Translations under genes and position numbers: made by a program
Notes under the pieces: model-generated
Database searches by the model: none
What the model was told of the DNA's origin: nothing
Seen by the model: the letters and a program-made list of their open reading frames with translations, nothing else
Shown: positions 1 to 63,682 of the stretch, piece after piece
How positions within the stretch are numbered: position 1 is the first letter of the stretch
Layout of the letters: each line of letters begins with the position of its first letter
Source: an uncultured Pelagibacteraceae bacterium
GTDB taxonomy: Bacteria; Pseudomonadota; Alphaproteobacteria; Pelagibacterales; Pelagibacteraceae
Direction of reading: 5' to 3'
Assembly: GCA_902623395.1 (NCBI GenBank)
Contig: CACNTN010000003.1
Location: forward strand, 1-63,682
DNA: 63,682 nucleotides

Positions 1-284
1 TGGAGGTCTACAATTAAATCGAATTTTGTTTCATTTTTTTTAATGAAATTTTTTTTAACAAATAATAGATGCCACCATCTAAAACCAAAATATTGCAAGT
101 TTAAATCAAACGTATCTACATTGATATTATACTCCTTCAATTTTCCTCTAAAATGATTGGGATGAGCGCCCAAATAAAAAATTTTAGATCGTCTGTAATG
201 ATTTTTAAGACTCAAAATTAAAGGGATGATTTGTATTGAGTCTCCTAAACCTCCACCAGAATTATAAATTAGAATTTTTTTCAT
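1..284 (-). CDS. Glycosyltransferase family 9 (heptosyltransferase-like), N-terminal part, cut by window edge
   Basis: The minus-strand reading frame is open from an ATG at 284 to the window edge, giving about 94 N-terminal residues. It begins with a beta strand followed by the glycine-rich turn NSGGGLGDS at residues 8-16, then an IIPLILSLK helix. The visible part ends in FDLIVDL, a stretch typical of the N-terminal Rossmann domain of ADP-heptose:LPS heptosyltransferases (GT9). Family members transfer sugars onto lipopolysaccharide core or related surface glycans at the inner face of the inner membrane. Donor and acceptor cannot be inferred because the C-terminal nucleotide-sugar-binding domain lies outside the window. 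Confidence 0.7.
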   Translation of the reverse strand, partial: MKKILIYNSGGGLGDSIQIIPLILSLKNHYRRSKIFYLGAHPNHFRGKLKEYNINVDTFDLNLQYFGFRWWHLLFVKKNFIKKNETKFDLIVDL

Positions 285-415
285 TAGATATTTATACTTT
301 AACTATATGTAAACTGGAAGTAGACAAGAAAATAGAGACGGAAAATAATTTTTTTTTACTTCTTTAAAACTCTTGTGTATTAATATATTAACAATAACAA
401 TAAAAAAAACGACGT

Positions 416-501
416 GCCCTCGTGGTGAAATTGGTAGACACAAAGGACTTAAAATCCTTGCCCTTTTGGGAGTGCCAGTTCGAGTCTGGCCGAGGGCACC
501 A
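416..501 (+). tRNA. tRNA-Leu (anticodon UAA)
   Basis: The acceptor arm GCCCTCG pairs with CGAGGGC, and CCA is encoded at 499-501. The anticodon stem AAGGA/TCCTT encloses loop CTTAAAA, giving anticodon TAA. A long variable arm (class II) fits leucine. It lies 8 nt upstream of nadK and may be cotranscribed with it. Confidence 0.97.
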
Positions 502-509
502 ATTTTAAA

Positions 510-1277
510 ATGAATAAACCATTAATAATTTCAGATACAAACTCTAGATCTCTAAAATTAAAGAAACAAATTATTGGAATATTAAATAAAGAGATAGTTA
601 AAAGATCCAATATAATTATAGTAATCGGTGGTGATGGTTTTATGCTTAAAACACTTAAAAAAAATAAGAATTCTAAAAAATCATTTTATGGAATTAATTC
701 AGGTAATTATGGATTTTTAATGAACAAGTTTTCTAGTAAATTAATTGTAAAAAATCTAACAAAAGCAAAAACTGTAAATATTTCACCATTAGAAATGACA
801 GTTAGTACTAAAAATATCATAAGAAAAAGTTTAGCTATAAATGAAGTTTCAATATTAAGGCAAAGTAGACAAGCGGCAAATCTATCAATAAAAAATAATT
901 CAAAACATATTATCAAGAAACTAGTTTCAGATGGTGTACTAGTATCAACTCCAGCTGGCAGCACAGCTTATAATTTATCAGTGCATGGACCAATTCTAAG
1001 TTTAAACTCCAAAAAAATCTCTATTGCGCCAATAAGTGCTTTTAGACCAAGGAGATGGGCTGGAAAAATTGTAAGTGACAAATCAAAAGTAATCATTACA
1101 AATTTAAATCCTAAAAAAAGACCGATTAGCGCCGTAGCCGATAATGTCGAGGTTAGAAATGCAAAAAAAATTATTATTAAAGTTCAAACTAAAATTAAAT
1201 TTAATCTTCTCTACGATAAAAATACTAGTTTACAAAAAAAAATAAAATTAGAACAATTAAGAAAAGAAACTAGTTAA
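510..1277 (+). CDS. nadK: NAD kinase
   Basis: This gene encodes ATP-dependent NAD 2'-phosphorylation, the cytosolic source of NADP. The 255-residue protein has the family motifs in order. GGDG at residues 40-43 is the nucleotide-binding loop, NEV at 111-113 holds the NAD-binding Asn-Glu, and DG-VLVSTPAGSTAY at 141-154 is the conserved substrate-site segment. It is slightly shorter than most bacterial NAD kinases (about 290 residues), mainly because the N-terminal domain is compact. It starts 8 nt after tRNA-Leu with no visible Shine-Dalgarno and ends 3 nt before the convergent tRNA-Thr, so it has no room for its own terminator. Confidence 0.95.
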   Translation: MNKPLIISDTNSRSLKLKKQIIGILNKEIVKRSNIIIVIGGDGFMLKTLKKNKNSKKSFYGINSGNYGFLMNKFSSKLIVKNLTKAKTVNISPLEMTVSTKNIIRKSLAINEVSILRQSRQAANLSIKNNSKHIIKKLVSDGVLVSTPAGSTAYNLSVHGPILSLNSKKISIAPISAFRPRRWAGKIVSDKSKVIITNLNPKKRPISAVADNVEVRNAKKIIIKVQTKIKFNLLYDKNTSLQKKIKLEQLRKETS

Positions 1278-1280
1278 TTG

Positions 1281-1356
1281 TGGTGCCCTCACACGGACTC
1301 GAACCGCGAACCTATTGATTACAAATCAATTGCTCTACCAATTGAGCTATGAGGGC
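1281..1356 (-). tRNA. tRNA-Thr (anticodon UGU)
   Basis: On the minus strand the acceptor GCCCTCA pairs with TGAGGGC and CCA is encoded. Anticodon stem ATTGA/TCAAT encloses loop TTTGTAA, giving anticodon TGT. With a U at the wobble position reading a four-codon box, it is the kind of tRNA that carries 5-hydroxy- or 5-methoxyuridine; the trhO gene near 51 kb could act on it. Confidence 0.97.
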
Positions 1357-1367
1357 AATTTGATGAT

Positions 1368-1396
1368 GATATAGATCAATTTAATTAATTCATCAA
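1368..1396 (-). promoter_or_regulatory. Predicted sigma-70-type promoter of tRNA-Thr
   Basis: Reading the minus strand, TTGATG (1391-1396) and TATATC (1368-1373) are separated by 17 nt. The expected start near 1361 is about 5 nt before the mature tRNA 5' end. This is pattern matching in AT-rich DNA. Confidence 0.45.
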
Positions 1397-1411
1397 GAAT
1401 TTTATTATAAT

Positions 1412-2548
1412 TTATTTAAAAGCTTCAGTTAATATTTTTTCTGAATAAAGGCGATTTCCATCTTTATTAAAATGCAAATCATTTTTAAAATAAAGTTGTG
1501 TTTTCCAATCAGGATTTATTTCTTTAAACTCTCGAACATTATCAAAAAAATTAATTAATTTTTTACAATTCGACATATCACATAGGTTAAGTGCGTATTT
1601 CTCCCAATTAAAATGATTTTGGCCAAAATCAATGGTTTCCCGCCAAGGATGAATAGCAATGTAAAATTCAGCATTATGTTTTGAGGCTAATTTAGAAATT
1701 TCTTTTATATTTAAATTAATTTTATCTAGACCAAATTGAATATCGTTTTTCCAATGATTTGAATAGTTTTGATTAATTAAAAGCTTATCATGCGCTGTAT
1801 GAGTAAAACTTCCCCAATAAGTACCCCTTATATCAACTTTTCGTGTTTCTGAATTTAAAAAAAATTTTTTAATATTTTTTTTAGCATTTCTTATGTAATT
1901 ATTAATGTGATATATTATAAATCGTGTTGTCCTAAAATTTTTTTTTAAGTCAAAGTTTTTTTTTATTTCTCGTTCAATAACTTGATCTGCAATTACCGGA
2001 GAATTAACAGAATTAATATTTTGCCATCTATTCGCTTCATCATGAACATCTGTAAGATCTAATAGATAGATAATTTTGGAAAATCTTAAACTTATATTTT
2101 GCTCTAAAAATTCTCTTAGCTTAAAATAATTCATAGATGGGCTATAGCCTGGAACTGCAAAATTTATAACTTCATAATCATTTTTTATTTTTTTTGAAAT
2201 AATTCCAGGAATTGAGTCTTTAAAATTTACGCCAAATCCATAGGTGAACGAGTCACCGAGAAATATTACTTTTGAAAGAGCGTTATTTTTTTTTTTATTC
2301 TTACCGTATCTGTTTCCATTTTCGTCTGTGTAAACTTTATATGAAGGGGTAGCACCTTTATGCTCAAAAGCCTGACAGTTTTTTGATAAAAAATATGTAT
2401 AATATCTCTTATTATTTTTTTCTAATTTAACATATTCAAAACAATCTTTTCTAATTTTAAATAAATCTGTACTTTTTGAGATTACAAGGTCTACCGCTAA
2501 AAAAAAAACTAAAGCATTACTAAAAATAAAAATTTTTTTTTTTATCAT
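1412..2548 (-). CDS. SGNH/GDSL-like hydrolase domain protein with N-terminal membrane anchor
   Basis: The 378-residue protein begins with a lysine cluster and a hydrophobic segment (about residues 6-23), which suggests a membrane anchor or signal peptide and periplasmic location. Near residue 95 it has VIFLGDSFTYGFGV, the block I GDS motif of SGNH hydrolases. An asparagine-containing segment (INFAVPGYSPSMNY) follows, and near the C-terminus DLHFNKDG supplies the Asp-x-x-His of block V. Such proteins are often O-acetyl or acyl esterases acting on surface glycans, like AlgJ/AlgX-type domains, but the substrate cannot be told from sequence. Its ATG overlaps the rlmB stop by 4 nt, so the two are probably cotranscribed. 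Confidence 0.7.
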   Translation of the reverse strand: MIKKKIFIFSNALVFFLAVDLVISKSTDLFKIRKDCFEYVKLEKNNKRYYTYFLSKNCQAFEHKGATPSYKVYTDENGNRYGKNKKKNNALSKVIFLGDSFTYGFGVNFKDSIPGIISKKIKNDYEVINFAVPGYSPSMNYFKLREFLEQNISLRFSKIIYLLDLTDVHDEANRWQNINSVNSPVIADQVIEREIKKNFDLKKNFRTTRFIIYHINNYIRNAKKNIKKFFLNSETRKVDIRGTYWGSFTHTAHDKLLINQNYSNHWKNDIQFGLDKINLNIKEISKLASKHNAEFYIAIHPWRETIDFGQNHFNWEKYALNLCDMSNCKKLINFFDNVREFKEINPDWKTQLYFKNDLHFNKDGNRLYSEKILTEAFK

Positions 2549-3294
2549 CGAGATTTAATAAAGTGAGAGATATGATGACATATGATTGATACAGTATTTG
2601 AAATATTTAAACTTTCAATATTCTCATTCATCATAATTTTAAATTTGAAATCTGAATTTTCTAAGGTTTTAGCTTTTAATCCATAGCCCTCAGATCCAAA
2701 CAAAAGTATATTATTTCCTTTCCAATTATGTTTCATAAAATCTTTTTTAGCTGATACATCGAACGCACTAATCCAAAAATCTTTAGTTTTTAAATATTTC
2801 AATGTAGTATTTATATTTGCTACCTTAAAAATCTTTATATGTTCAGTCCCACCGCTAGCACTTTTGTAAAGAAGCTTACTTTTTGATGGAAAAGACCTCT
2901 CTTTAACAATTATACCATTGATATTAAATGCTACAGCACTTCTTATTATTGATCCTATATTTCTAGGATCTGTTACTTCTTCCAAAGCAATTAAGTTTAT
3001 ATTTTTTTCTTTATTATTTATTATAAATTCCTTTAAACTAATTTCCTCAAGTTGCTCAACTTCTGCTATTAGACCTTGGTGTGCAGTTTCATCTCTCCCA
3101 CAAAGATTATCTAATTCTTTTCTTGATTTAAAAAAGACGGGAGTTTTCTTAAACAAGTCTAAATTTTGATTTTCCCTATTTAGTTTTTTTTGAGCATCTT
3201 CAGTTAAAAAAACTCTCTCGATTTTTCTTGAAGGATTTTTTAAAGCCTCTAAAACAGCGTGTTTTCCTACAATTAAAAAGGTAGTTTTTTTCAT
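2545..3294 (-). CDS. rlmB: 23S rRNA 2'-O-ribose methyltransferase, TrmH/SpoU family
   Basis: The 249-residue protein has the two-domain layout of RlmB, which methylates a 23S rRNA guanosine ribose. The N-terminal part (VGKHAVLEALKNPSRKI) is an L30e-like RNA-binding domain. The SPOUT domain carries DPRNIGSIIRSA (motif 1), LLFGSEGYGL near residues 197-206 (motif 2) and NENIESLNIS near 223-232 (motif 3), which form the trefoil-knot S-adenosylmethionine site. RlmB is the best guess because rlmB next to the tRNA-Tyr/tRNA-Gly/tuf cluster is a common alphaproteobacterial arrangement, but another TrmH-family target cannot be excluded. Confidence 0.85.
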   Translation of the reverse strand: MKKTTFLIVGKHAVLEALKNPSRKIERVFLTEDAQKKLNRENQNLDLFKKTPVFFKSRKELDNLCGRDETAHQGLIAEVEQLEEISLKEFIINNKEKNINLIALEEVTDPRNIGSIIRSAVAFNINGIIVKERSFPSKSKLLYKSASGGTEHIKIFKVANINTTLKYLKTKDFWISAFDVSAKKDFMKHNWKGNNILLFGSEGYGLKAKTLENSDFKFKIMMNENIESLNISNTVSIICHHISHFIKSR

Positions 3295-3427
3295 GATTTT
3301 TAAGGCTATTTACTCAATTTATTAGCATATTTTAAGGTAAAATGATTTATTGCAATTATTACATAAATGCTTATAAAACGCTTGTTGTTAAACGCTTTTT
3401 AAGTTAGTGGATAACCCCTAGTTTTTA

Positions 3428-3513
3428 GGAGGGGTTCCAGAGCGGTCAAATGGGGCGGGCTGTAAACCCGTTGACTTCGGTCTTCGAAAGTTCGAATCTT
3501 TCCCCCTCCACCA
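3428..3513 (+). tRNA. tRNA-Tyr (anticodon GUA)
   Basis: GGAGGGG (3428-3434) pairs with CCCCTCC (3503-3509), and CCA is encoded at 3511-3513. The anticodon arm CGGGCTGTAAACCCG gives GTA. The long variable arm is as expected for bacterial tRNA-Tyr. It is the first member of the tRNA-Tyr, tRNA-Gly, tuf, tRNA-Trp series. Confidence 0.97.
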
Positions 3514-3558
3514 AACTTAAAACTTTTAATAATTAAGGGCGTGATAAGTTTGGATTTT

Positions 3559-3632
3559 GCGGGTGTAGTTCAATGGTAGAACGCTAGCCTTCCAAGCTGG
3601 ATGTAAGGGTTCGATTCCCTTTACCCGCTCCA
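3559..3632 (+). tRNA. tRNA-Gly (anticodon UCC)
   Basis: The acceptor GCGGGTG pairs with TACCCGC (one G-U pair), the discriminator is U and CCA is encoded. Anticodon stem CTAGC/GCTGG with loop CTTCCAA gives TCC. It sits 45 nt after tRNA-Tyr and 37 nt before tuf, as in the classical tufB operon. Confidence 0.97.
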
Positions 3633-3669
3633 AAATTAAAAATTAAAATATAAAGTGAGGAAAAAATAG

Positions 3670-4869
3670 ATGTCGAAAGAAAAGTTTAACCGAAATAAAC
3701 CGCATTGTAATATCGGTACAATCGGACACGTAGACCATGGTAAAACAACATTAACAGCTGCCATAACTAAAGTACTATCTGAAGCAGGTGGTACAAGTTC
3801 AGCAAACTTTGTAGCTTATGATCAGATTGATAAAGCTCCAGAAGAAAAAGAAAGAGGAATTACAATATCAACTGCACACGTTGAATATGAAACTGAGAAA
3901 AGACACTATGCTCACGTAGACTGTCCAGGACACGCTGACTATGTAAAAAATATGATTACAGGTGCAGCACAAATGGATGGAGCAATCTTAGTAGTTAATG
4001 CAGCAGATGGTCCAATGCCTCAGACTAGAGAACACATTCTTTTAGCTCGTCAAGTTGGTGTTCCTGCTATTGTAGTTTTTTTAAATAAAATCGATACTGT
4101 AAAAGATAAGGAATTGGTCGATTTAGTAGAAGAAGAAATAAGAGAATTATTAACTTCTTATAAATTTCCAGGAGATAAAATACCAATAGTAAAAGGTTCA
4201 GCTCTAAATGCTGTAGAAGGAAAAGATGAAGCTACCGGTAAAAACGCGATCATGGAATTAATGAAAGCGGTAGATGAAACTATCCCTCAGCCTGATAGAC
4301 CAAAGGATAAACCTTTCTTAATGCCTGTAGAAGACGTTTTCTCTATTTCAGGTAGAGGTACTGTAGTAACAGGAAGAGTAGAGTCTGGAGTAATTAAAGT
4401 TGGTGAGGAAATTGAAATCGTTGGTATTAGAGATACAAAAAAATCTGTTTGTACTGGTGTTGAAATGTTTAGAAAACTTTTAGATAGCGGTGAAGCGGGA
4501 GATAACATTGGTGCATTACTAAGGGGTGTTGAAAGAACAGATGTTGAGAGAGGACAGGTCCTTTGTAAACCAGGCTCAATCACTCCACATACAGAGTTTG
4601 AGTGTCAGGCATATATTTTGAAAAAAGAAGAGGGAGGAAGACATACACCTTTCTTTACAAAATATAGACCACAGTTTTACTTTAGAACCACAGACGTAAC
4701 TGGGGAAGTTACATTACCATCGGGTACAGAAATGGTTATGCCAGGTGATGATGGAAAATTTACAGTAAAATTAATAACACCTATTGCAATGAACGAGAAT
4801 TTAAACTTTGCAATAAGAGAAGGTGGTAAAACAGTTGGAGCTGGAGTAGTAACTAAAATAATTAAGTAG
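3670..4869 (+). CDS. tuf: Elongation factor Tu
   Basis: EF-Tu is the GTPase that delivers aminoacyl-tRNA to the ribosome. In this 399-residue protein the P-loop GHVDHGKT is at residues 19-26, DCPGH at 84-88 and NKID at 139-142. The beta-barrel domains 2 and 3 follow, including the conserved [10 protein letters not shown] and GRHTPF segments. A GUGAGGAA ribosome-binding site lies just upstream. It sits between tRNA-Gly and tRNA-Trp; no second tuf follows fusA in this window, so this may be the only copy in the genome. Confidence 0.99.
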
Positions 4870-4874
4870 CGCTT

Positions 4875-4950
4875 AGGAGCGTAGTTCAATTGGTAGAGCG
4901 CCGGTCTCCAAAACCGGAGGTTGTGGGTTCGAGTCCCTCCGCTCCTGCCA
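4875..4950 (+). tRNA. tRNA-Trp (anticodon CCA)
   Basis: AGGAGCG (4875-4881) pairs with CGCTCCT (4940-4946), and CCA is encoded at 4948-4950. Anticodon stem CCGGT/ACCGG with loop CTCCAAA gives CCA. It begins 5 nt after the tuf stop and ends 14 nt before secE, so it must be cut out of a tuf-secE transcript. Confidence 0.97.
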
Positions 4951-4964
4951 AAACATTATACTAT

Positions 4965-5156
4965 ATGAAAAATCCTCTAAAATTTATTCAAGAAGTAAAA
5001 CAGGAAACTTTTAGGATAACATGGCCAACAAAAAAGGACACTATGATGGGCGCTGTGATGGTATTTGCTCTTGCATCTATTGCAGCAATTTTTTTTCTTA
5101 TTTTAGATCAGATTTTGAGGTTTTTATTAAACCTTGTTTTAACAATTAATTTTTAA
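4965..5156 (+). CDS. secE: Preprotein translocase subunit SecE
   Basis: This 63-residue protein is the single-spanning alphaproteobacterial form of SecE, the small stabilising subunit of the SecYEG channel. The amphipathic N-terminal helix contains FIQEVKQETFRITWP, the SecE signature. One transmembrane helix follows (about residues 26-55). The frame stays open upstream into tRNA-Trp, but the ATG at 4965 gives the expected length and starts outside the tRNA. No clear Shine-Dalgarno is visible. It is followed 2 nt later by nusG, the usual partner. Confidence 0.96.
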   Translation: MKNPLKFIQEVKQETFRITWPTKKDTMMGAVMVFALASIAAIFFLILDQILRFLLNLVLTINF

Positions 5157-5158
5157 CT

Positions 5159-5683
5159 ATGAATTGGTACATAGTACAAGCTTACTCTGGTTTTGAAAAG
5201 AAGGTAGTCGAATCCATTAAAGATGAATTAAAAAAACATAAATTGTCTGAAAAATTGGCAGAAATTTTGGTTCCAACGCATCAAGTAACCGAAGTTAAAA
5301 AAGGGAAAAGAACAAAAAAAGAGAAAAAATTTTTTCCTGGTTATGTCTTGATTAAAATTGAACTCACAAAAGAGATTTATCATATGATAAAAAATCTTCA
5401 AAAAGTGAGTGGTTTTTTAGGATCGGCCGATAAACCCACTCCAATATCAGATAGTGAAATAAAGAGGATCTTAGGTCAAGTTTCGGAGAGCGCTGTTACC
5501 CAAAAAGCAGGTATAAGTTTCGAAATCGGGGAGAAAGTAAAGGTTTGTGATGGCCCTTTTGCATCATTTAATGGATTAATCGAAGAAATAGATGAAGAAA
5601 AATCTAGACTTAAAGTGTCAGTTTCTATATTTGGTAGAGCTACTCCTGTTGATTTAGAATTTAACCAAGTGGAGAAAAATTAG
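5159..5683 (+). CDS. nusG: Transcription termination/antitermination factor NusG
   Basis: NusG binds RNA polymerase and links it to Rho or the ribosome. The 174-residue protein has the NGN domain first (MNWYIVQAYSGFEKKV, then FFPGYVLIKIEL near residues 58-69). A C-terminal KOW domain follows from about residue 120 (EIGEKVKVCDGPFASFNG). Length matches the family. The rplK ATG follows directly after its stop. Confidence 0.98.
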   Translation: MNWYIVQAYSGFEKKVVESIKDELKKHKLSEKLAEILVPTHQVTEVKKGKRTKKEKKFFPGYVLIKIELTKEIYHMIKNLQKVSGFLGSADKPTPISDSEIKRILGQVSESAVTQKAGISFEIGEKVKVCDGPFASFNGLIEEIDEEKSRLKVSVSIFGRATPVDLEFNQVEKN

Positions 5684-6109
5684 ATGGCAAAAGAGATTAC
5701 AGGTTACGTAAAATTGCAAATTAAAGGCGGTCAAGCTAATCCAGCTCCTCCTGTTGGTCCTGCCTTGGGACAAAGAGGAATTAACATTATGGAATTTTGT
5801 AAAGCTTTTAATGAAAAGACAAAAGCTTTTATGGGTAAACCAGTGCCAGTGGTAATAACAGTTTATAAAGATAAAAAATTTGATTTTATAATTAAGTCTC
5901 CACCAGCATCTCATTTTATAAGAGAAGCCGCAAAACTTAAAAGCGGGTCAAAAGAACCAGGTCGTGTTGTTGCAGGTTCTATCACTATGAAACAAGCAGA
6001 GGCCATAGCAAAAGAAAAAATGAAAGATCTAAATGCTTTTGACATTAAAGAGGCGACAAAAATTATCTGTGGGTCAGCAAGATCTATGGGTATTGAAGTT
6101 AAAGAGTAG
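5684..6109 (+). CDS. rplK: 50S ribosomal protein L11
   Basis: L11 is part of the GTPase-associated centre and is needed for stringent-response sensing by Rel proteins. The 141-residue protein has the expected length. Its proline-rich N-terminal domain contains [19 protein letters not shown], and the rRNA-binding C-terminal domain has [18 protein letters not shown]. It abuts nusG and is followed 2 nt later by rplA. Confidence 0.99.
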
Positions 6110-6111
6110 TC

Positions 6112-6801
6112 ATGAAAAAGAAATCAAAAAGATATAGAGCAATATTAAAATCAAAAATTAAAGATAAGAAAATTGAAACTAAAGAAATTTTTGATTTAGT
6201 AAAAAAAAATTCTACTACAAAGTTTGATGAGTCAATCGATGTCTCATTAAGAATAAATTTAAAACAAACAAAAGGCGGAGATCTTAGTTTAAGAACTGTT
6301 GTAAATCTTCCTAATGGTTCTGGTAAAAAAAACAAGGTAGCTGTATTATGCGAGGCAGATAAATTAGCAGAAGCTAAAAAAGCTGGGGCAGATGTTGTGG
6401 GATCTGACGATCTTCTAGAAAATATAGCTGCAGGAAAATTAAATTTTACAAAACTTATTTGTACACCCTCAATGATGGGAAAAATTGGAAAACATGGAAA
6501 AGTTTTAGGTCCAAAAGGTCTAATGCCAAATCCTAAACTAGGAACTGTTACGACAGATATTGCTAAAGCAGTCAAAGATATTAAAACTGGATTAGTTGAA
6601 ATTAGAAATGATAAAGATGGAAATCTCTCTTCTACAATAGGAAGGAAAAGTTTTTCTACTGAAAAACTTCTTGAAAATTATAATCATTTTATTGACAGCG
6701 TTAAAAAAGAGAAGCCTGATACAATAAAAGGTGAATTTATAAAAAGTATGTTTATTACTTCAACAATGGGTATATCATTTAAGGTAGGAGCTAAGAAATA
6801 G
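6112..6801 (+). CDS. rplA: 50S ribosomal protein L1
   Basis: L1 forms the mobile stalk that guides deacylated tRNA from the E site, and in many bacteria represses its own L11-L1 operon. The 229-residue protein carries the conserved GPKGLMPNPKLG segment at about residues 133-144 and the C-terminal signature TMGISFKV. The N-terminus MKKKSKRYRAI is normal. I see no L1-binding-site mimic upstream, since only 2 nt separate it from rplK. Confidence 0.99.
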   Translation: MKKKSKRYRAILKSKIKDKKIETKEIFDLVKKNSTTKFDESIDVSLRINLKQTKGGDLSLRTVVNLPNGSGKKNKVAVLCEADKLAEAKKAGADVVGSDDLLENIAAGKLNFTKLICTPSMMGKIGKHGKVLGPKGLMPNPKLGTVTTDIAKAVKDIKTGLVEIRNDKDGNLSSTIGRKSFSTEKLLENYNHFIDSVKKEKPDTIKGEFIKSMFITSTMGISFKVGAKK

Positions 6802-6803
6802 TT

Positions 6804-7316
6804 ATGATGTCAAAAGAGGCCAAGAAAAACTATGTTGCAGAGTTGAAGAAAAACTTTACAGAAAACGAATCTGTTATGATCGCTCAATACCAAGGTTTGA
6901 ATGTAAATGAGCTGGACGAACTTAGAAAACAATTAAGAGATAAAGGTATTATATTTAAAATTACAAAAAATAGGATTACAAAAATAGCTCTTAAAGAAAC
7001 TTCAAAAAAAGACTTAGAAAAATATTTTACAGGACCTACGGCTGCAGCTATTTCATCAGATCCTATATCAACTGCAAAAATTTTAACGAAATTCTCTAAA
7101 GCTAACGATAAACTAAAAATCGTTGCAGGTTTTATGGATGGAAAGGTTTTAGATGAAAAAGAGGTGTCAGTAATTGCCACACTACCAACATTAGAGGAAG
7201 CAAGAGCTAAAATAGTGGGAATTTTAGCCACTCCAGCACAAAAATTAGTTAGTATTTTGCTTGCACCAGGCTCAAAAATTGCTAATTTAGCGCGCGCGAA
7301 GAGTTTAAAAAATTAA
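6804..7316 (+). CDS. rplJ: 50S ribosomal protein L10
   Basis: L10 anchors the L7/L12 dimers to the ribosome. The 170-residue protein has the globular N-terminal domain (NYVAELKKNFTENESVMIAQYQGLNVNELDELR) and the C-terminal helix ending ILLAPGSKIANLARA that binds L12. Two consecutive ATGs (6804 and 6807) could each start translation. It begins 2 nt after rplA, so the long structured L10 leader used for autoregulation in enteric bacteria has no space here. Confidence 0.98.
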   Translation: MMSKEAKKNYVAELKKNFTENESVMIAQYQGLNVNELDELRKQLRDKGIIFKITKNRITKIALKETSKKDLEKYFTGPTAAAISSDPISTAKILTKFSKANDKLKIVAGFMDGKVLDEKEVSVIATLPTLEEARAKIVGILATPAQKLVSILLAPGSKIANLARAKSLKN

Positions 7317-7331
7317 ATCACAGGATTAACA

Positions 7332-7703
7332 ATGGCAGACTTAAATAAAATTATAGACGAGCTTTCTACATTAACAGTAGTAGAAGCTGCGGAATTATCA
7401 AAACAGCTTGAGGAAAAATGGGGAGTTACAGCAGCAGCCCCTGCAGCAGCAGCACCAGCAGGTGGAGCAGCAGCACCAGCAGGAGAAGAAAAATCAGAGT
7501 TTTCAATTTTTTTAGCATCAGCTGGAGATAAAAAAATAAACGTAATAAAAGAAGTTAGAGCAATAACTGGTTTAGGTTTAAAAGAAGCAAAAGATTTAGT
7601 AGAGGCCGCCCCTAAAGAAGTAAAAGGTGGTGTGGCTAAAAAAGATGCTGAAGAATTTAAGAAAAAACTTGAAGCAGCTGGAGCTAAAGTAGAATTAAAG
7701 TAA
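7332..7703 (+). CDS. rplL: 50S ribosomal protein L7/L12
   Basis: L7/L12 forms the stalk dimers that recruit translational GTPases. The 123-residue protein has the N-terminal dimerisation helices (residues 1-31), an Ala/Pro/Gly-rich hinge (about 33-51) and the C-terminal factor-binding domain with [20 protein letters not shown]. The 15-nt gap after rplJ is normal. A stem-loop between it and rpoB is described separately. Confidence 0.99.
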
Positions 7704-7725
7704 ACAAAATTAAAGACTAAATTTT

Positions 7726-7759
7726 ATTGCAAAGTAACTATTTGCAATAGAATTTTTTT
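7726..7759 (+). terminator. Attenuator-like hairpin between rplL and rpoB
   Basis: ATTGCAAA (7726-7733) pairs perfectly with TTTGCAAT (7741-7748) around a 7-nt loop, and a seven-T run follows at 7753-7759. An 8-bp AT-rich stem is weak, so partial termination is more likely than a complete stop. The position matches the rplL-rpoB attenuator known in E. coli, which lowers rpoBC expression relative to ribosomal proteins. Confidence 0.6.
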
Positions 7760-7766
7760 ATATTTG

Positions 7767-10700
7767 ATGCAATTATCTTTTACGCAAAAGAAACATATTA
7801 GAAAAAACTTTGGTAAGTTAGTTGAGGGTTTATCTATTCCTAATCTTATAGAGGTTCAAAAAAATTCCTACAATGAGTTTTTAGAGTCCAAATCTTTAAA
7901 TGAGCAGTTAAGTGATCTATCAAAAGGTATAGATAAAGTTTTCAAAAGTATTTTCCCAATAGAAGATGGGAATGATAAATCAACTTTAGAATACATTTCC
8001 TACAAACTTGAAAAACCGAAATTCGATGTAATTGAGTGTAAGCAAAGAAGTTTATCTTATTCAGCTGCATTAAAAGCAAATTTAAGACTAGTAGTTTACG
8101 ATATAGACACAGAAAATAATACTAAACAAATTCTCTCAGCTAAAGAACAGGAAGTCTTCATCGGTGATTTGCCTTTAATGACTCCGAGCGCTACATTTAT
8201 TACTAATGGAGTTGAAAGAGTCGTAGTAAATCAAATGCACAGAAGTCCTGGAGTTTTCTTTGATCATGACAAAGGTAAAACACATGCGAGCGGTAAACTT
8301 TTATTTAACTGTAGAATAATCCCAGGAAGAGGTTCATGGTTAGATTTTGAGTTTGATCCTAAAGATATTTTATATTTTAGGATTGATCGAAAGAAAAAAC
8401 TTCCAATCACGACATTTTTATTTGCATTGGGTTTTTCTAAAGAAAAAATTATTGAAACATTTTACTCAACTAGCAAATATTCATATAACAATGAAACTAA
8501 AAGCTGGACAACTGAATTTAATTTAGAAAATTATAAAAGACCTTTAAAATTATCATACGATTTAATTGATGCAAAAAATAACAAAAAAATTTTAGGTAAA
8601 GGAGAAAAATTAAACATAGTAATTGCAAAAAAACTTAAAGAAAAAGGTCTAAACGCAATTTCTTTACCTAATGATCAAATTATAGGAAAATATATAGGAA
8701 AAGATATTAAAGATAAAAATGGTGAAATTTTAATTGGTGCTGGTTTCGATATTACAGAAGATCAATTAGAAAAGATAATTGCTCAAGAGGAAAAACAACT
8801 TAATATTGTTAATATAGATCCAATTAATAAAGGCCCCTATATTCTTGAAAGCCTCAAAATAGATAAAAATACTAATAAAACCGACGCTTTAAATGATATT
8901 TATAAAGTTTTAAGACCAGGTGAGGCTCCATCTGTTGAGATTGCGGAAGAAATTTTCAATAACTTGTATTTTAAAAAAGAAAGATATGACCTATCTGAAG
9001 TTGGTAGGGTTAAACTTAACTCAAAACTAGATTTAAATACTAGCTCCAAAAGGACTATCTTAGAAACTCTAGATATAATCTCAATAATCAAATTTATGTT
9101 AGATTTAAGAGATGGCAAGGGTGATGTTGACGATATTGACCATCTGGGAAACAGAAGAGTCCGTTCCGTTGGAGAACTTGTTGAAAATCAATTTAGAATT
9201 GGTCTCTTAAGAATGGAGAGGACAGTAAAGGAAAAAATGTCAACTTTTTTGGAAATAGAATCTGCAATGCCCCAAGATTTAATTAATGCTAAGCCAATCA
9301 CTACTTCTTTGAAAGATTTTTTCGCAACATCACAACTTTCTCAATTTATGGATCAAACTAACCCATTATCAGAAATAACCCACAAAAGGAGAGTATCTGC
9401 TTTAGGCCCTGGCGGATTAACTAGAGAAAGAGCTGGTTTTGAAGTAAGGGATGTTCATCCTACCCATTACGGTAGAATTTGCCCAATCGAGACACCCGAG
9501 GGACCAAATATTGGATTGATTAACAGTCTTGCTACTTATTGCAGGGTAAATAAATTTGGTTATATAGAAAGTCCCTATAAAAAAGTTTTAAACGGAAAAG
9601 TAACTTCAGAGATTAAATATCTTTCAGCAATAGAAGAAGAGAAATATACTATTGCACAAGCTAATTCAGCTTTAAATAAAGATGGTTCTTTCATAGAAGA
9701 ACTCGTGGCTTGTAGAAAAAATTTGAATTTTGAATTATCCTCAAGGGAAAATATAGATTTTATAGATGTATCTCCAAAACAATTAGTTTCGGTTGCCGCT
9801 GCTTTAATACCTTTCTTAGAAAATGATGATGCTAATAGAGCATTAATGGGTTCCAATATGATGAGGCAAGCGGTTCCATTGTTAAAACCAGAGTCACCTT
9901 TAGTTGGCACAGGAATAGAGTCAGATGTTGCACTTGACTCAGGTGTTACAATAGTAGCTAAAAGAAGTGGAATTGTTGATAAAATTGATGGAAAACGTAT
10001 TGTAGTTAAGGTCACCGACGTAACAGATTTATCTCAATCAGCAGTAGATATTTATAATTTGTCAAAATTTCAAAGATCAAATCAAAATACATGTATAAAT
10101 CAAAAACCACTTGTAAAAGTGGGCGATAAAATTAAAAAAGGAGATATTATTGCTGATGGACCTGCAACAAAACTTGGTGAACTAGCTCTCGGTAAAAATG
10201 TAACGGTCGCCTTCATGCCGTGGCAAGGATATAACTTTGAAGACTCGATCTTAATATCTGAGAGATGTGTAACAGATGACGTTTTCACTTCAGTACATAT
10301 TGAAGAATACGAGTCTATGGCTAGAGATACAAAATTGGGCGCAGAGGAAATTACTAGAGATATTCCAAACGTCAGTGAAGAAAGCTTACGTAATCTAGAT
10401 GAATCAGGAATAGTTTATGTAGGTGCTGAAGTAAAACCAGGCGATATATTAGTTGGAAAAGTGACGCCTAAAAGCGAAACATCCTCAAGTCCAGAGGAAA
10501 AGCTACTAAGATCAATCTTTGGCGAAAAAGCTACAGACGTAAGAGACTCCTCTTTAAAATTACCTTCTGGAAGTACTGGAGTAGTAATTGATGTAAGAGT
10601 ATTTAACAGACATGGAATAGAAAAAGATGAGAGATCAATTGCTATAGAACGAGCTGAAATAGAATCGGTTCAGGAGGACAAGAAAGTTGAGGAGGAAATA

Positions 10701-11858
10701 CTTAATAGAAATATTAAGTTAAGAGTAATTGATTTACTAAACGGAGAAAGTATTAATAAACAATTTAAGGATTTAAAACCTGGAACAACTTTAAATCAAA
10801 ATGATTTTGAAAATTTATCTTTAAAAGATCTTTGGAAAATTCCTCTTCAAAAACAAGAATTGAATACTGATTTAGAAAAACTCAAAAATCAATTTGAGAA
10901 CGCCTCAGAGGATATACGATTAAGATTCGAGGATAAAGTCACTAAAATACAACAAGGTGATGATTTGCTTCCAACTGTAATGAAAGTTGTTAAAGTCTTC
11001 GTTGCAGTTAAAAGAAGATTAATGCCAGGAGACAAAATGGCAGGACGTCACGGAAACAAAGGCGTTGTTAGTAAAATAGTACCAGTTGAAGACATGCCCT
11101 ACATGGAAAATGGTAAGCCAGTTGATATAGTTTTAAATCCTTTAGGTGTTCCAAGTCGAATGAATGTGGGCCAAATATTAGAAACTCATTTAGGGTGGTC
11201 TTGTTCAGAGTTAGGAGATCAAATAAAAGAACACTTAAAAAACTTCGATAAAGAAATAGAAAATATCAAAACTAAATTAAAAGATATTTATGGAAAATCT
11301 TATTACGATGAAGTGATATCAAAACTATCCAATAAAGAAGTTGCTGAATTAGTTCAAAATCTATCCAACGGAGTTCCGATCGCTACACCTGTTTTCGATG
11401 GAGCAAGCACAGAGGACATTACAAAAATGCTAGATCTAGCTAAATTACCAAATTCAGGTCAAACAAATTTATGGAATGGGCAGACTGGTGAAAGATTCGA
11501 TAGACCGGTCACAGTTGGAATCATTTATATGTTAAAACTAAACCATCTTGTAGAAGATAAAATTCATGCAAGATCAACGGGTCCTTACAGTTTAGTAACA
11601 CAGCAGCCTCTTGGTGGTAAAGCACAACTCGGAGGACAAAGATTTGGTGAAATGGAGGTTTGGGCTTTAGAGGCTTATGGCGCTTCTTATACATTGCAAG
11701 AAATTTTAACTGTAAAATCAGATGATGTCGCAGGTAGAACGAAGGTATATGAAACAATAGTTAAAGGAAACAATAATTTCGAGTCAGGTGTACCAGAATC
11801 ATTTAACGTTTTAGTTAAAGAAATACGAGCACTTGGATTAAATATAGAACTTAATTAA
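7767..11858 (+). CDS. rpoB: DNA-directed RNA polymerase subunit beta
   Basis: RpoB forms half of the polymerase active-site cleft. The 1363-residue protein contains the rifampicin pocket [18 protein letters not shown] starting at residue 525. The positions equivalent to E. coli D516, H526 and S531 are wild type (D529, H539, S544). The segment [20 protein letters not shown] follows, and near the C-terminus are [14 protein letters not shown] and [27 protein letters not shown] at 7764 precedes the ATG in frame; the ATG at 7767 is preferred. It ends 2 nt before rpoC. Confidence 0.99.
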
Positions 11859-11860
11859 CA

Positions 11861-14800
11861 ATGGAAAAAAATTTAACAAAAAACTTTGACAATCAAAATA
11901 TCACTCAAGAAAATAATTTTGATAGTATAAAAATAACCTTAGCCAGCCCAGAAAAAATTAAATCGTGGTCTTATGGTGAAATAAAAAAACCAGAAACTAT
12001 CAATTATAGAACTTTTAGACCGGAAAAAGACGGTTTATTTTGCTCAAGAATATTTGGACCGGTAAAAGATTATGAATGTTTGTGCGGTAAATATAAGAGA
12101 ATGAAGTTTAGGGGTATAATTTGTGAAAAATGTGGAGTTGAAGTCACAAAGTCTAATGTAAGAAGAGAAAGAATGGGTCATATTGATCTAGCTTGTCCTG
12201 TAGCACATATATGGTTTTTAAAATCACTACCTAGTAGAATTTCTTTAGCAATAGACATGAAGCTAAAGGAAGTTGAAAAAGTGTTATATTTTGAGAGCTT
12301 TATTGTTGTCGAGCCTGGTTTGACAACTTTAAAAAAAGGTCAACTAATATCAGAGGAGGCATTACTTAAAGCTCAAGAGGAGTTTGGAGAAGACGCTTTC
12401 ACTGCAGGCATTGGCGCGGAAGCAGTAAGAGAAATTTTAGTTAATTTAGATTTAAAAAAAGAGCAACAAAAATTAAGAGAGTCTTTAAAGGAAATAAAAT
12501 CTAAAGTTACAGAGGAAAGAACGATTAAGAGATTAAAACTAATAGAGTCGTTCATCAATTCGGGAAACAAACCTGAGTGGATGATTTTAACTTCTGTACC
12601 AGTCATACCACCAGAATTGAGACCTTTAGTTCCACTAGATGGAGGTAGATTTGCTACTTCAGATTTAAACGACTTATATAGGAGAGTAATTAACAGAAAC
12701 AATAGGTTAAAAAGATTATTAGATCTTAAAGCGCCAGATATTATTGTCAGAAACGAAAAGAGAATGCTTCAGGAGTCGGTTGATGCACTTTTTGACAATG
12801 GAAGAAGAGGCAGAGTAATAACTGGAACTGGAAAACGTCCTCTAAAATCTTTAGCTGAAATGCTTAAGGGAAAACAGGGTAGATTTAGACAAAATTTATT
12901 AGGTAAGCGTGTGGATTATTCAGGAAGATCAGTTATTGTAGTTGGACCAGAGTTAAAGCTACATCAATGCGGTTTACCAAAAAAAATGGCTTTGGAATTA
13001 TTTAAACCATTCTTGTACGCGAGATTAGATAAATTAGGTTTAGCGACTACTATCAAACAAGCTAAAAGATTAGTTGAAAAAGAAAAGAGCGAAGTCTGGG
13101 ACTCCTTAGAGCACATTATCAGAGAGCATCCAATTCTTTTAAATAGAGCTCCGACGTTGCATAGATTAGGAGTTCAAGCTTTTGAAGCAAAACTTATAGA
13201 GGGAAATGCAATCGAATTACACCCATTAGTTTGCGCCGCGTTCAACGCTGACTTTGATGGAGATCAAATGGCTGTTCATATTCCACTAAGTTTAGAGGCA
13301 CAACTAGAAGCAAGAGTTTTAATGATGTCGACTAATAATATTTTAAGCCCATCTAATGGAAAACCAATTATTGTTCCAAGTCAGGATATAGTATTAGGTA
13401 TTTATTATCTTTCACAAGCAGAAGATGGAGACAAGAAACCCAAAGGAATATTTTCTAGCATTGAAGAAATAGAGCAAGCTTTAGAGAATAAGTCGATAAG
13501 CTTACACTCAAAAATAGTTTCCACATTTAAAACACTCGATAAAGAAGGCAAAGTTGTTAAAGAAAAATATACTAGTACTGCAGGAAGATTTTTGTTAGCT
13601 AACGTCTTACCAAAAAATCAAAATATTAAATTTGCATTAGTAAATAAACTATTAACTAAAAAAAATGTATCAGAGGTTATTGACACTATTTTCAGGTATT
13701 GTGGTCAAAAAGAAACAGTAATATTCTGCGATAGAATTAAGACACTTGGATTTAAGCATGCATTTAAAGCAGGAATATCTTTCGGAAAAGATGATTTAAT
13801 AATCCCAAAAACTAAAGAAAATTTAATATCAAGCACTAAAAAACAAATTGAAGAGTACGAGAAACAATACTCTGATGGTTTAATTACTAGAGGAGAAAAA
13901 TATAACAAAGTTGTAGATGTTTGGTCAAAATGCACAGATACAGTTGCTAATGAAATGATGAAAGAAATTTCATCAGCTGAAAAAATTTATGAAGATGATA
14001 GAATAGAAACTAATTCAGTTTATATGATGGCAGATTCAGGAGCTAGGGGATCTCAAGCTCAAATGAAACAATTAGCTGGAATGAGAGGGTTAATAGCGAA
14101 ACCCTCTGGTGAAATTATTGAAACTCCAATTATAGCAAACTTTAAAGAAGGTTTATCTGTGTTGGAATATTTTAACTCAACTCACGGCGCTAGAAAAGGT
14201 TTAGCAGATACTGCTCTGAAAACCGCAAATTCTGGATATTTGACAAGAAGATTATGCGATGTTGCTCAAGATGTTCAAATAACTAAAGAACAATGTGATC
14301 CTAAAAAAAGATCTTCAGTAACAATTTCAGAAATCATAGAAGGTGGTAATATTTTAGTTAGTTTGTCTGAAAGAGTATTAGGAAGAGTAATTGCTGAGAA
14401 TATAAAAAACCCGGTTACAGGTGAGGTTATTATTAAAAAAGATAAACTAATTGACGAATTTGATTGTGAAAAAATTGATGCTGCTGGCGTAAAATCAGTA
14501 AATGTGTATTCAGTAATCACTTGCGCATCTACTAAAGGAGTTTGTCAAGTTTGTTATGGTAGAGATTTAGCAAGAGGAAAATTGGTGAGTGTTGGCGAAG
14601 CAGTAGGAATGATTGCAGCACAGTCAATCGGTGAACCAGGAACTCAGTTAACTATGAGAACCTTTCACGTTGGTGGTACAGCTCAAATTAAAGAAGAATC
14701 TCAAATAGTTGCCCAGACAAAAGGAAAATTAAATATTGTTAATAAAAATTTAATAGAGGACTCTAAGAAAAATATAATTGTTATGGGAAGAAATACCCAG

Positions 14801-16048
14801 TTAAGTATAGAAGATGACAATGGCAGACAGCTTGCGATCTATAAAGTTAACTATGGATCTAAACTTTTCCTTAAAGATGGTGAGAAAGTTGAAAAAGGAA
14901 AAAAAATTGCTGAATGGGACCCATATACTTTACCAGTAATTGCTGAGACAGGTGGTATCGTCAATTACATGGACTTAATGGAGGGAAGTTCATTAACAGA
15001 AACACTTGATGATGCAACAGGTTTATCATCAAAATCTGTTACAGATTGGAAATCTTCATCAAAAAATTCTGAATTAAAACCAAGAATAACTTTAAGAGAT
15101 GAAAAGGGAGAAATTATTAAAAAAGCCGACGGAAATGAAGCAAGATATTATTTAGTTCCAGATACAATTTTATCGGTTAAAGATGGACAAAAAATATCTG
15201 CAGGAGATGTATTAGCTAGATTACCTAAAGAGACCTCTAAAACAAAAGATATTACTGGAGGACTTCCAAGAGTAGCAGAGCTTTTTGAAGCTAGAAGACC
15301 TAAAGATAGTGCTATCATAGCCGAAAATGATGGTGTTATTGAATTTGGTAAAGAAGTAAGAGGAAAACAAAAAATTTCTATTGTTTCTTCTCACGGTGAA
15401 ATCTCAAATTATTTAATTCCAAAAGGTAAACATGTTAACTTCAATCAAGGTGAAAAAATCAAAAAAGGGGAATACCTTTTGGATGGTAGCCCTGCACCTC
15501 ATGATATCTTGAGAATTTTAGGAGTTGAGAAATTAACGGAGTATTTTGTTTCGGAGGTTCAGGAAGTTTATAGACTACAAGGCGTAGTTATTAATGATAA
15601 ACACATCGAGACAATTGTGAGACAGATGTTAAAAAGAGTTGAGATTAAAGACCCAGGTGACTCTGAGTTATTAACTGGAGAAGTTATTGACCTGTTAGAT
15701 GTTAATGCAATTAATGAAAAACTTAGAGAAGAAAAAAAGAAACCAGCAATATTTGAAAGAGTTTTACTTGGTATTACAAAAGCTTCACTTCAGACTAATT
15801 CATTTATCTCTGCTGCTTCATTTCAAGAAACGACAAGAGTGTTAACAGATGCTTCTATTAAAGGAAAAACAGACTCTTTAGAGGGATTAAAGGAGAATGT
15901 TATAGTTGGCAGATTAGTACCTGCTGGAACAGGTTTAACAAAAATTGAGTGGGATAAACAAGCTAGAGAGCAAGATAAAGCAAGATTAGAAGAGCTCAAA
16001 AAACAGGAGCTAGAATCCGCTCCAGAAGCGCCCGAACAAACAGCTTAA
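11861..16048 (+). CDS. rpoC: DNA-directed RNA polymerase subunit beta'
   Basis: This 1395-residue subunit carries the catalytic magnesium site, NADFDGDQM at residues 462-470. The N-terminal zinc finger is complete (CLCGKYKR...CEKCG from about residue 73). The bridge/trigger region is recognisable around [19 protein letters not shown], followed by the second zinc site (CDPKKRSSV ... CQVCYGRD). The tail is lysine/glutamate-rich and ends EAPEQTA. It closes the secE-to-rpoC cluster; the next gene, rpsL, follows after a 152-nt gap with its own predicted promoter. Confidence 0.99.
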
Positions 16049-16072
16049 AATTATTATAATACCCATAAAATA

Positions 16073-16100
16073 TTGACTTTTATTAATTCAATGCTAGTTT
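16073..16100 (+). promoter_or_regulatory. Predicted promoter of the rpsL ribosomal-protein supercluster
   Basis: TTGACT (16073-16078) and TAGTTT (16095-16100) are 16 nt apart. The -10 box is preceded by TGC, making an extended -10 (TG-N). A start near 16107 would leave about 94 nt of leader, which contains a stem-loop. The same TTGACT -35 box recurs at the umuD, thiV and rpsM promoters. Confidence 0.6.
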
Positions 16101-16116
16101 ACGGCTCATTTTGAAT

Positions 16117-16153
16117 GTTAGAAGTAAGGTCGATTAAAACCTTAAACACTAAC
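16117..16153 (+). promoter_or_regulatory. Candidate structured mRNA leader of rpsL
   Basis: A two-tier stem can be drawn. The outer stem is GTTAG (16117-16121) with CTAAC (16149-16153). The inner stem is TAAGGT (16125-16130) with ACCTTA (16139-16144). An asymmetric internal loop (3 and 4 nt) lies between them and an 8-nt loop closes the end. A further small hairpin, AACCT/AGGTT with a 4-nt loop, follows at 16159-16172. The layout resembles autoregulatory ribosomal-protein leaders, but I do not recognise a named family. Confidence 0.4.
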
Positions 16154-16200
16154 GAAAAAACCTAAATAGGTTATCTTTACTTCAGCTTCAAAATATAATT

Positions 16201-16572
16201 ATGCCAACAATTAATCAGTTGATTAAAAAGAGTAGAGTAAAACCAGTTGCTAGAAATAAAGTTCCAGCGCTCGAAAGACAACCCTTAAAAAGAGGCGTTT
16301 GTGTGAAAGTTTACACAACCACACCAAAAAAACCTAATTCAGCATTAAGAAAAGTTGCAAGGGTTAGATTATCCAACGGATTTGAAGTAACAGCATATAT
16401 TCCTGGTGAAGGTCATAACTTACAAGAACACTCAGTTGTTTTATTACGTGGTGGACGTGTAAAAGATTTACCCGGAGTTCGCTACCATATTTTACGGGGA
16501 AATTTAGATACTCAAGGAGTAGCTAATCGTAAACAAAGAAGATCCCTATACGGAGCAAAAAAACCAAAATAA
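16201..16572 (+). CDS. rpsL: 30S ribosomal protein S12
   Basis: S12 lines the decoding centre. The 123-residue protein contains [11 protein letters not shown] at residues 41-51, with the lysine that mutates to streptomycin resistance in wild-type form, and [10 protein letters not shown] later on. It is the first gene of the fused str-S10-spc-alpha cluster. No Shine-Dalgarno is visible in the AT-rich stretch before the ATG. Confidence 0.99.
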
Positions 16573-16575
16573 TTT

Positions 16576-17046
16576 ATGTCTAGAAAAAGAAAAGCTCCTG
16601 TAAGAAAAGTTTACCCAGATCCTAAATTTCATTCTGAGGTAGTTTCAAAATTTATTAACTCAATAATGTATGATGGTAAAAGATCTACTGCGGAAAAAAT
16701 TCTTTACGATGCATTAGATAAAATTAAATTAAAAAATAACGAGGACCCTTTAAAAATATTTAATACAGCGATAAGCAATGTTAAACCTAATCTTGAATGT
16801 AGATCCAGGAGAGTTGGAGGTGCAACTTACCAAGTTCCAGTTGAAGTGAAAGCTAAAAGAGCTCAAGCGTTAGCGTTGAGATGGATAATGGAAGCTACTC
16901 GAAAAAGAAAAAATAAAACAATGGCAGAGAAATTATATGCTGAAATCTTAGATGCGTCACAAAACAAAGGATCAGCAATTAAAAAGCGAGAGGATACACA
17001 TAAGATGGCAGAGTCTAATAAAGCTTTTGCTCATTTTAGATGGTAA
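16576..17046 (+). CDS. rpsG: 30S ribosomal protein S7
   Basis: S7 nucleates assembly of the 30S head and contacts tRNA in the E site. The 156-residue length is typical. The start [16 protein letters not shown], the beta-hairpin region and the conserved [11 protein letters not shown] and ALRWI segments are all present. It lies 3 nt after rpsL and 6 nt before fusA. Confidence 0.99.
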
Positions 17047-17052
17047 AAAATT

Positions 17053-19125
17053 ATGGCTAGATATACTTTAGATAAATATAGAAACATAGGTATCATGGCC
17101 CACATTGATGCCGGTAAAACTACTACCACAGAAAGAATTTTATATTACACAGGCAAAAGCCATAAAATTGGAGAGGTGCATGATGGTGCTGCAACTATGG
17201 ATTGGATGGAGCAAGAGCAGGAAAGAGGTATAACAATTACATCTGCAGCAACAACTTGCTTTTGGAGAGATCATAGAATTAATATCATTGATACGCCAGG
17301 TCACGTTGATTTTACAATTGAGGTTGAAAGATCTTTAAAAGTTCTTGATGGAGCTGTAGCAGTATTCGATGGTGTTGCTGGTGTTGAACCTCAGTCAGAA
17401 ACAGTTTGGAGACAAGCAGATAAATATAAAGTTCCAAGAATTTGTTTTGTGAATAAATTAGATAGAACAGGTGCAGACTTCTATAGATGCGTAGACATGA
17501 TTAAAGAGCGTCTAGGATGTAAACCTTTACCGCTTCAATTACCGATAGGATCTGAAGCAGATTTGAAAGGTGTTATAGATTTAGTTAAAATGAAAGGTGT
17601 TGTATGGCAAAATGAGGACCTTGGTGCTAAATTTGATTATGTGGATATTCCCGATGAATTAAAAGATAAAGCTAAAGAGTATAGACAAAATTTAGTTGAA
17701 ACAGCAGTTGAAGAAGATGAAAAATTAATGGAAGCTTATTTAGAGGGTAAAGAGCCCTCAGAAGAAGACTTAATAAAATGTGTGAGAAAAGGAACTTTAA
17801 ATTTTAATTTCGTGCCAATCCTGACAGGTTCGGCATTTAAAAATAAAGGTGTTCAACCATTATTAGATGCAGTTATTGATTATTTACCAAGCCCTAAAGA
17901 CATAGGTTCAATTGAAGCAACAAAATTAAATTCTGAGGATAAATTACAAATGAAATTCGAAGATACTGAACCGTTTTCAGCTCTTGCATTTAAAGTAGCA
18001 AATGATCCTTTTGTAGGATCTCTAACTTTTATAAGAATTTATTCAGGTAAACTGCAAGCCGGTACATCAGTTTATAATTCCTCTACCGAAAAAACCGAGA
18101 GAGTTGGAAGAATGTTGCTTATGCATGCCAATAGCAGGGAAGATATCAAAGAGGCCACGACTGGTGATATTGTGGCTTTAGCAGGTTTAAAAAATACTAT
18201 TACAGGACATACTCTTTGTAATGAAAATAAACAAGTCTTACTAGAACCGATGGAATTTCCTGATCCAGTTATTGAAATTGCTGTAGAGCCAAAAACTAAA
18301 GCTGACCAAGAAAAAATGGGGGAGGCCCTAAATAGATTAGCTAAAGAGGATCCATCTTTCAGAGTCAGTTCAGATGAGGAGTCTGGTCAAACCATTATTA
18401 AAGGGATGGGAGAATTACATTTAGATATAATTGTGGATAGAATGAAAAGAGAGTTTAAAGTAGAGGCTAATGTTGGTGCCCCTCAAGTGGCCTATAGAGA
18501 AACAATTCTCGGAAATTCAGAAGTAACTTATATTCATAAAAAACAAAGTGGTGGTTCTGGTCAATTTGCAAAAGTAACACTAAGTGTTGAACCATTAGAT
18601 CCTGGAAAAGGCAGAGAAGTTGATAACAAAATTAAAGGAGGCGCTATTCCTAAAGAATTTATTCCAGGAGTTGAAAAAGGTGTTTTAAGTGTAGCAGATA
18701 GCGGAATTTTAGCGGGGTTTCCTGTTATAGATTATAAAGTAACAATTTTAGACGGATTACATCACGATGTTGACTCAAGTGTTTTAGCTTTTGAGATAGC
18801 TTCTAGGATGTGTTTCAGAGAAGCTTGTACAAAAGCAACTTTAAAATTACTAGAACCAATGATGAAGGTTGAAGTGGTTACTCCGGAAGAATTTATGGGA
18901 GATGTAATAGGTGATTTGAATAGTAGAAGAGGCCAAGTAGCATCTACAGAAGCCAGAGGTAACGCAACTGCTATACAAGCTACCGTACCACTTGCAAATA
19001 TGTTTGGTTATATAAATAATTTAAGATCTTCAACACAAGGGAGAGCTCAATATACAATGCAGTTCAGTCATTATGATAAAGTTCCTCAAAATGTTCAAGA
19101 TGAAGTAACAAAAAAACTAGCTTAA
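17053..19125 (+). CDS. fusA: Elongation factor G
   Basis: EF-G is the translocation GTPase. The 690-residue protein has P-loop AHIDAGKT at residues 16-23, switch II DTPGH at 80-84 and NKLD at 134-137. The tip-of-domain-IV region around [12 protein letters not shown] and the C-terminal domain V are intact. Its length matches canonical EF-G rather than a truncated paralogue. It is followed 3 nt later by rpsJ; the tuf gene normally found here is absent. Confidence 0.99.
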
Positions 19126-19128
19126 CCT

Positions 19129-19437
19129 ATGGAAAATCAAAATATTAGAATACATTTAAAAGCTTACGATAACAAAATCCTTGATCTTTCAACTGAAGAA
19201 ATAGTTAATACTGCGAAGAGGACCGGTGCGCAAGTTAAAGGACCAATTCCCTTACCCACACGGATTGAGCGATACACAGTTTTAAGATCTCCACATATTG
19301 ATAAAAAAAGTAGAGAACAATTTGAGTCAAGAACGCATAAAAGATTGATTGATATTATTGAGCCAACACCTCAAACAGTAGAGGCATTAATGAAATTAGA
19401 TTTAGCATCAGGTGTTGATATAGAAATAAAGATTTAA
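19129..19437 (+). CDS. rpsJ: 30S ribosomal protein S10
   Basis: S10 is a 30S head protein that also pairs with NusB in antitermination. The 102-residue protein contains [33 protein letters not shown], the diagnostic central loop and helix. It starts the S10 segment, separated from fusA by 3 nt, so it probably shares the rpsL transcript. Confidence 0.99.
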
Positions 19438-19441
19438 AATT

Positions 19442-20146
19442 ATGAGCATTGGATTAATAGGAACAAAATTAGGAATGACAAGAGAATTCATGGAAAGTGG
19501 TCAATCTGTTCCTGTAACTGTAATAAAAGTTGAGAAAGGAAGAGTTCTTGACGTAATAACCAAAGAAAAAAGAGGTTACAACGCGGTAAAAGTAGGTTTT
19601 TTTAAGCTTAAAAATTCAAAATTAACAAAACAAATGAAAGGTTATTTTTCAAAAAAAAATACTGAACCTAAAAGAATTTTAAAAGAATTTAGAGTTGAAT
19701 TGAATGAGCAATATAAAGAGGGAAATGAATTGGGTTTAGAAATATTCAAAGATAAGAAATTTCTAGATGTAAGATCTAAGACTATAGGGAAGGGATTCGC
19801 TGGAGTTATGAAAAGATGGAATTTTGGTGGTTTGAGAGCCTCACACGGTGTTTCTGTTTCGCACAGATCCCATGGTTCTACTGGACAAAGACAAGATCCG
19901 GGAAAAGTATTTAAAGGAAAAAAAATGGCTGGTCACATGGGCGATAAACTCAGAACAATGTTAAATTTAGAGATTGTTAAATCAGACTTAGAAAATAATT
20001 TATTATATTTAAAAGGTTCAATACCAGGTTCTAAAAATTCAACAGTCTTTCTAAGAGAGTCTGTAAAAAATGTAACAAGAAAAACTATTAAAGAAAAATA
20101 TGAGGCCAAAATTAAAGCTGCCATTGCGAAGAAAGGAAAAAAATAA
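19442..20146 (+). CDS. rplC: 50S ribosomal protein L3
   Basis: L3 is an early assembly protein near the peptidyl-transferase centre. The 234-residue protein starts SIGLIGTKLGMTREF and carries the conserved internal extension GASHGVSVSHRSHGSTGQRQDPGKV-like region (residues about 135-160) that reaches into the rRNA core. It has a lysine-rich C-terminal tail. It abuts rplD. Confidence 0.98.
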   Translation: MSIGLIGTKLGMTREFMESGQSVPVTVIKVEKGRVLDVITKEKRGYNAVKVGFFKLKNSKLTKQMKGYFSKKNTEPKRILKEFRVELNEQYKEGNELGLEIFKDKKFLDVRSKTIGKGFAGVMKRWNFGGLRASHGVSVSHRSHGSTGQRQDPGKVFKGKKMAGHMGDKLRTMLNLEIVKSDLENNLLYLKGSIPGSKNSTVFLRESVKNVTRKTIKEKYEAKIKAAIAKKGKK

Positions 20147-20782
20147 ATGAAATTTCCTATTTTAAACATAGATGGCTCAAAAGCAGAATCAATAGAAATT
20201 TCTGATAAATTAGTGAAGCTTAAAGTAAATCATAAATTAATAAAGTTTGTGATAGACTGGCAATTGAATCATGCGAAACCAAGAACAGCTAAAACAAAAC
20301 AAAGAAACGAAATAAAAGGATCAACAAAAAAGATAGTTCCTCAAAAAGGTGGAGGAGGCGCTAGACATGCTAGTAAAAAGGCACCATTATTTGTTGGTGG
20401 TGGTGTTGCACATGGTCCAAAAGGTGCAGTATATAAAGTTAAAAAAATTAATAAGAAAGTAAGGAAGCTTGCATTAGCACAAACTTTATCAAAGAAGAAT
20501 TCTGATAAAAATTTGTATATTTTAGCAGATGTAAAAAAAGAAATTAAAAAAACTAAAGAATTTAATAAGTTTTTGGAAAAAAATAAATTAGTTAACGTAT
20601 TAATTATTTCAGACAATGACTCTCTTAAAAATATCAATAAATCTGCTCGTAATATAAAAAATGTAAAACTTATTAAAGAAGAAGGTGCAAATATTTATGA
20701 TATGTTTAAATATAAAAATGTAATTATTACATCATCTTCAGCAAAAAAAATTCAGGAAAGATTACTAAATGAAAAAAATTAA
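20147..20782 (+). CDS. rplD: 50S ribosomal protein L4
   Basis: L4 lines the exit tunnel and in enterics represses the S10 operon. The 211-residue protein contains KPRTAKTKQRNEIKGSTKK followed by QKGGGGARH, the extended tunnel loop. The C-terminal region is unusually lysine/asparagine-rich, as in other proteins here. Its 3' end overlaps the rplW start by 14 nt, which suggests translational coupling. Confidence 0.98.
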   Translation: MKFPILNIDGSKAESIEISDKLVKLKVNHKLIKFVIDWQLNHAKPRTAKTKQRNEIKGSTKKIVPQKGGGGARHASKKAPLFVGGGVAHGPKGAVYKVKKINKKVRKLALAQTLSKKNSDKNLYILADVKKEIKKTKEFNKFLEKNKLVNVLIISDNDSLKNINKSARNIKNVKLIKEEGANIYDMFKYKNVIITSSSAKKIQERLLNEKN

Positions 20783-21062
20783 TTATATAGATTCAATTAG
20801 AAGCCCAATCATTACTGAAAAAGCTACAATTTTATCTGAACAAAATAAAACTGTTTTTAAAGTGCATCAAAAAGCTAATAAAAAAACAATTAAAAAAAAT
20901 ATTGAAAAATTATTTAAAGTAAATGTTATTAAAATAAATATAATTAACCAAAAATCAAAACTTAAATTAAAACAAGGAAGAAAATCAATAAAAAGTGGAT
21001 ATAAAAAAGCAATTATAACTCTAAAAAAAGGTCAAAGCATAGATCTAACAACAGGAATTTAA
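20769..21062 (+). CDS. rplW: 50S ribosomal protein L23
   Basis: L23 sits at the tunnel exit and docks trigger factor and SRP. The 97-residue protein has the conserved SPIITEKAT near the N-terminus and the KKAIITLKKGQSIDL C-terminal strand. The start is inside rplD, giving a 14-nt overlap. Replacing it with a later start would remove the conserved N-terminal helix, so the overlap is probably real. Confidence 0.97.
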   Translation: MKKINYIDSIRSPIITEKATILSEQNKTVFKVHQKANKKTIKKNIEKLFKVNVIKINIINQKSKLKLKQGRKSIKSGYKKAIITLKKGQSIDLTTGI

Positions 21063-21065
21063 TTT

Positions 21066-21899
21066 ATGGCATTAAAAACTTTTAAACCTTATACAAAGTC
21101 TACTCGAGGGACTGTTGTGTTAGATAAAAGCAATCTTTGGAAAGGTGCTCCTTATAAACCTTTAACTAGAGGTCAAAATTTTACAGGTGGTAGAAATAAT
21201 AATGGTCGAATAACTTCAAGGCACATTGGGGGTGGATCTAAACATAAATATAGGGTTATTGATTTTTATAGGAAAAAGAAAAACATTCCAGCGACTGTTG
21301 AAAGAATTGAATACGATCCAAACAGGACTGCCCATATAGCTTTAATTACTTATAAAGATAATGAAAAAGCATATATTATAAGTCCACAAGGATTAAAGCA
21401 GGGTGATGTTATCGAGTCAGGAAAGAATGTTGAGATAAAAGTTGGTAATTCTCTTGAGTTAAAAGATATTCCGCCAGGAACTTCTATACATAATGTTGAA
21501 TTAATCCCTGGAAACGGAGCAAAATTAGCAAGATCGGCAGGATCTTCAGTAACTTTGTCAGGTTATGATGGAGATTATGCTATTTTAAAACTATCCTCAG
21601 GTGAAACAAGAAAAGTAAGCAGCACCTGTATTGCAACAATAGGAACAGTTTCTAATCCCGATCAAAAGAATATCAAAATTGGTAAGGCTGGAAGAAATAG
21701 GTGGAGAGGCAAAAGACCTCAGACAAGAGGTGTTGCAATGAATCCAGTAGATCATCCACATGGGGGCGGTGAAGGAAAAACATCTGGAGGCAGAAGTCCT
21801 GTATCTCCGTGGGGTCAATCTGCAAAAGGATTAAAAACAAGAAGACCTAAAAGAAGTGACAAATTGATTATAACAAGAAGAAAGAAAAGGAAAAAATAA
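21066..21899 (+). CDS. rplB: 50S ribosomal protein L2
   Basis: L2 is a core 23S rRNA-binding protein required for subunit association and peptide-bond formation. The 277-residue protein has the N-terminal OB-like fold and the conserved C-terminal loop [19 protein letters not shown] around residues 222-240, including the functionally important histidine. Length is standard. Its stop overlaps the rpsS ATG by one nucleotide. Confidence 0.99.
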
Positions 21900-22213
21900 T
21901 GACTAGATCAGTTTGGAAAGGTCCGTTTGTTCATCCAAGTTTGTTAAAAAAAATTGATAGACTTAAAAATGCACCTAATAAAAAACCAATAAAAACCTGG
22001 TCTAGAAATTCAACAATTATTCCTGATTTTGTAGGGCACAGCTTTATGATACATAACGGAAAATCTTTTATACCAATAACCATCTCGGAAGAGATGGTTG
22101 GACATAAACTGGGTGAATTTGCACCAACAAGAACTTTTAAGGGTCATACACCTGCTGATAAAAAAGCTGCTGCTGCAGCTCCAGCATCTAAACCTGAGGG
22201 AGATAAAAAATAA
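21899..22213 (+). CDS. rpsS: 30S ribosomal protein S19 with C-terminal extension
   Basis: S19 binds the 30S head and contacts the A-site finger. The core, [16 protein letters not shown] through [11 protein letters not shown], covers residues 1-84 and is canonical. Residues 86-104 form an extra alanine/lysine/proline-rich tail ([18 protein letters not shown]), about 12 residues longer than the E. coli protein. It overlaps both neighbours by one nucleotide (TAATG-type junctions). Confidence 0.98.
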
Positions 22214-22581
22214 TGGATAAAAATATTTCTTTGGTTAAAGCCATAAACAAAAATGTTAGAACTAGCCCAAGAAAACTTGCACTAGTTTGTAATTTTATAA
22301 AAGGAAAAAAAGCAGATGTAGCACTTAGAGATCTAGAATTTTCTAGAAAAAGAATAGCTAAAGATGTGAGCAAAACAGTTAAATCTGCAATATCAAACGC
22401 AGAAAACAATCATCAATTCGATATTGATAATTTATTTGTAAAAGAAGCTTATGTTGGAAAATCCTTAGTTATGAAAAGATTTAGACCAAGAGCTAAGGGT
22501 AGAGCTAGTCCAATTAAAAAACCATTTAGTAGAATTACAATTGTTTTAGAGGAAAAAAAAGAAAAGAAAGTGAGTAAATAA
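22213..22581 (+). CDS. rplV: 50S ribosomal protein L22
   Basis: L22 lines the exit tunnel, and its beta-hairpin loop is a macrolide-resistance site. The 122-residue protein has [18 protein letters not shown] early and the hairpin/tail segment [24 protein letters not shown]. Order S19-L22-S3 is the universal S10-operon arrangement. Confidence 0.98.
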
Positions 22582-23267
22582 TGGGACAAAAAATTAATCC
22601 AATAGGATTAAGGCTTGGAATAAACAGAGGTTGGGATTCCACTTGGTTCGCAAAGAAGAAAGACTTTGGAAGATATCTCATTGAAGATTTTAAAATTAGA
22701 AACTATATAAAAAAAAATATAACAAATTCTGGTGTTTCAGAAATTATTATTGAACGTTCATCAAAAAAATGCACAGTTTCTATTCACACTTCAAGACCAG
22801 GTTTCGTAATTGGGAAAAAGGGTGCTGATATAGAAAAAATTAAAAAAAATATTATGAAAATTACTGATAGTGACGTAAATGTAAATATTAAAGAAATAAA
22901 AAAACCAGAGCTAAACTCAAATTTAGTCGCTGAGAATATAGCACAGCAACTTGTAAAGAGAGTAGCATACAGAAGAGCAATGAAGAGAGCTATGCAATCA
23001 GCAATGAGATTAAATGCTAAAGGAATAAAGGTGATGTTAAGTGGAAGGTTAGCAGGTAATGAAATAGCACGAACTGAGTGGCTAAGAGAAGGCAGTATCC
23101 CCTCTCACACTTTGAGGGCTGATATTGATTATGGTTTTGCAGAGGCCCTTACTACATATGGGATTATTGGTGTTAAAGTTTGGATTTATAAAGGTGAATT
23201 AATGGCTAAAGATGTCGAAAAAGAAAAAAAAGAAAGGGTGAAGAATGCTACAGCCAGTCAGAACTAA
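22581..23267 (+). CDS. rpsC: 30S ribosomal protein S3
   Basis: S3 forms part of the mRNA entry pore with helicase activity. The 228-residue protein starts [13 protein letters not shown] and contains a KH domain whose GKKG loop is in [16 protein letters not shown] near residues 75-90. The conserved C-terminal half has [13 protein letters not shown]. Its last 23 nt overlap the rplP start. Confidence 0.99.
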
Positions 23268-23649
23268 ATACAGGAAAGCATTTAAAGGAAGAATTCATGG
23301 TAACGCGGCAAGAGCTGTAAAACTTAATTATGGACAATTTGGTCTAAAGGCTATTCAACCAGAGAGAATTATTGGAAAACAAATAGAGGCAGCAAGAGTT
23401 GCTCTTACAAGATACATGAAAAGGACTGGTAAAGTATGGACAAGAATATTTCCAAACATACCTGTTTCAAAAAAACCCACGGAAGTGAGAATGGGTAAAG
23501 GAAAAGGATCACCCGAATATTATGCTTGTAGAGTAAAACCAGGAAGAATTATTTTTGAGGTTGATGGTGTCAGTGAGGAGATAGCAAGAGAAGCATTGTA
23601 TAAAGCTTCAGCAAAATTACCAATTAAAACTAAATTTGTAAAAAGATGA
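23245..23649 (+). CDS. rplP: 50S ribosomal protein L16
   Basis: L16 binds near the A-site tRNA elbow. The 134-residue protein begins [19 protein letters not shown], the diagnostic start, which supports the ATG inside the rpsC end. [19 protein letters not shown] around residues 77-95 is also diagnostic. It overlaps rpmC by 4 nt. Confidence 0.98.
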
Positions 23650-23837
23650 AAACTAAAAAAAAAGAGGATAAAAAATTAACAAAAGATCAAGCTGAGAAAA
23701 AAATCTTAACGTTAAAAAAAGATTTATTTAACTTAAGGTTTAAAAAAGTAAATAATCAAATAAATAATCCAGCTCAATTTAATGAAATTAAAAAAAGTAT
23801 AGCAAGACTATACACAACAATAAAAAATACAAAATGA
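23646..23837 (+). CDS. rpmC: 50S ribosomal protein L29
   Basis: L29 is a small helical protein near the tunnel exit. The 63 residues form two lysine-rich helices with the family-like core [25 protein letters not shown]. Recognition rests on this segment plus its invariant place between L16 and S17. It overlaps both neighbours by 4 nt. Confidence 0.95.
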
Positions 23838-24061
23838 CAAAAAAGATTTTAAAAGGAATAGTTACAAGCGCAAAAAACAATAAAACAGTAGTTGTTGAAG
23901 TGACTAGAAAGTTTAAACATCCTTTTTATGAAAAAGTTATTAAAAGATCAAAAAAATATCATGCGCATGATGAAAAAAATAAATTTAAAGAAGGCGAAAA
24001 GGTTTCAATAATTGAGAGTAAACCATTTTCTAAAAAGAAAACTTGGCAGGTGCTAGAGTAA
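23834..24061 (+). CDS. rpsQ: 30S ribosomal protein S17
   Basis: S17 is a primary 16S rRNA-binding protein with an OB fold. The 75-residue protein shows [31 protein letters not shown] and the conserved [10 protein letters not shown]-like loop. Its TAA shares one nucleotide with the rplN ATG (TAATG). Confidence 0.98.
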
Positions 24062-24429
24062 TGATACAAATACAAACAGAACTAACAGTTGCAGACAATA
24101 CAGGAGCAAAAAGAGTGGAATGTATTAAGGTTTTAGGTGGCTCAAAAAGACGGTATGCATCAGTTGGAGATATAATAGTAATAAGTGTTAAAGATGCGAT
24201 ACCTAAAGGTAAAGTAAAAAAGGGTGCAGTGCATAAAGCAGTAGTAGTGAGAACTAGAAAAGAAATTTATAGAGATGATGGATCGAAAGTACAATTTGAC
24301 AAAAATGCTGTTGTATTAACAGATGATAAAGGGGAACCCATAGGAACAAGAATTTTTGGTCCTGTTACAAGAGAGCTAAGAACAAGAGGTCATACTAAAA
24401 TAATCTCATTAGCGCCAGAGGTACTTTAA
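24061..24429 (+). CDS. rplN: 50S ribosomal protein L14
   Basis: L14 forms an intersubunit bridge with the 30S body. The 122 residues from the ATG at 24061 start [19 protein letters not shown], as in other L14 proteins. A longer frame from 24043 would add six residues inside rpsQ and is rejected. The C-terminal FGPVTRELR is conserved. Confidence 0.98.
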
Positions 24430-24430
24430 A

Positions 24431-24682
24431 ATGTTGTTAAAAAAAGGATTACAGGTAAAAATTATTTCGGGTAAAGATAAAGGAAAAACTGGAGAAATTT
24501 TAGAAATAAATAGAAAATTAAATAAAATTAAAATTAAATCAGTAAATATGATTAAGAGACACACAAAACCAACTAAAGAGAACAAGGGTGGGATTATATC
24601 TAAGGAAAGTTTTATACATCAATCAAATGTTAAAAATATTGATTTAAAGAAAACAGAGAAAAAAACAACAGGGAAAAAATAA
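24431..24682 (+). CDS. rplX: 50S ribosomal protein L24
   Basis: L24 is an assembly-initiator protein at the exit side. The 83-residue protein begins with a KOW motif (VKIISGKDKGKTGEILEI) and has the conserved NMIKRHTKP. It is at the short end for bacterial L24 (about 100 residues), with a lysine/threonine tail. Its stop overlaps the rplE start by one nucleotide. Confidence 0.97.
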   Translation: MLLKKGLQVKIISGKDKGKTGEILEINRKLNKIKIKSVNMIKRHTKPTKENKGGIISKESFIHQSNVKNIDLKKTEKKTTGKK

Positions 24683-25230
24683 TGCCAAGATTAAAAACTA
24701 CATATGAAAAAGAGATAATTGCTAAACTGATGAGCAAACTATCATTAAAAAATAAACATGATGTACCTAAGATTGATAAAATTATATTAAATATGGGCTT
24801 AGGTGAAGATGCATCTGACGGAAAAAAACTTAAGGCATGTGTTGACGATATGGCAATGATAGCAGGACAAAAACCCATAATAACAAAATTTAAAAAATCG
24901 ATATCTAATTTTAAAACGCGAAAGGGATCGAATGCAGGTATAAAGGTAACTCTTAGATCACAAAAAATGTATGAATTTATTGACAGATTAGTTAATATAG
25001 CGTTACCAAGAATAAAAGATTTTAGAGGGCTCTCTTCTAAAGGTATAGACAATTCAAATAATTACTCTTTTGGAATTAAAGAACACATAGTATTTCCTGA
25101 AGTAAATTTTGATAAGGTTGATAAGATAAGAGGTTTAGATGTTACTATAGTTACATCTAGTAAAAGTAAAAGGGGAACTTTAGAATTATTAAAAGAATTT
25201 AATTTCCCATTAAATGAAAAGAAAAATTAA
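24682..25230 (+). CDS. rplE: 50S ribosomal protein L5
   Basis: L5 binds 5S rRNA and contacts the P-site tRNA. The 182-residue protein contains [15 protein letters not shown] near the N-terminus, [21 protein letters not shown] and the C-terminal [11 protein letters not shown]. Length is canonical. It is followed after 8 nt by rpsN. Confidence 0.98.
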
Positions 25231-25238
25231 GGATTATT

Positions 25239-25544
25239 ATGGCTAAAACGAGTGCAATACAAAAAAATTTAAAAAGAATAAAGTTAGTAAAGAAATATGC
25301 AAAAAAAAGAGCAGAGTTAAAAAAAATTATTAATAACAAAAAATTAGAGCTGTCCGAGAGATTTGAAGCTCAATTAAAACTTAATAAATTACCAAAAAAT
25401 TCAGCTAAAATTAGAATAAGAAACAGGTGTGAAATTTCAGGTAGACCACACGGTGTTTATAGAAAATTAAGAATATCTAGAATTGCTCTTAGAGACATGG
25501 CGTCTGCAGGCAAAATTCCAGGAATAACAAAATCGAGTTGGTAG
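25239..25544 (+). CDS. rpsN: 30S ribosomal protein S14, zinc-independent form
   Basis: S14 is a late 30S head protein. The 101-residue length and a single cysteine in [16 protein letters not shown] identify the long form without a zinc ribbon. The C-terminal [17 protein letters not shown] is canonical. A GUAGGAGGA Shine-Dalgarno for the next gene overlaps its stop. Confidence 0.98.
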
Positions 25545-25551
25545 GAGGAAA

Positions 25552-25950
25552 ATGACATTTACAGATCCAATTGGCGATATGTTCTCAAGAATTAGAAATG
25601 GTCAGATGAGATCATTAAATTCTGTTGAAATACCATCATCAAACTTTAGAAAGAATATTTTAGAAATACTAAAAAATGAGGGTTACATAAAAGATTACTT
25701 TATAGAAAAAACTGAAAATAATAAAACAAGTTTAAGAATTTCTTTGAAATATTACGAGGGTGATCCCGTTATTAAAGAAATTAAAAGAATTTCAAAACCA
25801 GGCAGAAGAGTGTACTCAAGAGCTACAAGTATACCAAAGGTAATGAATGGATTAGGTTTGGCAATTCTTTCTACACCAAAAGGTGTAATGAGTGACTCAG
25901 AAGCAAGAAAAAATAATGTTGGTGGTGAAATAATTTGTAGGGTTTTTTAA
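25552..25950 (+). CDS. rpsH: 30S ribosomal protein S8
   Basis: S8 binds the 16S central domain and in enterics represses the spc operon. The 132-residue protein starts TDPIGDMFSRIRNGQ and ends with the conserved GVMSDSEARKNNVGGEIICRVF. One of the clearest ribosome-binding sites in the cluster (GGAGG) lies just before its ATG. It overlaps rplF by one nucleotide. Confidence 0.98.
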   Translation: MTFTDPIGDMFSRIRNGQMRSLNSVEIPSSNFRKNILEILKNEGYIKDYFIEKTENNKTSLRISLKYYEGDPVIKEIKRISKPGRRVYSRATSIPKVMNGLGLAILSTPKGVMSDSEARKNNVGGEIICRVF

Positions 25951-26492
25951 TGTCAAAAATTGGTAAAAAAAATATAATAATTCCAAAAGAGTCCTCTATA
26001 AAGATAGATGGAGCTAATTTAACTATATCCGGGCCTAAAGGAACAAAAAAATTAACAATAAATGAAAAAATTTTTTCTTCAAAATTAAATGAAAGTGAAT
26101 TTCAACTGCTTCCTCTCGATAAAAAAATAGATAAAAAAACCTCAATTATGTGGGGTACGTATAGAAGTTTAATTAACAATGCTATTACTGGTGTTTCCTC
26201 TGGACATGAGAAAATATTAGAGCTGAGCGGAGTGGGATTTAGAGCAAATTTAAAAGGCGAGGTATTAAATTTACAAATTGGTTTTAGTCACGACGTTAAT
26301 TTCAAAATACCAAAAGAAATTAAAATATCAGTCGAAAAGCAAACGGTAATTAAAATTAATGGTGTTGATAAAGAATTAGTTTCTAAAATCGCTGCGGATA
26401 TTAAAAATTTGAAACCTGTAGAACCATATAAAGCTAAAGGAATTAAAGAGAGAGGACAATTTGTTTTAAGAAAAGAGGGTAAAAAGAAATAA
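25950..26492 (+). CDS. rplF: 50S ribosomal protein L6
   Basis: L6 lies near the sarcin-ricin loop. The 180-residue protein has the two repeated alpha/beta domains. [19 protein letters not shown] opens the first, and the C-terminal signature [21 protein letters not shown] closes the second. The start overlaps the rpsH stop by one nucleotide. Confidence 0.98.
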
Positions 26493-26845
26493 TGAAAAAA
26501 ATTAATCACAAAATAAAGAGAAAATTAAGAAATAGAAAAAAACTTAAAAGAGTTAATGTCAATAGATTTCGTATATCAGTATCTAAATCTTTAAATAACT
26601 TATCAGCTCAAATAATAGATGATAAATTAAAGAAAACATTAGTGTCTGCATCATCAATTGAAAAAGAAATAAAAGCGAAAAAAGTAAAGAAAATGGAAAA
26701 ATCTAATCTTATAGGTGAAATTTTGGCAAAAAGAGCAAAGGAAAAAAATATTAATGAAGTTTATTTTGATAGGGGTCAATACAAATATCATGGCAGAGTC
26801 AAAAACTTTGCAGAAACACTTAGAAAAAATGGTTTAAAATTTTAA
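26492..26845 (+). CDS. rplR: 50S ribosomal protein L18
   Basis: L18 binds 5S rRNA with L5. The 117-residue protein has the basic N-terminal tail ([15 protein letters not shown]), the [10 protein letters not shown] strand and the C-terminal [23 protein letters not shown]-like end with conserved Tyr/His. Codon use is extremely A-rich, like its neighbours. Confidence 0.97.
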
Positions 26846-26846
26846 G

Positions 26847-27365
26847 ATGACAGAAAATAAAAAAATAGAAAGCGATATTAAAGAAAAATTAGTTGCAATA
26901 AATAGGATAACTAAAGTTGTAAAGGGTGGTAGACGATTTGGTTTTGCCGCTTTGGTAGTTGTAGGAAACCAAAAAGGATCAATTGGTATAGGTCAAGGTA
27001 AATCAAAACAAGTTCCCGATGCAATAAAAAAAGCTACTGAAGTTGCTAAAAGAAACTTAATAAAAATACCTTTAAAGGATGGCAGAACTCTACATCATGA
27101 TGTGAAAGGTAAGAATGGCTCTGGTAAAGTTTTTTTACGGTCCGCACCAGCTGGTACAGGTATCATTGCTGGTGGAGCTATTAGATCAGTTTGTGAGGTA
27201 TTAGGTATCCAAGATGTTGTTGCAAAATCTCTTGGGTCGGCTAATCCTCATAATGTACTAAAAGCATGTGTTAATGGATTAAAATCTCAAAATTCTCCAA
27301 AAATATTATCAGCCATAAGAGGAAAAAAAATATCTGACATAGTTGTTAAGAGAGAGGCTAAATAA
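26847..27365 (+). CDS. rpsE: 30S ribosomal protein S5
   Basis: S5 sits at the mRNA entry site and affects fidelity. The 172-residue protein has [18 protein letters not shown] in its double-stranded RNA-binding domain, then [22 protein letters not shown]. It overlaps rplO by one nucleotide; rpmD (L30), which usually lies between these two genes, is absent. Confidence 0.98.
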
Positions 27366-27817
27366 TGCAATTAAATAAATTAATTAAAAATAATAAAAAA
27401 AAAATTAGAGTTGGAAGAGGAATTGGTTCAGGTAAAGGAAAGACCTCTTCTAGAGGACACAAAGGTCAGAAATCAAGATCAGGAGTGGCTATAAAAAGCT
27501 TCGAGGGAGGTCAAATGCCTCTTTATAGAAGGTTACCTAAAAGAGGATTTAAATCTTTATTTAAAAAAGACACCGCTGTTTTAAATTTATCAAAAATTCA
27601 AAATATCTTAGATAAGCCAAAAAATGATATTAAAACAAACATAGATTTAAAAATTTTAAAAGAAAAAAATATTATTAATAAAAAATTTTTAAAACTTAAA
27701 ATCTTAGGATCTGGAGAAATAAAAAAAAATATAGAAATTTCTGCACATTACGCATCTAAGCAAGCTTTATCAAAAATTGAGAAAGCCGGTGGTAAAATTA
27801 GCATAATTAAAAAATAA
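27365..27817 (+). CDS. rplO: 50S ribosomal protein L15
   Basis: L15 is a late assembly protein of the 50S. The 150-residue protein has the glycine/arginine-rich N-terminal arm (GRGIGSGKGKTSSRGHKGQ) and the FEGGQMPLYRRLPKRGF core. The C-terminal half is lysine-rich but ends with the expected ALSKIEKAGGKISII. secY follows after 10 nt. Confidence 0.98.
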   Translation: MQLNKLIKNNKKKIRVGRGIGSGKGKTSSRGHKGQKSRSGVAIKSFEGGQMPLYRRLPKRGFKSLFKKDTAVLNLSKIQNILDKPKNDIKTNIDLKILKEKNIINKKFLKLKILGSGEIKKNIEISAHYASKQALSKIEKAGGKISIIKK

Positions 27818-27827
27818 ATAAATAAAT

Positions 27828-29132
27828 ATGTCTAGTGAAACAATAAATACAGCTGGTGCTTTTAGTCAGGCAAAAGACCTTAAAAATAGAATTCTTTTCA
27901 CAATCTTTATTTTAATAATTTATCGGCTTGGTACTTATGTTCCTTTAGCTGGTATTGATCCATTAGCTTTAAAAGAAATTATGTCCTCGAGTCAAAAAGG
28001 TTTACTCGGAATGTTCAATATGTTTTCTGGTGGAGCCGTAACAAGAATGGCTATTTTTGCCTTAGGGATAATGCCCTATATTTCATCTTCAATTATTGTT
28101 CAATTACTTACTGGTGTTTCTGATTATTTTAAAAATTTAAAGGAGCAAGGTGAAATTGGTAGAAAAAAAATTACTCAAATAACAAGATATGGAACTGTTT
28201 TGATTGCTTGTTTACAGGGTTATGGAGTTTCCGTTGGTTTAGAAAATGCAGGAAATTTAGTAATAGAACCTGGAATGAAATTCAGAATTATAACGACTAT
28301 TTCACTAGTTGCTGGTACTACTTTTTTAATGTGGCTGGGAGAACAAATTACTTTAAGAGGAGTAGGTAATGGTATCTCATTGATTATTTTTTCTGGCATA
28401 GTTGCAGAAATTCCAAGAGCTTTAGCATCAACTTTTGAATTAGGAAGAACTGGAGCACTATCTGCAGTAATGATTGTTGGAATATTTATATTAGTAATAT
28501 TAACAGTATTATTTATAGTATTCTTTGAAAGAGCGATGAGAAAAATACTTATCAATTATCCTAAAAGACAAGTTGGAAATAAAATGTATGGAGGTGAGTC
28601 ATCTCACTTGCCTTTAAAAATTAATACAGCAGGAGTCATACCAGCTATATTTGCATCTGCGTTGTTACTTTTACCAATCACTATTTCTAATTTTGGTTTT
28701 GCTGAGTCCGATACTTTTTTAAAAATTTCGTCAATGTTTACTCAAGGACAACCACTTTATATGTTACTTTACGCATCTGGAATAATATTTTTTTCATTTT
28801 TTTATACTTCTATAGTTTTTAATCCAAAAGAAACTGCTGAAAATTTAAGAAAATATGGTGGTTATATTCCAGGTATAAGACCCGGAGAAAGAACAGCGGA
28901 ATATATCGATACTATATTAATGAGATTAACTACAGTTGGTGCTTTATATTTAACTTTTGTTTGCCTTATGCCTGAATTCTTAATTGCTAAGTATCCAATA
29001 CCATTTTACTTAGGAGGAACTTCAATATTAATAGTTGTAGTAGTTGCCATGGATACAGTTACTCAAGTTCAAACAAGGCTAATGAGTTCACAATATGAGT
29101 CTTTAATAAAAAAAACAAAATTTGGAAAATAA
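27828..29132 (+). CDS. secY: Preprotein translocase subunit SecY
   Basis: SecY forms the protein-conducting channel with SecE (63-residue form at 4965). The 434-residue protein has ten predicted membrane helices. The N-terminal RILFTIFILIIYRLGTYVPLAGID opens the first helix and plug region. FNMFSGGAVTRMAIFALGIMPYISSSII and the cytosolic loop QTRLMSSQYESL near the C-terminus are characteristic. It lies between rplO and adk as in many bacteria. Confidence 0.99.
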   Translation: MSSETINTAGAFSQAKDLKNRILFTIFILIIYRLGTYVPLAGIDPLALKEIMSSSQKGLLGMFNMFSGGAVTRMAIFALGIMPYISSSIIVQLLTGVSDYFKNLKEQGEIGRKKITQITRYGTVLIACLQGYGVSVGLENAGNLVIEPGMKFRIITTISLVAGTTFLMWLGEQITLRGVGNGISLIIFSGIVAEIPRALASTFELGRTGALSAVMIVGIFILVILTVLFIVFFERAMRKILINYPKRQVGNKMYGGESSHLPLKINTAGVIPAIFASALLLLPITISNFGFAESDTFLKISSMFTQGQPLYMLLYASGIIFFSFFYTSIVFNPKETAENLRKYGGYIPGIRPGERTAEYIDTILMRLTTVGALYLTFVCLMPEFLIAKYPIPFYLGGTSILIVVVVAMDTVTQVQTRLMSSQYESLIKKTKFGK

Positions 29133-29140
29133 CTAGTTAG

Positions 29141-29713
29141 ATGAATATAGTTATCTTTGGACCACCTGGAGCTGGTAAGGGTACCCAGTCAAATTTGATA
29201 GTTCAGAAATTTAAGCTCCATCAACTTTCCACAGGTGAACTTTTACGAAAAGAAATTAAAAATAACACAGATTTAGGTAATCAAATTTCCTCAATAATAA
29301 ATTCTGGAAATTTAGTCTCAGACAAAATTGTTGGCGATCTAATAAAAAAATATGTATCTGATAAATTTTATAAAGATAGATTGATTTTTGACGGATACCC
29401 TAGAAATTTAATTCAAGCTAAAAATTTAGAGGATGTCTTAAAAAAATATAATCAAAAAATAGATATCGTTTTAAAATTAAGTGTAAGCTTAGAAACAATA
29501 AAAAAAAGAATATCTGAAAGAAAGTCTTTAGAAAAAAGAGCTGATGATAGTGAAAAAATAGCTGTCAAAAGATATCTAACTTATGAAAATAATATAAAAC
29601 CAGTAATTGATTTTTATAAACAATCTAATTTATTGAAAGTAGTTAATGGTGAGGCTAATGTATCTGAAATTAGTGATGAAATTAGCGGCTTAATAGAGCT
29701 TATCAAGGGTTGA
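29141..29713 (+). CDS. adk: Adenylate kinase, short-LID form
   Basis: Adenylate kinase interconverts ATP + AMP and 2 ADP. The P-loop GPPGAGKGTQ is at residues 7-16. LSTGELLRKEI begins the AMP-binding domain, and FDGYPRNLIQA carries the conserved Asp-Gly-Tyr/Phe-Pro-Arg. At 190 residues it lacks the long zinc-type LID found in about 215-residue enzymes. The stop TGA lies inside the -35 box of the predicted rpsM promoter. Confidence 0.97.
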   Translation: MNIVIFGPPGAGKGTQSNLIVQKFKLHQLSTGELLRKEIKNNTDLGNQISSIINSGNLVSDKIVGDLIKKYVSDKFYKDRLIFDGYPRNLIQAKNLEDVLKKYNQKIDIVLKLSVSLETIKKRISERKSLEKRADDSEKIAVKRYLTYENNIKPVIDFYKQSNLLKVVNGEANVSEISDEISGLIELIKG

Positions 29714-29737
29714 CTTTAAAAGATTAGACAATATAAA
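29710..29737 (+). promoter_or_regulatory. Predicted promoter of rpsM-rpsK-rpoA-rplQ
   Basis: TTGACT (29710-29715) and TATAAA (29732-29737) are separated by 16 nt. The -35 box overlaps the adk stop codon. Transcription would start near 29744, leaving about 22 nt before rpsM. It would let the alpha operon be expressed apart from the long upstream transcript. Confidence 0.6.
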
Positions 29738-29765
29738 TACGCAGGAAATAAAAATTCATTAATTT

Positions 29766-30149
29766 ATGGCTCGTATTGCAGGGATAAACATTCCACAAAA
29801 TAAAGTTGTTAGTATTGCGCTAACTTATATCCATGGCATTGGTCTACATTCATCAAAAAAAATTTGCGAAAAACTTAATATACCTTCTTCAAAAAGGGTA
29901 AATGAATTATCAGAAGAACAAGTCTTGAAAATAAGAGAATTTATTGATGCTAATCATAAAGTCGAGGGAGATTTAAGAAGAGAAACTTCTGTAAATATAA
30001 AAAGATTAGTAGATCTTGCTTGTTATAGAGGTTCTAGACATAAAAAAAAATTACCTGTAAGAGGTCAAAGAACACAGTGTAACGCCAGAACTAGAAAAGG
30101 AAAAGCGATTGCTATAGCCGGAAAAAAACTTACACCATTAAAAAAATAA
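29766..30149 (+). CDS. rpsM: 30S ribosomal protein S13
   Basis: S13 bridges the 30S head to the 50S and touches P-site tRNA. The 127-residue protein starts [26 protein letters not shown] and has the C-terminal tail [15 protein letters not shown]. The rpmJ (L36) gene that often precedes it in other bacteria is absent from the 52-nt gap after adk. Confidence 0.99.
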
Positions 30150-30157
30150 ACTTTTAG

Positions 30158-30613
30158 ATGAAAAAAAAAAACGATAAAGTAGAAAAAAAAGCTGAGATAA
30201 AAGATACCAAAAAAATAGACGCAAAAAAAGTTAGTACTTTTAAAAAAAAGAAAAAAGTAAAAAAGAATATAACATCAGGGATCGCATATGTTTATTCAAC
30301 TTTCAACAATACGATAATTTCTATCGCTGATGAAAGTGGAAATGTTGTTTCGTGGTCCTCAGCAGGCGCTAAAGGTTTTAAAGGCTCAAGAAAATCAACT
30401 CCATACGCAGCGCAAGTTGCGGCAGATGACGCTGGAGCAAAAGCTTTTGAGCAAGGTTTAAGAACACTAACTGTCCAAGTTAAGGGACCTGGATCTGGAA
30501 GAGAAACAGCCTTGCGATCATTACAATCAAGAGGATTTAAAATTTTATCAATCAAAGACACTACACCTATGCCACATAACGGTGCAAGACCACCAAAGAG
30601 AAGGAGAGTATAA
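30158..30613 (+). CDS. rpsK: 30S ribosomal protein S11 with lysine-rich N-terminal extension
   Basis: S11 forms part of the platform near the mRNA exit. The core from about residue 36 ([21 protein letters not shown]) to [13 protein letters not shown] is canonical. The first 35 residues are an extra lysine/aspartate-rich arm, making 151 residues against about 129 in E. coli. I kept the ATG at 30158 because no other start gives a normal N-terminus and the 8-nt gap to rpsM is tight. It overlaps rpoA by one nucleotide. Confidence 0.96.
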
Positions 30614-31647
30614 TGCAAGCCACATCAAATGTTATAGATAAAAATTGGAAAGCTTTAATTAAACCTAATAAATTAGACATCACTAGTAATGATGATAAAA
30701 CAGTTGCAAAAGTTATTGCTGAACCTCTTGAAAAAGGTTTTGGCCAAACAATTGGAAATTCTCTAAGAAGAATTCTATTATCATCTATTCAAGGAGCAGC
30801 AGTAACAGCTATTCAGATTGATGGAGTATTACATGAGTTTTCCTCTATAAAAGGAGTAAGAGAAGATGTAACAGACATAGTTCTAAATGTAAAAAATTTG
30901 GCAATTAAATCATCATCATCAAACCCAAAAAAAATTATTTTAGATATCAAAGGCCCAAAAGAAGTTAAAGCTAAAGATATAACACTTGTACCAGAAATTG
31001 AGATTCTAAATCCAGAGCAAACAATTTGTAATTTAGATGAAAAGACAAATTTTCATATGGAGTTAATGGTTAGCACAGGTAAAGGTTATGTACAGGCACC
31101 TAAAAATAAATCAGAGGACAGTCCGTTAGGATTAATTTCAATAGACTCTTTATTTAGTCCAGTTAAAAAAGTTTCTTTTTCAGTAGAAAATACTAGAGCT
31201 GGAAGTGCTTTGGATTATGATAAATTAATAATGACAGTTGAAACCAATGGAACAGTTGATGCTGAAGACGCGATAGCTTACTCAGCGAGAATTTTTCAAG
31301 ATCAATTGTCTATGTTTGTAAATTTTGAAGATCCTCAAGAAATCGTTAAAGAAGTTAAATCATCAGAGCCAGAATTTAATAGAAACTTATTAAAACGTGT
31401 TGAAGAACTTGAACTGTCTGTAAGATCTATGAATTGCTTAAAAAATGATAATATTATTTATATCGGTGATCTAGTGCAAAAGACAGAACCCGAAATGCTT
31501 AGAACCCCAAATTTTGGAAGAAAGTCTCTTAATGAAATTAAAGAAGTTCTAAATACAATGTCTTTATATTTGGGTATGGAAATACCTAATTGGCCTCCGG
31601 ACAATATAGCAGAACTATCGAAAAAATTAGAGGAGAATAATTACTAA
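30613..31647 (+). CDS. rpoA: DNA-directed RNA polymerase subunit alpha
   Basis: RpoA nucleates polymerase assembly and binds UP elements and activators. The 344-residue protein has the N-terminal dimerisation domain with [22 protein letters not shown] (residues about 36-57). A linker follows, then the C-terminal helix-hairpin-helix domain ([16 protein letters not shown] ... [12 protein letters not shown]). Both domains are complete. It shares one nucleotide with the rplQ start. Confidence 0.99.
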
Positions 31648-32096
31648 TGAGGCATGGATTAAGTTATAGAAAATTAAATAAGACCGGTGAGCATCGTAAA
31701 GCTTTATTCAAGAACATGTTAAATTCTTTAATAAAATACGAGCAAATTATAACAACATTACCAAAAGCAAAGGAATTAAAACCTCAAATCGATAAAGTAA
31801 TAACTATCGGTAAAAAAAATATACTAAGTAATAAAAAGAGATTATTTTCAAAATTACAGGATAAAAAGTCAGTAACTAAAGTTTTTGATGAGCTATCTAA
31901 AAGATATAGCTCAAGAAAAGGCGGTTATTCAAGAGTATTAAAAGCTGGATTTAGAACTGGGGATGATGCTCCAATGGCTGTAATTGAATTGGTAGACAGA
32001 AATCCTGAAGCAAAAAAAGTTGATAAACCAAAAAAAATAGAAGCAAAAGAGAAATCTAAAGAAGTTCAATCTGAAGCTAAAGTAGCAAAAAAATAA
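31647..32096 (+). CDS. rplQ: 50S ribosomal protein L17 with charged C-terminal tail
   Basis: L17 lies near the exit tunnel and ends the alpha operon. Residues 1-118 are the canonical domain ([24 protein letters not shown] ... [14 protein letters not shown]). Residues about 119-149 form a lysine/glutamate-rich tail, longer than the E. coli protein. The next gene begins 10 nt later with an unrelated function. Confidence 0.98.
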
Positions 32097-32106
32097 TCTA
32101 AGATTC

Positions 32107-33006
32107 ATGCCAAAGTCTTATACCGTTGATGACGATTATAATGATTCTCGTTTAGATAAGTGGTTTAAAAATGTGGTAATGAATTTACCACATTCATTGA
32201 TAGAAAAAATTATTCGACAAAATAAAATAAAAGTTAATAAAAAAAAGAAAAAATCAGCTTATAGATTACAAATAGGAGATAGAATAGAGGTTTACGATAT
32301 TTCAAAATTCAGACCTATAGATAGTAAAAAAAAGATTAAATATTTACCCAAACAAAAAGAAATTGGCAAATACGAAGACTATGTAATTGAAGATAATGAG
32401 AATTTCATTGTTATAAACAAGCCAACAGGTATACCAGTGCAATCAGGAACTAAATCATTTAAAAATATAATTGATATATTAAAAAATACAAAATATTTTG
32501 AAAATTCGAAACCATTTGTTGTTCATCGAATTGATAAAGAAACATCGGGTATATTAATAATCGCCAAAAACAGGAAGTTTGCACAACTTTTTACGACTTT
32601 ATTTAGAATAAGAAAAATTCATAAGACTTATCTTGCACTAGTTTACGGTAAGGTGGATAGTTCTATTAAAAAAATGAAAGATGATTTAGTCTATTATGAA
32701 AAAAATAAAAAAATTATACAGCAAGCTTTGACAAATATTAATGTCCTTAAATCAAATGATGTTTATTCCTATTTAGAGCTAAAACCAATTACAGGAAGAA
32801 AACACCAATTACGAAAACAATTATTAAATATCGGTAACCCAATTATAGGTGATGATAAATATTTTTTAAAAAATATAAAAAAAATAAAAATTAAAAGCTT
32901 ATTGTTACACGCCTATAAAATAAAATTCATGATCAATAATGTTCAATATAATTTTAAAGCAAAATATAATAACATATTTGAAGAATTTATTAAAAAAAAT
33001 ATTTAA
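32107..33006 (+). CDS. rluC: RluA-family ribosomal large-subunit pseudouridine synthase (RluC-like)
   Basis: The enzyme isomerises uridines in 23S rRNA. The 299-residue protein begins with an S4 RNA-binding domain (DSRLDKWFKN to IQIGDRIEVY-like, residues about 13-63). The catalytic motif HRIDKETSG follows at 140-148, with D143 the expected nucleophile, and LKPITGRKHQLRKQL near residue 228. The S4 domain and size favour RluC over RluA, but the exact target sites cannot be read from sequence. It ends overlapping the convergent lipB by 4 nt. Confidence 0.85.
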   Translation: MPKSYTVDDDYNDSRLDKWFKNVVMNLPHSLIEKIIRQNKIKVNKKKKKSAYRLQIGDRIEVYDISKFRPIDSKKKIKYLPKQKEIGKYEDYVIEDNENFIVINKPTGIPVQSGTKSFKNIIDILKNTKYFENSKPFVVHRIDKETSGILIIAKNRKFAQLFTTLFRIRKIHKTYLALVYGKVDSSIKKMKDDLVYYEKNKKIIQQALTNINVLKSNDVYSYLELKPITGRKHQLRKQLLNIGNPIIGDDKYFLKNIKKIKIKSLLLHAYKIKFMINNVQYNFKAKYNNIFEEFIKKNI

Positions 33007-33614
33007 ATACTCTTAATATTTTTTATAAATATATCTGCTAATTTCTTTTCATAATTTTCGGGTTTAATACCTTTTTCTTTAAATATAGAGGTCAGTTTTT
33101 TATTACTTAAACCACATGGAATAATTTTTAAGTACTGTTTTAAATTATTTGAAATATTTATTGAGCACCCATGATATGCAATCCACCTAGATACCCTAAT
33201 ACCAATTGCAGCTATTTTTTTATCATTAACCCAAATTCCTATATTTTTTTTGTCTTTTTTTGAATGAATTTCATAAATTTTCAAAAAATTGATAATACTA
33301 TTCTCTACAGTAGTAATTAATTTTCTTATATCTTTTTTTCTTTTATTCAAATCAATAACAAAATAGATAATTTTTTGCCCAGGGTTGTGTAGGGTTATTT
33401 TCCCCCCTCTATTTGATTTAATAATTTTAACTTTTTTGTCTATTATTTCTTTTTTATCGAAACTTACACCAGCCGTATATGTAGTTGGGTGTTCTAATAT
33501 CCATAATAATTCTATATTTTTACCATTTTTCACCTCCTCAACTCTTTTATTGAGATACTGCATCGCTATTTTATAGGATATCCGTTTTCTACTAATCTTA
33601 ATTTCTATACTCAT
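33003..33614 (-). CDS. lipB: Octanoyl-[acyl-carrier-protein]:protein N-octanoyltransferase
   Basis: LipB moves octanoate from ACP to lipoyl domains, the first step of protein lipoylation. The 203-residue protein has EHPTTYTAG at 41-49 and RGGKITLHNPGQ at 69-80. The catalytic lysine is in DKKIAAIG (131-138) and the catalytic cysteine in IPCG (C167). lipA, which normally completes the pathway, is not in this window. Its 5' end faces mgtE across a 59-nt divergent gap. Confidence 0.95.
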   Translation of the reverse strand: MSIEIKISRKRISYKIAMQYLNKRVEEVKNGKNIELLWILEHPTTYTAGVSFDKKEIIDKKVKIIKSNRGGKITLHNPGQKIIYFVIDLNKRKKDIRKLITTVENSIINFLKIYEIHSKKDKKNIGIWVNDKKIAAIGIRVSRWIAYHGCSINISNNLKQYLKIIPCGLSNKKLTSIFKEKGIKPENYEKKLADIFIKNIKSI

Positions 33615-33619
33615 TTAAA

Positions 33620-33648
33620 TTGAATTTTACCATTTTATAGACTAATAG
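33620..33648 (+). promoter_or_regulatory. Predicted mgtE promoter
   Basis: TTGAAT (33620-33625) and TAATAG (33643-33648) are 17 nt apart in the lipB-mgtE divergent gap, giving a leader of roughly 20 nt. The -10 box lies within the palindrome GACTA-A-TAGTC (33641-33651). Confidence 0.4.
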
Positions 33649-33673
33649 TCTCAAAAAACTTATAGAGGTATTT

Positions 33674-35053
33674 ATGACTTTACCAAAAACTACACAGACA
33701 AAAAAAGTCAATTTAGATTTTAACAAAGAATTTATTAATACATTTAGCCAAAATATAGAAACTGGTAATACAAATTTTATTAATCAAACTTTAAAAGATC
33801 TTCACGAAGCAGATATTGCAAATTTAATAGAGAATTTAAGTCCTGACACTAGAACAAAATTAATTGAAATAGAGTCATTCAATATAGACCCAGAAATATT
33901 TATTGAACTAAATGAGTCAATTCAAAGTGAAGTTTTACAATTACTATCTATTGAATCACTCATTAAAATAATCAAACGTTTAGAGTCAGATAATGCTATA
34001 AAAATTCTTGAAAATTTATCCAAAGAAACAAAAGAAAAAGTATTAGAAAAATTACCACCTAAAGATAAATTTTTATTACAAGAAGGTTTAAGTTACCCTG
34101 AAGATTCTGCGGCAAGAATAATGCAAAGAGAATTTTCTGCTGTGCCAAGTGATTGGACCGTCGGTCAAACTATAGATTATTTAAGAGAAGATAAAGATTT
34201 GCCAGAGGATTTTTTGGAAATATTTATTGTAGATAAAGATTTTAAACCAATTGGAACTGTTCCGTCATCAAGAGTTTTACGTACGGCAAGAGATCTAAAA
34301 ATGAATTCAATTATGAGAGAGATGCCAGTCTTAATTTCGGTAAATATGGATAAAGAGGAAGTTGGTCTTACTTTTGAAAATTATAACTTAGTATCTGCAG
34401 GAGTAGTAAATAAAGAAAATAAATTAGTTGGAATGATCACTGCAGATGATGTTGTCACAGTTGTTCAAGAGGAAGCAGAAGAAGATGCATTACGATTAGC
34501 AGGAGTTGGAGATGAAGAAATAACTGACAGTGTAATGCTTAAAACAAAAAGAAGATTTAATTGGTTATTATTAAATTTATTTACTGCTTTATTAGCAACT
34601 TGGGTTATTAGTTTCTTTGGCGCTTCAATTGAACAAATGGTAGCTTTAGCCTTTTTAATGCCAATTGTAGCATCAATGGGTGGGAATGCTGGAATGCAAA
34701 CATTAGCTGTTACGATACGAGCAATAGCTACGAAAGAACTATCAAAAAGTAATTTTAATCGTGTAGTTGGTAAGGAGTTTTTAATAGGTATATTAAATGG
34801 TATTATTTTTGCAATAATCACTGCAATAATTGTTCAATTTTGGTTTAAAGAATTAAATCTTTCGTTACTAATTGGTATTTCAATGATCTTAAATATGATT
34901 GTAGCAGGTCTATTTGGAATTTTAGTTCCAGTCTCTTTAAAGAAATTAAATATTGATCCAGCATTAGCCTCAAGTGTTTTTGTTACGACAATTACAGATG
35001 TAATAGGCTTTTTATCTTTTCTTGGATTAGGATCTTTTTATTTTTTAAATTAG
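33674..35053 (+). CDS. mgtE: MgtE-family magnesium transporter
   Basis: MgtE is a magnesium-gated channel of the inner membrane. The 459-residue protein has the three expected parts. A helical N domain covers about residues 25-135, a CBS pair about 140-265 (containing PSDWTVGQTIDYLRED and GMITADDVV), and five membrane helices lie from about 285. The pore signature PIVASMGGNAGMQT is intact. A GAGG ribosome-binding site lies before the ATG. Its stop overlaps that of convergent panC by 4 nt. Confidence 0.95.
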   Translation: MTLPKTTQTKKVNLDFNKEFINTFSQNIETGNTNFINQTLKDLHEADIANLIENLSPDTRTKLIEIESFNIDPEIFIELNESIQSEVLQLLSIESLIKIIKRLESDNAIKILENLSKETKEKVLEKLPPKDKFLLQEGLSYPEDSAARIMQREFSAVPSDWTVGQTIDYLREDKDLPEDFLEIFIVDKDFKPIGTVPSSRVLRTARDLKMNSIMREMPVLISVNMDKEEVGLTFENYNLVSAGVVNKENKLVGMITADDVVTVVQEEAEEDALRLAGVGDEEITDSVMLKTKRRFNWLLLNLFTALLATWVISFFGASIEQMVALAFLMPIVASMGGNAGMQTLAVTIRAIATKELSKSNFNRVVGKEFLIGILNGIIFAIITAIIVQFWFKELNLSLLIGISMILNMIVAGLFGILVPVSLKKLNIDPALASSVFVTTITDVIGFLSFLGLGSFYFLN

Positions 35054-35865
35054 ATATTATCAATTAATCTTGTGTTTTGAATATAATATGCAATAAAAAG
35101 ATTGAATTTTTTATTTGTTTTCCTAATTTTTTCAAAATTTTTAGTATTATAATTTTCTATATAATCTATTTTGCTTGCTCCTAAATTAATTAAATCTATT
35201 TTAACTTTATTTAATTTAAATAAACTGAAATTGACTTTTAACTTTTTTTTTAGTTTAAAAAGATAATGGAAAATACTTGAAGCGATTTTCATTTGATGCT
35301 GATTAAGTCTTGAATTTCTTGTTGAACAGGCAATACCATTTTTTTTTCTAATTGTTTTGCATTCAATAATTTTAGATCTAATTTTTCTTTTCTGAATATG
35401 TTTTTTAATTAGATATAATTGTTGGTAATCTTTTTTACCTAAATAGATATATTTAGGTTTAATTATTTCTAAAAATCTATTTACTACATTTAAAACTCCT
35501 TTAAAATGACCAGGTCTAAATTTTCCACATAATTTTTTAGAAACTTTATCAATGAAAACTTTGTTCTTAGGTTTAAATCCATATATATCTTTAATTGATG
35601 GAATGTATAAGTAATTAACTTTTAATTTTTTTAATACTTTAATATCGTTTTTTATATTTCTAGGATAAGAGTTGAAATCGCTTTTTTTATTAAACTGTTT
35701 AGGATTGATAAAAATAGTTACTAAAGTTTTTAATCTAGATTTTTTTGATCTTTTTACCAATGAAATATGACCCTCATGCAACCCTCCCATTGTGGGCACG
35801 AAAGATATACCTTTACTTTTTAAAATCTCTTTTTGTAGGGCCTGTCTGTCTTTAAATATTTTCAT
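35050..35865 (-). CDS. panC: Pantoate--beta-alanine ligase
   Basis: PanC condenses pantoate and beta-alanine with ATP, the last step of pantothenate (vitamin B5) synthesis. The 271-residue protein has PTMGGLHEGH at residues 24-33 (the HIGH-like ATP site), IFINPKQF, RPGHFKGV and LGKKDYQQL. The KMSKS-like loop reads GIACSTRN instead of the usual G-LAMSSRN, so two positions deviate. panB and panD are not in the window, so whether the whole pathway is present cannot be judged. Confidence 0.9.
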   Translation of the reverse strand: MKIFKDRQALQKEILKSKGISFVPTMGGLHEGHISLVKRSKKSRLKTLVTIFINPKQFNKKSDFNSYPRNIKNDIKVLKKLKVNYLYIPSIKDIYGFKPKNKVFIDKVSKKLCGKFRPGHFKGVLNVVNRFLEIIKPKYIYLGKKDYQQLYLIKKHIQKRKIRSKIIECKTIRKKNGIACSTRNSRLNQHQMKIASSIFHYLFKLKKKLKVNFSLFKLNKVKIDLINLGASKIDYIENYNTKNFEKIRKTNKKFNLFIAYYIQNTRLIDNI

Positions 35866-35903
35866 TTCTATAAAGCAATGATAATAACTATTATAAGAAT
35901 CAT

Positions 35904-36722
35904 ATGATAAAACAAGCCATTATTCCATTAGCAGGATTAGGTACAAGAATGCTTCCTTTGACTAGCGTAATACCAAAGGAGCTTATGCCTATAAATGGTA
36001 AACCTAATTTACAATATATCTTAGACGAATGTATTGAAGCAGGAATTAAGGAATTCATATTTGTAATTTCGAAAAAGAAAATACCGATAAAAAATTATTT
36101 TTTTAATGATAATTTTTACAAAAAAATTATAAGAAAAAAGAAAGACAAGAGACTAATTGAAGAATACAAAAGAATAAAGAAGTACCAAAAAATGATAAAA
36201 TTTGTTTATCAAAATAAACCAAAGGGTACAGGTGATGCAGTTTTAAAATGTAAAAAATTAATAAAAAATAAATATTTCTTAATGCTATTACCTGATGATC
36301 TAATTATTAAACATAATTGTTCTAAAGAAATGATAAAATTACATAATGAAACCAATGGATCTATAATAGCTACAAAAAGAGTTGAGAAAAAAAGTGTTTC
36401 AAGATGGGGAATATTGTCTATTAAGAATAAAAAAAAAAAATATTTCCAAATTAAAGATGTAGTAGAAAAACCTAGCATTAAAAAAGCACCGTCAAATTTT
36501 GCAGTGATAGGCAGATATATACTACCTTCAAAAATTTTTGGTGAAATTAGAAAATTAAAACCTGGGCAAGGAGGGGAGATACACATTACTGACGCAATTA
36601 GAAGTTTAATTAACAAAAAAAATAAATTTTACGGAAATATTTTTACAGGAAAGTATTTAGATTGTGGAACTTTAAGCGGATATATTAATTCAGGAATTCA
36701 AATATTTAGAGGGAATAAATGA
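35904..36722 (+). CDS. galU: UTP--glucose-1-phosphate uridylyltransferase
   Basis: GalU makes UDP-glucose from UTP and glucose 1-phosphate. The 272-residue protein opens with the nucleotidyltransferase signature PLAGLGTRMLPLTSVIPKEL, then KPNLQYILDECIEAGI. The PKGTGDAVL and LLPDDLI segments carry substrate and metal contacts. It overlaps ugd by 4 nt (ATGA), so UDP-glucose made here probably feeds the UDP-glucuronate step. Confidence 0.94.
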   Translation: MIKQAIIPLAGLGTRMLPLTSVIPKELMPINGKPNLQYILDECIEAGIKEFIFVISKKKIPIKNYFFNDNFYKKIIRKKKDKRLIEEYKRIKKYQKMIKFVYQNKPKGTGDAVLKCKKLIKNKYFLMLLPDDLIIKHNCSKEMIKLHNETNGSIIATKRVEKKSVSRWGILSIKNKKKKYFQIKDVVEKPSIKKAPSNFAVIGRYILPSKIFGEIRKLKPGQGGEIHITDAIRSLINKKNKFYGNIFTGKYLDCGTLSGYINSGIQIFRGNK

Positions 36723-38023
36723 AATTGTGTATGATAGGGACTGGTTACGTTGGATTAGTTAGCGGGACTTGCTTTGCTGATATTGGTCATCAAGTCATCT
36801 GTGTAGACAAAGATAAAAGAAAAATAGAAAAACTTAATGCTAGTATTTCTCCAATATATGAGCCAGGGTTAGATGAATTAATTAAGAAAAATTTTATATC
36901 TAAACGACTTTCATTCACAACAAATATCGACAAAGCAATAAATACATCAGATATAATTTTTATATGTGTTGGAACACCAGCTAGAAAAGGATCAATCAAA
37001 GTTGATTTATCATTTGTTTTCAAATGTACAAAAGAAATATTTAAATATTCAAAAAGAAAAAAAATTATTGTTACTAAGTCTACAGTGCCAATTGGAACAG
37101 GAGATGTAATAGAAAAATTATTAAAAAAAAAGAAAAAACTTTTTACAGTTATTTCTAATCCGGAATTTTTAAGAGAAGGTGAAGCAATACGTGACTTTAG
37201 ATATCCAGATAGAATTGTAATAGGATCCAATGAAAAAAAGGTCTTTAATATTATGAGAAAACTATATTCTCCTTTGATAAATAAAGGTTCAAAATTTTTT
37301 ACTACTTCAAGAAGAGGATCTGAATTGATAAAGTATGCATCAAATGCTTTTCTAGCAACCAAAATTACTTTTATTAATGAACTTGCTAACTTATGTGAAA
37401 AATCTGGAGTAAATATTGAGGATATTTCATTAGGAATGGGTTCTGATAGCAGAATAGGCGGCAGGTTTTTACGAGCCGGTCCAGCCTATGGTGGTTCGTG
37501 TTTTCCAAAAGATACTAAAGGACTTGTATCAGCTGCAGATAAATTTAAAATAAATTTATCAGTTGTTAAATCAGTTATTAAATCTAATCAAAATAGAGTG
37601 AATTTACTTACTCAAAGAGTTCATAAAATTTTGGGATCAAATATAAAAAATAAAAAAATTTCTTTTTTAGGCGTTACATTTAAACCAAACACAGACGATA
37701 TGAGAGATTCTACTAGTCTCAAAATGATACCTTATCTATGCAAAAAAGGAGCAAAAGTTAATTATTATGATCCTTCTGGAGAAAAAAAAGAATTAAGAAA
37801 AATCAAAAACTGTAATTACAGAAGCAATATTAAATCTAATTGTAATGGCGCAGATTTAGTAGTTTTGCTAACTGAATGGGACGAATTTAAATCAATAGAT
37901 TTTAAAAAAATTGTTAAAAATAGTAAATTTAAAGTGTTCGACCTAAGAAATCTTTATTCTCCTGCAGAAATGAAAAAAAATAAGATTAAATATTACTCTG
38001 TTGGCAGACCTAACTCTATTTAA
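36719..38023 (+). CDS. ugd: UDP-glucose 6-dehydrogenase
   Basis: Ugd oxidises UDP-glucose to UDP-glucuronate using two NAD+. The 434-residue protein begins with the Rossmann motif GTGYVGL (residues 7-13). The invariant KSTVPIGTG and the catalytic GGSCFPKDT loop (C261) are present, and the C-terminal UDP-binding domain has FLGVTFKPNTDDMRDS. It is translationally coupled to galU. The next gene starts directly after its stop, placing UDP-glucuronate synthesis in one unit with two exported proteins. Confidence 0.95.
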   Translation: MKLCMIGTGYVGLVSGTCFADIGHQVICVDKDKRKIEKLNASISPIYEPGLDELIKKNFISKRLSFTTNIDKAINTSDIIFICVGTPARKGSIKVDLSFVFKCTKEIFKYSKRKKIIVTKSTVPIGTGDVIEKLLKKKKKLFTVISNPEFLREGEAIRDFRYPDRIVIGSNEKKVFNIMRKLYSPLINKGSKFFTTSRRGSELIKYASNAFLATKITFINELANLCEKSGVNIEDISLGMGSDSRIGGRFLRAGPAYGGSCFPKDTKGLVSAADKFKINLSVVKSVIKSNQNRVNLLTQRVHKILGSNIKNKKISFLGVTFKPNTDDMRDSTSLKMIPYLCKKGAKVNYYDPSGEKKELRKIKNCNYRSNIKSNCNGADLVVLLTEWDEFKSIDFKKIVKNSKFKVFDLRNLYSPAEMKKNKIKYYSVGRPNSI

Positions 38024-38995
38024 GTGAATAATTTGAAAAAAATATTTTTATTTTTATTATTTTTTCTCTTTTTAAATTATTCATATGCAGATCCAGTAGT
38101 ATGGAAAGAATTAGCTGGAGGTAAAAGTAGTGGTAATTCGCGTTTAATTAATTTACCTGAAAGTGCTCTTGATGGAAAACAATTGAGAATGAACCATTGG
38201 GATGCTTGTTGGCAGAAAGGTAAAGGACCTGATCACTGTTTGATAATCACAGATGAGATGTCAAGAGAAGATAATTTCTCTATTAAATTTGAAAGTCATC
38301 CAGGTGATTGTGGGATATACAAGAAATCTAATGATAGCAAAAACAACTTTAACAATTGCTATGAGGGAGCACGACGAGTTTTTATAGGAACAAAGTATCG
38401 AGATTGGGGAAGTAAATGGCTTTCATTTTCCGTATTAATCCCTAAAAATTATATTCATTCAAATACGCCACTTATATTCAATCAAATACATAGAAAAAGC
38501 AAAGGTGCACATTATAGAATGGGTATCTCACCTGAAGGAATTGTAAATGTAGAGTTAAGAAGTTTTCTTCACGACGATGAGTGTGTTAAAATTAGTAAAA
38601 AACTTCTAGGAAAAAATATTTGTAGAAAAATAAGTGAAAAATATCACGATCCACCTTTTTTTGATTTAAAACATTTTTCTAATCACCTGGGAAAGTGGAT
38701 AGATGTAATAGTACATACACCTAATAAGAAAAGTTTACTCATGTGGGTTAACGGAAAAAAAATTATAAATATGGAAAATAAAATGCCAGGAAACTCATCA
38801 TTCTCGTCAACAAATTTTGGTATTTATCAACCAAGAGCAAATCAAATAAAGGCTAAAGGAAAAAAAGTGGGAACTAAATGGAATTATGAGGAAGCTTCAA
38901 CAGTTCAAATTTTGTATATAGATGAAATAAGATTTGCAGATCAATGCAATCAATTAAACTTAATAAATTTAGGTTATAATTGTAACAAACTTTAA
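38024..38995 (+). CDS. Exported protein resembling a jelly-roll polysaccharide lyase
   Basis: The 323-residue frame starts with GTG directly after the ugd stop. Residues 1-22 are a signal peptide (hydrophobic core LFLLLFFLFL, likely cleavage after SYA). The mature part looks like a concanavalin A-type beta sandwich. It has alternating strands, DWGSKWLSFSVLIPKNY, FNQIHRKSKGAHYRMGI, KWIDVIVHTPNKKSLLMWVNGKKI and FGIYQP. This order resembles the heparin-lyase-I/glucuronan-lyase-type fold (PL13/PL20), but I cannot place catalytic residues with certainty. Several cysteine pairs suggest periplasmic disulfides. A carbohydrate-binding protein is the alternative. Confidence 0.5.
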   Translation: MNNLKKIFLFLLFFLFLNYSYADPVVWKELAGGKSSGNSRLINLPESALDGKQLRMNHWDACWQKGKGPDHCLIITDEMSREDNFSIKFESHPGDCGIYKKSNDSKNNFNNCYEGARRVFIGTKYRDWGSKWLSFSVLIPKNYIHSNTPLIFNQIHRKSKGAHYRMGISPEGIVNVELRSFLHDDECVKISKKLLGKNICRKISEKYHDPPFFDLKHFSNHLGKWIDVIVHTPNKKSLLMWVNGKKIINMENKMPGNSSFSSTNFGIYQPRANQIKAKGKKVGTKWNYEEASTVQILYIDEIRFADQCNQLNLINLGYNCNKL

Positions 38996-39101
38996 TTTGA
39001 ATTGATTTTAAACAATGTTAGAAAAAAATCTGATTAAATTAATTATTTTGAACTTGTTCTCAAACTTTACATAGACAGATAGAAACAATATAGTTTTGTT
39101 A

Positions 39102-40361
39102 ATGAAAAAACTTTTAGGGATCGTGGTTCTGGGTTTGTTGTTTGGTGGAAGTGCCTACGCAAATAAAAGCGATATTGTTATTCCAAAATATTTCTTTGCA
39201 AACGAACTTACTAAAGAAAGCTGTTCACTTAAAGGTGTACATGGTTATGGAAGTTGGGGTAAAACGTATTGGGAAATGGATCTTGCTATAACACACGTGA
39301 GCAAGAAAAAAAATCCTGAACTTCAAGGAAATAATTATGATCATCTAATGGAACTTACCAAGTATGATTGGAATAAAGATCATGAAGAAAGGTCAAACAG
39401 TATATATGTCAATCATGAAGAACATTCTAATAGGTTAGCGCTACTACACGGTACTATTGTTTATGCAATTGTAAATGACAAAATGGACGAACATGGCCCA
39501 ATTATTACAGAAGTTATGGTGGCCTGGGCAGAGTCAGGTGTAATGTTAAATACATTAACTTCTAAAGAAATTAGTAAACTAAAGGATCAAGGCAAAGTTG
39601 ATAGAATGTGTTATGGTGGTGGTAAAGCTAAAGGCGACAGCCCTTGTATCTCTCACAGACCACATGAAGCTCAAATATATGGAGCTACTTATATTCAACA
39701 AGCATATTTAATGAGAGATCACTTTACTAAAGAACAATTTAAAATAGTCGATAATTATATTGATGCTTTATACAAAAAGTATATTGGACCGTGGACTTTA
39801 TCAGAACTAGGTGGACCAAGAGGCTTTATACAAATGGCTGACGGAACTATTTCTGTATTATCATATTTGGCTTGGAAAGATAAACCAGAAGAAGTAGCAA
39901 AATGGATTGAAAAAGGAATTGGTAAAGCAGACAGAGTTATTTACGATGATGGATACATTCATAATAATAGCTTTAGAGGCGTAAGAGATGTTTGGTATCA
40001 TTCACAAGGTGTAAACAATTTACTAGGTCTTTATGCTATAGCAGAACTATGGGGTTATAAGCAGTTTCCAGCAGAACTAAAACAAAGAATAGATAAAACT
40101 ATTGATGTATTAAACTTAGGTCTTACAAACGTTAAAAAGTATAGAGAACGCAAAGATCCGTCAGGATTACAGAATTTTACAAAAGATCAAAAACACGCAA
40201 CGCATCACGTACACCAGATGGCTATATCACTAGACTGGTTAATTGATAAGTATACAGATAAAGATAATACTATAGTTGCAAATGATAGGATGTGGAAATC
40301 AAAAAAATCTGCTTATTTTGTAGATAGGAACTTTGGATTTGAGCCAAAGTGTATGAATTAA
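39102..40361 (+). CDS. Exported helical protein, possibly alginate-lyase-like
   Basis: From the ATG at 39102 the protein has 419 residues and a clean signal peptide (MKKLLGIVVLGLLFGGSAYA, cleavage after residue 20). The mature part is mainly helical with many aromatic residues. One segment, NNSFRGVRDVWYHSQGVNNLL followed by GLYAIAELWG, recalls the active-site helix region of (alpha/alpha)-toroid polysaccharide lyases such as alginate lyases, where Asn, His, Arg and Tyr do catalysis. The assignment is tentative. A 106-nt gap separates it from the preceding exported protein, so it may have its own promoter; a weak TTGAAC/TAGACA pair lies at 39048-39077. Confidence 0.45.
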   Translation: MKKLLGIVVLGLLFGGSAYANKSDIVIPKYFFANELTKESCSLKGVHGYGSWGKTYWEMDLAITHVSKKKNPELQGNNYDHLMELTKYDWNKDHEERSNSIYVNHEEHSNRLALLHGTIVYAIVNDKMDEHGPIITEVMVAWAESGVMLNTLTSKEISKLKDQGKVDRMCYGGGKAKGDSPCISHRPHEAQIYGATYIQQAYLMRDHFTKEQFKIVDNYIDALYKKYIGPWTLSELGGPRGFIQMADGTISVLSYLAWKDKPEEVAKWIEKGIGKADRVIYDDGYIHNNSFRGVRDVWYHSQGVNNLLGLYAIAELWGYKQFPAELKQRIDKTIDVLNLGLTNVKKYRERKDPSGLQNFTKDQKHATHHVHQMAISLDWLIDKYTDKDNTIVANDRMWKSKKSAYFVDRNFGFEPKCMN

Positions 40362-40370
40362 TTTTAAAAA

Positions 40371-40835
40371 TTAATTTAGTTCAAAGATAGCATCAACTTC
40401 TACTGCAACTCCTAAAGGTAAACTGTTCACACTCACAGCTGCACGTGTATGTTCGCCTTTTTTTTCAAAGATTTTAGCTATTATATCTGATGCACCATTA
40501 ATTATTTTTGGCTGATCTTTAAAATCATCTGATGAATTAACATAACCTGTTAATTTTACACAAGATTTAACTTTATCTAAATCTCCACCACAAGCATTTT
40601 TTACATGGGCAACAATGCTTAAACCGCATCTCTCAGCAGCTTTATAACCTTTTTCTAAATCTAAATCTTTTCCAATCTTGCCAGTTATAAGTTTTGCGTT
40701 TTCATCAATAGATATTTGACCAGAAATATATAATAATTTACCAACAATTTTCGTAGCTACATAAGCTCCCACTGGTGCTTTTGGTTCAGGTAATTTTATA
40801 TTCAAACTTTTAATTTTGGTTTCTATGTCGCTCAT
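40371..40835 (-). CDS. ridA: RidA/YjgF-family enamine/imine deaminase
   Basis: RidA proteins hydrolyse reactive enamines released by PLP enzymes. The 154-residue protein is longer than the usual 128-residue forms. It has KLLYISGQISIDENAKLITGKIG, the YKAAERCGLSIVAHVKNA helix, and the GEHTRAAVSVNSLPLGVAVEVDAIF C-terminal segment, whose Arg binds the carboxylate. Its length places it in a YjgF-like subgroup seen in alphaproteobacteria. The ATG overlaps the topA stop by 4 nt. Confidence 0.88.
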   Translation of the reverse strand: MSDIETKIKSLNIKLPEPKAPVGAYVATKIVGKLLYISGQISIDENAKLITGKIGKDLDLEKGYKAAERCGLSIVAHVKNACGGDLDKVKSCVKLTGYVNSSDDFKDQPKIINGASDIIAKIFEKKGEHTRAAVSVNSLPLGVAVEVDAIFELN

Positions 40836-43399
40836 TTTCTTTTACCTTTTTTTTTAGTTTTATCGTATTCTTTTCTTTTTTCAATTAATATAAGCGCCTC
40901 TTCCATAGTAAGTTCGTTCGGATCTTTTTCTTCAGGGATAGTTGCATTTAAAGACTTGTACTTAATATAAGGACCATATTGCCCTTTCATAATTCTTACG
41001 GGTTTTTTGTCTTCAGGATGCTCTCCGAGATCTTTAATTAGCGAAGAAGAAATCCTTCCAGGTTTAGCTTCAGCAATTAATGTTATTGCTCGATTGATAC
41101 CTATAGAAAAAAGATCTTCAACATTTTCAAGTCTTGCAGATTTGTTTTCACATTTTAGATATGGACCAAATCTTCCAGAATTTAAAGTTATATCTTGCCC
41201 ATTATCAGGATGTTGGCCCAATACTCTAGGAAGAGAACATAAATATTTTGCTTTATCTAAATCAACACTGTCAACATCAATACCTTTTGGAATTGAGACA
41301 TTTTTTAGGTGTTCGTTCTCATTTTTTTTCTTTCTACCTTTTTTCTTTTTTATTTCTAATTCTTCTTTTTCTTTCTCAAATTGCAAGTAGGGACCAAATC
41401 TACCATTTTTTAAAAATATATCTTTACCTTTTTCGTTTTGACCCAGTAATTTAGGCTCTGCTAAGTTATATTGAGCTGCAGCTTTAGCTTTAGATAAAGG
41501 TCTAGTAAATTTACACTCCGGATAATTTGAACAACCTATAAAAGCTCCACCTCTAAAACTATTCTTAAGACTAAGCTCTCCATTGGAACATAACTTACAC
41601 TTTCGATCTATAGCGTCTTTATCATCCCTTTCAAAAATTAAAGCTCCTAAACTTTCATTTAATAAGTCTAATACTTCCCTAGTTCTCTTTTCTTTAACTT
41701 TTCCTACATTTTCGTAAAAATCTTTCCAAAAATTATCTAAAACTTGAACCCATTCAATTTTACCACTAGTGATTTCATCTAGTTGATTTTCTAGGTCTGC
41801 AGTGAAATTATAATCAACGTATTTAGAGAACAATTTTTCTAAAAAAGCTGAAATTAGCTTGCCTCTGTCAGTCGGATTAAACCTTTTATTAATTAATTCG
41901 ACATAATTTCTCGTTGATAATACTGAGATAATGCTAGCATAAGTAGAGGGTCTCCCTATGCCTAGTTCCTCCATCTTTTTAACTAAACTAGCCTCAGAGT
42001 ATCGTGGTGGTGGATCTGTGAAGTGTTGTTCATCATTAAGCTTAAGTATACTAATTTCCTCTCCAACTTTAACCTCAGGCAAAATATTCTTTGCATCTTC
42101 GTCAGTTTCTTGAACTTGATAAACTTTAAGAAATCCATCAAATTTTATGACTGAGCCGCTAGCTCTAAAATTTATCTTATTATCGTTTGAAGAAATAATT
42201 ATCGTATTTCTATCAAACTCTGCTGGAGTCATTTGAGACGATAAAGCTCTACTCCAAATTAATTCATAAAGTTTAAATTGATCTGCATTTACATATTTTT
42301 TGATATCAGAAGGTTTCCTACTTATATTAGTTGGTCTAATTGCTTCATGGGCTTCCTGAGCGTTCTTTGCTTTTTTTCCTGTATAACTATTTGGTGCCTC
42401 TGGTAAATATTTATCACCATAATCATCAGTAATGAATTTTCTAAAGTCATCAATTGCTTCTTTTGAAATATTAGTTCCATCAGTTCTCATATAAGTAATT
42501 AATCCAGTTGTCTCACCCTCAATATCTACACCTTGATAAAGTCGTTGTGCAATTTGCATTGTTCTGGAAGCTCCAAAACCAAATCGTCCCGAAGCAGTCT
42601 GTTGCAAGGTTGATGTTGTAAAAGGTGCTAGAGGGTTTCTTCTAAATACTTTTGTATTTACATCAGCAATTTTAAATTTTGTTTTATTGATTACATCAAC
42701 TGCATTTTGGATTTCCTCTTTATTTTTGAAAGAAAATTTTTCAATTTTTTCTCCATTAAAAAAACTTAATTTTGAAAAAATATTTTTATTATTTTTGTTT
42801 GTAAAGTCGGATGTAAGAGTCCAGTATTCTTCTGGTTTAAATAACTCTATTTCTTTTTCTCTTTCAGTAATCAATTTTAAGGCTACTGATTGAACTCTTC
42901 CTGCTGATTTTGATCCAGGTAATTTTGTCCAAAGAATTGGTGAGATATTAAATCCTACAAGATAGTCCAAAGCTCTTCGCGCTAGATAAGCTTCAACTAA
43001 AGGTAAATGAATTTCTCTTGGATTTTTAATTGCATCAAGAATTGCTTTCTTTGTGATCTCATTAAAAACGACACGTTCTAGATGTTTATCTTTGAGTAAT
43101 TTTTTTTTATCTAAAACTTCTTTAACATGCCATGCGATAGCTTCACCTTCACGATCAGGGTCTGTAGCTAAAATAATTTTATCAGAGTCTTCGGCAGCAT
43201 TTGTAATTTCCTTTAAATATTTTTTTGAAAAAGAGTCTATTTCCCATTCCATTTGAAATTTATTTTCGGGATCTACAGATCCATTCTTTGAAGGAAGATC
43301 TCTTATGTGTCCATAACTAGCTAAAACTAAATAATCTTTACCTAAATATTTATTTATTGTTTTTGCTTTTGCTGGACTTTCAACAATTACTAAATTCAT
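40832..43399 (-). CDS. topA: DNA topoisomerase I
   Basis: TopA relaxes negative supercoils. From the ATG at 43399 it has 855 residues. The TOPRIM domain starts at once (LVIVESPAKAKT) and has DPDREGEAIAWHV. The active-site tyrosine is in LITYMRTDGT. One four-cysteine zinc finger (CKLCSNGEL ... CSNYPEC) and three C-terminal repeats of the type GRFGPYL follow, as in alphaproteobacterial TopA. The frame extends upstream to TTG at 43435, but that TTG is part of a predicted TTGACA -35 box. Confidence 0.97.
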   Translation of the reverse strand: MNLVIVESPAKAKTINKYLGKDYLVLASYGHIRDLPSKNGSVDPENKFQMEWEIDSFSKKYLKEITNAAEDSDKIILATDPDREGEAIAWHVKEVLDKKKLLKDKHLERVVFNEITKKAILDAIKNPREIHLPLVEAYLARRALDYLVGFNISPILWTKLPGSKSAGRVQSVALKLITEREKEIELFKPEEYWTLTSDFTNKNNKNIFSKLSFFNGEKIEKFSFKNKEEIQNAVDVINKTKFKIADVNTKVFRRNPLAPFTTSTLQQTASGRFGFGASRTMQIAQRLYQGVDIEGETTGLITYMRTDGTNISKEAIDDFRKFITDDYGDKYLPEAPNSYTGKKAKNAQEAHEAIRPTNISRKPSDIKKYVNADQFKLYELIWSRALSSQMTPAEFDRNTIIISSNDNKINFRASGSVIKFDGFLKVYQVQETDEDAKNILPEVKVGEEISILKLNDEQHFTDPPPRYSEASLVKKMEELGIGRPSTYASIISVLSTRNYVELINKRFNPTDRGKLISAFLEKLFSKYVDYNFTADLENQLDEITSGKIEWVQVLDNFWKDFYENVGKVKEKRTREVLDLLNESLGALIFERDDKDAIDRKCKLCSNGELSLKNSFRGGAFIGCSNYPECKFTRPLSKAKAAAQYNLAEPKLLGQNEKGKDIFLKNGRFGPYLQFEKEKEELEIKKKKGRKKKNENEHLKNVSIPKGIDVDSVDLDKAKYLCSLPRVLGQHPDNGQDITLNSGRFGPYLKCENKSARLENVEDLFSIGINRAITLIAEAKPGRISSSLIKDLGEHPEDKKPVRIMKGQYGPYIKYKSLNATIPEEKDPNELTMEEALILIEKRKEYDKTKKKGKRK

Positions 43400-43405
43400 T
43401 ATTTG

Positions 43406-43435
43406 TTTATTTTCAAAATTAAACGAATTTGTCAA
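43406..43435 (-). promoter_or_regulatory. Predicted topA promoter
   Basis: On the minus strand a perfect TTGACA (43430-43435) and AATAAA (43406-43411) are 18 nt apart. The expected start is at or next to the topA ATG (43399), so the mRNA would be leaderless or nearly so. Confidence 0.4.
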
Positions 43436-43467
43436 ATTTATTATTTAAAATCTAGAAAAGACAACAC

Positions 43468-44046
43468 TTATAACTTAATTTTACTTTCTTCAGAATTTTT
43501 TAATCGAACTATATTTTCTCGATGTGTGTAAATGATAATTACGAAAAAAATAAAAAGTATAAAAGAAAAATTATTAATAAAAAAATATGAATAAACAAAA
43601 ACAATTAGAGATGAAATGATTGAAGACAATGATGCGTATCTAAATAAAAAAGATATTGCAAGCCAAGTAATTCCAAAAATTAGAAACAATTTATATGAAA
43701 GTGCTAATATTACACCTAGGTAAGTTGCAACTCCTTTGCCTCCATTAAACTTTAACCAAACGGGAAAAATATGACCAATAAAACAAATCAAAGCAGAATA
43801 AGAAATTAGATTTTCAAAATAAGTAAATGTTATGATGATAGAAAAATATCCTTTTAACAAATCAAGCACAAGGGTAGCAACAGCTAAAGATTTTTTTCCA
43901 GTTCTTAAAACGTTTGTAGTTCCAATATTTCCTGATCCTATTTCTCTAATATCTTTTTTTAAAAAAATTTTTGTTAAAACTAATCCAAAAGGAATTGACC
44001 CTAATAAATAAGAGTACACTGCAACTATTATTAAATTTAAATCCAT
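43468..44046 (-). CDS. plsY: Glycerol-3-phosphate acyltransferase PlsY
   Basis: PlsY transfers an acyl group from acyl-phosphate to glycerol 3-phosphate, starting phospholipid synthesis in the inner membrane. The 192-residue protein has about five membrane helices. The three family motifs are visible: LLGSIPFGLVL, GSGNIGTTNVLRTG and FNGGKGVAT. It lies 3 nt downstream of the dihydroorotase-like gene. In other alphaproteobacteria dprA usually separates plsY from topA; here only a 68-nt gap does. Confidence 0.95.
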   Translation of the reverse strand: MDLNLIIVAVYSYLLGSIPFGLVLTKIFLKKDIREIGSGNIGTTNVLRTGKKSLAVATLVLDLLKGYFSIIITFTYFENLISYSALICFIGHIFPVWLKFNGGKGVATYLGVILALSYKLFLIFGITWLAISFLFRYASLSSIISSLIVFVYSYFFINNFSFILFIFFVIIIYTHRENIVRLKNSEESKIKL

Positions 44047-44049
44047 TAG

Positions 44050-45339
44050 TTATTTTGAGTAAACTAGTTCACCGTTAAGATAAGTCATTAAAACCTTTCC
44101 TTGAAGATTTCTATTTTCAATAGCTGTATTTTTTGATTTAGATTTCAGTTTGTCAGTATTTACTTTCCATGGAGCTTCTAAATCAAATATACAAATATCA
44201 CCATCCGACCCTTTTGCCAAAGTTCCTTTTTTTATGTTTAATATTTTAGCAGGGTTAATGGTTAAGGTTTCTATTATTTTATTAAGAGGAAGTGATTCAT
44301 TGTGATACATTTCTAATGAAAGAGGCAGAAGGGTCTCAACACCAATAGCGCCGGTAGCCGCTTGCGCATATGGCAGTCTTTTGCTTTCCTCATCTTCAGG
44401 TAAATGGTCAGAGACTATCACATCTATTAGTCCATCCTTGATCCCTTGTATTAGTGACAATCTATCTTCCTCAAGTCTAAGAGGGGGAGATAGTTTTAAG
44501 AAAGTCTTAAATTCACCAATATCATTCTCATTTAATGATAAATTATTTATGGAAACACCAACGCTAAATTTTTTACCATTATTTTTATTTTTTCTAATTA
44601 CATCTAATGATTGTTTAGATGAAATCTGATTGATATGATATCTACAAGGATACTCACTAAGCAAACTTAAATCTCTTTCGATTATTATTTTTTCAGCTAA
44701 AGCTGATACACCTTGTAGTCCAAGTCTTGTGGCTACTTCTCCATCGTTGATACAAGCATTTTTTGATAACTCATAATCTTCCGCATGTTGCATTATCAAA
44801 ACCCCAATATCAGAAGCATAATCCATAATCCTTGACATTAGCTCTGTATTTTGAATAGTTTTATTTACATCACTGAAGCCAATTATTCCTCTTCCCGAGA
44901 GTAAACCAAACTCAGTCATTAATTTACCTTCACATTGTTTGGTTATTGAAGCACAAGGAAATAGATTAACATTAGCTTTGTCTCTTCCTCTTCTAATAAT
45001 GAAATCAACCATTGAAACGTTATCGATAATGGGTTTTGTGTTAGGCATAGTTACTATAGACGTAACACCTCCAGCTAAAGCTGCTTGACTAAGAGTTCTA
45101 AAGTTTTCCTTATATTCATATCCTGGCTCACCTACAAAAGCCTTCATATCTACTAACCCTGGAATTAAAACATTTCCTTTTAAATCAACTATCTCAACTT
45201 CATTGTTAGAGTCGGGTTTTTTTACATTTTTTCCTATAGCTTTTACTTTTCCTTTTTCGTCTAATATTAAGGAGCCTTTCTCATCCATATCTTGTGATGG
45301 ATCTATAATTCTTGCATTAATAAAAATTTTTTCCTTCAT
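44050..45339 (-). CDS. pyrC: Dihydroorotase-like protein lacking zinc ligands (probably non-catalytic)
   Basis: The 429-residue protein is a type I dihydroorotase homologue by overall sequence: IPGLVD near 59-64, GGVTSIVTMPNTKPIID, LSPPLR, TGAIGVETLLPL. However, the metal motif D-x-H-x-H-x-R-x-P-G reads DMKAFVGEPG (64-73), so both histidines and the arginine are gone. The later HxxH-type segment reads YHINQIS, and the DHAPH motif reads DHLPED. I infer a structural, inactive partner of aspartate carbamoyltransferase, like PyrX/PyrC' proteins. Annotation pipelines will call it pyrC. It abuts pyrB. A catalytic dihydroorotase must lie elsewhere if pyrimidines are made de novo. Confidence 0.85.
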   Translation of the reverse strand: MKEKIFINARIIDPSQDMDEKGSLILDEKGKVKAIGKNVKKPDSNNEVEIVDLKGNVLIPGLVDMKAFVGEPGYEYKENFRTLSQAALAGGVTSIVTMPNTKPIIDNVSMVDFIIRRGRDKANVNLFPCASITKQCEGKLMTEFGLLSGRGIIGFSDVNKTIQNTELMSRIMDYASDIGVLIMQHAEDYELSKNACINDGEVATRLGLQGVSALAEKIIIERDLSLLSEYPCRYHINQISSKQSLDVIRKNKNNGKKFSVGVSINNLSLNENDIGEFKTFLKLSPPLRLEEDRLSLIQGIKDGLIDVIVSDHLPEDEESKRLPYAQAATGAIGVETLLPLSLEMYHNESLPLNKIIETLTINPAKILNIKKGTLAKGSDGDICIFDLEAPWKVNTDKLKSKSKNTAIENRNLQGKVLMTYLNGELVYSK

Positions 45340-46284
45340 TTATGTACAATACTTTTTTAAACAAGCCATTCTTACTGCTACACCTAATTCAACTTGCTCT
45401 TTAACTAAACTAACGTTTATGTCATCTGCAAGTTTTGTATCTATTTCTACCCCTCTATTCATTGGACCGGGATGCATAATCAGTGCATCTTTTTTTGCAA
45501 ATTTTAATTTTTCTGGAGTTAAACCATAAAATTCATAATATTCTCTTTTTGAAGGTAAGAATGAACCTTGCATTCTTTCATTTTGTAGTCTCAACATCAT
45601 TACAATGTCACATCCATCAAGACCTTTCTTCATATCTGTAAAAGACTTTACTCCCATTCTATCTATTGATTTTGGCATTAATGTTTTAGGAGCAATTACA
45701 TTTACTTCAGCACCCAACATATTCATTAAATAAATATTTGATCTAGCTACTCTTGAGTGAAGTATATCGCCACAAATTGCTATCTTCAGTCCTTCGATTT
45801 TACCTTTTCTATTAATTATTGTTAAAGCATCAAGTAAAGCTTGAGTAGGATGTTCTCTTCTCCCATCTCCGGCATTGATAACTGCACAATTAACTTTTTG
45901 AGATAATAAATTTGGTGCACCAGAGTCTTGATGTCTGATTACAATTAAATCTGGATGCATCGCGTTTAAAGTCATTGCAGTATCGATTAAAGTTTCACCT
46001 TTTTTAAGCGCTGAGTTATCCATATTCATGGACATTACATCTGCACCTAATCTTTTACCTGCTAGGTCGAATGAACTTTGAGTTCTTGTCGATGGTTCAA
46101 AAAATAAATTAATTTGAGTTTTTCCCCTTAAAACATCTAATTTTTTTGAGCTACTTCTATTTAATTCGATAAATTTTTTTGCTTCATCTAATATTTCTTT
46201 AGCTTCTAATATTGAAAGGTTTTGAATACCAAGAAGATGTTTGGGAGAGTTTTTAATAGCTGTATTGTTTTTCTTAACTGCCAT
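45340..46284 (-). CDS. pyrB: Aspartate carbamoyltransferase catalytic subunit
   Basis: PyrB makes N-carbamoyl-aspartate in pyrimidine synthesis. From the ATG at 46284 it has 314 residues; a TTG three codons upstream is possible but less likely. The carbamoyl-phosphate motif [19 protein letters not shown] is intact. Other conserved segments are [30 protein letters not shown] and [12 protein letters not shown]. No pyrI regulatory gene is nearby. It directly precedes the dihydroorotase-like gene, the arrangement in which the inactive partner stabilises the transcarbamoylase. Confidence 0.97.
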
Positions 46285-46319
46285 TAAAATCAACTCTATA
46301 GGCGTTTTATAGTATCAGA

Positions 46320-46784
46320 TCAAGTATTTTCTTTAGTTAAATAGTCTAAGGCTCCTTGAAGTATAAATTGTGCAGAATTCTCATCTAATTTGCTTATCTT
46401 TTTTGACGTGTTTGATGCTAAATCATTGGATAAATTAAACGCCCCTTGACTTGATAATCTCTCATCCCATAAAGTGACATTTTCAGTAACATCTTTTGAT
46501 AGATTAATAGCTAAATCTTTAGCTGATTGTGACGATTGACCGGAAGATCCATCCATATTAATTGGATTTCCAACTACAATGCCTTTAATCTGATTTTCAT
46601 TAAAAATCTTTATTATTTCTTTAAGAAACTCAGAATATTTATTTTTAATTAAAGTCGTATATGGAGTGGCAATAATTTTATTTTCATCAGAAATGGCTAC
46701 ACCAATACGTTTTCTACCGGGGTCAATTCCCATTAACCTGGACTTTTTATCGAGTTTTTTCTTAAATTCTTTAATATCAAGCAT
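46320..46784 (-). CDS. ruvX: Putative pre-16S rRNA nuclease / Holliday-junction resolvase-like protein
   Basis: The 154-residue YqgF/RuvX protein has an RNase H-like fold. MGIDPGRKRIGVAISDE at the N-terminus carries the first catalytic aspartate. GIVVGNPINMDGSSG forms the middle strand, and LWDERLSS supplies the conserved Glu. Family members trim 16S rRNA 5' ends or resolve junctions. It heads the minus-strand unit ruvX-pyrB and is divergent from gatC, an arrangement common in alphaproteobacteria. Confidence 0.92.
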   Translation of the reverse strand: MLDIKEFKKKLDKKSRLMGIDPGRKRIGVAISDENKIIATPYTTLIKNKYSEFLKEIIKIFNENQIKGIVVGNPINMDGSSGQSSQSAKDLAINLSKDVTENVTLWDERLSSQGAFNLSNDLASNTSKKISKLDENSAQFILQGALDYLTKENT

Positions 46785-46796
46785 GAAATTTACCTA

Positions 46797-46837
46797 ATTT
46801 GTGATAAAACACATTTAAATTAACTTATTTCACAAAT
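46797..46837. repeat. 8-bp inverted repeat across the ruvX-gatC divergent gap
   Basis: ATTTGTGA (46797-46804) is repeated inverted as TCACAAAT (46830-46837), and the right arm covers the first two bases of the gatC ATG. It could be a regulator site or an mRNA hairpin over the start codon. A chance match in AT-rich DNA is also possible. Confidence 0.35.
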
Positions 46838-47123
46838 GTCCCTAGATAAAGAAAAAATTAAACACGTTGCAAAATTAGCTCGAATTTCGGTTGATGACGC
46901 TAAAGTGGAGAGCCTAACAAAAGATTTAAACTCTATTTTTAAGTTTATAGAGCAATTAAATGAACTAAATACAGACAAAGTCGAACCATTAACTTCTATA
47001 CTTAATCAATCATTAAGATCGAGAAAAGACGAAATTAGTGATGGTAAGATAAGAGAGAAAGTTCTGAAAAATTCACCTAAAGAAAATGATGAATTTTTTG
47101 TAGTTCCTAAGGTGGTGGAGTAA
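46836..47123 (+). CDS. gatC: Asp-tRNA(Asn)/Glu-tRNA(Gln) amidotransferase subunit C
   Basis: GatC wraps around GatA and GatB and stabilises them. The 95-residue protein has the conserved [18 protein letters not shown] start, [22 protein letters not shown] and the LRKDEI-like end. Length is typical. Its TAA shares one nucleotide with the gatA ATG. Confidence 0.96.
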
Positions 47124-48580
47124 TGGCTGATATTACAAATCAAAGTCTTAATGAAATTATAGAAAACGTAAAAACGAAAAAAGTCTCCTCTACAGATTTA
47201 ACCAAAGCATATATAAAAAACATTGAAAGCGCAAAAAAGTTAAATGCATTTGTTACTACAACATTTGATCAAGCTTTGGATAAAGCTAAACAATTCGACA
47301 ATAAACCAAATTTTGATCAATTACTGCCAGGAATACCTTTAGCTGTAAAAGATTTATTTTGTACAGAAAATACAAAAACAACTGCTGGAAGCAACATTTT
47401 AAATAATTTTATTCCATCTTATGAGTCAACTGTCACAAAAAATTTATGGAACGATGGATCTTTTCTTTTAGGAAAATTAAATTGTGATGAATTTGCGATG
47501 GGCTCTTCTAACGAGACAAGCCATTATGGAAATGTAATTAATCCCGTAGGAGATCAATTAGTTCCTGGTGGCTCATCTGGAGGTTCTTCATCTGCTTTAG
47601 CCGCAGACTTAACACCAGCTACAATTGGAACAGATACAGGTGGATCAATAAGGCAGCCAGCTTCTTTTACAGGTACGGTAGGTTTAAAACCAACTTATGG
47701 TTTATGTTCTAGATGGGGTATCGTAGCTTTTGCATCTTCTTTAGATCAAGCTGGCCCAATGACAAAAACAATAAAAGATTGTGCAATCATGCTGGAATCA
47801 ATGTCTGGGTTTGATGAAAAAGACTCTACTTCAATAAATAAAAAGAAAGAACAATATTCAAAAAATTTAAAAGATAATATTAAAGGTTTAAAAATTGGAA
47901 TTCCAAAAGAATATCGTGTTGATAATATGCCAAAGGAGGTTGATGAACTTTGGGAAAAAGGAAAAAAGATATTAAAAGATCTTGGTGCACAATTAATTGA
48001 TATTTCATTGCCTCATACAAAATATGCTTTACCAACTTATTATATAGTTGCTCCGGCTGAAGCTTCATCCAATTTAGCCAGATATGATGGAGTTAGATAT
48101 GGCTATCGATCAAAACAAGGAAAAGATTTAATCGAGATGTATGAAAAAACACGTTCCGAAGGTTTTGGAGATGAAGTAAAACGTAGAATACTAATTGGTA
48201 CTTATGTTCTCTCATCAGGTTATTATGATGCTTATTATCTTAAAGCACAAAAAGTGAGACAACTTATAAAAAAAGATTTTGATGATAGTTTTACAAAAAT
48301 AGATGCAATTCTAACGCCATCAACTCCAAGTTCTGCATTTAAAATAGGAGAAAAAACAAATGATCCCGTTTCTATGTATTTGAATGATATTTTTACTGTA
48401 CCTGTAAATTTAGCTGGTCTACCAGCTTTATCAATGCCTGCAGGTGTTGACAAGAAAGGTTATCCTTTAGGTTTGCAACTTATTGGTAAAGCATTAGACG
48501 AGCAAAAAATTCTTAATATTGGTTACGCATTTGAAAAAAATTGTGATTTTAAAAATGAAATTAAAAAGTGGTGGTCATGA
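47123..48580 (+). CDS. gatA: Asp-tRNA(Asn)/Glu-tRNA(Gln) amidotransferase subunit A
   Basis: GatA is the glutaminase that supplies ammonia for amidation. The 485-residue protein is an amidase-signature enzyme. The catalytic lysine is in PLAVKDLF, the [10 protein letters not shown] loop follows, and the nucleophilic serine is in [25 protein letters not shown] is also family-typical. It overlaps gatB by 4 nt (ATGA). Confidence 0.98.
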
Positions 48581-50046
48581 GTAAAGAAAAATTTGATTAT
48601 TTTATTAAGGGAGAAAAAGGGAAATATGAAGTTGTGATAGGTCTTGAGGTTCATGCTCAAGTTTTATCTAAATCTAAACTTTTTTCTGGTTCATCAACTA
48701 AATTTGGCGCCGATCCTAACAACCAGGTAAGTTTGATTGACTCTGCTTTTCCTGGAATGTTACCTGTCATTAATGAAGAATGTGTTAAGCAAGCAGTAAG
48801 AACTGGCCTTGGTTTAAATGCTAAAATAAATAATTACTCGGTTTTTGATAGGAAAAATTATTTCTATGCAGATTTACCTCAGGGTTATCAAATATCTCAA
48901 TATAAGAACCCCATCGTAGGAGAAGGTAAAGTTTTACTAGATATGCCTTATGGATCAAAAGAAATTGGTATAGAGAGACTTCATCTCGAACAAGATGCGG
49001 GCAAAAGTATTCATGATATGGATCCATCAAATACTTATGTTGATTTAAATCGTTCAGGAATAGCTTTAATGGAAATTGTAAGTAAACCTGATCTAAGATC
49101 ACCAGATGAGGTTAACGCTTACATTAAAAAATTAAGATCAATCATGAGATATTTAGGAACTTGTGATGGAAATATGCAAGAGGGATCACTTAGAGCTGAT
49201 GTTAATGTGTCTGTAAGAAAAGAAGGTGATAAAAACTTTGGAACACGTTGTGAAATAAAAAATGTAAATTCTATAAAATTTATGCAGATGGCAATAGAAT
49301 ATGAAGCAGCAAGACAAGTAGAACTAATTGAAAATGGCAAAGAAATAGATCAAGAAACAAGGCTTTTTGATACAAAAAAAAATGAGACAAGATCGATGAG
49401 ATCAAAAGAAGATGCACACGATTATAGATATTTTCCCGACCCAGACCTTCTGCCTTTAAAGTTAGAACAAAAATTAATTGATGAGTTAAAAAAATCTCTT
49501 CCAGAGCTTCCTGATAAAAAAAAGGAAAGATTTATAAAAGAGTATGAGTTAAATGCATATGAAGCTAATGTTTTAGTTTCAGAAAAAGAAATATCCGACT
49601 ATTACGAAGAAGTTGCAAAATTTTCTGATAAAAAGCTTGCAGCTACTTGGATGATGGGTGATTTATTTGCAATGTTAAATGACAAGGGACTTGATATATC
49701 AAAATCTCCTATATCAGCGAAACATTTCGCAGAGCTAATCCAATCAATTAAATCTGGAGAAATTTCAGGAAGAATAGCAAAAGAAGTTTTCGAAATTATG
49801 GTTGAAAGCGGAGATAATCCAAAAAAAATTATAGAGTCAAAAGGGATGAAGCAACAAAGTGATCCTAAAGAATTAGAAAAAATGATTAATGAGATACTAT
49901 CAAAAAATAAAGATAAAGTTGATCAATACAAAGCCGGAAAAGAAAAGTTATTTGGTTTTTTTGTTGGGCAGGTTATGAAATTATCTGGTGGAAAAGCAAA
50001 CCCTCAATTAACAAATGAAATTCTAAAAAAACTTTTAAAAGGCTAA
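48577..50046 (+). CDS. gatB: Asp-tRNA(Asn)/Glu-tRNA(Gln) amidotransferase subunit B
   Basis: GatB binds the mischarged tRNA and activates its carboxylate. From the ATG at 48577 the protein has 489 residues; a GTG three codons earlier is also in frame. It shows [13 protein letters not shown], the ASTP-like KLFSGSST region, [11 protein letters not shown], and the C-terminal YqeY-like tail ending [17 protein letters not shown]. The complete gatCAB set implies Asn- and/or Gln-tRNA are made indirectly in this organism. Confidence 0.98.
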
Positions 50047-50048
50047 TT

Positions 50049-50702
50049 ATGCCTAAATCATTAGATTTAACAGATAATCTTGAAAAATATATCGTTGACC
50101 ACTCTGAAGATCTATCGGATATCCAAAAAGAAATCTTAGATTACAATTTGAGTCTCGGTGACCAAAAGAAATTACAAATATCTATTTCACAAGCTCAATT
50201 TCTTCAAACATTAATTAAGATATCTGGTATCAAAAAAGTTTTAGAAATTGGAAGTTTTACAGGTTTTAGTGCTTTATCAATGGCATTATCATTACCTGAT
50301 GATGGATCTTTAATAAGCTTGGATAAAAATACTGAATTTAGTAAAAAAGCAAAAACCTTTTACGATAAGGCCAATGTAAATAAAATTACACAAATTTTAA
50401 AGCCAGCAATTGAGAGTTTAAAAGATTTAGAAAATTCTAAACGAAAATTTGATCTAGTTTTTATTGATGCGGATAAAGAAAATTATGTAAACTATTATGA
50501 AAAAAGTATTGAATTAATTGATAAAAATGGACTTATTATAATTGATAATGTTTTGTGGCATGGAGAGGTAGCCGATAAATCAAAAAATGATAAATTTACA
50601 AAAATTATCAAAGATTTTAATAAACACATTAAAAACGATAATAGAGTGATAAAAAATATTCTCCCTATAGGTGATGGATTAACAATTTGTATTAAAAAAT
50701 AA
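50049..50702 (+). CDS. SAM-dependent O-methyltransferase, possibly the tRNA 5-hydroxyuridine methyltransferase TrmR
   Basis: The 217-residue protein belongs to the COG4122 / caffeoyl-CoA-type O-methyltransferase family. Motif I is VLEIGSFTGFSALSMA (about residues 64-79), then SLDKN. The metal-binding acidic motif is FIDADKENYVNYY and the DNVLWHG segment follows. Family members methylate small molecules, but the Bacillus subtilis member TrmR (YrrM), of similar length, converts ho5U34 to mo5U34 in tRNA. The next gene is trhO, which makes ho5U34, and the two share the overlap TAATG. That coupling makes TrmR the favoured hypothesis. Confidence 0.75.
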   Translation: MPKSLDLTDNLEKYIVDHSEDLSDIQKEILDYNLSLGDQKKLQISISQAQFLQTLIKISGIKKVLEIGSFTGFSALSMALSLPDDGSLISLDKNTEFSKKAKTFYDKANVNKITQILKPAIESLKDLENSKRKFDLVFIDADKENYVNYYEKSIELIDKNGLIIIDNVLWHGEVADKSKNDKFTKIIKDFNKHIKNDNRVIKNILPIGDGLTICIKK

Positions 50703-51613
50703 TGTTTACTGTTTTTGGATTTTATAAATTTAAAAAGATTAAATCTTTAAAGAAATTTAAATCTTTATTCCAATCGGAATTTCTTAATAATAAAGTCAGA
50801 GGAACTTTGATACTTTCTACAGAAGGTATTAATGGGACAATTGCAGGAAAAAAAAAATCAATTTTTAAAATAAAAAACTTATTAAAAAAAAGATTAAAGT
50901 TTATTAAGTTTGATAGCAGTAATCATTCTACAAGTAAGTTTCAACCATTTCATCAAGGAAAAGTTAAGATAAAAAAAGAAGTTGTACCTATCGGTTTAAA
51001 GATTGATAAAAATAACAAAAAACAAAATAAATATCTCTCAGGTAATTCTTGGAATAGATTGATATCTAAAAAAGAAACTTTAGTTGTTGATGCAAGAAAG
51101 TCATTTGAATTTAAAGTGGGTACTTTTAAAAAGGCTATTAATCCAAATATCACTAACTTCAGGGATTTTCCAAAATACTTAAAAAAGATAAATAAAAAAA
51201 AACCAGTTGCTATGTTTTGCACAGGTGGCATTAGATGTGAAAAAGCATCTGTTTATTTAAAACAAAAAGGTTTCAAAAACGTCTTTCAATTAAAAGGTGG
51301 TATTCTTAATTATCTAAATAAAGTTGAGAAGAAAAATAGTTTGTGGAAAGGGGAATGCTTCGTATTTGATAATAGAGTTTCAGTTAAACATGGATTAAAA
51401 CAAGGCACTTTCTCGGTATGTGGTGGTTGTAGAACACCTATCTCATCTTTGGATAAAAGATCAAAGATGTATGAAAAAGGTGTTTCTTGTCATAACTGTT
51501 ATAAAAATCTCACAGAAAGTCAAAAGACCAGATTTAGAATGAGACAGAAACAAATAAATGTTGCTAAAAGTAAAGGTATCAAGCATATCTTTCAGAAAGA
51601 ATATACTGCATGA
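50702..51613 (+). CDS. trhO: tRNA uridine(34) hydroxylase, rhodanese family
   Basis: TrhO (YceA) uses oxygen to form 5-hydroxyuridine at the tRNA wobble position. The 303-residue protein has an N-terminal acylphosphatase-like domain (GTLILSTEGINGTIAG). A rhodanese domain carries the active-site loop MFCTGGIRCEKA (C173), and a C-terminal cysteine cluster has CGGC and CHNC. The GECFVFDNRVSV segment after the rhodanese domain is characteristic. It overlaps the methyltransferase upstream by one nucleotide and the MATE gene downstream by 4 nt. Confidence 0.92.
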   Translation: MFTVFGFYKFKKIKSLKKFKSLFQSEFLNNKVRGTLILSTEGINGTIAGKKKSIFKIKNLLKKRLKFIKFDSSNHSTSKFQPFHQGKVKIKKEVVPIGLKIDKNNKKQNKYLSGNSWNRLISKKETLVVDARKSFEFKVGTFKKAINPNITNFRDFPKYLKKINKKKPVAMFCTGGIRCEKASVYLKQKGFKNVFQLKGGILNYLNKVEKKNSLWKGECFVFDNRVSVKHGLKQGTFSVCGGCRTPISSLDKRSKMYEKGVSCHNCYKNLTESQKTRFRMRQKQINVAKSKGIKHIFQKEYTA

Positions 51614-52968
51614 AATCAATAAATTTAGTTGGAGAACCAATTATAGATTTGCTAAAAAAAATTGCAATTCCTGCAAGTACAGGGACCCTTTTTCAAACTC
51701 TTTATAATATTGTAGATACTTTTTTTGCAGGAAAGATATCTGCAAATGCATTAGCAGCTATAGCAAAATCTTTCCCTTTATATTTTATTATTATAGCGAC
51801 AGGAGTAGGTATTGTTTCAGCATCAAATGCTTTAATTAGTAATTCACTCGGTGCAAAAGAGGACCGTACAGCCTCTCTATATGTGGCTCAATCACTTCTT
51901 TATTCTGTTTTTGTTTCAATTTTAGTAACTATTATTGGTTTATCATTTTCAGATGATCTTTTAAGATTTATGGGTTCTGATCCAGAAACTATAAGATTGG
52001 CTACAGACTATTTAGACATCATTTTTTTTGCTACTTTTATCTTTTTAATTCAGATTTCTTTAAATGGAGCACTAAACGCTCAAGGTGATACAAAAAGTTA
52101 TAGAAATGTTTTAATTATTAGTTTCTTTTTAAATATTGGACTTAACCCTCTATTTATATTTGGTTTAGGACCAATTCCTGCTTTTGGGATTGCGGGTCTA
52201 GCGATTGCAACAGTAATTGCACAGTTTTTAGGATTAATTTATTTAGCTTATAAGGTTTACTGCTGTGAACTGAAACAATTTTTAAGCCCTCAATGTTTTT
52301 TTCCAAAATATGATTTGATTAAAAATCTTACATACCAATCTGTGCCGATGATGATGAATATGTTTATGATTGGTTTAGGAATTTTTAATATTTTATTTTT
52401 TGTTAGCAAGTTCGGATACCTCGCTGCAGCAGGTTACGGGTCTGCGCTTAGAATTGAACAAATCCTTTTATTACCAGTAATTGGCCTTAACACGGCTGTA
52501 CTAACTATTGCAGGTCAAAATTTTGGGGCTAAACTTTTTGATAGAGTAGATGAGTCATATACTAAAGCAATTACGGTCGGTTCATCATTTATGATTTTAG
52601 CGGGAATTGTTATTTTTTTATTGGCTGATAACATTGTTTCAATCTTTACTGATAATCAGGAAGTGATAGATTTTGGAGCAGATTATTTAAAAGTAGCTGC
52701 ATTTATTGGCCCTGTGTATCCCGTTTTTTTTATTACTAATGCTTTGTTTCAAGCAATTAAAAAACCGATTTATACAGTAGTTATAACTTTTTCAAGATTA
52801 GTATTGCTACCATTTTCTACAATGTCAGTTGTGGTATTTGTTTTAAATGGAAGTTTCAAAGATTTATTTTTAGGTTTATTTTTTATAAATTGGACTTTTG
52901 GAATTTTAGTGTTCTTATTTTCAAAATATTATATGAAAAAACTTTTTGGTAAGACAGCTAAAGTTTAA
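51610..52968 (+). CDS. MATE-family efflux transporter
   Basis: The 452-residue membrane protein has about twelve helices in two similar halves, as in the multidrug and toxin extrusion family. The first half starts IDLLKKIAIPASTGTLFQTLYNIVDTFFAG, and the second repeats a related helix pattern around VPMMMNMFMIGLGIFNILFF. The NALNAQGDTKSYRN-like loop is also typical. Substrate and coupling ion cannot be read. It is the last gene of the gatC-led unit and converges on the ABC permease with a 1-nt gap. Confidence 0.88.
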   Translation: MKSINLVGEPIIDLLKKIAIPASTGTLFQTLYNIVDTFFAGKISANALAAIAKSFPLYFIIIATGVGIVSASNALISNSLGAKEDRTASLYVAQSLLYSVFVSILVTIIGLSFSDDLLRFMGSDPETIRLATDYLDIIFFATFIFLIQISLNGALNAQGDTKSYRNVLIISFFLNIGLNPLFIFGLGPIPAFGIAGLAIATVIAQFLGLIYLAYKVYCCELKQFLSPQCFFPKYDLIKNLTYQSVPMMMNMFMIGLGIFNILFFVSKFGYLAAAGYGSALRIEQILLLPVIGLNTAVLTIAGQNFGAKLFDRVDESYTKAITVGSSFMILAGIVIFLLADNIVSIFTDNQEVIDFGADYLKVAAFIGPVYPVFFITNALFQAIKKPIYTVVITFSRLVLLPFSTMSVVVFVLNGSFKDLFLGLFFINWTFGILVFLFSKYYMKKLFGKTAKV

Positions 52969-52969
52969 A

Positions 52970-53704
52970 TTATTTATATTGTAATCTATTTTCTAATTTT
53001 CTTACAAAATATGAGACGACTAAAATAAGCACTAAGTATTCTAATATTAAAAATGTATAAATTTCTAAAGGTCGATAGGTTGTTGTTACAAGCTCATTTG
53101 CTTTTCTTGTTAAATCTCCAATTCCTATAATTGATACTAAGGAAGACATTTTTAAAACGTAGACAAATTGATTTCCCATGGCAGGCAACACAACTTTTAT
53201 TGCTTGAGGTAAAATTACTAATCGCATCTTTCTCCAAAAATCCATTCCCAAAGACTCAGATACCTCATGTTGCCCCTTAGAAATTGAATTTATACCAGCT
53301 CTAAAAATTTCTGCTTGAAAGGCACTTTCACTAATAGTTAAAGCGATTATACCAGAAACAAATGGAGAAAAACTAATACCCATCATAATCGGTAGACCAT
53401 AATAAATCCAAAGAATTAAAACTAGTAAAGGAATAGCTCTAACAATTTCCACATATGCAATATTAAAATAACTCAGAAATTTATTATTTGAAAGTGAGGG
53501 AAGGGCCACAATCAAACCAATAATCATTGCTAGAATGATTGAAACAATAGAAATATAAATAGTTGTAGTAATACCACTTATCAAAAATTTTAGATTAGTT
53601 AACCCATCTATATTTTCAGGACTTAAGATATACCAGCCCCATTCATAATTTGAGCTACACCCTTGTAGTAAAAATAATACAGCAATTATTTTTAAAAATT
53701 TCAC
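52970..53704 (-). CDS. Amino-acid-type ABC transporter permease with lipobox-like N-terminus
   Basis: The 244-residue protein is a HisMQ/GlnP-type permease. It has five or so membrane helices and the EAA-like loop AEIFRAGINSISKGQHEVSESLGMDFWRKM that docks the ATPase. Its first 20 residues are odd: a short hydrophobic segment followed by LQGC (C16), which reads like a lipoprotein signal. It follows the binding-protein gene by 41 nt on the same strand. No ATPase gene adjoins it, so an ATPase from elsewhere must serve it. Substrate is probably a polar amino acid or similar small acid. Confidence 0.85.
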   Translation of the reverse strand: MKFLKIIAVLFLLQGCSSNYEWGWYILSPENIDGLTNLKFLISGITTTIYISIVSIILAMIIGLIVALPSLSNNKFLSYFNIAYVEIVRAIPLLVLILWIYYGLPIMMGISFSPFVSGIIALTISESAFQAEIFRAGINSISKGQHEVSESLGMDFWRKMRLVILPQAIKVVLPAMGNQFVYVLKMSSLVSIIGIGDLTRKANELVTTTYRPLEIYTFLILEYLVLILVVSYFVRKLENRLQYK

Positions 53705-53745
53705 TAATTGACTATATTTGTTAATTGAAGGTATGGAAACTTAAA

Positions 53746-54516
53746 TTATAAGCTCTTTAAGTTATACTTAGCTAGTAATCTTTTGAAAAATCCTGACGAT
53801 TGTTTCTTCTTAATCCAACTGCTCACATAATCATTCCAAACTTTATCACCTTTTGGAACCATCATAGCTAAGAACGCTGGATTTTTTTCACCATCCGGCA
53901 CAATGGCTAACTGAGGGTATTTGATTACTAATTTGTTAGCTTCAGTTGAACTTGTAATATTTCCGTCAGCTCTACCAGCAAGTACTTCTTGAAAGTCTCT
54001 AGCAGGCGCTTCTACTGATTGTAATTTTGATTTCGGAAAAAATTCTTTTGCCTTTTCTTCTTGAGACGTACCTAACGTAGTAGCTATTTTAACATCTTTG
54101 TTATTTAAAGAGTCCCAGGTTGGAAACTTTTTTAAATTCTTTTTTAGAACTAAAGGAACAGTTCCGTATTTATAATATGTAGCTGTAAAACCTGCTACTT
54201 CAGCTCTTTTAGGTGTTTTAGTTACACTAGTAGAAATATCATATCTGTCAGCTGTTATTCCAGCAACAATAGTCTTCCACTCAGCAGGAACAAATTTTAC
54301 TTTTACACCCAAATCTTTAGCTAACTCTTTCATTACATCTATATCAAAGCCTTTGTACTTGTTTGTAGCAGGGTCTTTCATTGACATTGGATCCCAATCT
54401 CCTGTAGTTCCAACTCTTAACTCGCCATTTTTTTTGATTGTATCTAATTTAGATGCTGCTTGAGCGCTTGTCGTTACAAGTAATATCAATAATGCTGAAA
54501 AAATTTTTCTAATCAC
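53746..54516 (-). CDS. Periplasmic amino-acid-type ABC substrate-binding protein
   Basis: The 256-residue protein starts at GTG (54516), because the nearby ATG is out of frame and meets a stop at once. A signal peptide ends ...TTSAQA (residues about 1-20). The family-3 solute-binding fold shows [33 protein letters not shown] and [14 protein letters not shown]. This wording is also close to periplasmic cyclohexadienyl dehydratases (PheC), so ligand and function need care. The permease downstream favours transport. Confidence 0.85.
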
Positions 54517-54591
54517 ATACGTTTAATAGCTAATCCTCTCCTTTTTTTCGATTTGCAATTTGACCCACTTAATTAACTTAAATCAAAGGGG

Positions 54592-54621
54592 TTGACTGAA
54601 GGCCAGTTTATCAGCTATAAA
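54592..54621 (+). promoter_or_regulatory. Predicted promoter of umuDC
   Basis: TTGACT (54592-54597) and TATAAA (54616-54621) are 18 nt apart. Start of transcription would be near 54628, inside the LexA-type box, with only about 13 nt before the umuD ATG. Confidence 0.65.
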
Positions 54622-54636
54622 GAACAAAACAAGAAC
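54622..54636 (+). promoter_or_regulatory. LexA-type SOS box upstream of umuD
   Basis: GAAC (54622-54625), a 7-nt spacer and GAAC (54633-54636) exactly match the alphaproteobacterial LexA site GTTC-N7-GTTC read on the other strand. It begins at the base after the -10 box, so bound repressor would block initiation. The genes behind it are the classical SOS targets umuD and umuC. Confidence 0.8.
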
Positions 54637-54640
54637 ATTT

Positions 54641-55033
54641 ATGAAGCTAACAATACCATTTTATTTGCATAAAGTAGGAGCCGGTTTTCCTTCACCAGCC
54701 ACCGATTATATTGAAGATGATATAGATTTAAATTCACATTTAATAACGAATGCACCAGCTACTTTTATTATAAGAGTTCAAGGTAAGTCCATGACTAATG
54801 TCGGTATATACGATGGAGATCTATTAATAGTAGACAAAAGTCTAAACCCAAAAAATTTTTCAACAGTAATAGCAAATGTTAATGAAGAACTTGTAGTAAA
54901 AACTTTAATCAAGAGTAAAGAAACTAACTATCTAACATCTGGGTCTAAAAATACATCAGATAGAATTAATTTAACAGATAATCCAGAAATAATAATTTGG
55001 GGAGTAGTGACATATGTCATTCATAAACAATAG
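54641..55033 (+). CDS. umuD: UmuD-type autopeptidase, DNA polymerase V subunit
   Basis: UmuD is cleaved after RecA activation to UmuD', which joins UmuC in translesion polymerase V. The 130-residue protein has the cleavage-site region [15 protein letters not shown], with Ala-Gly at 14-15. The catalytic serine is in VQGKSM (S50) and the lysine in LVVKTL (K87). There is no helix-turn-helix domain, which separates it from LexA. It overlaps umuC by 20 nt. Confidence 0.93.
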
Positions 55034-56291
55034 TAAAAAAAAAATTGCTCTTGTTGATTGCAATTCTTTCTACGTTTCATGCGAAAGATTATTTAATCCA
55101 AAAATAAGAAACGTACCCGTTGTTGTGCTGTCAAATAATGATGGTTGCGTAATATCAAGATCAACAGAAGCTAAAGCGTTAGGAATTAAGATGGGAGAAC
55201 CGTATTTTAAAGTTAAAGAATTAGTTAAAAAAAATAATGTTCAAATATTTTCTTCTAACTATTCATTATACGGTGATTTATCTAGGAGAGTAATGAGAGT
55301 ATTAAAAGGATTTTCCGATAAAATAGAAATTTATTCAATAGATGAAGCATTTATAGATTTATCACACATAAAAGATGAAATGACAGAAGAATATGGGAAA
55401 AAAATTAGAGAAAGAGTTCTTAAGTGGACTGGAATCCCAACAAGTGTTGGTATTTCTTGCACAAAAACTTTAAGCAAAGTTGCAAATCATGTAGCTAAAA
55501 AAAATAAAGCTGGGGTAATATTTTTAAAAGAAGATATCAATGAAACATTAAAAAAATTTGAAATTTCAGATGTATGGGGAGTTGGTCGACAATTATCAAA
55601 ACTATATATTAAAAATGGAATTGATAATGCATATAAATTAAAAAATATATCTAACACCTGGGTAAAAAAAAGTACAAATGTTTTGGGCGCTAAAACAGTA
55701 ATGGAGTTAAGAGGAATACCTTGTATTGATTTAGAAACAGAGGAAACGAAAAGAAAAAGTTGTTGCGTATCAAGATCTTTTGGAAAAAAAGTTGAAAGCT
55801 TAGATAAATTGAAAGAGTCCATAACAACACATTGCTTGAATGCTGCTGAAAAAATTAGAACAGACAAACAAACCACGAGAGCGGTGACAGTATTTATTAG
55901 AACAAGTCCTTTTGATAAAAACAGAAAATATTACTCAAACTCCATAACAATCGAGCTACCAGTAGATACTAATAATAGCTTAGAGCTAGTAAAAACTGCT
56001 ATAAATGGATTGAACAAAATTTATAAATATGGATATTTTTATCAGAAGGCTGGAATTATTTTATCAAAATTAAAAAATTCATCAGAAAAAGAATTAAGCT
56101 TATTAGCACCCGTTTTAGAAAATAAATCAAAAACATTAATGAAAGCAATAGATTTTACTAATGCAAAATATGGGCGTAATGCAATAAGTATAGCTCAAGC
56201 AGGAATAGATAATGACTGGAAAATGCGAAGAGAACATTCATCAAAAATAGATACCGCATCATTTGACTCACTACCGAAGATAAGTATATAA
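55014..56291 (+). CDS. umuC: Y-family DNA polymerase V catalytic subunit
   Basis: UmuC copies damaged DNA. The 425-residue protein has the Y-family catalytic carboxylates: D15 in [13 protein letters not shown], and D110-E111 in [10 protein letters not shown]. The helix-hairpin-helix thumb region includes [12 protein letters not shown], and SRSFGKKVE opens the little-finger domain. Length matches UmuC rather than DinB. Its last codons contain the predicted thiV promoter, and its stop lies about 7 nt before the TPP riboswitch. Confidence 0.95.
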
Positions 56292-56292
56292 A
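56263..56292 (+). promoter_or_regulatory. Predicted thiV promoter inside the 3' end of umuC
   Basis: TTGACT (56263-56268) and TATAAA (56287-56292) are 18 nt apart, identical in boxes and spacing to the umuD promoter. The -10 box spans the umuC stop codon. Transcription would begin near 56299, exactly at the 5' edge of the riboswitch. Confidence 0.6.
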
Positions 56293-56297
56293 GTAAG

Positions 56298-56361
56298 TAC
56301 GGGGTGTCTAGAAGACTGAGATTAAACCCGACGAACCTGACCGGTAATTCAGTGAGGGAAC
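56298..56361 (+). promoter_or_regulatory. Thiamine pyrophosphate (TPP) riboswitch
   Basis: The thi-box elements occur in order: GGGGTG near 56301, CTGAGA near 56316, ACCC, GAACCTGA at 56333-56340, then an imperfect GGTAAT element and the closing GAGGGAA at 56354-56360. It ends immediately before the thiV ATG at 56363. The GAGGGA of the aptamer itself must be the ribosome-binding site, so TPP binding would hide it without a separate expression platform. Confidence 0.93.
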
Positions 56362-56362
56362 T

Positions 56363-57811
56363 ATGGAAACAACATATTTATCAATACAATCATCATTAAC
56401 AGTAACTATTGTAGTAGGGCTTTTTTTTATTGGACTAGGATATTTAAACTCAAAAAAAACTATCGATAATAAAAAATATATAATTGGAAACAGAGACGAA
56501 AATACATTTTCACTAACAACAAGTTTAGCCGCATCCGCTTTGGGAGCATGGATACTATTTGGTCCAGCCTCAGCTGCTACATGGGGAGGTTTTGGAGCAG
56601 TAACAGGATATGCATTAGGAACTGCAACTCCAATGCTATTATTATATAATTTTGGACCTAAAATTAGAAAAGAGTTTCCAAGAGGTCTTTCCTTAACAGA
56701 ATTTATTAAAAAACGGTTTGGCATAGGAATACTTAAATTAAGCTTATTTTTAATATTGTTTTATTTAGTTATTTTTTTGATAGCTGAAGTTACCGCAATA
56801 GCTTTTCTGTTAAATTTTATATCTAAAACTCCATTATGGATTACAGCAGGAATAACCTTAATAATATGTTTACTTTATATTTTAAGAGGCGGGTTCAAGC
56901 TTTCAATAATAACTGACAAGTATCAATTCATGATAATAGCAGTTCTGATATTTGCTTCTGTGATTTTAATTCTTGGAAATTTAGAAATAAATAGTTTTAA
57001 ACTAATCAAAGAAAATTCACCAGATCTTATAAATAGTAAATATTTACCTAATTATACAGCTGGTCTAACTTTTTTTATAGCAGTAGCTGCAACAAATTTA
57101 TTTCATCAAGGAAACTGGCAAAGAGTATTTGCAGCTAAAAATAATTTAATATTAAAGAAAAGTTTAATTTATTCATCATTAATAACTTTCTTGATAGTTT
57201 TATGGATGGGGTACACAGGACTTATTTCTTTTTCTTTGAATTCAAAAGTAATGCCAGATTTAGCTTTTTTTTATTTAATACTATCAAAAAATTATTTATT
57301 AATTATATCGATTTTAATTTTAGCTTTGGCATTAACATTAAGTACAATAGATACTTTAATAAATGCTATATCAAGTATTCTTATCGTAAATGGTAATCAA
57401 ATTAGTAAATCAATTTTTGGAAGCTCTTTAAAGAATAAAACAAATTATATGATTTTGATTATATGTATTTTAGTTTTTATTTTAGCATCAAAAGGATTTA
57501 GCATTTTATATTTATTTTTATTAGCGGACTTATTTTGTTGTGCAGCAGTAGTTACAATTTTTTATGGTTTTTTTAATAAGAAAATTAATCCTCAATTGTC
57601 ATATTTATCTATTTTAAGTGCATTAATTTTAGGAATATTATTTTTTCCAAGCATAGATTTTAGATCAAGTATATTAGTGGGAAATTTGTTACCAATAGAA
57701 TTATTTAGTTCAGTTATTACCACTAATTTACTTTTTATTTCTTTTGGGATAGCAATAATAACCCAACTTTTTTGTATAATATTTTATTCTTTACGAAGTT
57801 CGTTTAAATAA
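56363..57811 (+). CDS. thiV: Sodium:solute symporter, thiamine-pyrimidine (HMP) transporter ThiV
   Basis: The 482-residue protein has about 13 membrane helices and the sodium:solute symporter pattern. Examples are RDENTFSLTTSLAASALGAW near the N-terminus, a LTEFIKKRFGIG loop, GNWQRVFAAKN, and a helix with STIDTLINAISS. The TPP riboswitch directly upstream marks it as a thiamine-related importer. In SAR11 such a gene is reported to take up the pyrimidine precursor HMP, because these bacteria cannot make it. Its last 28 nt overlap convergent rarD. Confidence 0.88.
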   Translation: METTYLSIQSSLTVTIVVGLFFIGLGYLNSKKTIDNKKYIIGNRDENTFSLTTSLAASALGAWILFGPASAATWGGFGAVTGYALGTATPMLLLYNFGPKIRKEFPRGLSLTEFIKKRFGIGILKLSLFLILFYLVIFLIAEVTAIAFLLNFISKTPLWITAGITLIICLLYILRGGFKLSIITDKYQFMIIAVLIFASVILILGNLEINSFKLIKENSPDLINSKYLPNYTAGLTFFIAVAATNLFHQGNWQRVFAAKNNLILKKSLIYSSLITFLIVLWMGYTGLISFSLNSKVMPDLAFFYLILSKNYLLIISILILALALTLSTIDTLINAISSILIVNGNQISKSIFGSSLKNKTNYMILIICILVFILASKGFSILYLFLLADLFCCAAVVTIFYGFFNKKINPQLSYLSILSALILGILFFPSIDFRSSILVGNLLPIELFSSVITTNLLFISFGIAIITQLFCIIFYSLRSSFK

Positions 57812-58656
57812 ATTATTACAGCTAACCAAATAAATACGAACGCTATTAACTCATCAACAATTAAAGGTTCATTAAAATAATATAATCCTAAGAAAAATTG
57901 TGCAGTTGGTGTTAGAAAAAATATCATACTTGCTGGACCGATACCTATTAATTCAAACCCCTTTGTGTACCAAAAAAGAGGTATCAAAGTCATTAAACCT
58001 GCCCAAAATAGATAAAAGGAAAGTAATGGTTCATTAGTAGAAAAAATATTTAAATCATTATTTATTAGAAAAACAAAAAGAAGAATAGCAATAGGTGTTA
58101 GCAATAATGTTTCTACAAGCAAACCAATATCTGAAGAAACTTTTACTTTCTTTCTAATTAACCCGTACAAACTGAATGTAAGAGCTACTGTAATTCCAAT
58201 CCAAGGTACCTCACCAAGTTTGATGAGAAAATAAATTAATGCTATTATAACTAAAATGACTGAAATAATTTTATTTCGATTATACTTTTCTTTTAAAAAA
58301 ATTATCCCAAGAAATACGCTTAAAATTGGAAAAATATAATATCCGAGAGCCGAGTCTAGGAGATTATTTGTGCTTACTGCATAAAGCCACGTAAACCAAT
58401 TTATTGAAACAAGTAGACCTGTTAAAAAAAAGATGAAAATATTTATTTTATATTTTATTATTTTTTTAAACTCGCTCCATTTTGCGTAATAGGACACAGT
58501 AATGACTAACAATAATGCAGTCCAAATAGTTCTATGGATTGTTAATTCTAAAGGGGATGCGTAAGAGACAAATTTAAAGTAAATGACACCTATTATACCC
58601 CACCAAAGAGAGGCGCCAACTGTGAAAGTAATTCCTTTAAATAAATTTTTCTTCAT
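57784..58656 (-). CDS. rarD: EamA/RarD-type membrane transporter
   Basis: The 290-residue protein has ten predicted membrane helices in two EamA halves. RarD-subfamily marks are the start KGITFTVGASLWWGIIGVIYFK, the SPLELTIHRTIWTALLL loop, SINWFTWLYAV and the C-terminal half with LTPTAQFFLGLYYFNEP. Substrates of RarD proteins are uncertain; drug/metabolite export is assumed from the family. Its 3' end overlaps thiV by 28 nt tail to tail. Confidence 0.85.
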   Translation of the reverse strand: MKKNLFKGITFTVGASLWWGIIGVIYFKFVSYASPLELTIHRTIWTALLLVITVSYYAKWSEFKKIIKYKINIFIFFLTGLLVSINWFTWLYAVSTNNLLDSALGYYIFPILSVFLGIIFLKEKYNRNKIISVILVIIALIYFLIKLGEVPWIGITVALTFSLYGLIRKKVKVSSDIGLLVETLLLTPIAILLFVFLINNDLNIFSTNEPLLSFYLFWAGLMTLIPLFWYTKGFELIGIGPASMIFFLTPTAQFFLGLYYFNEPLIVDELIAFVFIWLAVIIYLNELRKE

Positions 58657-58684
58657 TTGACCATTTTTTTGATTGATTTATAAG
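58657..58684 (+). promoter_or_regulatory. Predicted promoter of tRNA-Ser
   Basis: TTGACC (58657-58662) and TATAAG (58679-58684) are 16 nt apart, with start near 58691, about 35 nt before the tRNA. The -35 box adjoins the rarD start codon on the other strand. Confidence 0.35.
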
Positions 58685-58725
58685 GTAATTAATTAATAAT
58701 TAGAACTAAATTAGCTTGGTTATAA

Positions 58726-58817
58726 GGAAGAGTGGGTGAGCGGTTTAAACCAGTTGGTTGCTAACTAACCGTACGAGTAACATCGTACCGAGAGTTCGAA
58801 TCTCTCCTCTTCCGCCA
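58726..58817 (+). tRNA. tRNA-Ser (anticodon GCU)
   Basis: GGAAGAG (58726-58732) pairs with CTCTTCC (58807-58813), and CCA is encoded at 58815-58817. Anticodon stem GTTGG/CTAAC with loop TTGCTAA gives GCT, and a long variable arm (class II) is present. It converges on the lytic transglycosylase gene with a 4-nt gap. Confidence 0.96.
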
Positions 58818-58821
58818 TAAA

Positions 58822-61068
58822 TTAATTGAAATAACTGTCAATTTTAACTGGTTCTTTGTTAAGAATGTACTTGTAAACATTTATGTTTTCTAAAACTCTT
58901 TGTACATAATTTCTTGTTTCTTCGAACCTTATCTGTTCAATCCAATTTATATAAGATAACTGCCCTTTTGATGGATCGCCATTCACTCTTCTCCATGTTT
59001 TAACTCTATTAGGGCCAGCGTTATAAGCTGCTATAGCAAAAGGATAAACACCGTTATAATCCTCAATCAAAGAATTAAAATAATAGGAACCTAATTTAAT
59101 ATTATACTCAGGGTCACGCGTTAAACCACTAATACTATAAGGCAGTTTAGCTTGCTTAGCTACTATCTTAGCTGTGTACTTCATAAGTTGCATCATACCT
59201 CTAGCTCCAGCCCAACTATTCGCACTTTTATCGAATTCACTTTCTTGTCTAATTATAGCTAAAATAACCTCAGATTTTGGCATAGTTTTATTATTAATTG
59301 TTTTAGGTGTAGTAATAATTGGATAGTTATATTTATTGTAAAATCTTTTTTCATAAGAGGCTTTTTTTGAAATCTGTATCGCAAAATCGTATCTTTCCAA
59401 ACTTGTAGCTAAGTCTGCTGCTAATACCTCACTACCTTTTTCAACATTTAGATTAGCTAAATGTTTAAAAATATCTTTACCTAATTGAGTAGCGTTAAGT
59501 TCTTTTAGGAGAATTAAATGCCTAATTAACTTATTTTTTTTAAATTCTTTTTCGTAATCTTTATCGAAAAAACTTTGGTCTTTTAATTCAAAATTTCCCC
59601 CAGGATTAATTTTATTAAATGCAAGTTGACCATAATAGGTCATTGGAAAATTTGCTGCTTCGGAGTAAAATTGATTGGATAATTCTTTTTCTTTTAGCAA
59701 CTCGTATGACGCACCTAGCCAGTAGGCTCCTCTTGCTAAACTTATAGGGTATCCTACGTTATTATAAAAATTTTGAAAATGATTGATTGCATATTCAGGT
59801 GAATTTAAAAAAGTTAAAGCTATCCAGCCCGATAACCACTCTGCTTCAGCAAAAGATGGACCAGCTGATAACGCATGCTCACTTGAAATTTTGTAAGCAG
59901 TTTTATATCTTTTTTTATAAATTAAACTTCTTACAACACTTTCTCTTTGGTCCCACCATTTATCAGGTCTAACCATTTGTTTTTCAGTTTTAAGTGAATT
60001 TCGATATAATATTTCTAAAGATCCATCTAATCTTCCTCTTCGATTTCTCCATCTAAGTCTATCAAATTCTAAACCAGGATCCTCTTTTAAGTATTGAGGT
60101 ACTTTTGAAATAGCATTATCAACTCCATATGAGTTACTCATTAAAATTTGACGAGCGTTATATAATGCTTTTTGATCTTTGGGCAAATATTTTAACATTC
60201 TTTTTAGATCCCAATATTTACGCTCCCAAGCCAAATAATCTGCTCTTTTTATGTGATCATCGGTGTCAATAAATTTCTTAAATTTAGCTCTATAATAACT
60301 TAGGTCATTTTTTCTAATAGATGCATTTATCCAGCCATCTTTAATCAGTTCACGAACTTTAGCAGTTTGATTTTGTTCAAGGTATGCTTCAGCAAGTTTA
60401 ATTTTTCCTAAACCGCCAAGAGGTGGATATTTTTTGAACCAGTTAATCACTGACGTTGGTGAGTTATTTCTTAAATATATTTTCTCTTCAGCTAAATATC
60501 TAATCCTATTGATTCTAGGATAATCTTCATTCTGTTCAATAAATTTTTTATATTCACTAAAAGAAGCTCCATTTCTTGTTGTTTTAAGGTGCATCCAAGT
60601 TATAAGATTTCTAAATTCTTTATCTTTAACTTTCGAAGCGCTTTTTAGTGCACTATTCCATTTTTTATCTTTAATAAATTGAATTGTCTCTTTTGCTTTT
60701 ACAAAATCTTTTTGGTTTAATATTGTAGATTTTTCAGCTGTTTGCTTTGTGGTTTTGTAAACAGCCGGTTTTTTTTGAGGAAAAATAAAAACAGATTTAG
60801 GACTATCAAACTTTGTAGTCTCCTTCCGTGGTTTTTTCTCTTCAATTTTTTTCTCAACTATAACCTCTTTTTTATCAGTCTTTTTTTCCTCTTTGTTTAG
60901 TGGTTTTCTTTGAGGTAAATCTTTGGAATATTTTTGAGCCTCATTTTTATCAATTTTTTTAAAAATTGAAGGCTTTTCTTTTGGAAAAATGAATTTCTCA
61001 TCTGAATAGATATGACCAGATATTAAAAAAAATACTATTATTACTAGACTAATTAATTTATTGGTCAT
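58822..61068 (-). CDS. slt: Soluble lytic murein transglycosylase
   Basis: The enzyme cleaves peptidoglycan to 1,6-anhydro products in the periplasm. The 748-residue protein has a signal peptide (residues about 1-21). A basic, proline-spaced linker follows with three P-x-(x)-K-P repeats (PKEKP, PQRKP, PQKKP), then a long helical superhelix as in Slt70. The C-terminal lysozyme-like domain carries IIRQESEFDKSA, with catalytic Glu near residue 609, WAGARGMMQLM and AIAAYNAGPNRV. It is divergent from dapA across 31 nt. Confidence 0.93.
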   Translation of the reverse strand: MTNKLISLVIIVFFLISGHIYSDEKFIFPKEKPSIFKKIDKNEAQKYSKDLPQRKPLNKEEKKTDKKEVIVEKKIEEKKPRKETTKFDSPKSVFIFPQKKPAVYKTTKQTAEKSTILNQKDFVKAKETIQFIKDKKWNSALKSASKVKDKEFRNLITWMHLKTTRNGASFSEYKKFIEQNEDYPRINRIRYLAEEKIYLRNNSPTSVINWFKKYPPLGGLGKIKLAEAYLEQNQTAKVRELIKDGWINASIRKNDLSYYRAKFKKFIDTDDHIKRADYLAWERKYWDLKRMLKYLPKDQKALYNARQILMSNSYGVDNAISKVPQYLKEDPGLEFDRLRWRNRRGRLDGSLEILYRNSLKTEKQMVRPDKWWDQRESVVRSLIYKKRYKTAYKISSEHALSAGPSFAEAEWLSGWIALTFLNSPEYAINHFQNFYNNVGYPISLARGAYWLGASYELLKEKELSNQFYSEAANFPMTYYGQLAFNKINPGGNFELKDQSFFDKDYEKEFKKNKLIRHLILLKELNATQLGKDIFKHLANLNVEKGSEVLAADLATSLERYDFAIQISKKASYEKRFYNKYNYPIITTPKTINNKTMPKSEVILAIIRQESEFDKSANSWAGARGMMQLMKYTAKIVAKQAKLPYSISGLTRDPEYNIKLGSYYFNSLIEDYNGVYPFAIAAYNAGPNRVKTWRRVNGDPSKGQLSYINWIEQIRFEETRNYVQRVLENINVYKYILNKEPVKIDSYFN

Positions 61069-61099
61069 AAGTTAAGACTTATTTATCTTATTTTGTTTT

Positions 61100-61969
61100 A
61101 TGCTTAAAGGATCAATTGTGGCTTTAATAACTCCGTTTAAAGGTGACGACCTTTGCGAGGAGACATATGTAAGATTAATAAATTACCACTTAGAAAATGG
61201 GACTAATGGTGTCGTTCCTGGTGGAACTACGGGTGAATCCCCTACATTATCTCATAATGAGCACAAAAAAATAATCGAAATAGCTGTAAGAGAATGCAAA
61301 GGAAAGATACCAGTGATTGCAGGAACTGGATCGAATTCTACAGATGAGGCCATAGAACTTTCTAAGTTTGCTGAAAAGGCTCAATCAGATGCTTTGTTAG
61401 TAGTTACACCTTATTATAACAAACCTACTCAAGAAGGACTCTATCAGCACTACAAGAAGATTAACGATAATGTTGGAATACCAATTATTATTTATAACAT
61501 ACCATCTAGATCAGTAATAGATATGAGTGTTGACACAATGGCTAAATTATATGAATTAAAAAATATAAAAGGCGTTAAAGATGCTACTGGTGATATAAAT
61601 AGAGTTATTCAACAATTAAAAGTTCTTGGAAAAGATTTTATTCAATTAACAGGTAATGATGATAACGCATTAGAATTCAATAAACATGGAGGAGTAGGGG
61701 CAATAGGCGTTACAGCAAATGTTGCAGCAAAACTCGCATCAGATTTTCAAAAAGCATGCGTAGATGATTTTAATAAAGCATCTGAATTAGATAGCTTACT
61801 TCAACCATTACATACTTCTCTATTTATCGAGAGTAATCCCTCACCTGTAAAATACGCAGCTTCATTATTGGGTATGTGTAATCCAACAGTCAGATTACCA
61901 TTAGTAGAAATTAGAGAGGAAACTAAAGTAAAAATTACTGAAGCTCTTAAAGTAGCTAAGTTACTTTAA
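61100..61969 (+). CDS. dapA: 4-hydroxy-tetrahydrodipicolinate synthase
   Basis: DapA condenses pyruvate with aspartate semialdehyde, the first committed step to lysine and meso-diaminopimelate. The 289-residue TIM-barrel protein has [12 protein letters not shown] (40-51), with T44-T45 in the proton relay. Catalytic Y133 lies in [10 protein letters not shown], and the Schiff-base lysine K160 in GVKDATGD. Its stop overlaps smpB by one nucleotide. dapA-smpB adjacency is common in alphaproteobacteria. Confidence 0.97.
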
Positions 61970-62442
61970 TGAAACAAAGATTAGCACCTGGTCAAAAAAT
62001 TATTTGCAATAATCGAAAAGCAAGTTTTAATTATTTTTTTCTTGAATTGTTAGAAGCAGGATTAGTTTTAAAAGGTTCTGAAGTAAAATCTTTAAGGGAT
62101 GGAAAAGGAAGCATCGCAGACTCTTATGCAGTAGACAATAATGGAGAGCTATTCTTAATCAATTCACATATCCCTTTATATCGACAATCTTCATATAATA
62201 ATCATGATCCAAAAGGAAATAGAAAACTATTATTAAATAAAAAAGAAATAAATAAGCTTATTGGAAGAATTAATCAAGAAGGTTTAACTTTAATTCCAAC
62301 AAAATTATATTTTTTAAAAGGCAAAGTAAAAGTTGAAATTGCTGTAGCCAAAGGAAAAAAACTTTATGACAAACGACAAGTGAAAAAAACAAGGGATTGG
62401 AATAGAGAAAAAGCAAGATTACTTAGCAAAAATAATAAATGA
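61969..62442 (+). CDS. smpB: SsrA-binding protein SmpB
   Basis: SmpB binds tmRNA to rescue stalled ribosomes. The 157-residue protein has the OB-fold with [37 protein letters not shown]-type sequence and [18 protein letters not shown]. The basic C-terminal tail [15 protein letters not shown] enters the mRNA channel. The tmRNA gene itself is not in the window. It overlaps folK by 4 nt. Confidence 0.97.
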
Positions 62443-62954
62443 TACATATTAATATTGGATCTAATCTAGATTCAAATCACGGTACAAGATTTGAAAATAT
62501 TAATTTAGCTATAAATCTTTTAATAGATTCTAAAGTTGAAATAATAAGAATTTCAAATTTCTATGAAACGCCCTCTTATCCAAATCAAAATTTTCCAAGA
62601 TTTCTAAATGTTGGTACTTTAGTTAATTATAAACAAAATTATTTAGATCTCTTAAGCAAAATAAACTTAATCGAAAAGAAACTTGGTAGAGTCAGAACTA
62701 AAAAAAATGACCCAAGAATTATTGATATAGACATAATCGATTTTAAAAGTGAGGTAATGAAAACAAAAAAAATAACCTTACCTCACCCAAAATGTCATCT
62801 GAGAAATTTCGTTTTATACCCAATTCTACAAATAGATCCAAATTGGTCTCACCCTATTTTGAGGAAAAATGTGCGATTTTTGATTAATAAATTGAGTCAA
62901 AAATCCAGGATACAGATTACAAGACTAAAGAAAAATGTTAATATTCAATTATGA
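62439..62954 (+). CDS. folK: 2-amino-4-hydroxy-6-hydroxymethyldihydropteridine pyrophosphokinase
   Basis: FolK pyrophosphorylates hydroxymethyl-dihydropterin for folate synthesis. The 171-residue protein has [12 protein letters not shown] at the start and [17 protein letters not shown]. The signature loop is [20 protein letters not shown], with RxxK and the two magnesium-binding aspartates, and [16 protein letters not shown] follows. Position between smpB and the rel gene places it where rpoZ is often found in relatives. It overlaps the rel gene by 4 nt. Confidence 0.93.
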
Positions 62955-63682
62955 TAAATAATTATGAACTAATTGATCAAATTAAGTCTTATAATAGATT
63001 TTTAAATTCTGACTCTTTAAATAAAGCATATAATTTTGCATTAGAAGCTCATCAAAATCAAAAAAGAGAAGAAGGCGTACCATATATTATTCATCCTATT
63101 GCCGTTGCTAAAATATTAACTGATTTAAAACTAGATAGCGCTACAATTACGACTGGGTTATTACATGATACAATTGAAGATACAAATGTTACATATGAAA
63201 CTGTAAAAAAAGAATTTGGAGAAGAAGTTGCAAATTTAGTAGAAGGAGTTACAAAAATATCTGCCTTAGAGGATAAAGCATCAGTTGACTCAAAAGCAGA
63301 AAATTTTAGAAAATTAATTTTAGCCACCTCAAAAGATATCAGAGTTTTATTAGTCAAGTTAGCAGACAGACTACATAATATGAGAACTATCCAATTTGTA
63401 AAAGACAAAGAAAAAATTATTAGAAAAGCAAAAGAGACGATGGAGATATACGCTCCTCTAGCTGATAGAATGGGGATGAATAGAATTAGAGATGAATTAG
63501 AAGATTTATCTTTTTCTGTTTTAAATAAACCGGCTAGAGATTTAATTATAGAAAGGTTAAATTTTATAAAAAATAATAAAGAAGATACTTTTAAATTTAT
63601 TTCTCATGAATTAATTGAAATATTAAAAAAAAATGGTATTACGGCAACAATCACAGGCAGAGAAAAGACTCCATTTTCAATT
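62951..63682 (+). CDS. rel: Bifunctional (p)ppGpp synthetase/hydrolase, N-terminal part, cut by window edge
   Basis: The frame opens at ATG 62951 and runs off the window (244 codons visible). It shows the HD hydrolase domain: EAHQNQKREEGVPYIIHPIAVA, then HDTIEDT (residues 72-78) with the metal-binding His-Asp, and KLADRLHNMRT near residue 118. MEIYAPLADRMGM marks the passage to the synthetase domain. Intact HD residues suggest a Rel/SpoT enzyme that can hydrolyse the alarmone. The synthetase, TGS and ACT domains lie outside. Confidence 0.93.
   Translation, partial: MINNYELIDQIKSYNRFLNSDSLNKAYNFALEAHQNQKREEGVPYIIHPIAVAKILTDLKLDSATITTGLLHDTIEDTNVTYETVKKEFGEEVANLVEGVTKISALEDKASVDSKAENFRKLILATSKDIRVLLVKLADRLHNMRTIQFVKDKEKIIRKAKETMEIYAPLADRMGMNRIRDELEDLSFSVLNKPARDLIIERLNFIKNNKEDTFKFISHELIEILKKNGITATITGREKTPFSI

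Follow-up and report, generated by a model that had tools for sequence, protein, structure and literature searches.

A dihydroorotase homologue lacking the alpha zinc site, encoded beside pyrB in SAR11, as a probable non-catalytic subunit of aspartate transcarbamoylase

The dihydroorotase-like subunit (pDHO) of Pseudomonas aeruginosa is reported to be inactive and dimeric, and to be required for the formation of trimers by PyrB, the aspartate transcarbamoylase (ATCase) (PMC7053772). In Sinorhizobium meliloti, disruption of smc01361, named PyrX, is described as resulting in pyrimidine auxotrophy, despite an essential PyrC being encoded elsewhere (PMC5929573). The dihydroorotase of Aquifex aeolicus is reported to bind zinc through His61, His63 and Asp153, and its activity survives the replacement of His180 and His232 by alanine (PMC3880350). 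The literature already knows the arrangement considered here as the class A2 ATCase; what is new is the SAR11 protein as a member. Literature searches for Pelagibacter with dihydroorotase, and for SAR11 with pyrimidine biosynthesis and pyrB, returned no paper joining these terms.

The window is the whole stretch of DNA analysed, 63,682 nucleotides of a contig from an uncultured Pelagibacteraceae bacterium. The features of interest are collected in Table 1. In an NCBIfam profile search, PyrX matched TIGR00857 with 360 bits, above the cut-off of 279, and NF006558 (PRK09059) with 535.6 bits, under the cut-off of 645, a threshold attained in only 2 of the 144 genomes sampled from the window's class. 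The Aquifex dihydroorotase (6gde/3d6n) spans residues 5-428 of the 429 (phmmer E 2.9e-88), and type I dihydroorotase homology covers the full length of the protein. The gene lies directly 3′ of pyrB, both being on the minus strand; plsY (Pfam G3P_acyltransf) comes next in the same direction, and then an ORF at 40832-43435 that was taken for topA by eye. At 45337-45342 the TAA stop of pyrB runs directly into the ATG start of pyrX, with no change of frame. Of the 72 SAR11 loci in which both genes were measured, 42 have this TAA/ATG junction and 12 overlap by four bases; such abutting or overlapping junctions suggest translational coupling. A same-strand PyrB match lay within the stretch fetched for 79 of the 80 SAR11 loci and for 95 of the 98 other loci of the class.

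Table 1. Features of the pyrB-pyrX locus, with positions in the window and residue numbers of the Aquifex enzyme
Feature	Position	Strand	Details
pyrX, type I dihydroorotase homologue without alpha zinc site	44050..45339	-	429 aa ORF
pyrB, aspartate carbamoyltransferase catalytic chain	45340..46284	-	NF002032 407 bits vs cut-off 263; Pfam OTCace_N and OTCace
DMKAFVGEPG, degenerate D-x-H-x-H-x-R-x-P-G (H61K, H63F, R65G)	45121..45150	-	PyrX residues 64-73
FSDVN, V at third alpha-site ligand D153	44863..44877	-	Aquifex alignment
MQHAED, H180 equivalent retained	44776..44793	-	Aquifex alignment
YHINQIS, H232 to Q, H229 retained	44620..44640	-	Aquifex alignment
SDHLPED, D305 and H306 retained, H309 to E	44392..44412	-	Aquifex alignment

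The metal site of PyrX is altered. In the alignment, Aquifex H61, H63, D153, H180, H232 and D305 correspond to K, F, V, H, Q and D, with two of the six metal positions kept (H180 and D305) and none of the three alpha-site ligands. The original prediction had placed the degenerate motif at 45121-45150 with its zinc histidines lost; the motif lies at exactly 45150-45121 of the minus strand, and the losses H61K and H63F were confirmed. It had also named two later segments as altered. For YHINQIS this is correct, as H232 is replaced by Q. For DHLPED it holds in part: H309 has become E, but the Asp near the metal, D305, is kept, as is H306. The losses it listed are real, but the list missed D153V, one of the three decisive alpha-site ligands. 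The alpha-site loss is regarded as the decisive one because the Aquifex zinc sits on His61, His63 and Asp153 and activity outlasts the two alanine replacements.

The same pattern is found throughout the SAR11 sequences compared. The set consisted of the window and 76 of 80 loci, these 80 being the best of 470 relatives; four loci (L045, L072, L073 and L079) were dropped for an incomplete match. In all 77 full-length sequences position 61 is K or R, position 63 is F, position 153 is V, G or A, and position 232 is Q, while H180, H229, D305 and H306 are retained in every one. Since the ligand losses are the same in 77/77, they are not a sequencing slip. In one of the dropped loci, from SAR11 SAG-MED05 (L045 4001-5286), the match to pyrX breaks off its reading frame near residue 376, its 1286 bases not being a multiple of three; this is either a frameshift or an assembly error.

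It had been predicted that the true dihydroorotase must be encoded elsewhere, and a separate homologue was indeed located. A search of the window's own genome (1.03 Mb in 24 contigs, about 90% complete) with the PyrX protein yielded a single strong homologue besides PyrX itself, at G000:C2:101834-103009 (E 2.9e-39). The corresponding protein, G000:C2:101744-103060 (L002 1411-2724), matches NF006559 (PRK09060) with 641 bits against a cut-off of 482. Its motifs are D-T-Q-V-H-F-R-E-P-G, the lysine of GVKLF, HSED, HVLHVT and SDHAPH. An intact H-x-H had been proposed as the mark of this second enzyme, but the homologue carries Q-x-H instead. Q replaces the first His of H-x-H in 61 of the 61 PRK09060-type loci that were looked at, of which 30 belong to the class sample and 31 to SAR11, the window's genome included. 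The Porphyromonas gingivalis homologue 2GWN shares the motif (Q-V-H), and two zincs are listed for it (PMC12524618). Of the 118 SAR11 family genomes, 102 have a match to NF006559, 100 of them above its cut-off. Judged from its family, the PRK09060-type Q-x-H protein is the probable working dihydroorotase of SAR11. No E. coli-type PyrC over its cut-off and no PyrI (TIGR00240, for which the control matched in 7 of 14 genomes) were detected in the window's own genome; these absences, of PyrI and of a third dihydroorotase, are not firm because that genome is about 90% complete. A third match to PyrX (L003, E 0.01) was dismissed; it overlaps an ORF taken for ParB by eye.

The prediction of a pseudo-dihydroorotase beside pyrB thus stands, given the lost ligands, the second homologue in the genome, the lack of a PyrI match and the description of such proteins in the literature. 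The best explanation, which we consider very probable, is that PyrX is the non-catalytic dihydroorotase-like subunit of a class A2 ATCase. In this proposal, SAR11 PyrX would have no dihydroorotase activity. Its dimers would bind PyrB and keep it in active trimers, the assembly probably being a PyrB6-PyrX6 dodecamer as in Pseudomonas and Aquifex, and carbamoyl aspartate would be cyclised by the separate PRK09060-type enzyme. AlphaFold predictions were of low confidence, both for PyrX alone (27 SAR11 sequences; mean pLDDT 51.8, pTM 0.49) and for PyrB-PyrX as one chain read through the stop (15 sequences; mean pLDDT 48.6, pTM 0.40).

The wider class shows how far the degraded site extends. In the sample of 144 genomes, which includes the window's own, NF006558 was matched in 110 (99 above 300 bits and 11 weakly) and was without a match in 34. 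Besides the window, 98 PyrX loci were fetched and aligned. Of these, 5 keep all six ligands, 7 keep five or more and 91 fewer than five, and 76 keep no alpha-site ligand. A genome was credited with a separate dihydroorotase if it matched NF006559 or TIGR00856 over the cut-off; the partial NF006559 match of G111 was counted too. By this definition 90 of the 91 genomes whose PyrX is degraded have one, versus 2 of the 7 with a kept site. Put the other way, no other dihydroorotase was found by this definition in 5/7 kept-site genomes versus 1/91 degraded (Fisher p 1.8e-6, ignoring kinship); when kinship is allowed for, the comparison comes down to two independent pairs and is not significant. The exceptions with a kept site are G136 and G026, in which PyrX is intact yet PRK09060 is present. 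A PyrB match lies within each of the kept-site loci (L108, L148, L157, L168, L169, L185 and L209). The exception with a degraded PyrX is the single-contig genome G112 (L167, L274), in which PyrX reads R-x-G/G/H/H/D, no dihydroorotase matches NF006559 or TIGR00856 over the cut-off, and the best other NF006559 match is a dihydropyrimidinase. If the catalytic site is truly kept where no other dihydroorotase exists, the loss of activity by an enzyme would become traceable, here on two independent contrasts only. In a sample of 150 genomes from the phylum, 123 were matched and 30 loci were examined, each of which also holds a pyrB match; every one of the 13 over the PRK07627 cut-off is degraded, and of the remaining 17, 16 are intact.

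The history of this loss was followed in trees. The window groups with its SAR11 relative L158 (support 100) inside a degraded clade of 20 rows, most of them with F63 and Q232. Among the kept-site loci, L108, L148, L157, L168 and L169 read H-x-H/D/H/H/D and L185 reads Q-x-H. This group is nested among degraded rows, all six in the quick tree and five in the careful tree, which was built without nine active-site blocks. In the bootstrap of the careful tree, the 43 degraded alphaproteobacterial rows formed one side of a branch in 0 of 200 trees. Many rows around the kept-site group read R-x-Q/G/H/H/D, three ligand substitutions away, and 4 of the 6 genomes of the group have no other dihydroorotase over the cut-off. 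The nesting of the intact rows could mean that a dead PyrX regained dihydroorotase activity in some alphaproteobacteria outside SAR11, but this is improbable. The AU test did not reject the degraded rows as a single clade (log-likelihood 6.58 lower, p 0.425), and the nearest neighbours of the intact rows disagree between the quick and careful trees. Among the rows compared at other active-site motifs, the intact ones keep outgroup-like residues, mostly MPNT and PHHF; in the R-x-Q/G rows these motifs read LPNT and, for the most part, PPYF. Regain in these relatives was set aside on the AU result, the unstable neighbours and the ancestral-looking motifs of the intact rows, and one early loss, with the intact rows as the oldest branch, would be the simpler history and is favoured.

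The retention of H180, H229, D305 and H306 across SAR11 suggests that some use of the old PyrX pocket is possible. It has to be considered whether PyrX, as a scaffold, also binds in its remodelled pocket an effector by which the ATCase is tuned. The former site is fixed within SAR11 at F63, H180, Q232, D305 and H306 (77/77), and among the 91 degraded rows of the class F63 is accompanied by loss of H232 in 25 of 26. This coupling is largely shared descent, because most F63 rows fall in one clade. Moreover, nucleotide inhibition in P. aeruginosa is ascribed to dissociation of the complex and not to allostery (PMC7053772). An effector site is hence given little weight beside the purely structural subunit.

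Slightly less credible still is that PyrX remains a dihydroorotase, working without metal or with an unusual metal site. Activity in the absence of conserved zinc ligands is reported for a Zur-linked PyrC paralogue, with P. aeruginosa work cited (PMC2770081), and H180, D305 and H306 persist in all SAR11 sequences. G112 likewise combines a degraded PyrX with no other dihydroorotase over the cut-off. Nonetheless, all three Aquifex alpha-site ligands are missing from PyrX, and a separate dihydroorotase accompanies the degraded protein in nearly every genome of the class sample, the match of G111 being under the NF006559 cut-off. Position 63 is occupied by F, Q, H, T, K, R, A, Y and six other residues in the 98 class loci, which is unlike a catalytic position.

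Within SAR11, PyrX is present in 109 of the 118 family genomes. At E 1e-20, 115 genomes gave a match, six of them weak (best E 1e-26 to 1e-48); these six were taken for the PRK09060 protein, and the coordinates agree for the three placed in both searches. Eight of the nine genomes lacking PyrX have no PyrB match above 32% identity: four have none at E 1e-20, and four have a 31-32% match alone, taken for ornithine carbamoyltransferase. In the ninth, G340, pyrB stops 30 bases short of the contig end. The nine absences are consistent with assembly gaps. For pairs with dS of 0.05-1, pyrX has a median pairwise dN/dS of 0.047 in SAR11 (364 pairs) and pyrB one of 0.028 (389 pairs), and no internal stop was found in any of the 77 pyrX sequences. 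By these sequence measures, pyrX is a maintained gene under purifying selection across SAR11. A decaying pseudogene, as the lost catalytic residues might suggest, is contradicted by this low dN/dS, by the frame being open in all full-length sequences and by pyrX being kept together with pyrB in small genomes, and hardly merits further consideration.

The reading of PyrX as a class A2 subunit has several consequences. It sets right a pyrC reading that misleads in an abundant group of marine bacteria, it indicates the Q-x-H enzyme as the probable working dihydroorotase in SAR11, and it points to a two-subunit ATCase kept by these genome-streamlined bacteria. The essential structural role that the original prediction assigned to the protein is, for SAR11, inferred from its conservation and from its relatives in S. 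meliloti and Pseudomonas.

Among known systems, the fungal CAD-like pseudo-DHO of Chaetomium (5NNL) is likewise a metal-free, inactive dihydroorotase-like domain beside an ATCase, but it lies within a multifunctional protein and is not a separate subunit. The Aquifex DHO-ATC (3d6n, class A1) is the best match among solved structures, covers almost all of the protein and forms a dodecamer of dihydroorotase and ATCase; its dihydroorotase, in contrast, is active and has His61, His63 and Asp153. The S. meliloti PyrX (smc01361), likened here by its description (PMC5929573), is also alphaproteobacterial, adjoins pyrB and has a separate PyrC elsewhere; the auxotrophy phenotype belongs to S. meliloti. 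For the Pseudomonas branch, the 13 phylum loci over the PRK07627 cut-off served as a stand-in, P. aeruginosa itself not having been identified in the sample. These differ from the SAR11 protein at position 61 (S, A or N) and at position 63 (R, A or S), and the 10 of the 13 placed in the tree form, with L237, a branch apart. The pDHO (PyrC′) of the Pseudomonas class A2 ATCase nevertheless offers the same arrangement as that proposed for SAR11: an inactive homologue that assembles with PyrB and is described as needed for ATCase activity (PMC7053772).
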